From a virus, in IMG/VR virus record IMGVR_UViG_3300034152_000141, positions 1 to 36,984 of that record: 36,984 nucleotides of DNA; one strand, 5' to 3'. Each line of letters begins with the position of its first letter. Position 1 is the stretch's first letter. Positions 1-36,984 of this stretch are shown piece after piece. The notes below the pieces were generated by a model, which was not told the origin of the DNA, searched no databases, and saw only the letters and a program-made list of their open reading frames with translations. Both the position numbers and the translations under genes were made by a program.

Positions 1-141
1 AACCATTCGCAACCGGCGGAAGATCGAGATTCCGCTCAACCGAGCCCGTGAAAATATATGTCCCATACAGATCTCCGGCTGAGATCGTCGTATCGGTGCT
101 GAACTCTAAAATCTTTTGGAGCCGAACCGCGAGATTGATAT
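1..141. repeat. Left copy of 141-bp terminal direct repeat
   Basis: Bases 1-141 are identical to 36844-36984. The first copy starts AACCATTCGCAACCGG and the second copy starts with the same bases at 36844. An open reading frame crosses the joint without a break. This is what a circular or circularly permuted genome looks like after assembly with a fixed overlap, giving a unit length of 36843 bp. A true short terminal repeat cannot be ruled out from sequence alone. Confidence 0.95.
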
Positions 142-469
142 CCGCCGCCTCGTTCGAATCCGCGATGTACTTTCCGCTGAAATACAGATCCCCGGTCTGA
201 TAAGTGACATTCGTGATTGTGATCCGGCTGTAGGTCTGTTTCCCACTCCGGCTTGAGAGATCCGTATCCTCGACACTCACCGTGTAGTCCGTGTCCTGAA
301 CAAGCAACGTCCCGCCGCCCCCGGGAGCCGTCCGGATCATAAGATCCGCTCCGACCCAAAACCAATCGTGATTTAGCCCAAACACCGACGCGCCGACATT
401 CGAATGAAGCTCGTCGGTGAACGTCGTCCCCGCGAGATTGATATCTATCTTGTCGATCCAATCACTCAT
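1..469 (-). CDS. Tail/virion structural protein, N-terminal part (crosses the circular joint)
   Basis: This is the first 156 codons of a 336-residue protein that continues in frame at 36843 and stops at 36302. It starts MSDWIDKIDINLAGT at ATG 469, which overlaps the stop of the upstream hub gene by ATGA. Joining the two ends gives an unbroken frame (residues NGWPITVIHAG across the joint). The protein is rich in Gly, Thr and aromatic residues, with short beta-strand-like stretches and no membrane segment. It lies directly after the baseplate hub gene and before an XhlA-like gene, which fits a tail tip or baseplate-associated structural role. I do not recognise the family. Confidence 0.8.
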   Translation of the reverse strand, partial: MSDWIDKIDINLAGTTFTDELHSNVGASVFGLNHDWFWVGADLMIRTAPGGGGTLLVQDTDYTVSVEDTDLSSRSGKQTYSRITITNVTYQTGDLYFSGKYIADSNEAADINLAVRLQKILEFSTDTTISAGDLYGTYIFTGSVERNLDLPPVANG

Positions 470-2292
470 GACGAAACCTCTCTGTTTTGTGTCCGGCCGT
501 ACTGTCGATCGTTGTAATAATTATCACCATAGGTGAAACCCTGCGTGTACTGCGTATCCGGGATCGTGTCGATCACTCGACATTTCAATTCAACTTCCAT
601 CTCATTCCCGTTTTTCGTGATCCCGATGATGTCGGCCTTGACCTTGCCTACATAATCGCCCGTTTGTCTCCGGAGTTCAACCTGTATGAAATCCCCGAGT
701 TCCCTTTCGAGAACTTGCGTTTTCACGGTCATCGTGAATATCCGCTGAACGTCATCAGAGAGCGAAAGCCGCCGTGTCGCAAACAGAGCCGCGTCGGCCG
801 CTTTGGAAATGAGCGTTTCGAATGTCTTTTGCGGCTTTACTTTGAACTGTTCAAATACCTCCGTCTCATTCGCGTCGTCGTTGTACAGAACGAACTCGTC
901 CTCTTTCCAGTCTTTCGCATAACCGACCGTCACGGAGCCCAAAACCTCCGTCGGGTCATAATCTACCCTTGGAACCGAAAGAAGCTCGTCCCGTGCCAGT
1001 TCTTGCACGATGGGAGCGTTTTCGGCAAACACTCGGAATGAAAATCGCCCGTCGTCATCAACGATGAAATCACCCAACACGGAGGCGGCTATTTCCTCGA
1101 TCAATTTGATGACCGATGTTTTCTTTTGGACGAAAAGCCCGATATCGAAAGCGAGAGCCGTGTTCCATTCCGTGAGATTGAAAAACGAACTGTTGAAATT
1201 GAGACCGACATACGAGACAATCAGATCCGCGATCACGTCGGCCGCGTTCTCGATCAGAGATCCGTCATCGAGCCCCTTCCAATCGACGAGAACCTCATCG
1301 CCCGGATTATAGTCGGCCGTTGCGAGAGTGAACGTCCCGGCCGCAAGATCCGTTCCGGACGGCGTTTTCACAACACCGTCGACCCGGACCTCATCAATCG
1401 AGTTGATCGGATGATAGGTCGTGTCGCAGAGCTTGAATGAATAGGTTGCCGGAGATCCCCCTTCGTCCTCATTCGTACAAATGACCGGCGTGTTAAGCAT
1501 CTCGCCCCAACCGACCGGGATCGCCTTGCCAGCGTTCGACGGCTTAATGTCCGGATATGTGGTCGTATCAAAAACGTTCTCGGGAACCGGATTCGAGAGC
1601 CGTTTCCGTTTGTCCTGTAATTGAATACTGACGACATCTTCGCCGAGTTCAATCCCCTCGATGAAGCCTGAGAACACCGGCCGAAACTCGTCATAATCGA
1701 GATCGTCGAATCCCCATAACAGTCGACCGGCGTTTCCGAACACACCGAAATCCTCAGCAAAGCGATCGAGTTCCCCGTCGTGGTTTTCGATCTCAACACG
1801 GCCGCCCTCGAAAATCACCTTGCCGAAAAACAGCGCGTCTTTCGACTTGGAAATGCTCGGGACCGAAACGAGTCGATTCTCATATGGGAAATTGTTGTAA
1901 ACGTTCCGCGTTCCGCCCTTTTTGAATCCCCACGCGATTCCGATTGTCACATCGTGTAATCGCGGATCGTCTCCGTTCGGACACCGGAGATAGAGAGCCT
2001 TTTCAGAGTCGGAATAAAAAAACGACGGATCGTTGAGTTCAACGTCCGCCTTGTTTGCCACGGAGTCGATTTGAACTCCGTCGACGAGAACCGATCCAAT
2101 TCGTGAGACAATCACGACCTCGAATCCGTCGGTCTGCCATGATTCCAATAGCGGGAAATTGACGTTGAAATTGTAGAACCACACGTGGCCCTGATAGTTC
2201 GTCCATTGATCGTGAGTTTGCCCGATATCGATTTCGAGCAAGAGGATTTTCGTTGTATTCGGCTTTACCGCGAGAGTAGCAAAATCACTCAA
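466..2292 (-). CDS. Baseplate hub / tail-tip protein
   Basis: A 608-residue protein, far longer than its neighbours, located after the tape measure, Dit-like and propeller genes, where siphoviruses encode the tail hub or tail-associated protein. The N-terminus (LLLEIDIGQTHDQWTNYQG) and middle (FSGFIEGIELGEDVVSIQLQ) resemble beta-rich hub domains that begin with a surface-shape description. The late part, with VLERELGDFIQVELRR and DIIGITKNGNEMEVEL, looks like the last domain of gp27/gpD-like hub proteins. I place the start at TTG 2292, which overlaps the upstream stop (TTGA). A longer in-frame start at 2322 would overlap the upstream gene by 34 bases. No lysozyme or peptidase motif is seen. 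The hub role is inferred from order and fold-like features. Confidence 0.7.
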   Translation of the reverse strand: MSDFATLAVKPNTTKILLLEIDIGQTHDQWTNYQGHVWFYNFNVNFPLLESWQTDGFEVVIVSRIGSVLVDGVQIDSVANKADVELNDPSFFYSDSEKALYLRCPNGDDPRLHDVTIGIAWGFKKGGTRNVYNNFPYENRLVSVPSISKSKDALFFGKVIFEGGRVEIENHDGELDRFAEDFGVFGNAGRLLWGFDDLDYDEFRPVFSGFIEGIELGEDVVSIQLQDKRKRLSNPVPENVFDTTTYPDIKPSNAGKAIPVGWGEMLNTPVICTNEDEGGSPATYSFKLCDTTYHPINSIDEVRVDGVVKTPSGTDLAAGTFTLATADYNPGDEVLVDWKGLDDGSLIENAADVIADLIVSYVGLNFNSSFFNLTEWNTALAFDIGLFVQKKTSVIKLIEEIAASVLGDFIVDDDGRFSFRVFAENAPIVQELARDELLSVPRVDYDPTEVLGSVTVGYAKDWKEDEFVLYNDDANETEVFEQFKVKPQKTFETLISKAADAALFATRRLSLSDDVQRIFTMTVKTQVLERELGDFIQVELRRQTGDYVGKVKADIIGITKNGNEMEVELKCRVIDTIPDTQYTQGFTYGDNYYNDRQYGRTQNREVSS

Positions 2293-3764
2293 ACTTGTTG
2301 CCCCGCATGTGCCGGATGCCAATCACAAAGAGGCTCGGTCCACAACATTTGATTTGCATCCCCTCCGTTAGTCGGCCCCGTAATCAGCAAAACCCCATTA
2401 TCACCGGTGATCGATCTGACTGCCTCGTTATTTCCGTATGCCGATTGTCCGCTTCGATATCTGAACCATGTCTCCCCATCATCCGTCGTACAATAGACTT
2501 CGTTATAATCCGTCGAGAGTAGAATGATCGCCGCCTCGTCGGGAGCCCTCGGGTCTCTATAATCCTCAACCTCAAGAATATTATCCCACGTTCCGGAACT
2601 CTGGAATGGAGGAACGTTTGACAACACAGTCCACGTGATCCCGTCATAACTGTATCGCATGAACCCATCCTCACCGCCTGCAATCCAACGGTTCAATCCC
2701 CACGCGATACCCTGCAAATCATCGGCAAGTCCCGTTGCCCGTGCCGTCCACGTGATGCCGTTATCTTCACTCGACCAGATAACCCCACTCGATCCAGTTC
2801 CGCCGACAGCGACCCACTGATCGAGAGTCGGAGAATACGCAACATCGGTCAAAAGATTAGTTCCCGGCGTGGTTCTTTGAGTCCAGTTTGTTCCGTCCGG
2901 TGATGTGGCAATTTCACCGTTATCGCCTACGGCAACCCAAATACCGGCGTCCTCATGAAAATGCAATCCCTGAATATCATCCGCACCGAAACCGGCGTTT
3001 CGATTCGTCCATGATGTTCCGTTCGCTGATGAAGCAATCGAATCACCACTTCCACCCGTTGCAATCGCGACCGCGACTTGCTTACTCGAAGAGGACCGTA
3101 TTCGCCTCAAAGTATCTGTTCCGAGAACGGTTGTCGCCGCCCATGTTTCAACACCGGCGACGATGCCATACGGAATGACTAATCGTGTTTTTACCGAATC
3201 TCCGACATATATCCTCATCGCCGCGTTGAGTGCCGCCGATCCATCGAAAAGATAAACCCCGCCGCCTGTCCTTGCCGTTCCTCCGGCGTCTGATATTCTT
3301 GCGTTTGCCATTCTCCGGAGCAACATCCGGAGCGTCTCATTCTCCCCGGTGAAATTGCCCGTCTTTCGCCTTGCCTGATCTGTTTCCAGATCATCGAGCA
3401 TCTCTTTCCGGGGATAGACGGTCGACGAGTTCTTGTACAGTTTCGCGATGTAGCGATCGTCCGAATCGTACCATCCCTGTTTCGCAGTATTCCAAGTCGG
3501 GGCCGTATCGGTGAACTCCGCCGTCAGATTCGATCCGGACACAACGAGCTTGATATAAACGACGTTCCCGTTTGAAATTGCTCCCCATCCGGAGATTGAT
3601 TCGTTCGAATCGAACGAGAACAGAGCATCCCCGACCTCAACTTTTGATCCGGCGAGTATTTGAGGCTCGTCCGTTGAGTCGAGATTCGACAGACTGATTG
3701 CCTGATACCCGAGTCGCTGACTCTCGACCTGATTGATCCCGATGGTGATTTGTGTTCCCGCCAT
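2289..3764 (-). CDS. Beta-propeller tail protein with Asp-box (BNR-like) repeats
   Basis: A 491-residue protein. Residues about 1-180 form a small N-terminal region (MAGTQITIGINQVESQ) likely to attach to the tail. Residues about 200-490 contain repeated S-x-D-G-x-x-W motifs: SSANGTSWT, TSPDGTNWT, SSEDNGITWT, YSYDGITWT and TTDDGETW. They are regularly spaced and interleaved with WVAVGDNG/WVAVGGTG strands. This Asp-box pattern is typical of sialidase/BNR beta-propellers and photosystem-stability-type propellers. Such domains often bind glycans, so a role in host adhesion is plausible (inference). No sialidase Arg triad was checked. Start ATG 3764 forms a TAATG junction with the Dit-like gene. 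Confidence 0.75.
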   Translation of the reverse strand: MAGTQITIGINQVESQRLGYQAISLSNLDSTDEPQILAGSKVEVGDALFSFDSNESISGWGAISNGNVVYIKLVVSGSNLTAEFTDTAPTWNTAKQGWYDSDDRYIAKLYKNSSTVYPRKEMLDDLETDQARRKTGNFTGENETLRMLLRRMANARISDAGGTARTGGGVYLFDGSAALNAAMRIYVGDSVKTRLVIPYGIVAGVETWAATTVLGTDTLRRIRSSSSKQVAVAIATGGSGDSIASSANGTSWTNRNAGFGADDIQGLHFHEDAGIWVAVGDNGEIATSPDGTNWTQRTTPGTNLLTDVAYSPTLDQWVAVGGTGSSGVIWSSEDNGITWTARATGLADDLQGIAWGLNRWIAGGEDGFMRYSYDGITWTVLSNVPPFQSSGTWDNILEVEDYRDPRAPDEAAIILLSTDYNEVYCTTDDGETWFRYRSGQSAYGNNEAVRSITGDNGVLLITGPTNGGDANQMLWTEPLCDWHPAHAGQQV

Positions 3765-4507
3765 TATTTCAACTCCCGAAATGCGAACGCTCGATCTTGC
3801 CAAACGTAACCGGCGATCGTCCGGTTTTCCAACGCTTCCATCATTAAACAGTACAATATCGGAATCACCGCGAGATTGTCCTCATCGATGATCACGAAAA
3901 TCGGCGTGTGAGTTCCCACGGACGCGTAGACGGCGAGAATGTTCTGCCTCGTCGCCTCTTGCATCGTTCCCATAGAAATCGAGAACTCTTTCCGCTGAAT
4001 GCCGATGTCGACATAAGCCTGACCGGTGATCGAGAATCCGGACCGGCTCTCGTCGATGATTTCCTCCGCGAAATCCCTTTGCGGTTTCTCGTCGACCTGA
4101 TAGAACGTCCCGAGAAAAAGCCGCCCCATCTCGATGTAGGTATCCGGGTTAGCCGCGTCGGTCACGATGAACCGCCAAAACCTGAGATTATCCTCAGTGA
4201 AAAAATGAACAATTGAATCGGCGTTCCATGTCATCGTCTCGTCGACGGTCGGGCTCGTCCAAACGTCCGTATCATTTCCTTGGATCTTGATCGTCGCCGC
4301 GTTCGTGAAATTGTGTCCGGCGATGACTGCGACGCTCGCATCGATCCCGGAGATCGTGTCGATCTTAATCCACGCGTCGGTCAAGACGGCCGTCCGGAAC
4401 GTTCTCGACAATCGGATGTCCTGAACGTTTTCCGGATCGAAATTGCCGACCTCAACCACGGACGATAGACTGTATTTGTCGAACTCGTTGTCGTATAGAA
4501 TCCTCAT
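3764..4507 (-). CDS. Dit-like distal tail protein
   Basis: A 247-residue protein directly downstream of the tape measure gene, the usual position of the distal tail protein. It opens MRILYDNEFDKYSLSSV and has a discoidin-like beta-rich middle (AWIKIDTISGID, WRFIVTDAANPDTYIEMG). The C-terminal half (YVDIGIQRKEFSISMG) reads like a ring-forming tail domain. The start ATG overlaps the tape measure stop by ATGA. The assignment rests on position and general composition, not on a diagnostic motif. A carbohydrate-binding discoidin domain is the alternative for residues 40-130. Confidence 0.55.
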   Translation of the reverse strand: MRILYDNEFDKYSLSSVVEVGNFDPENVQDIRLSRTFRTAVLTDAWIKIDTISGIDASVAVIAGHNFTNAATIKIQGNDTDVWTSPTVDETMTWNADSIVHFFTEDNLRFWRFIVTDAANPDTYIEMGRLFLGTFYQVDEKPQRDFAEEIIDESRSGFSITGQAYVDIGIQRKEFSISMGTMQEATRQNILAVYASVGTHTPIFVIIDEDNLAVIPILYCLMMEALENRTIAGYVWQDRAFAFRELK

Positions 4508-6813
4508 GAGACCGCCCCTTGATCGACGATAATCCGCTTGTCCCGAGTCGCCTTTGTCACGAAATCGCTGATCACTTTCCCGTCGAGATTGATCGTCACA
4601 TGTGCCATGTCTCCCGCTCCGGCCTCATCTCTCGGTGTGATCTGAACGCGCTCCCCGCTTTCGGCCAGCATCGGGAATCTGTCTCCGTCGAATCCCGGCG
4701 GGACCACGAAATCCGCGCCTCTTTGGAACTTCGGAATCGGCCTTGCAAGGATCGCCGCAATCTGAGCCGCACCGGTAGCCGCCGCGAAAGCCGCCCGGAT
4801 CTCGCTGAATGGAGGGGTTGCGAGAGCGTTCACGATAGCGGCCGCCGTGTTGATGATCGCGTTGAACAGAGCGAACGCCTTCGCCGCCTTCGCCTGACGT
4901 TCTGCGATCCGCTTTTGGGCCTCTTCGTTTTCACCGGCCGCCTGTTTCTGTCTTTCGAACATAGCGGAGACGAAATCACCTGTTGCCGTTGTGAACTCTT
5001 GAGCGAATTGAATTCTCAGATCCCGGAGAGCCTTTTCCTCTTCGAGCCGTTTCTCCCGCTGTTGCCTGAGATACTCATCCAACGCGTCTTGAATCTCGCG
5101 TTCCCGTTCGGCCTCGGCCTCGGCCGCCGCGATCCGCTGATTCTCAAGTTGGATCTGAAAATCGAGATTCTCAAGCATCCGTTGACGCCGCCGCTCCATC
5201 GCCGCGATCTCATCCTCTTCGGTCGCCGTGGCGAGCCCTTCGAGTTGATCCCGCAATTGCTGAACCGCCGGTGACAGAGCCGTGAATCCGAGACCCGCTT
5301 CGAGTAGCTTATTGATGCTCGATTCGAGAACCCGAGCTTTCGCGTCGATAGCGTCGAACTCGTCGCCGTAGACCCGGGATTTCTGAGTGATTATCTCGAA
5401 CTTTTCGGCGATCTCGGTTTGCACATCCGACCATAACTGTTGACTTTCCGTGACCGCTTCCGTCGAGCCCTTGAAAGCGTCGATTCGTTTCTGAACCTCC
5501 GCGATCTGAGCATCGAGAGCCGCGAGTTCTTTCGTCCTGTTCACAAACGACTGACCGGTGCCGTCGAGCCGCCGTTTAAACACCTCCATCCGTTTAGCCT
5601 GTAGGTCCGTCAACTCCGCGTTCAACTTTTGGAGTTCGGCGAATCGGGCTTGCATCTGACCGGAGATCTCACGGACCCGGGCAAGATCGATTTCGGCTTT
5701 CTCGACCTTTTTCAGCCCCTTTTCGAGATCCTCGAACTGATCGACGTTCTCTTTCGCCTCTTGCTTTTGGCCCCGGAGCTTTTTGATGAGAGCCACGATC
5801 CCAACCGTGAGACCGGCGATCGCTGTGATAATGAGGAAAATCGGATTGATGTTGAGTGTCGCGCTGAATGCGATCATCGCCGTCCGCACCGCGAGAACGG
5901 CCGTCCGGACCGCCTGAAAGACTGCGATCAGTTTCCCGACGATGAATATGACCGGCCCGATCGCCGCCGCGATCAAACTGATCCGGACAATAAGCCTTTG
6001 CGTTCCCTCATCGAGTTCGCGGAACCGAGCAACCCATCCTTGAACTGTTGAAATTATTTCCTTGATCGTCGGAATGAATAGTTCGGCGAGATCCTTCAAA
6101 ACGAGTGTCAGATTGTCCTTGAGAGTCGAGAGCATACCGGAGAGAGATTGTGATTGCTTTTCGATGAGCCCCGCGAACTGGCCGGTCCCGGTAGTGATGT
6201 TTTCGAGAGCTTGATTCACATCTTCGAAACCGACCTGACCGGCCGTGACCATTTTGAACAGTTCATCCGTTGCGACATCATAATGATCGGCGAGAGCTTG
6301 GAGGATAGGAACGCCCGCCTCGGTGAACATGTTCAATTCTTCGAGACTTGCCCGCCCCTTTGCGCGGAGCTTGCCAAACGCGAGCGTCAGACGATCGAGA
6401 ATCGCCTGATCACCTTGAGCCGCGTTACCGAGATTTGTCATCGTCTGAACAACATCATCGGCCGCCACACCAAAGGCGAGTAGCCGCTTCGACCCCTGAA
6501 TCAACCCGGGAAGTTGAAACGGAGTCGTCGCGCTGAACTGTTCAATTTCTTGTAGTAAGGATTGGGCCGCGTCGGCCGACCCGAGCATCGTTTCGAATGC
6601 GATCTGTTGCTTTTCGAAATCGGCCGCGTTCTTGAGAGCGATCCCGCCGACGGCCGCCAACGGCAACGTCAAACGAGTAGTGATCTTTTTGCCGAGATCC
6701 GTGAATCTTCGATCGAGAGCGATCGCCTGTTGTTCGGCTTTCTTGATTCCGGCGACGAGCTTATTCTCGTCCGTTGTAAGTTCGAGTACCGCCTCGCCTA
6801 ACGTTTCTGCCAT
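4504..6813 (-). CDS. Tail tape measure protein
   Basis: A 769-residue protein. Residues about 60-230 match the tape-measure domain pattern (ALKNAADFEKQQIAFETMLG, LLAFGVAADDVVQTMTNLG, RLTLAFGKLRAKG). Residues about 270-345 hold two or three long hydrophobic segments. Residues about 355-670 form a long charged coiled coil (ERRRQRMLENLDFQIQLENQ). The C-terminus has a Gly/Pro-rich end with FQRGADFVVPPGF, typical of the family. Length sets tail length; at about 0.15 nm per residue a tail near 115 nm would be expected (rule of thumb). Start ATG 6813 overlaps the upstream small gene by 16 bases. Confidence 0.92.
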   Translation of the reverse strand: MAETLGEAVLELTTDENKLVAGIKKAEQQAIALDRRFTDLGKKITTRLTLPLAAVGGIALKNAADFEKQQIAFETMLGSADAAQSLLQEIEQFSATTPFQLPGLIQGSKRLLAFGVAADDVVQTMTNLGNAAQGDQAILDRLTLAFGKLRAKGRASLEELNMFTEAGVPILQALADHYDVATDELFKMVTAGQVGFEDVNQALENITTGTGQFAGLIEKQSQSLSGMLSTLKDNLTLVLKDLAELFIPTIKEIISTVQGWVARFRELDEGTQRLIVRISLIAAAIGPVIFIVGKLIAVFQAVRTAVLAVRTAMIAFSATLNINPIFLIITAIAGLTVGIVALIKKLRGQKQEAKENVDQFEDLEKGLKKVEKAEIDLARVREISGQMQARFAELQKLNAELTDLQAKRMEVFKRRLDGTGQSFVNRTKELAALDAQIAEVQKRIDAFKGSTEAVTESQQLWSDVQTEIAEKFEIITQKSRVYGDEFDAIDAKARVLESSINKLLEAGLGFTALSPAVQQLRDQLEGLATATEEDEIAAMERRRQRMLENLDFQIQLENQRIAAAEAEAEREREIQDALDEYLRQQREKRLEEEKALRDLRIQFAQEFTTATGDFVSAMFERQKQAAGENEEAQKRIAERQAKAAKAFALFNAIINTAAAIVNALATPPFSEIRAAFAAATGAAQIAAILARPIPKFQRGADFVVPPGFDGDRFPMLAESGERVQITPRDEAGAGDMAHVTINLDGKVISDFVTKATRDKRIIVDQGAVS

Positions 6814-7013
6814 TCGATTTTAATCCCCATTCCGGACAAAACGGCCTCTTGCTGTTCCGGCGTCAGTTTTTTACGTTTCCGTTTCTGATCGCCCCTCGCT
6901 TCGCGTTGCCAACGCCGCATGATTGCATTTCGGTCCTGTGCTTTCAAGGCTCCGGATGCGATGGCCGTCTCTTGGACTGTTCGCAAACTTTCCTCGGCCT
7001 GAATCTTGCTCAT
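6798..7013 (-). CDS. Tail assembly chaperone, downstream (frameshift-type) part
   Basis: A 71-residue basic protein (MSKIQAEESLRTVQ...) between the tail chaperone gene and the tape measure gene, where lambda-like phages make a G-T fusion by frameshifting. ATG 7013 has no visible ribosome binding site. The same frame is open well upstream of it, through the stop of the 7064 gene and into its coding region, reading FYGGTVKSWGDTR just before. This suggests translation enters by a -1 shift from the upstream frame rather than at ATG 7013. The stop overlaps the tape measure start. Independent initiation remains possible. Confidence 0.6.
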   Translation of the reverse strand: MSKIQAEESLRTVQETAIASGALKAQDRNAIMRRWQREARGDQKRKRKKLTPEQQEAVLSGMGIKIEWQKR

Positions 7014-7063
7014 CGTTCGGGCATAAACTTTGATGACAGATATTCGAGTATCGCCCCACGATT

Positions 7064-7462
7064 TTACTGTTCCGCCGTAGAACCTTTGGAGCCTCGGGAT
7101 CGTTTCGGCGATGTCCGCGCCGTCTGCCGTAGAGTCATCCCGATCGTCTCTACGGCCTCGGTAAAAACGTTCAATACCTGTAGCTTTTGGCCGTCGTTGA
7201 GTTTCTCGTACACCTCATCGGGGATGTCATGGAATGCCATTCGGCACAGTTTGTCGAGTTGCTTTTCGAGTTCCCCGTTCGTGTTCTCCGCCGCCCAAAG
7301 ATCGCCGAACTTCGACCCCTCACGCGCCAACCATGTGAACTCTGCAAAAGTGAAATCATCCGCGATTGCGAGATGATAGTCCTTGCCGTCGATCCGGATA
7401 ACCGGACGATCCGGCGTTTCTGTTGAGAGATCGAGAACGACGTTCTCCCGTTTTTCCGCCAT
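7064..7462 (-). CDS. Tail assembly chaperone, upstream (gpG-like) part
   Basis: A 132-residue protein between the tail tube and tape measure genes. It starts MAEKRENVVLDLSTET, has IRIDGKDYHLAIADDFTFAE and a helical middle, as in many tail chaperones that bind the tape measure. The last 20 residues are Arg/Ser/Lys-rich and may be an artefact of reading past the slip point, because the -1 frame is open over the same stretch and leads into the 7013 gene. Start ATG 7462 is preceded by GGGGGTTCAGA. No textbook X XXY YYZ heptamer was found. Confidence 0.7.
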   Translation of the reverse strand: MAEKRENVVLDLSTETPDRPVIRIDGKDYHLAIADDFTFAEFTWLAREGSKFGDLWAAENTNGELEKQLDKLCRMAFHDIPDEVYEKLNDGQKLQVLNVFTEAVETIGMTLRQTARTSPKRSRGSKGSTAEQ

Positions 7463-7475
7463 TCTGAACCCCCGT

Positions 7476-8072
7476 TTACAGAGCGTCCGCGTACTGTGCG
7501 ATCAGTTTTCCGAACCGTTCACCCTCGGACGCCGAAGTGTCCGCGAGAACTCTGAACAAGCAAAGCAAACCGGCCGGATCTTCTTTGTGGTAGATCGGCG
7601 CGGGATTCTCCGCTTGATAGACGACCGGGACTTGATATTGCATCGTCAAATTGTCGCCATACGGCGAGATCCCGCGACAGAGCAACGCCCGCGTTTGAAC
7701 GGTCACGCCCTGTTCGAGCCAAATCTCCCGAGTTCCCGGAACACCGGCGGCCGCCGGAGTATCGGTCAACGTCTGGAAATTGAGGATCTTCGCGTATTGC
7801 TCGATCGAGACATCAAGCAACGTCAATCCCACTGTGACGGCTTCGGATGAACGGGAAATCTTCGCCGGAGCGTTCGAACATAGAGTGAAAATCTCGCTGA
7901 ACTCCTGTTCATGCGTGACCTGAACTCCATCGTCCGAATAGTTACAGTTCCCATTCGTCCCGAGCTTGGCCCAATTCCCGGCGGGTGTTTCGTCCACATC
8001 GGGGAACGCTTCCCCAACCGGAGCGAGCCACACCTCATAAGGTGAAACGATGATTTCATACGGACTCGGCAT
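7476..8072 (-). CDS. Major tail protein (tail tube)
   Basis: A 198-residue beta-rich protein beginning MPSPYEIIVSPYEVWLAPVG, with GNWAKLGTNGNCNYSDDGV and the helix EQYAKILNFQTL. This is the pattern of phage tail-tube subunits that begin with a statement of value and end in a helix. The position between tail terminator and tail chaperone is the standard one. The ribosome binding site GGAGGG lies inside the stop region of the upstream gene (GGAGGGTAA), coupling the two. No Ig-like extension is seen. Confidence 0.8.
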   Translation of the reverse strand: MPSPYEIIVSPYEVWLAPVGEAFPDVDETPAGNWAKLGTNGNCNYSDDGVQVTHEQEFSEIFTLCSNAPAKISRSSEAVTVGLTLLDVSIEQYAKILNFQTLTDTPAAAGVPGTREIWLEQGVTVQTRALLCRGISPYGDNLTMQYQVPVVYQAENPAPIYHKEDPAGLLCLFRVLADTSASEGERFGKLIAQYADAL

Positions 8073-8074
8073 TT

Positions 8075-8494
8075 TTACCCTCCAATAATTTCGGTGTCAG
8101 CCGCTTTGATAGTAGCATTTCGCCATTGGAAATGCCAATCGGTTTTATCGTCACGCGCCATGAAAGGCCCGGAGTTGATCGTCACTGAATAGAGCAACGC
8201 CTCACCGACGCGCGTCCGTGTAAGATTTTTTAATACTGAATAGACCGCACGATCAACCTCGCCCGCCTCGTAATACGATCGACCATACGAAAAAATGTTG
8301 AACCGGGGAGACGAAAGAGGCAAACACGACGCCACGACGAGCCCGCCGTCATACTGAACAACGACCGCCTTTTGTGGCATGTGTTCGATCTCGCGTTCGG
8401 GCAGTTCCCCTCCGAACACTCTTTGATCGACCTGATCTGTCACATCGGAGTGACTCAACAGGTAATTGCACACCGCCGCCAACGCATCAATCAT
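8075..8494 (-). CDS. Tail terminator / tail completion protein
   Basis: A 139-residue protein, MIDALAAVCNYLLSHSD at the start. The predicted layout, an N-terminal helix then alternating strands with SGPFMARDDKTDWHFQWRNA near the end, fits phage tail-terminator (DUF3168/gpU-like) proteins that cap the tail tube. It lies just before the tail tube gene. Start ATG 8494 overlaps the upstream stop by ATGA; a start at 8533 would overlap the upstream gene by 43 bases and is rejected. Family assignment is by position and general layout. Confidence 0.6.
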   Translation of the reverse strand: MIDALAAVCNYLLSHSDVTDQVDQRVFGGELPEREIEHMPQKAVVVQYDGGLVVASCLPLSSPRFNIFSYGRSYYEAGEVDRAVYSVLKNLTRTRVGEALLYSVTINSGPFMARDDKTDWHFQWRNATIKAADTEIIGG

Positions 8495-8820
8495 ACAATC
8501 CCCCGGAGACGCCTTGCGAGCGTCGGATACCACTGATCGGCCGCGTTTCGAAGCGGCCTATATTCTGGAATGTATACCGTTCCGAGTTCAAGGTAAATCG
8601 CATAGTTGACGTTGAACGCTCCCCAAAATCCGACTTTCTTTCCCGCGCGTTCAATAACTGGCCGGAGCCTGATCGACCCTTGAAAGGTGCCGGTGACAAC
8701 CCTCGGCGGATGCTGATGTTTCGCTTCGTTGATACAATCGGCCATGACGCCCGTCATCGCCTTTTTTGTTTCCGCGTTGATGTCTTTGAGGATTCTGTCG
8801 CCGTACCATTTCAGAGCCAT
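8491..8820 (-). CDS. HK97 gp10-like neck / tail-connector protein
   Basis: A 109-residue protein with the layout of HK97 gp10-type proteins: N-terminal helices (WYGDRILKDINAETKKAMTG), a middle PPRVVTGTFQGSIR, then VNYAIYLELGT and a C-terminal YRPLRNAADQWYP. The Tyr-Ala-x-Tyr-x-E-x-G-T stretch is typical. It sits in the connector block between head-closure and tail-terminator genes. Start ATG 8820 shares a TAATG junction with the upstream gene. Confidence 0.75.
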   Translation of the reverse strand: MALKWYGDRILKDINAETKKAMTGVMADCINEAKHQHPPRVVTGTFQGSIRLRPVIERAGKKVGFWGAFNVNYAIYLELGTVYIPEYRPLRNAADQWYPTLARRLRGIV

Positions 8821-9134
8821 TAGTCATGATGCCTTGTTCGGATTTGAATGTGGTCCCGTCGCTTCATCACGGCCTCGATGACAAGCAAATCGAACAGTTC
8901 ATTTCCTTGACGATCCGTGATGCCCTTAATCAGATCATGTTCATCGACATTGGTCGATAGCGGAACGATGACTGTCACCTGATCTGTTGAGACGATCCCG
9001 ATGTCGCGAATTGATTCGGCTCCGGAGTCGTGATACGCCGTACACGGGACATCGGTCGCGATCGTTTGCCAATCGATAACCTCTTGCCCGTATTGATCGA
9101 CGCCGCCTTGATTGCGTTGAATCTCACAACGCAT
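8820..9134 (-). CDS. Head-closure / head-tail joining protein
   Basis: A 104-residue protein (MRCEIQRNQGGVDQYGQEVI...) with a central STDQVTVIVPLSTNVDEHDLI and the strand FDLLVIEAVMKRRDHIQI. This is the small beta-barrel arrangement of SPP1 gp16-like stopper (head-tail joining) proteins. ATG 9134 lies 15 bases after the upstream stop. An upstream start at 9353 would bury over 200 bases in the preceding gene and is rejected. The fourth gene after the capsid in a typical connector order supports the call. Confidence 0.65.
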   Translation of the reverse strand: MRCEIQRNQGGVDQYGQEVIDWQTIATDVPCTAYHDSGAESIRDIGIVSTDQVTVIVPLSTNVDEHDLIKGITDRQGNELFDLLVIEAVMKRRDHIQIRTRHHD

Positions 9135-9148
9135 CGTCAGAAAATGCC

Positions 9149-9679
9149 TTACGCCCACGGCCAGCTTTCGAGCCGCGCGATCAGTTTCGATCTCGCTCGC
9201 TCGTAATCCTCCGACGTTGCCGAATAGTCGCCGACTCGTTCTGATTTCAGCGCGTTGTACTGAATCGCCAAACGAACGAGATCCACTGCGACCCGCTTCC
9301 GCCTGTTCTCTTCGTCTTTCGGTGCATAGATAATGATCACGGAATCGCCCCACGTCGACCGGGGATTCGGCCCGTCGGTGAGTCGATCGATTTGCCTATC
9401 ATTCCCCCTGAGCCTGTAATCCGTCGGATCAAGGACCGTTGAGTCGAATGAACCGTTCTCTTTCAGTTCTTCGGTGATGGTTGTGATTGATTCGGCTTTG
9501 CGGGACAAGAAAAGGCATGTCGATAAACTCGCATCGTTGATCACATCGGTCTGAGCTTCGAGTTCCCCGTGACGCTCGACGATCTCATCCTCGGCGTCAT
9601 CGATCAGTCTTTGGAGCGCGTCGTCAGCGAGATCCGTCTCGATATGCTGTTTGAGTTCGACAATTGTCAACAGCGACAT
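9149..9679 (-). CDS. Head-tail connector (gp6-like adaptor)
   Basis: A 176-residue mainly helical protein. Residues about 5-50 (TIVELKQHIETDLADDALQR, LIDDAEDEIVERHGELE) match the first helices of phage connector proteins. A middle segment STWGDSVIIIYAPKDE and the helix KRVAVDLVRLAIQYNALKSE match the gp6 pattern with a long last helix. It lies between the head and tail blocks, as expected for the ring that joins portal to stopper. Start ATG 9679 follows GAGGATC within the preceding gene's end. Confidence 0.75.
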   Translation of the reverse strand: MSLLTIVELKQHIETDLADDALQRLIDDAEDEIVERHGELEAQTDVINDASLSTCLFLSRKAESITTITEELKENGSFDSTVLDPTDYRLRGNDRQIDRLTDGPNPRSTWGDSVIIIYAPKDEENRRKRVAVDLVRLAIQYNALKSERVGDYSATSEDYERARSKLIARLESWPWA

Positions 9680-9683
9680 ACGA

Positions 9684-10025
9684 TTAGATCCTCAGAACGG
9701 CGACTGTCAAACCAGTGATGTCATCACAAGTGAATCGGAGATCCCCGCTCGAATCATTGTAGATTCTCGTCGGGAATGGACCGAGAAACTTGTCGCCCGT
9801 AGTTGCCGGGATCGTGACCACCTGTTCCTCTACTGTGAGCCCGTCGACAGTGACCGGCGTTTGGATTGTGACATCGCAATCGCCCGCCCCTGATTTTTTG
9901 AAATGTAGAAACGTTCGCCCGCTGTTCTTGACGAGATATTCATCGGAAATCGACAACGATCCGTTGTACGTTGCGACCAATCCCGCCGGGACGACTTTTT
10001 CAACGTCTAACCTGACATCCGCCAT
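9684..10025 (-). CDS. Head/virion structural protein of a common phage family (unnamed)
   Basis: A 113-residue beta-rich protein. The pattern TFLHFKKSGAGDCDVTIQTP, then LTVEEQVVTIPATTGDKFLG, GPFPTRIYNDSSGDLRFT and TGLTVAVLRI occurs in small structural proteins found between capsid and connector genes in many siphoviruses. The family's exact role is not established to my knowledge; capsid decoration or connector association is likely. The ribosome binding site GGGGAG lies 9-10 bases before ATG 10025. Confidence 0.55.
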   Translation of the reverse strand: MADVRLDVEKVVPAGLVATYNGSLSISDEYLVKNSGRTFLHFKKSGAGDCDVTIQTPVTVDGLTVEEQVVTIPATTGDKFLGPFPTRIYNDSSGDLRFTCDDITGLTVAVLRI

Positions 10026-10029
10026 GTGC

Positions 10030-10191
10030 TTAACTCCCCTTCGGAATCCGGACTCTCATACGGCGACCGGCCGGACCGATCCTATTGATCCGTAGCCCCG
10101 GACACCTCTTGTTGTCCGATTCTGCCAAAACTCGATATGCTCCTTCACCCGGCCAAATCTCTGCCTGACAATTCACGCAAGCGATACTCAT
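10030..10191 (-). CDS. Small Cys-containing basic protein (overlapping gene)
   Basis: A 53-residue protein (MSIACVNCQAEIWPGEG...) that overlaps the upstream gene by 47 bases in another frame. Cys5 and Cys8 form a CxxC pair, and a third Cys sits in KRCPGL; the tail is basic (GRRMRVRIPKGS). It fills the otherwise empty stretch 10030-10144 and ends 4 bases before the next start. This could be a zinc-ribbon-like protein or a truncated one, since a fourth ligand is missing. The ribosome binding site is weak (GGATGACT before ATG). Confidence 0.55.
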   Translation of the reverse strand: MSIACVNCQAEIWPGEGAYRVLAESDNKRCPGLRINRIGPAGRRMRVRIPKGS

Positions 10192-10510
10192 AGTCATCCA
10201 CTTGTCGGTCTATGGACGATACTCGCCCATGTCCGGCCTTACCCTTTTCCAATTCATCTATGCGCTGTTCGAGTTTGTCCAGCAAGATGGCCATGTATTT
10301 ACCTTCATCTTTTCCCATCACCCACTCACCCTCTTTTGGCTCCTCCGACAGTGACTCTTCATTGGGAAAGTTGACCACAGGTTCGCTCTCCAAGACTGCA
10401 ATACGCTTTTCGAGCTTTTGCATGTCTATCCGATGCTGTCGGAATCCTGATAGCATTAGACGGCGATTTTCCCTGATCTTTCTAATGTGTTCTTGCCATT
10501 TAGGCCACAT
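10145..10510 (-). CDS. Coiled-coil protein of the head region, unknown
   Basis: A 121-residue charged protein with two coiled-coil segments (KLEKRIAVLESEP near residue 34 and LLDKLEQRIDELEKG near residue 76). The start MWPKWQEHIRKIREN at ATG 10510 follows AGGGAG at good spacing; GTG 10516 is an alternative. The frame stays open upstream to about 10610 and reads as plausible protein (YTFDEEPTLIPAEEPKEQG) but has no start codon there. It may be the second half of a frameshifted product with the 10584 gene. Function unknown. Confidence 0.6.
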   Translation of the reverse strand: MWPKWQEHIRKIRENRRLMLSGFRQHRIDMQKLEKRIAVLESEPVVNFPNEESLSEEPKEGEWVMGKDEGKYMAILLDKLEQRIDELEKGKAGHGRVSSIDRQVDDYEYRLRELSGRDLAG

Positions 10511-10583
10511 TTCCACTCCCTGTTCTTTCGGCTCCTCGGCGGGGATGAGGGTGGGTTCTTCATCAAAGGTGTAATGAAGATTA

Positions 10584-10808
10584 TCATCTGTCTTCGTCTT
10601 TTTTCTCGTCGGTCTTTTTCTGTTTGTTGGCCGGTGCTTTTTTCTTTTTGTTGGCCGGAGCCTTTTTCTGTTTCAAACCGTATTTTTCAGCGATAGACGG
10701 ATGCACCTCTTGACCGGGAGCGGCCAAAAGAAACCGTGCGTCCGGATCTCCGTCCTCGACGACCTTTGAACGATCCGCGTTCAACCATAAGCGTTTTTCG
10801 GCTTTCAC
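10584..10808 (-). CDS. Small Lys-rich head-region protein, unknown
   Basis: A 74-residue protein starting at GTG 10808, 6 bases after AGGTG. Residues 1-45 look folded (WLNADRSKVVEDGDPDARFL); the rest is a Lys/Ala/Pro tail with a repeated KKAPANK unit and a KKTDEKKDEDR end. Phage proteins with this N-terminus just after the capsid gene are often small virion-associated proteins, but I cannot name it. The tail contains an A6 run (599-604 on the opposite strand, 10599-10604) at which a +1 slip would lead into the 10510 frame. Confidence 0.6.
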   Translation of the reverse strand: MKAEKRLWLNADRSKVVEDGDPDARFLLAAPGQEVHPSIAEKYGLKQKKAPANKKKKAPANKQKKTDEKKDEDR

Positions 10809-10839
10809 AATTTCACCTCCCGAATGAATTGTTCAGTTT

Positions 10840-11331
10840 TTAGGTCTGAGTTCCGACAACGGTCCACGTCGGTTCAAGAGCCGTTCCCGTGTTGACATAC
10901 AGAACGCCGCTGTCGACATCTTTGATCAACGCTCCGGTTTTCGCGCCGCGACGAGTCGCATCAACACCGGGAGTCGTGTTCGTGATGGTGACGCCTTCGT
11001 CTCCATCGCCTTCGAGTGAATTGTCATATAGCGAAATGACACCGACGAGCTTTTTCGCGAGATTCGCCCCGAACGTTCCGGCGAAATTGGGATTCGTTCC
11101 CGCGACGGTGAATCCGCCCGCTCCGACATTCGGCAACGCCTCGACCGCCGCCTCGAGAGCCGCGTCATCGCAATCGTAGTCAATAGGATCTGTTACAAAT
11201 CCCTCGAATGCGAGCCGGAATGTTCCCCCCGTCGGTGATCCGTCGATATCGATGTCCTGAACTGCGTCAGTTCCATCGACCGGAGCGGTCCCGACTTCGA
11301 TAGCGTTTGAGCTTCCCTGAATTATTGGCAT
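10840..11331 (-). CDS. Probable capsid decoration/fibre-like protein
   Basis: A 163-residue protein immediately downstream of the capsid gene. It contains the pattern SPTGGTFRLAFEGFVTD, then AALEAAVEALPNVGAGGFTV and FAGTFGANLAKK. This is a beta-strand repeat unit found in many phage head and tail proteins. The C-terminus (GVLYVNTGTALEPTWTVVG) resembles the ends of head-fibre or decoration proteins. The ribosome binding site GGAGGG precedes ATG 11331. A 13-bp hairpin separates it from the capsid gene. Confidence 0.55.
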   Translation of the reverse strand: MPIIQGSSNAIEVGTAPVDGTDAVQDIDIDGSPTGGTFRLAFEGFVTDPIDYDCDDAALEAAVEALPNVGAGGFTVAGTNPNFAGTFGANLAKKLVGVISLYDNSLEGDGDEGVTITNTTPGVDATRRGAKTGALIKDVDSGVLYVNTGTALEPTWTVVGTQT

Positions 11332-11350
11332 GATTTTCCCTCCGTAAGAT

Positions 11351-11387
11351 GAACTAAGGCGGGACCGGGAGATGCCCGCCTTAGTTC
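11351..11387 (-). promoter_or_regulatory. 13-bp perfect stem-loop between capsid and decoration genes
   Basis: The arms 11351-11363 and 11375-11387 are perfect complements around an 11-base loop. On the minus strand, the direction of transcription, the U-run comes before the stem, not after it. It is therefore not a normal intrinsic terminator. A role in RNA processing, stability or partial attenuation after the highly expressed capsid gene is likely (inference). Confidence 0.75.
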
Positions 11388-11416
11388 AAAAATGCCCTTA
11401 CCCCTACGGGCTGATT

Positions 11417-12670
11417 TTAGATACCGGTGACAGAACAGAAAGCGGCCGGTCTGTAAACCGGCATTGCGACGCGAACGTCGGCGCGGACGGCTTTCTTTCC
11501 CTTGATGAAAAAATCCGAATGTGAATCGCTGATCTTGACCTCGATTCCGGCGCGTTCGTATAGCTGAATGAATTGATTGAAATCGCCGACGAGACCGGTG
11601 TTGAGAGTGATCGCGTCACTCTTGACGACGGGCAAACCCCACATCCTTTCCGGACCGGGCTCCGAAGGACTGCCCCAAATGTAGATACCGTCCGTGGTGC
11701 GGAGCAATCTGACGGCTTGCCAATCGGTCGGATGAATTATGATGTGTGAAGGCATGGCGCGGCCGGTGACGATGACGAGATCCATCGCCTTGTAAAACGC
11801 GTCCGGAACCGGGTCGCCGCCGAGTGCCTGAGTCTGGATACCTGGAACGTTGAGAATACCGGTGAGATTCGGCGCGATACCGTCACCGGTGAGGATTTGC
11901 CCGTCGAGCCTTTGCCTCAACATGAACTGTAGCCGCTGATCGAGATAGGACGAAACCTGAGCCTCGTCCGCGAGTTGCTCGTCCGTGACCGGGATGAACA
12001 CCGCGATCTTGCGGACCGGCGATGTTTGCTCGGTCAGTTCGAGCGTTGCCTCGGGATACTGGCCGCCTTCGGCCGTCTCTGCGGCTGTGTTCGTGAAGGT
12101 TGTTTCCTCCATATACACAATCGCGGCCTGTTGCGTGTTTCCCGACGGAAGGATATCCGTCACCTGAATCGGCCGTGTCGCTATCGGAACGACGAGACCG
12201 GTCCGTGTGGTTTCCGGAGCCCAACCGGCTGTAGTTTCGAAAAGGGTTTTCAACGGAATGTCGATCATGGCCGCCGGACCCTCCGACTTGACCCGACCAT
12301 CCTCACCGATGATTCCCTTGTATGCCTCGGACTCACCGATCATCTGACCGATGGTCTTCCGGGTGATCTCGCCGCCCTCGGGGAACTTTTTCATTTCCCG
12401 TTCGACAACGGTGTTCACGATTTCGTCGCGCCGCTTCGATTCCTCTTCGGCGTTGACGAGTTCGACGAGCTTTTCGATGTCGCCCATGAGTTCGCCGAGT
12501 TCGTCATTCATTTTCCGAATGGTCTCGGCCTTTGCCTGAGTGTCGCCCTCGATCGCTGTTACCTGATCGAGATCCATTTCGTCGCCCGCTTGCTCGAATA
12601 CTTCGTGGAGCTTTTTTTGCTTCGCTTCGAGTTCGGAGCGTTTTTCCTTGAGTTCGGTTTTAACCGGCAT
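11417..12670 (-). CDS. HK97-fold major capsid protein
   Basis: A 417-residue protein. Residues 1-115 are a charged coiled coil (LKEKRSELEAKQKKLHEVFE) that would act as the delta/scaffolding domain removed by the protease. The rest has HK97 capsid features: FETTAGWAPETTRTG, YMEETTFTNTAAETAEGG, then KIAVFIPVTDEQLADEA, LDGQILTGDG, HPTDWQAVRLLRTTDG and a C-terminal VRADVRVAMPVYRPAAF. The position after the protease gene is standard. ATG 12670 overlaps the protease stop by 11 bases. The cleavage site may lie near residues 115-145, but this is not determined. Confidence 0.93.
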   Translation of the reverse strand: MPVKTELKEKRSELEAKQKKLHEVFEQAGDEMDLDQVTAIEGDTQAKAETIRKMNDELGELMGDIEKLVELVNAEEESKRRDEIVNTVVEREMKKFPEGGEITRKTIGQMIGESEAYKGIIGEDGRVKSEGPAAMIDIPLKTLFETTAGWAPETTRTGLVVPIATRPIQVTDILPSGNTQQAAIVYMEETTFTNTAAETAEGGQYPEATLELTEQTSPVRKIAVFIPVTDEQLADEAQVSSYLDQRLQFMLRQRLDGQILTGDGIAPNLTGILNVPGIQTQALGGDPVPDAFYKAMDLVIVTGRAMPSHIIIHPTDWQAVRLLRTTDGIYIWGSPSEPGPERMWGLPVVKSDAITLNTGLVGDFNQFIQLYERAGIEVKISDSHSDFFIKGKKAVRADVRVAMPVYRPAAFCSVTGI

Positions 12671-13565
12671 GTCTAACCCCTTGATTGCGTAGTTTCTGGA
12701 ATCTGACGAACTCGTTCACGATCGAAATCTCAACCTCGGGCTCCCATGCCGCCGAGACCGCTTTCAATCGGTCGCTCATCCCCTCGATTGCTTCGACCAT
12801 CTCAACAACGAGAGGCAACGTCTCATCCGATAGCGGAGTGTCCTTTCCCCGTTCTCTCCGCGTCTCTCTGACGCTTTCCAATCTTTCCATCAGATCGGTC
12901 CACGCCTTCGTTACCTGTGATATATGATCCGGCAATTTCACCTTGCCGTCAAGTGATTTGATGTCCAACAGCCGAGTATCGACCCCGACCCCCATGAGAA
13001 CCGGTGAAACTTCGTTCACGACAATCCGTTTCAGAATCCGGATGGTCTGGCCGTCGCGTTCCTCGAACTCATAGTCGATCTCCGGGAGCGCGTAAGAAAA
13101 CTCTTGCAATTCCCCGACGTTTTTCACCGTCTTGTAGGTTTCCTGACCGGCGATCGTGTCGAGAAAAAACCGGCCTTCGACAATAGCGTTGTCGGCGTCC
13201 TCGTATATCTTGCCCTTGCCAACGGGCAGAGCATCGACACCCTCACGCCATGAGGCGTGTCCGTATCCGGAGATGATGACCTTTTGCTTTCCGAACGCTC
13301 CGTTGATGGTAAGATCGCCATCCGCGTCAACGACATTCATAGTGGCGAAAACGGCCTTGAACCGTCCGGCTTCATCGTCGAACTCTGCGTCTTTCAAAAC
13401 GAAACTTTTCAATTCTTGCATCATTTCCCCCTTGTTATCCCATGCCGTTGAACATATGGCAAGGCGTTGATCCGCCTGATACTCACCGACCATCGTTTCG
13501 TCAGTCATGCACCGATCGATGAACTGTTGGCGATTTTCTCCGGATCTCGGTTTTGGAATTGGCAT
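12660..13565 (-). CDS. HK97-family prohead protease
   Basis: A 301-residue protein. Residues 10-45 carry an N-terminal region common in this family (NRQQFIDRCMTDETMVGEYQ with a following Cys). The protease core runs from about residue 50 to 200; likely catalytic residues are His103 (SGYGHASW) and Ser157 (LQEFSYAL), the H and S of the U35/herpes-protease-like fold. It sits between portal and capsid genes and would mature the prohead. The C-terminal 80 residues are helical. Start ATG 13565 shares TAATG with the upstream gene. Confidence 0.9.
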   Translation of the reverse strand: MPIPKPRSGENRQQFIDRCMTDETMVGEYQADQRLAICSTAWDNKGEMMQELKSFVLKDAEFDDEAGRFKAVFATMNVVDADGDLTINGAFGKQKVIISGYGHASWREGVDALPVGKGKIYEDADNAIVEGRFFLDTIAGQETYKTVKNVGELQEFSYALPEIDYEFEERDGQTIRILKRIVVNEVSPVLMGVGVDTRLLDIKSLDGKVKLPDHISQVTKAWTDLMERLESVRETRRERGKDTPLSDETLPLVVEMVEAIEGMSDRLKAVSAAWEPEVEISIVNEFVRFQKLRNQGVRHAG

Positions 13566-13768
13566 TATCTCAACAAGCCCTTTTTCCTGAGTCGCCGGTA
13601 CCGTTCTCGCGTCAAAACTTTTCCGAGCTTCGAACGATGATCATGTAATGAAACCCGTTTTTCTCGTTTTTGTTTTGCCGTTGCATCATTCATATTAACT
13701 GGCACGAATCCCGGCGGAATCTGTTGCCCCTCTTTGAACTTTTCGATTGCTCCTGTTGATAAGTTCAT
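13565..13768 (-). CDS. Small basic protein between portal and protease, unknown
   Basis: A 67-residue protein (MNLSTGAIEKFKEGQQIPPG...) with a strongly basic second half (KQKREKRVSLHDHRSKLG, RERYRRLRKKGLLR). It has a good ribosome binding site (GGGGGAAAA) before ATG 13768 and ends at the protease start. It could bind nucleic acid or act in head assembly, but nothing identifies a family. Confidence 0.65.
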   Translation of the reverse strand: MNLSTGAIEKFKEGQQIPPGFVPVNMNDATAKQKREKRVSLHDHRSKLGKVLTRERYRRLRKKGLLR

Positions 13769-13781
13769 TTTTCCCCCGTTT

Positions 13782-15905
13782 CTAATGTCCCTCGACTTCG
13801 GCCTGACTCGGAATCTCCCGATTGAATTGATGTCCAGTCACGACCGGCGTGAACGATCTCGTTCCGTTCGGGTGTTCCTCTTGGAGCCAGTATTCAGCGT
13901 CCTCGAACGATACGATTGCACCGTTCAATATCTCGCAAATCTCATCCGTTGCCCCGAGTTGAGCGTCGACGATTTGGATCTCGTCGATCTCCGGGACCGA
14001 TCGATAAGCCTCAAGACTCGCCGCGTTCTGAGAATACTTCGTTTCGGTCCTTGCGATCACCTCGGCGCGAATCTCCGGAGTTGACCACGGACCGGCCGGG
14101 ATCTGAGTCCGGATCTCCCGGGCAATATCGAGAGGATTCAATCCGGCTTCCCGGGCCTCGACGAGAGTGTTGAACAGCGCGTCATACGTTTGATCATGTA
14201 GGTCGATCAAGCCCCGACGAGTTCCGCCGAGAGCGACCATCCTGAGTTCGACTTGATCGGTCAGATTCACCGCGAGACCGGTGATTGATTTAATCGCCCG
14301 GAACGTCGCGTTCGTCACATCGAGAAAATGTGGCGAGTAGTCAAACGCCGCATAGTTGACCTCACCCGCAATCAGATCCGCATAGATCGCCTCGTCGGTG
14401 AGATCCTTCATCTCAACGTCGTCTCGACTCAACTGTTCAATTCCGCGCTCTTCGGCAATCCGGAGCCAGATCCGCGCGGCCTCTTCGCCGATCTCTTCGA
14501 ACACGGCAACGAGTTCGGCCGCAAACTTCCGAGTCAATCGCCTTTCGTCTCGATTGAACCGTGCAATCAACGCCGCCTGATCATCCGGTGAAATGATTTT
14601 CACTGGCACGGCAAATTGAGCCTTGATCGCGCTCTTGTCCTCTTCGGTCGCCTCCCCATTCCCTCCGCCGGTGAATGAGATCGCTTGAGGCTCTTCGCCT
14701 TTGGGAACCGGGACTGACAACGGGCTCCGGAGATATACGTCCTGAGATTCGTCGACCTCATAGCCCATTTGTCGCTGTGCATCGGCGACCGTAACCCAAC
14801 CGCCACGGACCGCCTTATCCATTCGATCGTTGAGCCGGTTTTGATCCTCTTGTAGCACACGAACTTTTGATCGATCGTATGTCAACGAGTACCGTTCGCT
14901 CTCGTCGAAATCGATCAGGAGTTGATTCGTCATGTCTTCGGAGATGATCCTTTGCATCGGGATGATGCAATTCTCGTATGCCATCTCCCGGAGTTCAGCC
15001 ATAGTCGCGCCGACCTTTGTTTGCTGTAGACCCGTTCCGAACCCGACAACAGCCGCCGGGATTCCAAGGATCGCCGAAACGCGTTCCTCGGGGATGTTCC
15101 GGAGCTTGCCGAGATCCATCTCAGACGGGGAAAAACCGAACTGTTCAACTTTCGTCGCCCCTTTCATCACAAGAGGCTCGCCGCGCCGATCCCCGCCGAA
15201 CTTTTCCTTGAACCACGACTTGATCCCTTCGGCGTCATCGTCCATCGCCGGTGAATCGCCTTCCGGGGAAATGACGAGTCCCGGGACACCGGCGTTTCTC
15301 AAGATCGCCGCCGTGTAGTTCGCCGCCTCATCATCCGTGAACACTTCCCGGACGAGAGAATGCAAAGGCGCGAGACCCTTCCGGATGTTCTTGTCATCAA
15401 GCCCGAATCTGAAATGAACGACATCCGAGACCTCGACATTAAACGGTTGAACGCTCCCGGGCTTGTACTCGTAATGAGAGATATATTCGTTCCCGCCCCT
15501 CGGCCACTTCGGCTCAATCATCCAATAGGGAACGTGCCACAATTCCTTGACGGCTCCCATCGCGTTCCGGAGCTTGAGCCAGTAGGCATTCCCCTGTAGT
15601 GCGAAATTGATGATCGTCGCCATCGCGAGCGTCGTCCCGGAATAGAACGGATTCGGCTTCCGGAGCAACGAGAGCAATTCGTGATCCCGGACGATTTCCT
15701 CATCCTCTTCGAGAACAACCGGAGCCTCGGGAAAGGTTCGAGCGAGCCACAACATCGGCCCCATGATGACACTCGATCCGTATCCGTCGCCGACCTCTTT
15801 TTTGTAATTGAACCTTGTTCTCGGTAATACCCACGTCCACAATCTCCCGCTCGGGAATCTCATGTTCGTGAGAGCCTTCAAAATCATCCGGTCGAACAAT
15901 CCCAT
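13782..15905 (-). CDS. Portal protein fused to MuF/gp7-like head-morphogenesis domain
   Basis: A 707-residue protein, much longer than the usual 400-500 residues of HK97-type portals. Residues about 1-400 carry portal features: NYTAAILRNAGVPGLVIS, AAVVGFGTGLQQTKVGAT and NCIIPMQRIISEDMTNQLL. After a linker, residues about 440-707 look like a helical head-morphogenesis domain ending in EVIARTETKYSQNAASLEAY, DEICEILNG and HPNGTRSFTPVV, the end pattern of SPP1 gp7/Mu F minor head proteins. One chain would thus do two jobs usually split between adjacent genes. ATG 15905 shares TAATG with terminase. No frameshift is apparent at the linker. Confidence 0.88.
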   Translation of the reverse strand: MGLFDRMILKALTNMRFPSGRLWTWVLPRTRFNYKKEVGDGYGSSVIMGPMLWLARTFPEAPVVLEEDEEIVRDHELLSLLRKPNPFYSGTTLAMATIINFALQGNAYWLKLRNAMGAVKELWHVPYWMIEPKWPRGGNEYISHYEYKPGSVQPFNVEVSDVVHFRFGLDDKNIRKGLAPLHSLVREVFTDDEAANYTAAILRNAGVPGLVISPEGDSPAMDDDAEGIKSWFKEKFGGDRRGEPLVMKGATKVEQFGFSPSEMDLGKLRNIPEERVSAILGIPAAVVGFGTGLQQTKVGATMAELREMAYENCIIPMQRIISEDMTNQLLIDFDESERYSLTYDRSKVRVLQEDQNRLNDRMDKAVRGGWVTVADAQRQMGYEVDESQDVYLRSPLSVPVPKGEEPQAISFTGGGNGEATEEDKSAIKAQFAVPVKIISPDDQAALIARFNRDERRLTRKFAAELVAVFEEIGEEAARIWLRIAEERGIEQLSRDDVEMKDLTDEAIYADLIAGEVNYAAFDYSPHFLDVTNATFRAIKSITGLAVNLTDQVELRMVALGGTRRGLIDLHDQTYDALFNTLVEAREAGLNPLDIAREIRTQIPAGPWSTPEIRAEVIARTETKYSQNAASLEAYRSVPEIDEIQIVDAQLGATDEICEILNGAIVSFEDAEYWLQEEHPNGTRSFTPVVTGHQFNREIPSQAEVEGH

Positions 15906-17146
15906 TATGCGATCCCCCACCTCGCCGCGTGGCGATAGATTCGATAGATCGTGGCGTCAACGAGATGATCATTTCCGTCGGCCGGGATCGGGAGCTTGTT
16001 ACCCTGTTGATCCCGTTTCCATGCCCACGTTGAGAACTCTTTGATCATGTTGTACGAGCCTTCGAGAATATGGATCTTGATTGAACGGAGAAATTGAGCC
16101 GCCGCCGTTTTGTAGTCACGGGATTTTTTGCACGGTAGGACGAACCATCCCATGTTGCGGAGATCCTTTATCGATTTGGGCTCGGCCGAGTCTGCGATGA
16201 TCTCATCTTTTCGTTTTCTGACGCCTTGTTCCACCATTACCGCCGAGAGTTCCGGATTTGTCAATCCGCTCGCATATACAACCTCTTGGAGCCACACCTC
16301 ATCGTTATGAACCCACGCCTTGACCACGGCGGCCGGATCATCGGCAAAACCGAAATCCATCCCGTAGCCTTTGAGCGGAATCCCCTCCGGAACTTCTTTG
16401 ACAATATCCCAATTGCCATCAAGGATAACGCCTTCGAGAACAGTAAACAAGCCTAAGCCCCACATCTTGTACAGCGACGGATTCGTTTTTTTGTACCGTT
16501 CAAGAACTCGAACTGTTTCCTCGGGGCAGAACGCGTTGTCGCCGTAATAGGTCCGAAGGACGGCCGTGTCGCCCTTGATCGCGAGCTTCGACAGTTCGTG
16601 TTCGATATTCAGATACCGGCGTTGAATCCAATGTTGCGAGCCCGGGATGTTTGGAATCGGATTGAATGTCATCGTGATTGATGGCGGAGGATCAACGTCC
16701 GCCGAGAGACCGGCGTCGATCGTGTCGAAATCGTCCTCGTCAAACTCGGTCGCCTCTTCCATCCAATAGTCAGTCACACCCTCGATGGATTTCAACTTTT
16801 GCGGATCGTCCGCGCCGACGAATAGGATCTGAGATCCGTTCGGGAGATTGATTTGATACTCCGATTTGTTCTCGTCCAGATACCGGGGATTGATCAGTTC
16901 GTGCAAGGCGTTCAGCATTCGCGGCCACACGGAAAGCCGAATCGTTCTCGCGACCTTCCGCATAACAACGAGTTTCCGGACATGTTCGATTACCTTGATC
17001 GAGTCGATTTGAGAGACGCCGAAACTCTTCCCGCTCCGGCGTCCGCCATAGCAAACGATATACCGGGACTTGAGATCCCGGAGTTGCATGAAAACCCTAT
17101 TTATTTGAACTTTTGGAACGGCGACGTTTCCCACTCTTGGGATCAA
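15905..17146 (-). CDS. terL: Terminase large subunit
   Basis: A 413-residue packaging motor. Walker A GGRRSGKS is at residues 34-41, and a Walker B-like YWMEEATEF at 127-135 has the catalytic acidic pair. The nuclease half carries Asp residues in MDFGFADDP (about 245-255), IIADSAEPKSI and DGNDHLVDATIY near the C-terminus, as in Terminase_3/PBSX-like enzymes. The start is uncertain: TTG 17146 or GTG 17134 keep the conserved VPKVQINRVF lead-in and overlap the small subunit gene, whereas ATG 17089 has a better ribosome binding site (ATAGGG) but loses it. The longer form is given. Confidence 0.92.
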   Translation of the reverse strand: MIPRVGNVAVPKVQINRVFMQLRDLKSRYIVCYGGRRSGKSFGVSQIDSIKVIEHVRKLVVMRKVARTIRLSVWPRMLNALHELINPRYLDENKSEYQINLPNGSQILFVGADDPQKLKSIEGVTDYWMEEATEFDEDDFDTIDAGLSADVDPPPSITMTFNPIPNIPGSQHWIQRRYLNIEHELSKLAIKGDTAVLRTYYGDNAFCPEETVRVLERYKKTNPSLYKMWGLGLFTVLEGVILDGNWDIVKEVPEGIPLKGYGMDFGFADDPAAVVKAWVHNDEVWLQEVVYASGLTNPELSAVMVEQGVRKRKDEIIADSAEPKSIKDLRNMGWFVLPCKKSRDYKTAAAQFLRSIKIHILEGSYNMIKEFSTWAWKRDQQGNKLPIPADGNDHLVDATIYRIYRHAARWGIA

Positions 17147-17429
17147 CTATCTCGATTTGGATCTTGTTCGGCAACCCGACGAGATCGCCTTTGACTTCGT
17201 GTTTTTGGACCGGCCGCCCATCCATACGATCCATGATATACTTGCCTGAGACTGTATCGCCATCGATACCGCGATCGATCATTTTCCGGACGAGTAGCCT
17301 TTTCCGGGACACGTCTTTCCCCCTGTGACGCCTCGCCGTTTTCAATTCCTGCTCGATGATGTCGGTGAACGTCTCGCCCTTTTTCGGTCGGCCCTTCGGA
17401 TTTCCTGATTCTCCCGGTTTCCACGCCAT
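17097..17429 (-). CDS. Terminase small subunit-like protein (DUF5681 type)
   Basis: A 110-residue protein beginning MAWKPGESGNPKGRPKKGET, the GNPxGRPxG start of a family often encoded just before terL and thought to act as the small terminase subunit. A helical middle (TFTDIIEQELKTARRHRGKD) and basic tail (KSGKRRRSKSSNK) fit DNA binding. AAGGGA lies 9 bases before ATG 17429. Its end overlaps the possible terL starts. The packaging role is by family and context. Confidence 0.75.
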   Translation of the reverse strand: MAWKPGESGNPKGRPKKGETFTDIIEQELKTARRHRGKDVSRKRLLVRKMIDRGIDGDTVSGKYIMDRMDGRPVQKHEVKGDLVGLPNKIQIEIVDPKSGKRRRSKSSNK

Positions 17430-17454
17430 ATATTGCTATCCCTTTGTTTTACAA

Positions 17455-17703
17455 TTATCCCCCGGCCGCTCTCGCAATAGCGACGATGACGATCACCACA
17501 ACCGCTACCATCGAGCCGAATCCCGCCCCGAGCATCGCAACGCCACTCACCGGAGCCCTTTTGACCCATCGAAAGAATCCCTGAATCTTTTCGCCTTGCA
17601 TCGTGAAAACCCTCCGTATTCGGATCTTGCCGTATGCCGTCAATTTAATCTCGTCGTCTTCCGGTGTCAACGGCACGATCGGCGGGATCATGTTTCCGGT
17701 CAT
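17455..17703 (-). CDS. Small C-terminally anchored membrane protein, unknown
   Basis: An 82-residue protein (MTGNMIPPIVPLTPEDDEIK...) with a basic middle (KIRIRRVFTMQGEKIQG) and one strong C-terminal membrane helix (GSMVAVVVIVIVAIARAA). ATG 17703 overlaps the stop of the upstream gene by ATGA. It is one of a run of tiny genes upstream of terminase. Function unknown. Confidence 0.6.
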   Translation of the reverse strand: MTGNMIPPIVPLTPEDDEIKLTAYGKIRIRRVFTMQGEKIQGFFRWVKRAPVSGVAMLGAGFGSMVAVVVIVIVAIARAAGG

Positions 17704-17933
17704 AGCATCACCAACATCACGATCGCCGCAATCCCGAGCAAGATAGAGACCGTGACTATAGCGGCCTGATATCCCCGGCCGCCGTAATACCATTTTTTGA
17801 ACTCCGGATCGAGATCGAAGATCGACGGATGATGATTCCCTTTCGCCTTTTCCTCGGCGATCCGTCTGTCGAGTTCTTCCCGGGATAGTGGCAGAGGCGG
17901 AGGCGTCACTTGTCCTTTTTCCTCTTGAACCAT
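17700..17933 (-). CDS. Small C-terminally anchored membrane protein, unknown
   Basis: A 77-residue protein with a Pro/charged N-terminal part (TPPPLPLSREELDRRIAEEK) and one C-terminal membrane helix (AAIVTVSILLGIAAIVMLVM). ATG 17933 overlaps the upstream gene by 28 bases and TTG 17939 is an alternative. It has the same layout as the next gene (soluble N-terminus, terminal helix), so the two may be paired membrane proteins. Function unknown. Confidence 0.6.
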   Translation of the reverse strand: MVQEEKGQVTPPPLPLSREELDRRIAEEKAKGNHHPSIFDLDPEFKKWYYGGRGYQAAIVTVSILLGIAAIVMLVML

Positions 17934-18154
17934 CCGCAATTATTATCTCGATTGATCTGTTGCGGGGTTCTGGAATAAGCCGCATTCGGCCCTTCGTGTG
18001 TGTCTTTCAGATTCCCCGGAGCTTCACAATACTGATCAAATAAGTTCGTGAACCTTGCACATTCTCCGCAAAACACCTTTTTCCGGGGAGCCGTATATGC
18101 CTCCGGAATCGGAGTTCTTTTTATTCGATTGATCACAAAACCGAACAGTCTCAT
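17906..18154 (-). CDS. Small Cys-rich (zinc-binding-like) protein
   Basis: An 82-residue protein starting MRLFGFVINRIKRTPIPEA. It has FCGECARF (CxxC), a further Cys in QYCEAPGN and one in NNCGWFKRK, giving four well-placed Cys residues for a zinc site. Phage proteins with this C-x2-C ... C ... N-N-x-C-x-x-F ending are common, but their role is not known to me. ATG 18154 overlaps the upstream small gene by ATGA. Confidence 0.65.
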   Translation of the reverse strand: MRLFGFVINRIKRTPIPEAYTAPRKKVFCGECARFTNLFDQYCEAPGNLKDTHEGPNAAYSRTPQQINRDNNCGWFKRKKDK

Positions 18155-18297
18155 TTTCCACACCCCCGGCAATCCATCCAATCGGCGAACTTCGTCAGTT
18201 CGTTATAGATCCGCCGACTGTCGGCCGCCTTCCGCTCGTCGGTGCGTTCCTCGCCGTTGTTGTTCGCGATCCATGACGAGATGTATTCAGCTTGCAT
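18151..18297 (-). CDS. Very small protein, unknown
   Basis: A 48-residue protein (MQAEYISSWIANNNGEERTD...) ending MDCRGCGK. It exactly fills the space between its neighbours: ATG 18297 lies inside the end of the upstream gene, and its TGA overlaps the next ATG by ATGA. Codon use is like that of the neighbours (Asn AAC, Asp GAC, Ile ATC). The C-terminal CxxC may bind metal. Function unknown. Confidence 0.6.
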   Translation of the reverse strand: MQAEYISSWIANNNGEERTDERKAADSRRIYNELTKFADWMDCRGCGK

Positions 18298-18694
18298 TCT
18301 TAGAAACTCGTTTCTCTTGATTGCCACTTTTCGTTCTCCCCTTTGTCTCCCGGTCGGTCTGACGGTCCCGGAGGATTTTGTCTATAACCTCTTGCCCCCA
18401 ATCCGATGACATGAACGCCGACTGCAACCGCCTTTGATAGATCCTCGATTCGGCCTTGGCGAGTTTCAGTTCGGCGAGTAGCTTCCGGTTCGTCTTTTCG
18501 AGATCCTTCATCCGCTGATGACTGATCTCATCGATAGCCGTCCGATTGATCCGCTTGATGATTGATCGCTTCCCGCCCCATGACCGGAGCTCGCCCCATA
18601 GCGTCGCCACGATGACGAAAACGAGATACGGCCACAATTGGAGGAACGTCCTCAATCCCACGATCGCCAAATAATGTACGCCGCTCAAATCCAT
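18287..18694 (-). CDS. N-terminal membrane anchor with coiled coil, unknown
   Basis: A 135-residue protein. Residues about 8-35 form a membrane helix (YLAIVGLRTFLQLWPYLVFV). Residues about 55-105 form a charged coiled coil (RMKDLEKTNRKLLAELKLAK), followed by a basic tail. The layout resembles inner-membrane spanins, but no partner with a lipobox is adjacent. ATG 18694 overlaps the upstream stop. Spanin or assembly factor are both possible. Confidence 0.6.
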   Translation of the reverse strand: MDLSGVHYLAIVGLRTFLQLWPYLVFVIVATLWGELRSWGGKRSIIKRINRTAIDEISHQRMKDLEKTNRKLLAELKLAKAESRIYQRRLQSAFMSSDWGQEVIDKILRDRQTDRETKGRTKSGNQEKRVSKNAS

Positions 18695-19029
18695 CGGATC
18701 AACACTCCGTGAAACGGCAACCCGTATTTGTCCTTGAACCAGTTTCGCATATCTTCCCAATTCAAGAATCCGTCGCCATGTGCCAACTCATTCGGTTTCG
18801 GGCAGAATCCGAATACGAACTCGATCCCTTCATGCCGGATCGTTATTTTCTGATAGTCGCAACACCGAGCCGTCCCGAGCTTCCGAGCCCGTTTCGTCCA
18901 GAGCCCCGCGTATAGGTGAATCGTCTCGCCGATCTTGACCGGCCGTTTTCTTGGCGGCCGGATGGTCTGACGCTTCACTTTGACCCGAACCATTTCCGCG
19001 AACCGTTCGCTAAAATTGATCAGTGCCAT
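18685..19029 (-). CDS. ASCH-domain-like protein
   Basis: A 114-residue protein. The pattern INFSERFAEMVRVKVKRQTI, then PVKIGETIHLYAGLWTKRAR, KLGTARC and KITIRHEGIEF matches small ASCH-fold proteins in phages, with the Lys-x-x-T-I-R motif and the 'G-E-x-I-H-L-Y' strand. ASCH proteins are thought to bind RNA or act on modified nucleosides. It is the first gene after the 19030-19273 gap. ATG 19029 has no ribosome binding site and sits in the short inverted repeat CATATCCCCATATG, so its translation may be unusual. Confidence 0.7.
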   Translation of the reverse strand: MALINFSERFAEMVRVKVKRQTIRPPRKRPVKIGETIHLYAGLWTKRARKLGTARCCDYQKITIRHEGIEFVFGFCPKPNELAHGDGFLNWEDMRNWFKDKYGLPFHGVLIRWI

Positions 19030-19031
19030 AT

Positions 19032-19105
19032 GGGGATATGCGGCAAGACCCGCTGACGGCGACAGCTTGGAAGTGCGGAAACCTGACTACCCCGCCACGA
19101 TCCCC
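19032..19105 (-). ncRNA. Cloverleaf-like structured element (candidate RNA or packaging site)
   Basis: A stem GGGGAT/ATCCCC (19105-19100 with 19037-19032) closes a 74-base segment that contains three further short stems: GCGG/CCGC, GCTG/CAGC and a bulged GTG-CGG/CCG-CAC. It looks like a cloverleaf but lacks a tRNA T-loop and conserved D-loop on either strand. No protein is encoded here. It could be a regulatory RNA, a 5' leader of the late operon, or part of a cos/pac site. Confidence 0.35.
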
Positions 19106-19111
19106 GTGAAA

Positions 19112-19162
19112 GACGCGGGCCGATGAGAGAGGCGATCTACCACTCCGCCCATCGAGCCCGCG
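19112..19162. repeat. Long GC-rich stem-loop in the early/late gap
   Basis: Bases 19114-19125 pair with 19150-19162 (with one bulged A), forming a 12-bp stem. An inner GGCG/CGCC stem (19131-19134 with 19146-19149) caps it. It lies beside the cloverleaf-like element in the only gene-free stretch of this part of the genome. The rest of the gap (19170-19273) holds an 8-bp bulged hairpin near 19210-19243 and no convincing sigma70 promoter. A late promoter of unknown type is expected here (inference). Confidence 0.55.
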
Positions 19163-19273
19163 CCGCGTCCTTCGAAAAAGAATTAAGCCCCTTTAGACAC
19201 AATCCTTTGACGTGTTGTGATTCTGGTTGCGCACACAATACACGCGTTTTCTCGGACGCTACCGGTGAAACCT

Positions 19274-19486
19274 CTATTCCTGTTCGCCCCCTTCCATGTC
19301 AAGTTCGCCCTGTTGCGGCATGAACGTGACATTAAAATATTCGTCCAACATCGCGCCGAACGCTGACCAAAGATCCGCGTCGTGTGGCGCGTGTAGAACC
19401 ACGCCGATGAGATTCCCGTCGTTTCGTGCGATGTGTTTCACATCTTTGACGAGAAATCCGTGAGAGATTGTTACGGGCTCGGGCAT
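19274..19486 (-). CDS. Small acidic protein, unknown
   Basis: A 70-residue protein (MPEPVTISHGFLVKDVKHIA...) with LWSAFGAMLDEYFNVTFMPQ and an acidic tail. GGAGGTG lies in the end of the upstream gene 6-7 bases before ATG 19486. It is the last gene before the structured gap, so it probably ends the early transcript. No family recognised. Confidence 0.6.
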   Translation of the reverse strand: MPEPVTISHGFLVKDVKHIARNDGNLIGVVLHAPHDADLWSAFGAMLDEYFNVTFMPQQGELDMEGGEQE

Positions 19487-19756
19487 TCAAGCACCTCCAA
19501 GACTGGTATTGTTCATCACGTTATATCGATAAACGACATCCGCGTGATAACCGGGATCAGCGCGATAAAGCCGGAACGCGTCGACGTGTCGCGGATACGC
19601 TTTCGCGAGTCTCGCGAGATTGTTCTCATCCGCCATCGAGATGCATTCAAACAACTTTGTCATGAAAAATCCGGATTTCCGATATAGCCACTGAACGAGA
19701 TCGCGCTCGCCGTCGTCCAGATGGGTAAACATTCCCATGATTTCCGAGTTACTCAT
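19487..19756 (-). CDS. Small helical protein, unknown
   Basis: An 89-residue protein, MSNSEIMGMFTHLDDGERDL at the start, with FECISMADENNLARLAKAYP. All-helical and without membrane segment or Cys pattern. ATG 19756 overlaps the upstream stop by ATGA. Phage genomes often carry similar small helical proteins near lysis and host-takeover genes; function unknown. Confidence 0.6.
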   Translation of the reverse strand: MSNSEIMGMFTHLDDGERDLVQWLYRKSGFFMTKLFECISMADENNLARLAKAYPRHVDAFRLYRADPGYHADVVYRYNVMNNTSLGGA

Positions 19757-20130
19757 TTCGTCGCCCCCTCGATTCTCACGTAAACCCGATCGTGTGACGA
19801 TTGCCGCCACGGCCAGTGAACCTCGTATGTCGAGACGGCCGGATGTTTGCAATTGTGGATATAGCCGACTTGGACCGGTCCGAAGAACATCCCCGCCTCG
19901 AAATTGAACGACACGCCGGACGGCTTGTAAGAATCGAACGAGAGCCCGACCATCGCCGCCTCGATGTCACCGCCAACGAATAGAAAATTGAACAGTTCAA
20001 CCCTCGCCTCAAGCGTTCCGTATAGGCCCTGATTTCGATAAAGCACATCGTAATCTGGCCAATACTCGGCGTGAATCTCCGACGGAACCATCCCGAACTC
20101 TAACGCGAAGATCAAAGCGATCCAACTCAT
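19753..20130 (-). CDS. Secreted beta-barrel-like protein (possible outer-membrane protein)
   Basis: A 125-residue protein with a hydrophobic N-terminus (MSWIALIFALEFGMVPSEIH) that looks like a signal or anchor segment. The rest alternates polar and apolar residues in short strands (LEARVELFNFLFVGGDIEAA, VSFNFEAGMFFGPVQVGYIH, VSTYEVHWPW), the pattern of a small outer-membrane barrel. If so, it would act in the host envelope, for example in blocking a second infection or aiding lysis (inference). ATG 20130 overlaps the upstream stop by ATGA. Confidence 0.5.
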   Translation of the reverse strand: MSWIALIFALEFGMVPSEIHAEYWPDYDVLYRNQGLYGTLEARVELFNFLFVGGDIEAAMVGLSFDSYKPSGVSFNFEAGMFFGPVQVGYIHNCKHPAVSTYEVHWPWRQSSHDRVYVRIEGATK

Positions 20131-20756
20131 AAGCCGCCCGTCCTCCGGAACCGGTGAAACCATCCCGGCCACAATCTGTCGAATGTCTCGATCGTGATGT
20201 GAACGTCGTTCCCGCGCCGATCAATGTAGTCCGGAAAGCGACCATACGGATCATCGATGATGAAATGGGTTACCTTGCCCTCGCGCCCCCCGGTCTCGGC
20301 CAATCCAACGACGGCCACGGCATGACCCGAGCCCGTGAAAGATCCGGAGACAACGACCGGATGTCCGCCCCGGATCTCGTTGATGATATTTTGAACTGTT
20401 TGACATGCGACGAACTGTGTGATCCGATCGCCGATGATCCGGTTGATCCCTTCGCTCATCACAGCGTGAACCTCGTTCGGATTGAGATCCTCGGCCTTCG
20501 CCCATGAGTATTGATCGCGCATCTCGTAACCCCACGGAGACCGCATCAACGCCATGACATAATCCTCGGGTTGCATTCCCTTCGGATAGTACATGACCGG
20601 CGGCTCATGCCATCTCGTCCCGGCTTGGACGACCGGAATCCGCTCCGCTTTCAGTGCCATGATGAACGATGTCGGCATACAAGCGACCATCGGATAGAAC
20701 CGATTGTTGACCTGACTGTGATAGTCGTCCTTCACTGACAGATTGATTTCGTCCAT
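20127..20756 (-). CDS. C39-like papain-fold cysteine peptidase
   Basis: A 209-residue protein with the order of a C39-type peptidase: Cys26 in YPMVACMPTSFIMAL (Cys at the start of a helix), His145 in GSFTGSGHAVAVVG, and Asp168/169 in THFIIDDPYGRF. That is a Cys-His-Asp triad at normal spacing. Phages use such domains as peptidoglycan peptidases or to process proteins; no cell-wall binding domain or signal peptide is visible. AGGGGGTGAA precedes ATG 20756. Endolysin is possible, but another lysis candidate lies at 34902. Confidence 0.7.
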   Translation of the reverse strand: MDEINLSVKDDYHSQVNNRFYPMVACMPTSFIMALKAERIPVVQAGTRWHEPPVMYYPKGMQPEDYVMALMRSPWGYEMRDQYSWAKAEDLNPNEVHAVMSEGINRIIGDRITQFVACQTVQNIINEIRGGHPVVVSGSFTGSGHAVAVVGLAETGGREGKVTHFIIDDPYGRFPDYIDRRGNDVHITIETFDRLWPGWFHRFRRTGGL

Positions 20757-20757
20757 T

Positions 20758-20904
20758 TCACCCCCTGATAATCTGATGGATCGCGGCCGCCAAAACCAAA
20801 CCCCAAAAGACGAGCCCCGCGACGTTCGCCGCGATATCCCAATTCAATTGTTCAATTCTTTTCTGCGTTTCCATCCATTTGATGATCTTGTCGGCAAGCC
20901 TCAT
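20758..20904 (-). CDS. Single-helix membrane protein (small)
   Basis: A 48-residue protein, MRLADKIIKWMETQKRIEQL then one C-terminal membrane helix (NVAGLVFWGLVLAAAIHQII). ATG 20904 overlaps the upstream stop by ATGA; it ends two bases before the peptidase start. Being next to the C39-like peptidase it could be a small holin or an accessory factor, but one helix alone does not prove this. Confidence 0.55.
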   Translation of the reverse strand: MRLADKIIKWMETQKRIEQLNWDIAANVAGLVFWGLVLAAAIHQIIRG

Positions 20905-21254
20905 TCCTCGTTCTCCGTTTCCCGGATCTGTTCCGGCAATCCGCATGTGTTACAATCGCCGAGTTTGCCGACGATCCCCCCGGCCGAAATCTCTCGATGA
21001 AGCGATGTCCTGCATCTCGGACAACGCGGAAAGCAGATACAATCCGGATCGTAATATGTGAAATCGGCGAACCGATTTTTGACGGGAATCTCTCGCCACG
21101 GCTTCCCGCATATCGGGCAATTCCCGCCGGTCATTTCCTGAACGATTAGATCAAGATACGCCTTCGGCAAACCAGCGTCAGCCGCCTTGTCATACGTTCC
21201 CCGTTGCAATTCATTCATTCGAGCCTGATCGACTCGTTGGATTTCAATTTCCAT
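20901..21254 (-). CDS. Multi-Cys zinc-binding protein, unknown
   Basis: A 117-residue protein with a helical first third (MNELQRGTYDKAADAGLPKA) and then three Cys clusters: NCPICGKPW, CICFPRCPRCRT and DCNTCGLPE. These make at least two likely zinc knuckles. It lies in the replication block, so it may bind DNA or a replication protein (inference). It overlaps the upstream gene by 11 bases. Confidence 0.65.
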   Translation of the reverse strand: MEIEIQRVDQARMNELQRGTYDKAADAGLPKAYLDLIVQEMTGGNCPICGKPWREIPVKNRFADFTYYDPDCICFPRCPRCRTSLHREISAGGIVGKLGDCNTCGLPEQIRETENEE

Positions 21255-21708
21255 CGCTCAACCTCTTTCGATCCGGAGCGGCCAACGCGAGCAATTCCTT
21301 TTCGATGTGTTCGTTAGCGTATTTTTCAAGAAACATTTTCGGGGATATGTTTTCCGGAATCATTTTCCTCCATCCCTTCGGCACACCCCATACGAAATGA
21401 GGATTGAATCGGTCGCCCTCTTGATAGTAGCCGATCAGGTATCCCCGTGACCACACCTCGCCGTCCGAATCGGTATACAGCCGCGCCGATCGTTTCAATT
21501 CCTCGTCACTTTCGTATATTTCCTTGATGTCGGCAATCCCCGGTGCTTTGCCCCATCGCGTAGAAAACTGTTCAATTGTAATCTCGAACAGCCGATCAAG
21601 ATTCACGTCTTGCTTTTCAACCCATGATAGAATCATCAACCGAACCACGTCCGACCCGTATTTCCCATAATAGTCCTCGATTCTCTGAACAAACTCTGCC
21701 GATATCAT
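21244..21708 (-). CDS. Possible helicase-loader-like replication protein
   Basis: A 154-residue protein directly downstream of the initiator gene and coupled to it by ATGA at 21708. The N-terminal half (YYGKYGSDVVRLMILSWVEK, FEITIEQFSTRWGKAPGIAD) is helical, with a W...F...P...I pattern seen in G39P-like helicase loaders and their relatives. The C-terminal half has VWSRGYLIGYYQEGDRF. The assignment is mainly by position after an initiator; no ATPase motif is present, so a DnaC-type loader is excluded. Confidence 0.4.
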   Translation of the reverse strand: MISAEFVQRIEDYYGKYGSDVVRLMILSWVEKQDVNLDRLFEITIEQFSTRWGKAPGIADIKEIYESDEELKRSARLYTDSDGEVWSRGYLIGYYQEGDRFNPHFVWGVPKGWRKMIPENISPKMFLEKYANEHIEKELLALAAPDRKRLSDGN

Positions 21709-22472
21709 TTCCACAACCCCCGTATCCATTCGGCCTGTTCTGGCGTCAAAGCCTTGCGATGACCGTTTTCCATTTCCTCACGAACTCTCGAATATATCCC
21801 TTCGGAGTTTAGATTTTGAATCGTAAACGGTTGAGCTTTCCAGAACTTATCGTTCCCCTCAATCAGCGATGCGTATGTCGTCAAGAGTTCATTCGCGAAA
21901 CTCATCGGGTCATCTTGTTTCTCGATCTTTTTAATCAACATAGACAAATGCTTGCCTTGAATATTCCAGTTCCATTCTGATGAAATATCGATCCCTCTTC
22001 GTTCGTTGAAATACTTGAATGAATCTGTCAAAGCCTTTCGAAGTTCACCGTTCCCTGAAGGCGGCGCAGACACGCCGCTTGTTTCTTTGTTTCTCTCTTG
22101 TTTATCTCTCTTTGTTATTCTCTCTTCTAAATATTCTTGATACCCCTGTCCAATATTCTTGATACCCTGTCCAAAATATTTGATACCCCTATCAAGCGAC
22201 ATGACACGTTTCTCAACTTTTTTCCCATCACGGATGTATTGAATCTTGATATCGCCTTTTTCTTGCAATCCGAGTATTATTTGCGAAACTCTCTGTCTTG
22301 ATAGATGAAACATTTTTGCAAAATGACTGTTTGACGCGAAACACTCATCGATACTGTCGAGCGAAGCGATTTCACATAACATCAATTTTTCCATCCACGA
22401 AAGCCTTTCATCGAGCCACAAAGCCGCCGGAATCCACACACCAAGAAACGCCCGTTTTTTCTCTTTCGCCAC
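21705..22472 (-). CDS. Replication initiator with winged-helix N-terminus
   Basis: A 255-residue protein. Residues about 10-85 look like a winged helix (WIPAALWLDERLSWMEKLML, CFASNSHFAKMFHLSRQRVS, QIILGLQEKGDIKIQYIRDG), as in phage O/DnaD-type initiators. The middle is low-complexity and encodes direct repeats that look like iterons. The C-terminal third is helical. GTG 22472 follows GGGGGATGAC and is preferred over TTG 22484. Transcription comes from the promoter at 22582-22610 and must pass a terminator-like hairpin just before the start, so expression is probably attenuated. Confidence 0.72.
   Translation of the reverse strand: MAKEKKRAFLGVWIPAALWLDERLSWMEKLMLCEIASLDSIDECFASNSHFAKMFHLSRQRVSQIILGLQEKGDIKIQYIRDGKKVEKRVMSLDRGIKYFGQGIKNIGQGYQEYLEERITKRDKQERNKETSGVSAPPSGNGELRKALTDSFKYFNERRGIDISSEWNWNIQGKHLSMLIKKIEKQDDPMSFANELLTTYASLIEGNDKFWKAQPFTIQNLNSEGIYSRVREEMENGHRKALTPEQAEWIRGLWK
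22130..22193. repeat. Three iteron-like direct repeats inside the initiator gene (candidate origin)
   Basis: Three tandem copies with consensus AATATTCTTGATACCC followed by (C)TGTCC lie at 22130-22151, 22152-22172 and about 22175-22193; the third is less exact. Next to them (22080-22130) is a strongly pyrimidine-rich, AT-rich stretch suited to strand opening. Lambda-type phages place the origin inside the initiator gene in the same way. Origin function is inferred. Confidence 0.6.
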
Positions 22473-22482
22473 GTCATCCCCC

Positions 22483-22544
22483 AAAAATAAAAAACCCCTT
22501 CATCCGCTGTGTGGTTATCCGATAGATCGGAGCGGAGTCCGGGG
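22483..22544 (-). terminator. Terminator-like hairpin with U-tract in the leader of the initiator gene
   Basis: On the minus strand, CCCC (22544-22541) and TCCGCT (22536-22531) pair with AGCGGA (22508-22503) and GGGG (22498-22495), around a 4x4 internal loop. This is followed at once by TTTTTTATTTTT (22494-22483). The stem competes with the 13-bp inverted repeat described next, so it may be a switchable attenuator. Confidence 0.6.
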
Positions 22545-22576
22545 CTTCAATTTTCGTTCTCTTTCGGATAACCACA
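22510..22576. promoter_or_regulatory. 13-bp perfect inverted repeat (antiterminator or operator)
   Basis: TGTGGTTATCCGA at 22510-22522 and its exact complement at 22564-22576 flank 41 bases. The right arm lies at the expected first base of the transcript from the 22582 promoter. Pairing of the two arms in RNA would trap the 5' half of the terminator stem in its loop, so the two structures exclude each other. A smaller dyad TCCGATAGATCGGA (22518-22531) overlaps the left arm. A DNA operator is the alternative. Confidence 0.6.
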
Positions 22577-22581
22577 ATCAG

Positions 22582-22610
22582 ATCTTACCACTTCGGCCGA
22601 GATTAGTCAA
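22582..22610 (-). promoter_or_regulatory. Sigma70-like promoter for the replication genes
   Basis: Minus strand: -35 TTGACT (22610-22605), 17-base spacer, -10 TAAGAT (22587-22582). The spacer contains ATCTCGGC, shared with three other promoters of this genome. The -35 overlaps the stop codon of the upstream gene. The start of transcription would be near 22576. Confidence 0.7.
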
Positions 22611-22807
22611 CCGACCTTTTCCTCAATCTTGTGATAGATCTCGTAAAGTTTACTGACTTGCGCCGATGTGAGATCTCGTCCCTTCGAAAGTCTGTCATCG
22701 AGACTGTCTATGAAATCCATTTCCCATTCGCTCAGAAACTCGTCGTGACTGACGAGATAGCAAATCCGATTGTGCCATTTGTAACGAATCTCCGTCGTCA
22801 CCATCAT
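22607..22807 (-). CDS. Small helical protein, unknown
   Basis: A 66-residue protein (MMVTTEIRYKWHNRICYLVS...) with SEWEMDFIDSLDDRLSKGRD and a C-terminal helix (VSKLYEIYHKIEEKVG). Start ATG 22807 overlaps the upstream stop by ATGA; the longer frame to 23068 would overlap a real gene. No metal or catalytic motif. It is the last gene of the recombination block before the replication promoter. Confidence 0.6.
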   Translation of the reverse strand: MMVTTEIRYKWHNRICYLVSHDEFLSEWEMDFIDSLDDRLSKGRDLTSAQVSKLYEIYHKIEEKVG

Positions 22808-23127
22808 CGCCACCCCCGATCTGGATTGTTCGTCTGACGGCAAATCTCTTTGTTCTCCATGAGCATTTCCTCGAACCGTTCGGCCCGCTGGAAATATATC
22901 CGTTTGAAATTGGGATATTGCATATGCCACGTATGATTGACGCCGACGAGATTGAACAGCGAATGGATGAACCTCGGGAATCTTTGCCGGTTCGATTTCG
23001 TGTTGTGTAGCCGGTGATGTAGTTCCGTGATCGGAGCCTCTTTGCCGAATGACGCCGCGATCGCACACCGACCGCTCTGTTTCATCAGGATGTATCTCAT
23101 TTTCGGCTCATAGTTTGGGATACTCAT
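22804..23127 (-). CDS. HNH-like endonuclease fold protein
   Basis: A 107-residue protein with ELHHRLHNTKSNRQRFP (His37, His38, His41) and LFNLVGVNHTWHMQYP (Asn64, His65, His68). A paired HH...N...H arrangement with a preceding Cys (CAIAASFG) resembles degenerate HNH/recombination endonuclease proteins common in phages. Zinc-knuckle Cys pairs are missing, so it may bind DNA without cutting. The leader element GGAGGTGCGG sits just before ATG 23127. Confidence 0.55.
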   Translation of the reverse strand: MSIPNYEPKMRYILMKQSGRCAIAASFGKEAPITELHHRLHNTKSNRQRFPRFIHSLFNLVGVNHTWHMQYPNFKRIYFQRAERFEEMLMENKEICRQTNNPDRGWR

Positions 23128-23129
23128 TT

Positions 23130-23139
23130 CCGCACCTCC
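23130..23139 (-). promoter_or_regulatory. Conserved leader element GGAGGTGCGG, copy 1
   Basis: Contains the ribosome binding site for ATG 23127 and continues with a fixed GCGG beyond the usual Shine-Dalgarno bases. One of seven identical 10-base copies in the early region. Unlike the copies near 28 kb, it lies in the short space after a small membrane-protein gene, with no strong hairpin. Confidence 0.85.
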
Positions 23140-23140
23140 G

Positions 23141-23284
23141 CTATATGAATCTGATCGGCTTCCCTTTCTTGTCGTAGAACGCGTCGCGTTTTCCCGGCCA
23201 CAACGAGACGATGAGCAAAGCTATCGGTCCGACGGTCGCGAGCCCAATCATGAAAACGACGCCGACGGTTTCAATCCACGACAT
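23141..23284 (-). CDS. Small single-helix membrane protein
   Basis: A 47-residue protein beginning MSWIETVGVVFMIG, with a membrane helix to about residue 29 (LATVGPIALLIVSLW) and a basic tail (KRDAFYDKKGKPIRFI). ATG 23284 overlaps the end of the DUF5131 gene by 14 bases. It fills an otherwise empty interval exactly and ends just before the leader element of the next gene. Function unknown. Confidence 0.6.
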   Translation of the reverse strand: MSWIETVGVVFMIGLATVGPIALLIVSLWPGKRDAFYDKKGKPIRFI

Positions 23285-23999
23285 GACGATTCCATTTTCC
23301 TGAATCTCTCGCGATTTCCTCTCTCATTATCGCGCCAACCAACCGACTGAGATTTGATTTAATCTTAACCCTCCACCTTTGGCGCAACACGAAGATCAAC
23401 TGTTCAATTTCCCTCGGCTTGGGCTCGGGCAATTTATGACCTTTGCTGTCCGCGCCGATATTGATCCACGTCGGAGAACACATCTCGATCAACTCGACGA
23501 GTAGTTCGAGATCGAACTCAAGGATCGGCTCAATCGTGAGCATCGTCTCGTAGTCAGACTCGGCGAACATGTTCATCCACGTCGCCCGAACGCCCGGGAC
23601 CGGTGCCATTCCCATGACACCCGCGATCGGCCGGTTCGTTTCGATCGTCGTTCCGATCGTGACGAGTTTGGGCAATGCGTGTCGGTGTTGCCACATCCGC
23701 CGGACGTTCTCCGACTGAAACAGATACCGATTGTCCGGACTCCGGCGGCACCGCGCGAGAACCCGGGAGATCCATTCCGACGGAAGCCCGTTCGCGAACA
23801 TGTCGATCGATGATCCGACGAATATGAAATTGCCTTCCCCGAGACGAGCTTTCATCTCCGTTTCATCAAGCCTCGGGTCACCCGCCGGGAATTGTTTCAT
23901 ATAGCAATACAGGCAATCGTGAGGACACTTCCCTTTGATCGGATTCCATGTGTGCGACACGAATGAGTACATGTTGCCTTTCGCTTCTCTCAACGGCAT
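23271..23999 (-). CDS. DUF5131 / phage Gp37-Gp68-like protein (radical-SAM-like Cys motif)
   Basis: A 242-residue protein with HTWNPIKGKCPHDCLYCYMK at residues 16-35. Cys25, Cys29 and Cys32 form a CxxxCxxC motif as in radical-SAM enzymes. FVGSSIDMFANGLPSEWISR and WINIGADSKGHKLPEP are further marks of the DUF5131 family, common in phages. Its substrate is not known to me. GGAGGAATGAT precedes ATG 23999, inside the end of the upstream gene. It sits in the recombination block. Confidence 0.85.
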   Translation of the reverse strand: MPLREAKGNMYSFVSHTWNPIKGKCPHDCLYCYMKQFPAGDPRLDETEMKARLGEGNFIFVGSSIDMFANGLPSEWISRVLARCRRSPDNRYLFQSENVRRMWQHRHALPKLVTIGTTIETNRPIAGVMGMAPVPGVRATWMNMFAESDYETMLTIEPILEFDLELLVELIEMCSPTWINIGADSKGHKLPEPKPREIEQLIFVLRQRWRVKIKSNLSRLVGAIMREEIARDSGKWNRHVVD

Positions 24000-24000
24000 A

Positions 24001-24453
24001 TCATTCCTCCAAATCTTCGATTTCGATCTGCCCCTCGTAGCAATAGAGTTTCATCTGTTTGATGAACTCGTACATTTCCCGAGTCGAATATTCGACGAGA
24101 TCCACGATGAACCAAACGTCGCCGTTCTGGTAGGGTTGAACATATTTCCCTTTTCGCGCAACCGGCACCGATCCACCGATGAACGAGATTCCGAAATCGA
24201 CCATCAATTGATCGAGCTTGATCGTCTTCGGAACTCCGTCCGCTTTGGCGATTCGATCGATAATAAGCATCGCGTATCCGAGATGCCGATCCGAACACCT
24301 TTCCTCGACGTTCTTTTCCATCGCCACACAAAAAATCTCCCCGTCCGCGATCGACGACAAGAACTCCCGGAGATACATCTTGCCATTGCCGTTGACGGGG
24401 AGAATTGAACCATTCGATTTTTTCATCGCACGGAACGAGATCCGATCATTCAT
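24001..24453 (-). CDS. Protein of the recombination block, unknown
   Basis: A 150-residue protein, MNDRISFRAMKKSNGS at the start, with CVAMEKNVEERCSDRHLGYA, LMVDFGISFIGGSVPVARKG and a helical end (EMYEFIKQMKLYCYEGQIEI). ATG 24453 shares TGATG with the nuclease stop; GTG 24456 is an alternative. Coupling to the RecB-like nuclease suggests a role in DNA recombination or protection, but no motif supports a specific function. Confidence 0.6.
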   Translation of the reverse strand: MNDRISFRAMKKSNGSILPVNGNGKMYLREFLSSIADGEIFCVAMEKNVEERCSDRHLGYAMLIIDRIAKADGVPKTIKLDQLMVDFGISFIGGSVPVARKGKYVQPYQNGDVWFIVDLVEYSTREMYEFIKQMKLYCYEGQIEIEDLEE

Positions 24454-25118
24454 CACATTTTCAAATCGCGTTTGACCTCGTATGCCTCGCGTAGAACTTT
24501 GAACAGTTTAACAAGCTTGATCTGACGCTCGGGCTCGACCTCTTTTTCGAGAAAGCCCTCATCCTCGGATCTCGGGATGTTGAGGATCGCCACGCGGTTG
24601 ATCTTGTAGCCGTTCTCACGACCGATCTCGGCGTATGCCGACGCTTGCATTTCCATTTCCGGATAGATCCCAGAACCGGTTTTCAGATCGATCAACCAGA
24701 CTTCACCGTTGATCTCGCAGATAATGTCCGACGTTCCTCCGACCCTCATTTTCTCCGAGACCAACTTGACCTCATTTCCCATCGGCGTGATCTCTTTCCC
24801 CTCACGCCATTTCAGATACGAAAGGAATCCGTTCTCGGCGAGACTCACCTGTTTTGGGGAATACTCCGACAGATCCGGTTCAACGTTTTGGAAATCGGCC
24901 TCGACCATCTCATGAGCCGCGTGACCGATCTCCGCGAGAACGTCCACGTATTCCTTGATCTTGATTCCCTGTAGACCGATCTTGTTGGCCCAATATTTCA
25001 ACGCCGGTTTGTCGAGAATCCCTGTGATTGTGGTCACACCCGGAACCCACGTTCCGTCGGCGAGATAATACCGAGTGTGTTGACGTGTTTTCTTGAACTT
25101 TTCAATCTTTGCCGCCAT
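24453..25118 (-). CDS. RecB/Cas4-like PD-(D/E)XK nuclease (phage exonuclease)
   Basis: A 221-residue protein with a full PD-(D/E)XK signature: His66/His69 in AEIGHAAHEM, Glu116 in MGNEVKLVS, Asp131 in RVGGTSDIICE, Asp144-x-Lys146 in VWLIDLKTGSG and Gln158 in EMEMQASAYAE. This is the RecB-type layout with the trailing Gln. It lacks the Cys cluster of true Cas4. Being next to a putative annealing protein it is likely the exonuclease of a phage recombination pair. ATG 25118 overlaps the upstream gene by 17 bases. Confidence 0.85.
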   Translation of the reverse strand: MAAKIEKFKKTRQHTRYYLADGTWVPGVTTITGILDKPALKYWANKIGLQGIKIKEYVDVLAEIGHAAHEMVEADFQNVEPDLSEYSPKQVSLAENGFLSYLKWREGKEITPMGNEVKLVSEKMRVGGTSDIICEINGEVWLIDLKTGSGIYPEMEMQASAYAEIGRENGYKINRVAILNIPRSEDEGFLEKEVEPERQIKLVKLFKVLREAYEVKRDLKM

Positions 25119-26082
25119 TCGTCGCCCCCTCTTTCGCCTCTTTCTCACGTTTCGCTTTGAGTTTCTTGAACTTGTTGATTGTCGGCACGATCCCGCCCTT
25201 GCCGTTGACCACTTCCCGCTCATCGATCCATTTCATCATCTCGTCATATTCGTGATCGGATTCGATGAGATCCTCGGCGTTCATGTCCTTGACGATCTGA
25301 CGAGCTTCGTCCTTGTACTCATCGAGAGATTTCGCGGGCACCGAAGGCGCGTCCTCTACGGTTGCTTGAACAGTTCCGTTTTCGGTCTCGACGTTTGTGT
25401 TCGCTTCGACGAGATCCTCATCCTGAGTGAACACGTCCGACGCGGATGTCGCTGAAATGATCGCATCGACGAATCCCCGTTTCTTTGCCATTTTCTTGAC
25501 TGTGTTGTACGAGTCCGCGATGTTCGGATTCTCGATCTTTTCCCCGGTCCCTTCAGCCCGGAAGATCATCCATTGGCCTTCGGGTGTTTTTTTCGGGTAG
25601 TGACCCACGCCGAGCATCGCCCGGGCCTTGCCCGGATCTGTCTTGCGGATCTTCCAATACCCTTGAGGAACGGGATTCCCGGTGTTGATCTCCTGGCGAT
25701 CTTCCCGGAATCGATATTTCGATTCCATCGTAGAACAATTCCCGACGCCTTGACCGAGAAACTTCCCGGTTTCCATGTGATACAGATCGACGATGATTTC
25801 GTATTCCCGATGGCCGTCAGCGAAATCTTCGCGAGCGATCGTGTATTTTGGTGTGATCATGAATGTGGTCCCGAGAATCTCTGCCCCGGCCTTGAACAGA
25901 AAATCCTTTTCGACTCCCGGCACCTTGCCATAATGAACGCCCTCGACCATCACGCGTTCCATTATCGCGTGAATCTTTTCGACCCTCGCGACAATATCAG
26001 CGACGCTCATTTCCATCTGAACCGCCGGTGTTTTTAGCGGTTCCGCCTTAGCAATTGCGGATGTGTTTTCATGTTCGGACAA
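25102..26082 (-). CDS. Putative single-strand annealing/recombination protein
   Basis: A 326-residue protein. The core has VEGVHYGKVPGVEKDFLFKA, LYHMETGKFLGQGVGNCSTM, and NTVKKMAKKRGFVDAIISAT then DVFTQDED. This KMAxKR-x-x-x-DA ... FTQD pattern marks a phage family often beside exonucleases; the KR-x-x-x-D-A part recalls Rad52-like annealing proteins. The C-terminus is a charged helical tail. The start is TTG 26082 after GGAGGTGCGGAA. It is the first gene after the 26153-26179 terminator and has its own promoter. Annealing activity is inferred, chiefly from context. Confidence 0.5.
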   Translation of the reverse strand: MSEHENTSAIAKAEPLKTPAVQMEMSVADIVARVEKIHAIMERVMVEGVHYGKVPGVEKDFLFKAGAEILGTTFMITPKYTIAREDFADGHREYEIIVDLYHMETGKFLGQGVGNCSTMESKYRFREDRQEINTGNPVPQGYWKIRKTDPGKARAMLGVGHYPKKTPEGQWMIFRAEGTGEKIENPNIADSYNTVKKMAKKRGFVDAIISATSASDVFTQDEDLVEANTNVETENGTVQATVEDAPSVPAKSLDEYKDEARQIVKDMNAEDLIESDHEYDEMMKWIDEREVVNGKGGIVPTINKFKKLKAKREKEAKEGATNGGKD

Positions 26083-26084
26083 TT

Positions 26085-26094
26085 CCGCACCTCC
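26085..26094 (-). promoter_or_regulatory. Conserved leader element GGAGGTGCGG, copy 2
   Basis: Identical 10-base element before a TTG start (26082). Upstream is GAGATATCAAATCTTT, so the ATATC motif seen before other copies is also present. The strong ribosome binding site and nearby terminator and promoter decide this TTG start over other candidates. Confidence 0.85.
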
Positions 26095-26111
26095 AAAGAT
26101 TTGATATCTCA

Positions 26112-26140
26112 AGTGTAGCCGAGATGAGAGATAATATCAA
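26112..26140 (-). promoter_or_regulatory. Sigma70-like promoter for the recombination genes
   Basis: Minus strand: -35 TTGATA (26140-26135), 17-base spacer, -10 TACACT (26117-26112). The spacer ends in ATCTCGGC directly before the -10. It lies just after a strong terminator, so the recombination block is a separate transcript. Confidence 0.75.
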
Positions 26141-26152
26141 GCGTCCGGACAC

Positions 26153-26179
26153 AAAAAAACCCCGGGTTTTACCCCGGGG
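26153..26179 (-). terminator. Rho-independent terminator
   Basis: On the minus strand, CCCCGGG pairs with CCCGGGG (26179-26173 with 26166-26160; 7 bp, 6-base loop) and is followed by seven Ts (26159-26153). It closes the accessory gene cluster transcribed from 28.85 kb. The 20 bases upstream hold nothing else recognisable. Confidence 0.9.
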
Positions 26180-26198
26180 CCTTTTCCTTCAAGCCGGT

Positions 26199-26414
26199 TT
26201 AGCGGGTTTCCGGTCCGTCAACACCATGTCGCGATCGATACAAGATCAACGCTGAATATTGGGCAATGTCGTATCCATCACCATAATTGATCGGCGTCGC
26301 CTGATATTTGACATCAACGACCCTAAATCCCGATCGCTCGAACCCATTGACTCGATTCGATACGTTGTTACTGAAACAGTCAGCATCCGTTTCAACGATG
26401 AACGCTATTTGCAT
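26199..26414 (-). CDS. Small accessory protein, unknown
   Basis: A 71-residue protein (MQIAFIVETDADCFSNNVSN...) with GFERSGFRVVDVKYQATP and QYSALILYRS, an alpha/beta layout like small phage proteins of unknown use. ATG 26414 follows GGAGGTGCGGA. Its start overlaps the end of the upstream gene by 23 bases, so the leader element lies inside that gene's coding sequence. It is the last gene before the terminator. Confidence 0.6.
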   Translation of the reverse strand: MQIAFIVETDADCFSNNVSNRVNGFERSGFRVVDVKYQATPINYGDGYDIAQYSALILYRSRHGVDGPETR

Positions 26415-26589
26415 TCCGCACCTCCGGTTCATAGGTGACCTCGCGTGTTTGCCGAATCACGGCGATCTGATGATCAGGATATTTCGCCCTGAGTCGATCC
26501 GCACATGATCGTGCGGATCTCTCGTTGTCGTATTCGACCCAATCGTAGCCATCCCAATCGATGATGAACGTGACCATTTTCGTGTACAC
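26392..26589 (-). CDS. Small accessory protein, unknown
   Basis: A 65-residue protein with MVTFIIDWDGYDWVEYDNER and a helix (SARSCADRLRAKYPDHQIAV), a small alpha/beta layout. GTG 26589 follows GGGGG at 8 bases; ATG 26577 lacks a ribosome binding site. Unlike its neighbours it has no GGAGGTGCGG leader and appears coupled to the upstream gene. Function unknown. Confidence 0.6.
   Translation of the reverse strand: MYTKMVTFIIDWDGYDWVEYDNERSARSCADRLRAKYPDHQIAVIRQTREVTYEPEVRNANSVHR
26416..26425 (-). promoter_or_regulatory. Conserved leader element GGAGGTGCGG, copy 3
   Basis: Copy lying inside the upstream coding sequence, where it encodes part of EPEVRN. Conservation of all ten bases despite the coding constraint argues that the element itself is under selection. 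Confidence 0.85.
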
Positions 26590-26592
26590 GAC

Positions 26593-26847
26593 TCAATCCC
26601 CCCGTTGATCGATGAGTTCCGTCGTTTTCGATTGATCGGCGCCCTTCGCCCACTTCCATCTGATACACCCGAAATCATCGACGAACACATTCTCCGCGCC
26701 GTCCGGCATGATGAACAGCCGAAACGGACCTTTCAAACTGCCGCCTGCTTTGCGACAATTGTCCCGCGCCTCTTTGATCGTGTCGCCCTTGCCGAAATAG
26801 TTCGGCACAACATAGAGCAACCGATAAAAGGACTTCGTTTTTCCCAT
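26593..26847 (-). CDS. Small accessory protein, unknown
   Basis: An 84-residue protein, MGKTKSFYRLLYVVPNYFGK at the start, then EARDNCRKAGGSLKGPFRLF and VFVDDFGCIRWKWAKGADQS. It has an alpha/beta layout with a conserved-looking Trp-rich strand. ATG 26847 follows GGAGGTGCGGAAGA. The preceding 56 bases hold a GC-rich hairpin after the DUF932 stop. Function unknown. Confidence 0.6.
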   Translation of the reverse strand: MGKTKSFYRLLYVVPNYFGKGDTIKEARDNCRKAGGSLKGPFRLFIMPDGAENVFVDDFGCIRWKWAKGADQSKTTELIDQRGD

Positions 26848-26851
26848 TCTT

Positions 26852-26861
26852 CCGCACCTCC
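26852..26861 (-). promoter_or_regulatory. Conserved leader element GGAGGTGCGG, copy 4
   Basis: Ten identical bases before ATG 26847, with four bases between element and start codon. A hairpin CCGGG/CCCGG lies between the DUF932 stop and the element. The sequence CATATT just upstream is a variant of the ATATC motif. Confidence 0.85.
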
Positions 26862-26903
26862 AATATGGAATATAGACCGGGATCTCTCGACCCCGGCCGG
26901 ACT

Positions 26904-27704
26904 CTAACGGGTGAACACGTTCGCGATTGCGTTGTTCATTTTTTCCGTCACTGTCCCGGCTCTCGCTCGGTGTGTGGCGATGAACGTGCAAACGTTCCAA
27001 AGATCATACGCTGAAAAGCCTTGCGTTGCTGTTACCCGCTCGATCTCCCCGTCCTCGTTCCGCTCAACGACGAGCCCGTAATCCTCGGTCGCTTTCTCAA
27101 GAACCATGTTCTTGTAGCGATCGGTGACATAAGCCTCGGCGAGAAACGCCGTGAGATAGGGGTTGAAATCTTCGTTGACGAGCTTCGCGTATAACAGCTT
27201 GCCCTCTTCGACGAGCTTCGCGAGATTCTCGACAACCTTTTCGCCGATTTGTTTGAGATCCACGTTTTCGAACTTGTGGATATACCTCATACCGGCCGCG
27301 ATCTTGAAAGCAACCGCACCGTTTGAACAGATCTTCCGCCACCATCCGAACCGCCATTTCAACGCTGATTTCGCATCGTAAGAATTGAACACGTTGAGTG
27401 TCGGATCGAACTCGTCGCCGTTCGGCTTGAAACGCCACTCAGGAAAACGAATAGTCGTTTTCATCTTCGCGCCGTCATTCCAAATCACCGACTCGGCTTT
27501 GGTTTTCGTTCCGATGGTCCCGAGAACACGATCAACGAACTCGACGACTCGCTTGTGTTCAACGAGTTGATATTCATGACCGACATACCCGAGATCGGCA
27601 CCGGTATCCGGACGCCATATAACGTCGCGGCCCGTGTACTTTCCATCCGACCGATACAACCCTTCCCTCAGAACGGGGAAATCCAATACAGCATTATCTG
27701 ACAT
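26904..27704 (-). CDS. DUF932 family protein (phage/plasmid-like)
   Basis: A 266-residue protein, MSDNAVLDFPVLREG at the start. Family marks are TGADLGYVGHEYQLVEHKRV, VFNSYDAKSALKWRFGWWRK, CSNGAVAFKIAAGMRYIHKF and a C-terminal YDLWNVCTFIATHRARAG. DUF932 proteins are widespread on phages and plasmids, and some act in DNA repair or recombination; the activity is not settled. Start ATG 27704 follows GGAGGTGCGGC. It is the largest gene of the accessory cluster. Confidence 0.85.
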   Translation of the reverse strand: MSDNAVLDFPVLREGLYRSDGKYTGRDVIWRPDTGADLGYVGHEYQLVEHKRVVEFVDRVLGTIGTKTKAESVIWNDGAKMKTTIRFPEWRFKPNGDEFDPTLNVFNSYDAKSALKWRFGWWRKICSNGAVAFKIAAGMRYIHKFENVDLKQIGEKVVENLAKLVEEGKLLYAKLVNEDFNPYLTAFLAEAYVTDRYKNMVLEKATEDYGLVVERNEDGEIERVTATQGFSAYDLWNVCTFIATHRARAGTVTEKMNNAIANVFTR

Positions 27705-27705
27705 G

Positions 27706-27715
27706 CCGCACCTCC
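27706..27715 (-). promoter_or_regulatory. Conserved leader element GGAGGTGCGG, copy 5
   Basis: Identical element one base before ATG 27704. Upstream is a GC-rich hairpin (GCGAGTCGCTCGC) followed by CATATC and a run of nine Ts, the same order of parts as at copy 6. Confidence 0.85.
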
Positions 27716-27759
27716 AAAAAAAAAGATATGGCGAGCGACTCGCGCCGCCCGCCGGACTC

Positions 27760-28116
27760 TTATCCAAAGTTCTGTTGAATCGTCCGCATGTAGCGTTCAG
27801 ATTCGTTGACCTCGGACTTGCCGATCTCACGAAAACCGAAGTGATCAACCTGATAGTAGACACCCTCGGGATCTTTAATCACGTCGCCGACCATCATCGA
27901 AGTGTGTCGAAGCCCGAGAGCTTCGATCAATCCGCGAGCTTCACCGCGCGGGCTCCACACTTCGCCTTGCATCTTGAAAAACACGTTTTCAAGACTGTCG
28001 CCGTCAATCACTGTGACCTGAACGTGAGTCTTTCGAGATTCGATTTCCTCAACAGTCAAATTGTCGTTGAGCATAAAATCGAAATCCGGCTTGCTGTAAT
28101 AAACGGAATACTTCAT
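27760..28116 (-). CDS. YodL-like small accessory protein
   Basis: A 118-residue protein, MKYSVYYSKPDFDFM at the start. The run GLRHTSMMVGDVIKDPEGVY then YQVDHFGFREI has the S-M-x-V-G-D-V-I ... G-F-x-x-I order of YodL-like domains in phage and mobile-element proteins; their role is unknown. ATG 28116 follows GGAGGTGCGGAA. A longer frame to 28227 would cross the hairpin and leader element and is rejected. Confidence 0.6.
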   Translation of the reverse strand: MKYSVYYSKPDFDFMLNDNLTVEEIESRKTHVQVTVIDGDSLENVFFKMQGEVWSPRGEARGLIEALGLRHTSMMVGDVIKDPEGVYYQVDHFGFREIGKSEVNESERYMRTIQQNFG

Positions 28117-28118
28117 TT

Positions 28119-28128
28119 CCGCACCTCC
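28119..28128 (-). promoter_or_regulatory. Conserved leader element GGAGGTGCGG, copy 6
   Basis: Identical element before ATG 28116. Upstream is an 8-bp stem with a TTCG tetraloop (GCCGGGGC/GCTCCGGC, one G-T pair), then CATATC and five Ts. This is the clearest example of the hairpin-ATATC-leader arrangement. Confidence 0.85.
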
Positions 28129-28169
28129 GAAAAAGTGATATGCCGGAGCCGAAGCCCCGGCCGACTCGA

Positions 28170-28400
28170 TCATCCAAACTGGACGATACCGGCGAATCCG
28201 AGTTTCGCCTTGTTCCATCCGTGGCACCGCTTGACGGTTTTCCCATCGACAACGGCTTGGAGATCGAAGTAAGAAACATCTTCGAAATCACCATCGATCA
28301 GCCTCATGCCTTTGGAAATCTTGTCATAGTGGTCAACCGACGAGACTGTCGTGTGAATACCGCCACAAGATGAACAGACTTGTTGAATCGAATCCTTCAC
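28170..28400 (-). CDS. Small Cys-containing accessory protein (start disrupted?)
   Basis: A 76-residue protein from GTG 28400 (MKDSIQQVCSSCGGIHTTVS...), with CxxC and a later Cys in KRCHGWNKAK. The GGAGGTGCGG leader lies 50 bases upstream and starts a different frame (ATG 28449) that stops after seven codons. The coding look of this frame continues upstream (CSGDLVVEIDV) to just after that short stop. A +1 shift at the stop would join the two. So either the leader makes a short upstream ORF, or the gene has a frameshift. Function unknown. Confidence 0.5.
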   Translation of the reverse strand: MKDSIQQVCSSCGGIHTTVSSVDHYDKISKGMRLIDGDFEDVSYFDLQAVVDGKTVKRCHGWNKAKLGFAGIVQFG

Positions 28401-28425
28401 ATCGATCTCAACAACCAGATCGCCA

Positions 28426-28449
28426 CTACATGCTACTCATAGTATACAT
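28426..28449 (-). CDS. Seven-codon upstream ORF after leader copy 7
   Basis: ATG 28449, two bases after GGAGGTGCGG, reads MYTMSSM and stops at TAG 28426. All other leader copies start full genes. This may be a regulatory short ORF or the broken front of the 28400 gene. Confidence 0.35.
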   Translation of the reverse strand: MYTMSSM

Positions 28450-28450
28450 G

Positions 28451-28460
28451 CCGCACCTCC
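28451..28460 (-). promoter_or_regulatory. Conserved leader element GGAGGTGCGG, copy 7
   Basis: Identical element one base before ATG 28449. Upstream are hairpins CGGGAT/ATCCCG and CCGG-rich bases, then CAAATC. The preceding stretch 28461-28620 contains no convincing gene; a small CCGACG/CGTCGG hairpin lies near 28540. Confidence 0.85.
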
Positions 28461-28620
28461 GAAAAGATTTGAGAAACCCCGGCCGGGATAATGAATCCCG
28501 ATCTTGTTCTTGACCGTAGTTCGTGCCGGAGGATTTGAGTCACCGACGAGCGTCGGATTTATTAGCAGATTGTGTGAGAAGTTTTCAACGAGTCTCAGAA
28601 TTGGAGGATTCCGATTCCCG

Positions 28621-28782
28621 TCATTTCGGCAACCGGCGAATGCCCGTCACCTGATTGTCCGTCTCTGAAAGATTGAACAACCCGCCTACCCCGCTGAAAA
28701 ACAAGATGATCACTTTGCGGATGAATTGGATTGTTGCTTTGGCTTCTCTGGCCGACGCCTCAAGGCTGATCCCTTCCGCCAA
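28621..28782 (-). CDS. Possible small membrane protein, TTG start
   Basis: A 53-residue frame with an amphipathic start (ISLEASAREAKATIQFIRK) and a hydrophobic segment (VIILFFSGVGGLFNL), ending before a possible ATGA junction. It fills part of the long leader after the 28.85-kb promoter. No ribosome binding site precedes TTG 28782, and no ATG is available. It may be real, a remnant, or chance. Confidence 0.3.
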   Translation of the reverse strand: MAEGISLEASAREAKATIQFIRKVIILFFSGVGGLFNLSETDNQVTGIRRLPK

Positions 28783-28792
28783 AATCTATGTC

Positions 28793-28831
28793 AAAAACCG
28801 TGTTGATTGAATTGTTTAATTCAACCAACAC
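28793..28831 (-). terminator. 5'-terminal hairpin with U-tract (attenuator candidate)
   Basis: A 14-bp stem with one G-U pair and a 4-base loop spans 28831-28800 on the minus strand, followed by GG and five Ts (28797-28793). It begins at the expected first transcribed base of the 28837 promoter. It could stop transcription early or protect the 5' end of the RNA. Confidence 0.55.
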
Positions 28832-28836
28832 TTTAG

Positions 28837-28865
28837 ATTATAGTGCGGCCGAGATAAAATATCAA
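28837..28865 (-). promoter_or_regulatory. Strong sigma70-like early promoter
   Basis: Minus strand: -35 TTGATA (28865-28860), 17-base spacer, -10 TATAAT (28842-28837), the closest match to consensus in the window. The spacer contains ATCTCGGC. It drives the accessory cluster to the terminator at 26.15 kb. Its long leader (28450-28836) has a 5' hairpin and at most one doubtful small gene. Confidence 0.85.
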
Positions 28866-28891
28866 GGTTTTTTGGGAAAAAAATGAACTAT

Positions 28892-29059
28892 TTATTTTTT
28901 GTTTTGGGCCTGTTTTTTCCGCCGATAATTCTCTCGCATCTGTTCACGACGCTTCTCTCTATTTGCCTCATAACGTGCGGCGGCGTCGGCCTTTTCTTTT
29001 TCCGAATGACGTTCGTATTTCCGCCTTCGAGCTTCCGGGTCATGTTTTCGTTTCGCCAC
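28892..29059 (-). CDS. Small highly charged basic protein
   Basis: A 55-residue protein from GTG 29059 after GGGGG: MAKRKHDPEARRRKY, then EKEKADAAARYEANREK and a Lys/Arg end (ENYRRKKQAQNKK). It is probably one long charged helix. It could bind nucleic acid, but there is no specific motif. The opposite strand has an open frame too, but codon use and the ribosome binding site favour this one. Confidence 0.6.
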   Translation of the reverse strand: MAKRKHDPEARRRKYERHSEKEKADAAARYEANREKRREQMRENYRRKKQAQNKK

Positions 29060-29157
29060 GCCCGACCCCCTGTTTTAAACCGCCGCTGTCGTACAATTTT
29101 TTGCGTTTATCCCCTGTAATTTTAGCCTCGGGAAAAAAACTGGTATAGTTTCACATT

Positions 29158-29394
29158 TCATCCCGAATCTGCCCCGTGATAGGCAATTTTCGACGAATAC
29201 TCTCTCATTGTCAATCCGCCATATTTCAGGATCTCGACGAACGGTTTCGCCAATTTGAGCCGCTTCGTCTTGCTCAATTTACATTTCGTCTCGTCGCCCT
29301 CGACGTACGACATGTCGGGATATCCTGAATACAGCGGACAATTATTGACAGAACAAACCGTGAAATTAGGACATTCGAACATCGCCCCGGTCAT
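29158..29394 (-). CDS. Small Cys-rich early protein, unknown
   Basis: A 78-residue protein (MTGAMFECPNFTVCSVNNCP...) with Cys8, Cys14 and Cys19 plus a later Cys in ETKCKLSKT, enough for a zinc site. The C-terminal half is helical (RLKLAKPFVEILKYGGLTM). ATG 29394 overlaps the regulator stop by ATGA, so the two are made together and it may act with the regulator. The gap 29060-29157 holds a weak promoter-like TAAAAT at 29119-29124. Confidence 0.6.
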   Translation of the reverse strand: MTGAMFECPNFTVCSVNNCPLYSGYPDMSYVEGDETKCKLSKTKRLKLAKPFVEILKYGGLTMREYSSKIAYHGADSG

Positions 29395-29537
29395 TTCCCA
29401 TACCTCCGGCAATATTGTAAAGCCGCGAATCTCAGAAACGCCGCAAGCGACAAACCTCTTTTTTCGGCCGTCTCGCTGATCACCCTATGATGCTCGACTG
29501 TCAAGGTAACCGAGCATTTGATTTTTTTCTTGTCCAT
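29391..29537 (-). CDS. Ribbon-helix-helix transcription regulator (candidate early repressor)
   Basis: A 48-residue protein: MDKKKIKCSVTLTVEHHRVI, then SETAEKRGLSLAAFLRFAAL and a short basic end. A basic strand followed by two helices with the G-x-S turn is the ribbon-helix-helix plan; such proteins bind DNA as dimers. ATG 29537 lies 7 bases after a TAAAAT -10, so its RNA would start at or next to the start codon (leaderless), as for lambda cI. Its promoter carries the ATCTCGGC motif shared by other early promoters, suggesting it controls itself and them. Confidence 0.7.
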   Translation of the reverse strand: MDKKKIKCSVTLTVEHHRVISETAEKRGLSLAAFLRFAALQYCRRYGK

Positions 29538-29544
29538 GACATAG

Positions 29545-29573
29545 ATTTTATCTCGGCTATGAGGAAATAGCAA
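29545..29573 (-). promoter_or_regulatory. Sigma70-like promoter for the RHH regulator
   Basis: Minus strand: -35 TTGCTA (29573-29568), 17-base spacer, -10 TAAAAT (29550-29545). GCCGAGAT, the complement of ATCTCGGC, overlaps the end of the spacer and the -10, in the reverse orientation to the other three promoters. The -35 lies in the last codons of the late coiled-coil gene. Confidence 0.75.
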
Positions 29574-29991
29574 GCCCGATAAGAACAAAAATCGTGACCG
29601 CTTCGACCACGATTACGATCGTTTTAATTGTGTCAATCGTTTGCATCTTGTTCAGATCCGCTTTCAATCCGGTCGAGAGTTTCGATAATTCTTCGGTTGA
29701 TCTCTTCGATTCTTCGAGTAGAATCCCGCGCTCCGTCAACTGCTGTTTCTGCTGTTCGAGTTGATTCCTCAATTCGGACAACGCTCTCGTTTGCCCGTTC
29801 AAGAGATTCAACTGTTCGTCGATGGTTTTCTTTTTCTCGTCCGAGAGATTCCGTAAGTAAAATATTTCGTTGTTCAACGCCGTCGACTGTTTCCTCAAGC
29901 TCAACAATTCGTCGTCGATCGTCCTGATGTATTCGTTCAAGTTCGAGATTTCGCTCTGCTGTTCTAACGCTAATGTCCTCAAGAGTAGCAA
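29557..29991 (-). CDS. Coiled-coil protein with C-terminal membrane anchor (overlapping frame B)
   Basis: A 144-residue protein from TTG 29991 after GGGGAAGCGAA; the frame is open to ATG 30123. It is a long Leu-zipper-like coiled coil (LRTLALEQQSEISNLNEYIR, SALNNEIFYLRNLSDEK, LRNQLEQQKQQLTERGILLE) with a final membrane helix (TIVIVVEAVTIFVLIGLAIS). Codons end mostly in G or C like the rest of the genome. It overlaps frame A (29633-30127) over 359 bases, shifted +1. Lysis (spanin-like) or tail-end role possible; no lipobox is visible. Confidence 0.6.
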   Translation of the reverse strand: MLLLRTLALEQQSEISNLNEYIRTIDDELLSLRKQSTALNNEIFYLRNLSDEKKKTIDEQLNLLNGQTRALSELRNQLEQQKQQLTERGILLEESKRSTEELSKLSTGLKADLNKMQTIDTIKTIVIVVEAVTIFVLIGLAISS

Positions 29992-30127
29992 TTCGCTTCC
30001 CCATAGTTTCCTTTGCGGAACTATTGAAAAGATCAAAACGAAAATGACCGGCAACACCGGCCACGGCCGCAAGAGCGAGAGCCGCGACAAACCCGATCGC
30101 CACAAACAAGATTTTTGAACCATTCAA
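29633..30127 (-). CDS. N-terminally anchored coiled-coil protein (overlapping frame A, spanin-like)
   Basis: A 164-residue protein from TTG 30127, which overlaps the upstream stop by TTGA. A clear N-terminal membrane helix (ILFVAIGFVAALALAAVAGV) is followed by a coiled coil rich in Glu and Arg (RNLELERIHQDDRRRIVELE, SLERANESVVRIEEST). Size and layout match an inner-membrane spanin of the Rz type. Codons in the second half are richer in A/T endings and CGA than neighbours, so frame B may be the main one there. Whether both frames are used is open. Confidence 0.55.
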   Translation of the reverse strand: MNGSKILFVAIGFVAALALAAVAGVAGHFRFDLFNSSAKETMGKRIATLEDISVRTAERNLELERIHQDDRRRIVELEETVDGVEQRNILLTESLGREKENHRRTVESLERANESVVRIEESTRTAETAVDGARDSTRRIEEINRRIIETLDRIESGSEQDAND

Positions 30128-30453
30128 ATTACAGCCTCGTCGATTCCGAACTCGATATCCTGAGACTTGTCGATGTCCGTTGCCGTGAACGTGATCATCA
30201 ACTCACCCCGATATTTTTTCGGTGCCTGATTCGTGTCGACCGCCGAAACGTCGACCTTGACGATTCCGGATGATGCCTGAGTCTTGTCGAAATCGCCGTC
30301 CTCTTTCTGAAAGATGTATGTTCCGGCTCGCTTGTCCTTCACGTAGAACCGGACCGAAGCCGTCGAAAGATCAATCGGGTTTGTGTCCGTGTCTTTGACT
30401 GCGAACGCAATCGTTTTCGCTTCGCCCTGTTTGACTGTAATCTTTGATGACAT
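30124..30453 (-). CDS. BppU-like tail/baseplate domain protein
   Basis: A 109-residue beta-rich protein (MSSKITVKQGEAKTIAFAVK...) with VRFYVKDKRAGTYIFQKEDG and KKYRGELMITFTATD. It has the order of the N-terminal domain of baseplate upper proteins, which attach receptor-binding parts to the baseplate. Here the domain stands alone. ATG 30453 follows the stop of a 49-residue gene directly. Confidence 0.55.
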   Translation of the reverse strand: MSSKITVKQGEAKTIAFAVKDTDTNPIDLSTASVRFYVKDKRAGTYIFQKEDGDFDKTQASSGIVKVDVSAVDTNQAPKKYRGELMITFTATDIDKSQDIEFGIDEAVI

Positions 30454-30603
30454 TTAATCCACCTCGACCGTCACGTTGATTTCAGGCTCGACCGTGACCG
30501 TGATCTCCGGATCTTCCGTGTCGACCGTGACCACAATCGGGTCACCCTCTATCGTCGTGATGTTGATATCGCCCTGTAGTCCGTAGCCCTTTGTTATGAT
30601 CAC
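30454..30603 (-). CDS. Very small acidic beta-repeat protein
   Basis: A 49-residue protein from GTG 30603, which overlaps the upstream stop. MIITKGYGLQGDINI is followed by a Val/Thr/Glu/Pro repeat (PIVVTVDTEDPEITVTVEPE). Its length, acidic strands and place between two baseplate-type genes suggest a small structural part. Similar tiny genes occur beside BppU-like genes in other phages. Confidence 0.5.
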   Translation of the reverse strand: MIITKGYGLQGDINITTIEGDPIVVTVDTEDPEITVTVEPEINVTVEVD

Positions 30604-31676
30604 ACGCGCCGCCTTTCAAACACGTTGATGTAGGCCGGAGTTCCGTTCACGTCAAACAAATTGAACCGTGCAATTTCTGTCGTGTTGTCGTCCTCATAGA
30701 AAACCATCTGATCGTTGTTCTCATCAATGAGCCAACGACCACCTTGGATCTGATATAGAAACTCGATCTTTGTCTCAAGCGTCGTCAGATCCGCCGACTC
30801 CCATGAACCCGCGCCATGAGCCGCATCAAGTAATGCCTGAACGGCCGCCGGGATTCCACTGACAGCCGCGTCAAGGTTATTCAACAAAGCCGCCCGGACA
30901 TTCGTGTATCCTTGATTCATCATCGCCACTTGAACGTCGGCTTGATCGATATCGTTCAAAGCCGCGATCGCCACCAAAACGGACGAGATCGCCGCGTCAA
31001 GATTGTCGAGTAGTGCCGCGCGGATCGTCGTCAAACCCTGATTGTCTAACGCCGTTTGAACGTCCGCGATGTCGATGTCATTCAGAGCCGCTATCGCCGC
31101 AAGGATCGCCGTGTCATCGAGAGTCTCCCATGATCCGGCCCCATGAGCCGCCGCAAGCAAAACCGCCACGTCGACTGCCGTTTGAGAACTCCGAGACGAG
31201 ATCGCCGCGTCGATGTTCGCTCCCGGGAATGCCGTCGAGTCGGACAAGATCACATCCCGAACGTTGTTCGGCGCGTGACTCGATCTCGATGAAATATTCG
31301 TGTCGATGTCGTCAACCCAATCCCCGACCTTGATCTCCCCTGTCGCTGGCACATTCACGACATCGGTCCCGGGAGACTGATCGACTCGGGCCTGATACTG
31401 ATCGTCGGTCGTCGGGTTTGAGATCGCCGACGTGTCGAAATTATAGAAATACTCACCGGCCGCGAGTGATGCCGATTTTTCAGTCATCGGTGTTTGCCGT
31501 GCAACCCATCCCGTCGACTTGAAAACCTGATCGTTAAAATCGAGATAAAACCCGTCACTCGCCCGGAAGATCGATATCAAGAGATCCGTCTTTCCCGTGA
31601 CCGGCTGTTTCGAAGCGTCGAGCGCGAGAAACCAGATTATCTCGGTGTCGCCCGTCTGAATCCTGACTCCGTTCAT
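30600..31676 (-). CDS. Tail protein with internal repeats
   Basis: A 358-residue protein. The N-terminal 100 residues resemble the BppU-like neighbour (TEIIWFLALDASKQPVTG, SLAAGEYFYNFDTSAIS). The middle has two near copies of a 40-45 residue unit (AALNDIDIADVQTALDNQGL then RAALLDNLDAAIS; and AALNDIDQADVQVAMMNQGY then RAALLNNLDAAVS), plus AAHGAGSWE twice. This looks like a helical shaft. The C-terminus has a small beta domain (RWLIDENNDQMVFYEDDNTT). Probable baseplate or side-fibre protein. Confidence 0.6.
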   Translation of the reverse strand: MNGVRIQTGDTEIIWFLALDASKQPVTGKTDLLISIFRASDGFYLDFNDQVFKSTGWVARQTPMTEKSASLAAGEYFYNFDTSAISNPTTDDQYQARVDQSPGTDVVNVPATGEIKVGDWVDDIDTNISSRSSHAPNNVRDVILSDSTAFPGANIDAAISSRSSQTAVDVAVLLAAAHGAGSWETLDDTAILAAIAALNDIDIADVQTALDNQGLTTIRAALLDNLDAAISSVLVAIAALNDIDQADVQVAMMNQGYTNVRAALLNNLDAAVSGIPAAVQALLDAAHGAGSWESADLTTLETKIEFLYQIQGGRWLIDENNDQMVFYEDDNTTEIARFNLFDVNGTPAYINVFERRRV

Positions 31677-32170
31677 TCAATCACCCCCGACACGATCGGC
31701 CTTTCGGTCGTGTAGTCGTCCGGATCTGGAACGACTTCGGTCAACAGAAACGTGTACGCGATTCTCAACCCCGCAATAGACAAAGACTCCCCGGCCTGAC
31801 AAGCGTCTTGCATGAATCGAGTATGGCCGTCATACGGACCGATAGATCCGGAACATCCCTGTTCAGAACAATCGCCGTTGATCGCCTGATACCACTTCCC
31901 GCATGTGTCGCATTTCCCCAACGCGAGCCCCGGCCGCTCCGGATGGAATCCGTCTTCGAATTGAATGAAAATGTGACTTCCGTGAGTGTGCGGATGTGCC
32001 ATTTCGACGAACGTCGTCTCATCTCCCGGTGTCGAGTAGTATCCCAAAACGAGATAGATTTCCGTCCAATCCTGACCGATGAACGGATTATTCTCGAACT
32101 TGATCGCCGCGATCATCATCCGGTCGAGTTCCGCGCTCTGTACAGGATTATTGAGTTTGATCATCGCCAT
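31673..32170 (-). CDS. Cys/His-rich tail-region protein, unknown
   Basis: A 165-residue protein with a likely zinc ribbon: CDTCGKWYQ (CxxC) and later DCSEQGCSG. A His-rich strand HPHTHGSHIFIQFEDGFHP may also bind metal. ATG 32170 overlaps the glycosyltransferase end by 23 bases, and its stop overlaps the next ATG by ATGA. Tail fibres often carry metal-binding domains, but a role here is unproven. Confidence 0.55.
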   Translation of the reverse strand: MAMIKLNNPVQSAELDRMMIAAIKFENNPFIGQDWTEIYLVLGYYSTPGDETTFVEMAHPHTHGSHIFIQFEDGFHPERPGLALGKCDTCGKWYQAINGDCSEQGCSGSIGPYDGHTRFMQDACQAGESLSIAGLRIAYTFLLTEVVPDPDDYTTERPIVSGVIE

Positions 32171-33380
32171 GATTGATTGCCCTCCGATATAATTCGACGA
32201 ACTGTTTCGCTATGCGATCCCATCTGAAATGACTCGCTCTCTCAAGCCCGAGCGTTGCAAGATCCGTCCGATGTTCAATTGATTTCATGACCCTTAACGC
32301 CGTGTTGATGTCGTCAGCCGAATCCGGCCTGATGATCAAAGCATATTCGTTTTCGCCGTCGACAACAACCTCACCGAGCCCCTCGACCTCAGTAGAGATC
32401 AGCGGAACGCCCATCGCCATGTGTTCGAGAGCAACGATCCCGAAAGGCTCGTTGATGGACGGCATGAGCCCGACATCGGCCGCCGCGTATAGATCGAACA
32501 GTTCAATTCCTTTCTGGAATCCAACCCACTGAATCCGCTCCGGATATTGTCGAATCAACTGTTTAATTTTTTTCGTGACAATCCAGTTCTCGCGGATCTT
32601 TTTCGTATCCGCGTTCACTTCCCCAACGAGAACGACACAATACCCATTGTCATGATCCTCGACCGCTCGAAGCAACGGCCGAATGCCCTTCATGTCAGCG
32701 ATTCGGCCAACGAACAAGGCGATCTCGCGATCCGGAAGATTGTGCCTGATCCGGGCTCGCTTCCCGTCACCGGCTCCCGGGTGCCATTCGTCGAGCCTGA
32801 TCCCATTCGAAATGACAGCGATATCTCGATCGACCATGAACGTTTTCCGCAACACATCGGCATAGGCCCGAGACGAGACGACTACTTGATCGCTCCGTGT
32901 CACAAGATGGGCCTCTTGTTGGCAACAATACAGATATTGCTCCGGCGGGCCGCCCTTGACTGTGAATGCCCCGGTACTGTCGCCGATCTGAGTCAAACAG
33001 AGATGAACCGCCGAGAGTAGCGGGATTTTCATCGCATCCCTGACCGCTTGTCCGACCTGAAAAGCGTCCCAATCATGGACGTGAACGATATCCCATCGAG
33101 CCCCTTCGGCCATGAGCGACATCAACGTTCTCATCATTTGGATGTCGTTCGTCATCATACACGAAACATCCGCGCGTCTCGGTTTCCAACAGACGAGTTT
33201 ATCGGACGTGAACTTTCGGACCCCGTAGTAATTTTTTGGCCGATCTCCCGGGCCGATCGTAATCATGTCGATCTCAACCTCGGCGAGTTTTGCCATTTCC
33301 CGATAGAGTTCCTTGACGTGAGTTCCTCGGCCGCCGATGAGAACCTCCGGATCTTCGCATGTGACAACAAGAACTCTCAT
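32148..33380 (-). CDS. GT4-type glycosyltransferase
   Basis: A 410-residue GT-B enzyme. The N-terminal domain opens MRVLVVTCEDPEVLIGGRGT (glycine-rich acceptor loop), and HVHDWDAFQVGQA is typical of starch-synthase-like GT4 enzymes. The C-terminal domain has IALFVGRIADMKGIRPLLRA and the nucleotide-sugar motif EPFGIVALEHMAMG (E-x7-E). The start ATG 33380 overlaps the upstream stop by ATGA. It lies inside the tail gene block, so it may change host surface sugars to block other phages, or modify phage tail parts (inference). Confidence 0.88.
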   Translation of the reverse strand: MRVLVVTCEDPEVLIGGRGTHVKELYREMAKLAEVEIDMITIGPGDRPKNYYGVRKFTSDKLVCWKPRRADVSCMMTNDIQMMRTLMSLMAEGARWDIVHVHDWDAFQVGQAVRDAMKIPLLSAVHLCLTQIGDSTGAFTVKGGPPEQYLYCCQQEAHLVTRSDQVVVSSRAYADVLRKTFMVDRDIAVISNGIRLDEWHPGAGDGKRARIRHNLPDREIALFVGRIADMKGIRPLLRAVEDHDNGYCVVLVGEVNADTKKIRENWIVTKKIKQLIRQYPERIQWVGFQKGIELFDLYAAADVGLMPSINEPFGIVALEHMAMGVPLISTEVEGLGEVVVDGENEYALIIRPDSADDINTALRVMKSIEHRTDLATLGLERASHFRWDRIAKQFVELYRRAINHGDDQTQ

Positions 33381-33892
33381 CCGATCACCGCCACCTCGCC
33401 CCAACAATTGAGCGTCAGATTCCCGGCCGTGTAGTTAGTCCATTCGGTCCGGAGATACCGGGGAGACGTTCCAGTCAAATATGCCTCGGTCAGCGAGATC
33501 CCGAGCCCCGTTGAACTGAATATCTTATGACTGAGATTGAGCGCACCTGACGGCTTCGAATAGACAGCGTTGTATGCCGTCCGTGTGATTGATGAATCGC
33601 CGCCGATCGACATCGTTGTCGTATAGGTTGAGAACCCCATCGCGAGACCGGTCACGCCTGCCTTGCCCGATCCCTCGGCCACGGTCCGGATCGACCGGAA
33701 AGAGAACATAACAACGCCCGCCTCATCCGGGATCGTGATCAACCAAACCCCCGGACCCCCGGGAAGCGGCGGAACAACGAGCGACGTGTTCGCGACCTCG
33801 ACATTCTCGGGTTGATCGTGATGATCATCGAGCCCGATGTTGATCAAGAGATCGTGATCCGGAATGTGTTCCAGAAAATTAGACAGTTTCAT
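33377..33892 (-). CDS. Tail-tip protein, member of a three-gene related set
   Basis: A 171-residue protein with INIGLDDHHDQPENVEV at the N-terminus and AYNAVYSKPSGALNLSHKIF, and an ending LRTEWTNYTAGNLTLNCWGE. The same three blocks occur in the two upstream genes (33889 and 34377). Beta-rich, no membrane segment. Location beside baseplate genes and the glycosyltransferase suggests receptor binding (inference). Confidence 0.6.
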   Translation of the reverse strand: MKLSNFLEHIPDHDLLINIGLDDHHDQPENVEVANTSLVVPPLPGGPGVWLITIPDEAGVVMFSFRSIRTVAEGSGKAGVTGLAMGFSTYTTTMSIGGDSSITRTAYNAVYSKPSGALNLSHKIFSSTGLGISLTEAYLTGTSPRYLRTEWTNYTAGNLTLNCWGEVAVIG

Positions 33893-34380
33893 TTCACCAT
33901 CACTGTCCCGTAGCAGAGCATTATCCGAGCGATCGGCCTGTGATTGTAGAACTCAAGAACCGCCTCGTCGGTTGCTGTGTCGATATACGCATCCCGAAGC
34001 CGGACCATTCCCCCGAACAGATTCGGCGTGAGATACGCGTCGCCGTGGAGCCTCGAATACCCGCCCATGTACGATGTCGGATACCCGGACCCGTATGGTT
34101 TCATCGACCATCCGCTCGACTCTTGCGGAGTGTCAGTACCGAACACGACAACGCCGGTGTGTCCCTGAACGCCGACGGATTGATTGCCCCGGAGAACTGC
34201 CCGAAGAACCTTGAATCCGGACGCCCCGAGAACCGTCCGATGTTCATATGCGCTCAACGCCGGGATCGATTGAGAGTTGATGATTACCCGATAGGATACG
34301 CCTTGAGGATGGTGATCGTTCACGCCCTGACTTTGCGTGAGATCATGATCGCCCAAAACTTCCCGATTTGCGAGCCTCAA
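33889..34380 (-). CDS. Tail-tip protein, member of a three-gene related set
   Basis: A 163-residue protein from TTG 34380, which overlaps the upstream stop by TTGA. It has GVNDHHPQGVSYRVI, YMGGYSRLHGDAYLTPNLFG and RLRDAYIDTATDEAVLEFYN, matching blocks of its two neighbours though more diverged. A longer start at 34482 would overlap the upstream gene by over 100 bases and is rejected. Confidence 0.6.
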   Translation of the reverse strand: MRLANREVLGDHDLTQSQGVNDHHPQGVSYRVIINSQSIPALSAYEHRTVLGASGFKVLRAVLRGNQSVGVQGHTGVVVFGTDTPQESSGWSMKPYGSGYPTSYMGGYSRLHGDAYLTPNLFGGMVRLRDAYIDTATDEAVLEFYNHRPIARIMLCYGTVMVK

Positions 34381-34895
34381 TATGCCAACACCTGACCTTT
34401 CACCCAAAGAGTCGCGTTTGTCACGGTCGGATTGTGAAACCGAATCCGGACAACATCGTTCGCCACGTCCGCGAAGATCCACGCATCCCGGACGTTGATA
34501 TACCGATTCGAGATTCCCGTGTTGCTGTCGAAAATCTTGTGCGAGAGATAGAGATCCGCGTTCTGTTTAGAATAAGTCGCCGCGTAGACCTGTTTCAACG
34601 ACACGTCCCGGATGCTGTGGCCCATAGCTTCATCGGAATCCCGTGTCGCGTATATCTCCGCGAACTCTTTCCACAATCCGCCGCCCTGTGTTTTCGCGCC
34701 AACCAACATGATCCGCGCCACTGAATAGTTGAATGCCGGTAACGCGAGATCCATATCCCAATTCGTTCCGGCGTTGATCGCCTGAGAAGTGTTGTCGATC
34801 GTTATAGCGATCGGCTGTGCATGATGACTGTGAACGCCTATGTTCACGAAATCGTTGTGATCAACAATCCCGTCAGTATCCGGAATGAGCCGCAT
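34377..34895 (-). CDS. Tail-tip protein, member of a three-gene related set
   Basis: A 172-residue protein (MRLIPDTDGIVDHNDFVNIG...) with VHSHHAQPIAITIDN, ATYSKQNADLYLSHKIFD and YINVRDAWIFADVANDVVRI. The D-H-H-x-Q and Y-S-K ... L-S-H-K-I-F blocks recur downstream, so this is the first of a tandem triplication. ATG 34895 follows AGGGA. Confidence 0.6.
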   Translation of the reverse strand: MRLIPDTDGIVDHNDFVNIGVHSHHAQPIAITIDNTSQAINAGTNWDMDLALPAFNYSVARIMLVGAKTQGGGLWKEFAEIYATRDSDEAMGHSIRDVSLKQVYAATYSKQNADLYLSHKIFDSNTGISNRYINVRDAWIFADVANDVVRIRFHNPTVTNATLWVKGQVLAY

Positions 34896-34901
34896 CGTTC
34901 C

Positions 34902-35453
34902 CTACACAAGATTGATCTGTTTAAAATAATTCAACCGGACGAAATCGCCCGGGGAAGTGAAACCCTCATGTTGTCCCTTGATGAGATCCACACCGGCCGC
35001 CTTGAATGCCTCGTCGACGAACACCGAACAAACGTCGCCCTGAACCTCTCGATTGAACGGAACCCATTTGACCTTGTTCCAGAACCAGCGCGTCGGATAT
35101 ACGAAAGCGAGAACACACAGTTTCGCGAAATTATACGGCCGCTTTTTCTTGAGTTGATCCTTGCAATACCACAAGAGTTTCGCCGCTTTCGTTTCTCCAA
35201 TTTTCCGCCGCGGCTCAAGAATCAGATCACCGAGATCCGTGACGATGCTTTCCTTCACGCCATGCATGATCTTTTTCTTGCCCTTCCGTTTCTCCCGCCA
35301 CACGGTCTGTTCATAAAGCATATCGTCGACCACAAGCCCGACGTGGATGTATTTGCTATCGGTGAAATACGTTATCGCCCTGAGAACGAACTTCAAAAGC
35401 CCCTTTTCCATTTGCCGGTCGAACTTCCAGAGAATCAGTGTTCCGTCTTTCAT
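34902..35453 (-). CDS. Permuted papain-like hydrolase (YiiX/NlpC-P60-like), possible lysis enzyme
   Basis: A 183-residue protein in which the catalytic His comes first (His37 in DSKYIHVGLVVDD) and Cys later (Cys142 in GDVCSVFVDEAF). This is the permuted order of YiiX/C92-type enzymes. A membrane-friendly helix (KLCVLAFVYPTRWFWNK) lies between. Its neighbours are a holin-like and an XhlA-like gene, which supports a lysis role, although permuted enzymes often cut amides other than peptidoglycan. ATG 35453 overlaps the upstream stop by ATGA. Confidence 0.65.
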   Translation of the reverse strand: MKDGTLILWKFDRQMEKGLLKFVLRAITYFTDSKYIHVGLVVDDMLYEQTVWREKRKGKKKIMHGVKESIVTDLGDLILEPRRKIGETKAAKLLWYCKDQLKKKRPYNFAKLCVLAFVYPTRWFWNKVKWVPFNREVQGDVCSVFVDEAFKAAGVDLIKGQHEGFTSPGDFVRLNYFKQINLV

Positions 35454-35668
35454 TTCCCAACCTCGGCCCTTTTCTGAACCGCTTTCGCCCCTTGGCCGAA
35501 TCCGATCAACCCCACGCCGAACGCGATGCACATATTTCGAGTTGATGGATCAAGATCCTTCACCGCTATCCCGGCGAAGATCATCCCCGCGCCGACAAGA
35601 TTCGACCACGCCACGGACACCCTCATCATCGACGTGTTGCCGTTGTCATCTTGGAATAGTCCTTTCAC
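35450..35668 (-). CDS. Two-helix membrane protein, holin-like
   Basis: A 72-residue protein from GTG 35668 after GGAGGTTTCGTC. MKGLFQDDNGNTSMMRV is followed by two hydrophobic helices (SNLVGAGMIFAGIAV and CIAFGVGLIGFGQGA) and a short charged end. Small size, two helices and coupling by ATGA to a hydrolase suit a class II holin. The assignment is by layout. Confidence 0.55.
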   Translation of the reverse strand: MKGLFQDDNGNTSMMRVSVAWSNLVGAGMIFAGIAVKDLDPSTRNMCIAFGVGLIGFGQGAKAVQKRAEVGK

Positions 35669-35692
35669 GACGAAACCTCCGACGATAATAAA

Positions 35693-36091
35693 TTACGGTG
35701 AGATACGCACCCCTCCGGGAGCCCCGGGTGCGTCGAAATACAATAAGAAAAAAGGGGCCGGGTCTCCATCAAGATGAGACCATGTAACCTCGGATCGCAT
35801 CTCATACCCCTGAAACGTCCGAACCGCCCGAACGCCAACGATCCATCCGTTTTCATCCAACGTGAAATCGAATCCCGGCGAATCGACAGTTCCGATGACA
35901 CTTTCGCTCCCCTCGACATACGGATAAGGCGCGAGCATCACCTCATAGGTGATCACACCATAGTCGGCCGTCACCTCATCCCACGTGACACCGACCTCGC
36001 GGCCGAATACGATCTCGATCCCTGACGCTCTCATCACGCCAAAGGTTGCGAGCGCGATGAACAGAATACCGATAATAATCAACCGTTTCAT
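35693..36091 (-). CDS. Secreted Fn3-like protein
   Basis: A 132-residue protein with an N-terminal signal or anchor segment (MKRLIIIGILFIALATFGVM) and one fibronectin-III-like domain (VTWDEVTADYGVITYEVMLA, GWIVGVRAVRTF). GGAGGTG with 7 bases to ATG 36091 lies in the end of the upstream gene. The gap to the holin-like gene holds only a ribosome binding site. Envelope or surface role probable. Confidence 0.6.
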   Translation of the reverse strand: MKRLIIIGILFIALATFGVMRASGIEIVFGREVGVTWDEVTADYGVITYEVMLAPYPYVEGSESVIGTVDSPGFDFTLDENGWIVGVRAVRTFQGYEMRSEVTWSHLDGDPAPFFLLYFDAPGAPGGVRISP

Positions 36092-36092
36092 T

Positions 36093-36305
36093 TCAAAACA
36101 CCTCCAAAACCTTGAGCGTTAGCGACACAAGAGAGCCGACGAGAGCGACTTGTTGAACTCTGATCGCGATCGTCTTTGCCCGATTTCTGTATCCCAACGT
36201 CTTGAGCGCATCGCGTATTTCCTTGGCGAGTTTTTTGAACTCCCCTTCCATGTGTTCCATTTTCGTTTCGAGAACGGCGATCCGTTCGCCCGCTGTTGGA
36301 CTCAT
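36093..36305 (-). CDS. XhlA-like coiled-coil plus membrane protein
   Basis: A 70-residue protein with a charged coiled coil at the front (ERIAVLETKMEHMEGEFKKL) and a hydrophobic C-terminal helix (IRVQQVALVGSLVSLTLKVL). This is the plan of hemolysin XhlA-type proteins linked to holins in defective phage PBSX. ATG 36305 overlaps the preceding tail gene by ATGA. It precedes the holin-like and hydrolase genes, supporting a lysis cassette. Confidence 0.6.
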   Translation of the reverse strand: MSPTAGERIAVLETKMEHMEGEFKKLAKEIRDALKTLGYRNRAKTIAIRVQQVALVGSLVSLTLKVLEVF

Positions 36306-36984
36306 AGGATATAACCTCGCCTCACCGCCGAAAGAACAACGTTCGCATTATTGGCGATGTATTCGAACTGTTTGCTCGCGTCAACCAATATCGGGAAAAT
36401 GACGCTAATCAAAATCTGATTTTCTGTCGCTGATGTGTTTATCGCTATCCCGAGTTCAGACGTTTGATCGGTATCCGTCGCTGTATCTCCGGGCAATCGA
36501 ACTTGAATGTTTCCCGCCGTCCCGCCGGAGCGATCGACAGTCAGTTTATAAATGACAGCCTTCACCCCATTCGGAGCCCATGACGCCGTGTGTGTTGCCG
36601 CCGATCCCCACGCCGTCGGAGGGGTTGCGTCTGAGAGATCCGGAGTTGTCGGCCGATCATCATACGGAATGAGCCGATGAACGGTGCCGAGCGTTTTCCA
36701 TTCCGTTGAGCCCGGGATAAACGTCAGAGAATCTCCCGGGTATAGGAACTCGTATTCCGACCATCCGTTGATCGTCTCCGCGCCGTTCGCTCTGATATTG
36801 ACCTTGACATTCGGCGTTCCGGCATGAATCACCGTAATCGGCCAACCATTCGCAACCGGCGGAAGATCGAGATTCCGCTCAACCGAGCCCGTGAAAATAT
36901 ATGTCCCATACAGATCTCCGGCTGAGATCGTCGTATCGGTGCTGAACTCTAAAATCTTTTGGAGCCGAACCGCGAGATTGATAT
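36302..36984 (-). CDS. Tail/virion structural protein, C-terminal part (crosses the circular joint)
   Basis: This is the C-terminal part of the 336-residue protein that starts at 469 on the other side of the joint. The unique part is 36302-36843; 36844-36984 is the repeated overlap. The frame contains ETINGWSEYEFLYPGD and ends in RRGYIL. An internal Met (36832) could be mistaken for the start, but the frame is open upstream through the joint, so the longer reading is preferred. The stop overlaps the start of the next gene (36305) by ATGA. Probable tail structural protein; family unknown. Confidence 0.8.
   Translation of the reverse strand, partial: INLAVRLQKILEFSTDTTISAGDLYGTYIFTGSVERNLDLPPVANGWPITVIHAGTPNVKVNIRANGAETINGWSEYEFLYPGDSLTFIPGSTEWKTLGTVHRLIPYDDRPTTPDLSDATPPTAWGSAATHTASWAPNGVKAVIYKLTVDRSGGTAGNIQVRLPGDTATDTDQTSELGIAINTSATENQILISVIFPILVDASKQFEYIANNANVVLSAVRRGYIL
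36844..36984. repeat. Right copy of 141-bp terminal direct repeat
   Basis: Second exact copy of bases 1-141. The length of 141 equals the largest k-mer used by a common metagenome assembler, so an assembly overlap at a circular joint is the simplest reading (inference). Confidence 0.95.

Follow-up and report, generated by a model that had tools for sequence, protein, structure and literature searches.

Arc, the repressor of phage P22, is a 53-residue ribbon-helix-helix (RHH) protein with its operator in a sigma-70 promoter. The Arc operator is 21 bp long, consists of two half-sites and belongs to the ant locus rather than to four early units. The RHH proteins F55 of SSV1 and SvtR of SIRV1 bind both their own promoters and other promoters of the virus (PMC9608457, PMC5569661). 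A search of the open full-text literature on ribbon-helix-helix proteins, bacteriophages and early promoters returned papers on archaeal viruses only, and little has been published on RHH repressors of bacteriophages that control several early promoters. Here we analyse four putative early phage promoters that have the 8-bp word ATCTCGGC in common and that are plausibly a new example of this known type of viral gene switch.

Early region and its four promoters

The window, i.e. the whole stretch of DNA analysed, is a 36,984-base virus record of an uncultured tailed phage, and nearly all of its genes are carried by the minus strand (Table 1). No match to a tyrosine integrase, a serine recombinase or an HTH_3-type repressor was found in the window, the record being possibly incomplete. 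All four promoters of the original prediction were recovered as sigma-70-like sites, predicted from consensus alone, on the minus strand, and the −35/−10 spacer is exactly 17 bp in each. As assigned by position, each promoter starts one successive early block, and the entire early region therefore sits behind ATCTCGGC promoters. The P2 unit is followed by a strong terminator-like hairpin (26179–26160) with a minus-strand T run.

Table 1. Coordinates of window features discussed in the text (P1–P4, predicted promoters).
Feature	Position	Strand	Remarks
Terminase, portal, capsid, tail genes	≤17.1 kb		
Early/replication block	about 29.5–20 kb		
More structural-type genes	>29.6 kb		
P1 promoter	29545..29573	−	TTGCTA-17-TAAAAT; RHH gene
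P2 promoter	28837..28865	−	TTGATA-17-TATAAT
P3 promoter	26112..26140	−	TTGATA-17-TACACT
P4 promoter	22582..22610	−	TTGACT-17-TAAGAT
ATCTCGGC in P1	29550..29557	+	reversed relative to promoter, touches −10
ATCTCGGC in P2	28848..28855	−	
ATCTCGGC in P3	26118..26125	−	touches −10
ATCTCGGC in P4	22596..22603	−	inside pseudo-palindrome ATCTCGGCCGAAGT
48-residue RHH protein, candidate repressor	29394..29537	−	stop codon 29391–29393
P1 unit			RHH gene and small proteins at 29158 and 28892
P2 unit	28830 to about 26199		DUF932 protein and small proteins
P3 unit	26105 to about 22607		phrog_10048 protein, PD-(D/E)XK exonuclease, DUF5131 protein, others
P4 unit	from about 22575		leader RNA, replication initiation protein (21705–22484), genes after
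GGAGGTGCGG	23130–23139, 26085–26094, 26416–26425, 26852–26861, 27706–27715, 28119–28128, 28451–28460	−	putative ribosome-binding site

P1 overlaps the final codons of a possible upstream reading frame (29557–30123). Two long overlapping minus-strand frames of 188 and 164 aa are present at 29557–30127, both membrane/coiled-coil-like and with equal codon scores (0.186 and 0.185); they are possibly overprinted spanin-like genes, and the longer frame ends in a stop codon that overlaps the operator-like word of P1. A plus-strand promoter-like site at 28832–28860, which overlaps P2 and reuses ATCTCGGC, was not counted since the frame behind it (28883–29119) is without coding signal.

Several other RNA and translation signals were observed in the early region, where an Rfam scan detected no known RNA family. 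The element GGAGGTGCGG occurs in seven exact copies, each directly before an early gene start, and is a putative phage-specific extended ribosome-binding site; upstream of several copies there is a hairpin rich in G+C together with a stretch rich in AT. Behind the copy at 28451–28460 the ATG opens only a seven-codon frame (28398–28451, minus), and a well-scoring frame at 28170–28400 has no ATG nearby. A frameshift, a sequence error or an unusual start are possible causes of this anomaly. The minus-strand leader at 22470–22576, which precedes the replication protein gene, carries a 17-nt inverted repeat beginning at the predicted +1. Folding of the growing transcript predicts that the hairpin of this repeat (−23.9 kcal/mol) gives way to a stem of −30.4 kcal/mol that resembles a terminator and precedes TTTTTT, and the leader could therefore be an attenuator. 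At 28800–28831 (minus), a 14-pair hairpin (z −5.1) begins at the predicted P2 +1 and is followed by GGTTTTTG; it may be a 5′-terminal stabiliser or an attenuator.

The predicted 48-residue ribbon-helix-helix protein as candidate regulator

The RHH gene opens the first early unit and is located directly behind a ATCTCGGC site, a layout of autoregulation. The AlphaFold model of its product contains helices at residues 14–26 and 31–46 (mean pLDDT 84). The N-terminal strand is unassigned in the monomer model, as expected, because the ribbon needs a dimer. In a Foldseek search Arc, CopG and NikA came on top with probability 1.00 but E-values of only 0.03–0.1, which are unsurprising for so short a chain, and VIA-align gave a Z of 6.8 over 45 residues with CopG. 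The NikA-like Pfam profile PF21983 matched with an E-value of 4.5e-5 and 23.9 bits, under its cut-off of 27, the RHH_1 profile scored 13.7 against a cut-off of 20.5, and a PDB sequence search produced no meaningful match. Together, the predicted structure, the structural comparisons and the sub-cut-off profile match make the RHH-type fold proposed earlier for this protein well supported as a prediction. In Pfam and PHROGs scans of the other early proteins no further repressor candidate was found; the replication protein gave a weak match to HTH_36.

The P1 −10 hexamer TAAAAT occupies positions 29550–29545 and the RHH ATG is at 29537, so that the predicted +1 falls at the ATG or within 1–2 bases of it. 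Since the predicted transcript starts at about the ATG, the RHH mRNA is probably leaderless, as is known for phage lambda cI transcribed from PRM. The RHH stop codon overlaps the start of the following gene (AAATGA), suggesting coupled translation of the two.

We lean towards ATCTCGGC being the core operator of one phage repressor, most likely the RHH protein, that controls the four early units. After infection, host RNA polymerase would start these units. The RHH protein would be made from its probably leaderless mRNA and dimerise, and the dimer would put its two-stranded ribbon into ATCTCGGC within the −35/−10 spacer, shutting out the polymerase at P1 and at the other three promoters whatever the register or orientation of the word. 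The outcome would be negative autoregulation and a coordinated, timed early shut-off or, should the phage be temperate, maintained repression. The position of the word would have to be fixed if it served an activator or were part of the core promoter, and variable sites therefore fit exclusion by a repressor. Of the regulon originally predicted, the cis-element in four promoters and the RHH-type fold have held up, while binding of the RHH protein to ATCTCGGC, repression and its timing are what we infer from sequence.

A fuller description can be offered tentatively: a phage without a recognisable integrase or CI-type repressor that keeps a four-unit early region under one 48-residue RHH autorepressor, which acts through one non-palindromic box of 8 bp, whose orientation and register in the spacers vary, and is made from a leaderless mRNA. 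If true, one 48-residue protein, one 8-bp box and four promoters would make up an early-gene switch that is complete, very small and open to direct testing.

It is rather unlikely, in our judgement, that ATCTCGGC is a real operator bound by some other factor, be it a regulator of the host or a different small protein from the early region of the phage. Whatever binds it, the cis-element has firm statistical backing (see below), and a single non-palindromic box is atypical for an RHH dimer; that each promoter has one exact box, while RHH repressors usually need at least two adjacent ones, is a point against the RHH protein. Several small early proteins are without assigned function, and the 55-residue basic protein encoded at 28892–29059, or an unrecognised one, could be such a binder. 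On the other hand, the RHH gene is the sole recognisable small regulator, lies behind a site and heads the early region, and an operator of the host should also turn up in other phages that infect it.

Register and frequency of the shared word

As originally predicted, ATCTCGGC is present in P1–P4 and is reversed in the promoter of the RHH gene. Measured from where the −10 hexamer starts, the word lies at a distance of 5 bp in P1 (reversed), 11 bp in P2, 6 bp in P3 and 14 bp in P4. Longer matches were found for pairs of promoters: P1 and P2 have the 13-bp GCCGAGATAAAAT in common, which runs one way with respect to the promoter in P1 and the other way in P2, and 10 bp are common to P1 and P3 and, likewise, to P2 and P4. 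In P3, ATCTCGGC is preceded at 7 bp by a second, imperfect box (ATCTCTC). This is the only clear second box; those of P1, P2 and P4 are weak (5/7 matches) and inconsistently spaced. A decayed fifth copy had been proposed at about 29119–29134 (CCCGAGG followed by TAAAAT), but the word is mismatched there and the hexamer 17 bp upstream is TATACC, with 3/6 matches, so this copy was left out of the count. Reading the ATCTCGGC site as a dyad was rejected, as a palindrome is approached in P4 only. An alternative-sigma or extended-promoter element was likewise rejected because ATCTCGGC is without fixed register. The variable register and orientation fit the operator of a repressor that acts sterically rather than an element of the core promoter.

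Register also bears on a common origin of the sites. P1–P4 could be copies of one ancestral promoter cassette, the 8-mer being leftover identity with no regulatory role; P2 and P3 do have CTTGATATT in common at −35, and further intergenic elements, among them the GGAGGTGCGG ribosome-binding site, are repeated in this phage. We consider this improbable, since cassette copies would keep register, whereas no two copies of ATCTCGGC have the same distance to the −10 and the P1 copy is reversed, although the −35/−10 spacing is constant.

In agreement with the original prediction, the 8-mer is not common genome-wide. Seven copies are present in the window against 2.7 expected, a slight over-representation, with 3 of 100 shuffles reaching seven. 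The prediction had listed one further exact copy besides the promoters; there are three (6691, 15108 and 24625), all in coding sequence. These three are about the chance number (2.7), and the excess is all in promoters. When the spacers of all 32 promoter-like loci of the window were shuffled, any 8-mer was found in four loci in 14 of 2000 shuffles. Of 1000 dinucleotide shuffles of the intergenic regions, 9 had some 8-mer present in four regions, and ATCTCGGC itself never occurred in more than two regions across the 1000. Shuffling the spacers of P1–P4 alone gave no 8-mer in all four (0/3000), a result that depends on the choice of these promoters and is not to be read by itself, whereas the 32-locus test is unconditioned. 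Promoter-like sites with ATCTCGGC numbered 5 of 33 in the window, two of them overlapping on opposite strands, and 0 of 518 in 947 kb of other virus DNA, mostly from major-capsid relatives. Chance, i.e. four good promoters coincidentally having one 8-mer in common, is very improbable even though the word is slightly over-represented anyway and the promoters were picked once it had been noticed, given that only 0.7% (promoter-like loci) or about 1% (intergenic regions) of shuffles match the observation and that the four loci coincide exactly with early unit starts. We conclude that a cis-element common to all four early promoters is well supported. If its proposed role is true, raw sequence can reveal unknown phage operators through words common to promoter spacers.

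Relatives and known systems

Searches of viral contigs with the RHH, phrog_10048, terminase, major capsid and DUF932 proteins, and of genome contigs and of phages with the RHH protein, returned only distant relatives; two promoter-plus-operator patterns had no match in viral contigs. The only RHH sequence relative found (51% over 41 residues) is encoded by another phage (L003). Its RHH promoter is without ATCTCGGC and has instead a different 12-bp inverted repeat, TTGCCTGTTGAC...GTCAACAGGCAA (804–853), which overlaps a TTGACA −35 element and is likely the operator of the L003 protein. Because the recognition strand of the L003 protein also differs, this phage neither supports nor refutes the link between the RHH protein and ATCTCGGC. 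In the window protein, alignment to CopG would place K7, S9 and T11 on the recognition strand. Capsid relatives reached up to 59% identity (67% over a partial match), and the RHH protein was found by search in none of the 26 capsid-relative records. The best capsid relative (G001, L088) is G+C-rich and has kept a phrog_10048 homologue; neither a promoter with ATCTCGGC nor an RHH gene could be recognised in it.

CopG of pMV158 and NikA of R64, with an RHH unit of about 45 residues, are the nearest fold and profile matches; they differ in being plasmid copy-control and mobilisation proteins, and the window protein scores under the NikA and RHH_1 cut-offs. Arc matches the window protein in fold, with a sequence identity of only about 15%. 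Omega of pSM19035, also an RHH protein, recognises 7-bp non-palindromic boxes in either orientation that overlap several promoters, including its own (PMC9499535). It differs in using arrays of 7–10 contiguous boxes, since a single 7-bp box is bound weakly, and is also a partition protein (PMC9499535).

Among viral systems, SvtR is a small RHH protein that represses its own gene and binds further promoters of the virus; it is archaeal, and its sites are longer imperfect inverted repeats, with the highest affinity at a structural gene (PMC5569661). F55, a virus RHH repressor of 55 residues, acts on a short non-palindromic word found in several early promoters and in that of its own gene, the word being 11 nt long and repeated in tandem by archaeal TATA/BRE promoters of a temperate archaeal virus (PMC5569661). 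The boxes of the window, in contrast, are single, 8 bp long and situated within the spacers of bacterial sigma-70 promoters, and the likeness to F55 is one of arrangement. One exact box per promoter was found, compared with at least two adjacent boxes in operators of the F55/SvtR type. As the profiles stay below curated cut-offs and multiple boxes are lacking, membership in this class of regulons is only probable, and the trans-acting link is one that we infer. As in F55- and SvtR-type systems, one word is present in several early promoters and in that of the regulator itself, and the window system is probably a virus-encoded RHH autorepressor regulon comparable to those of SSV1 F55, SIRV1 SvtR and P22 Arc.
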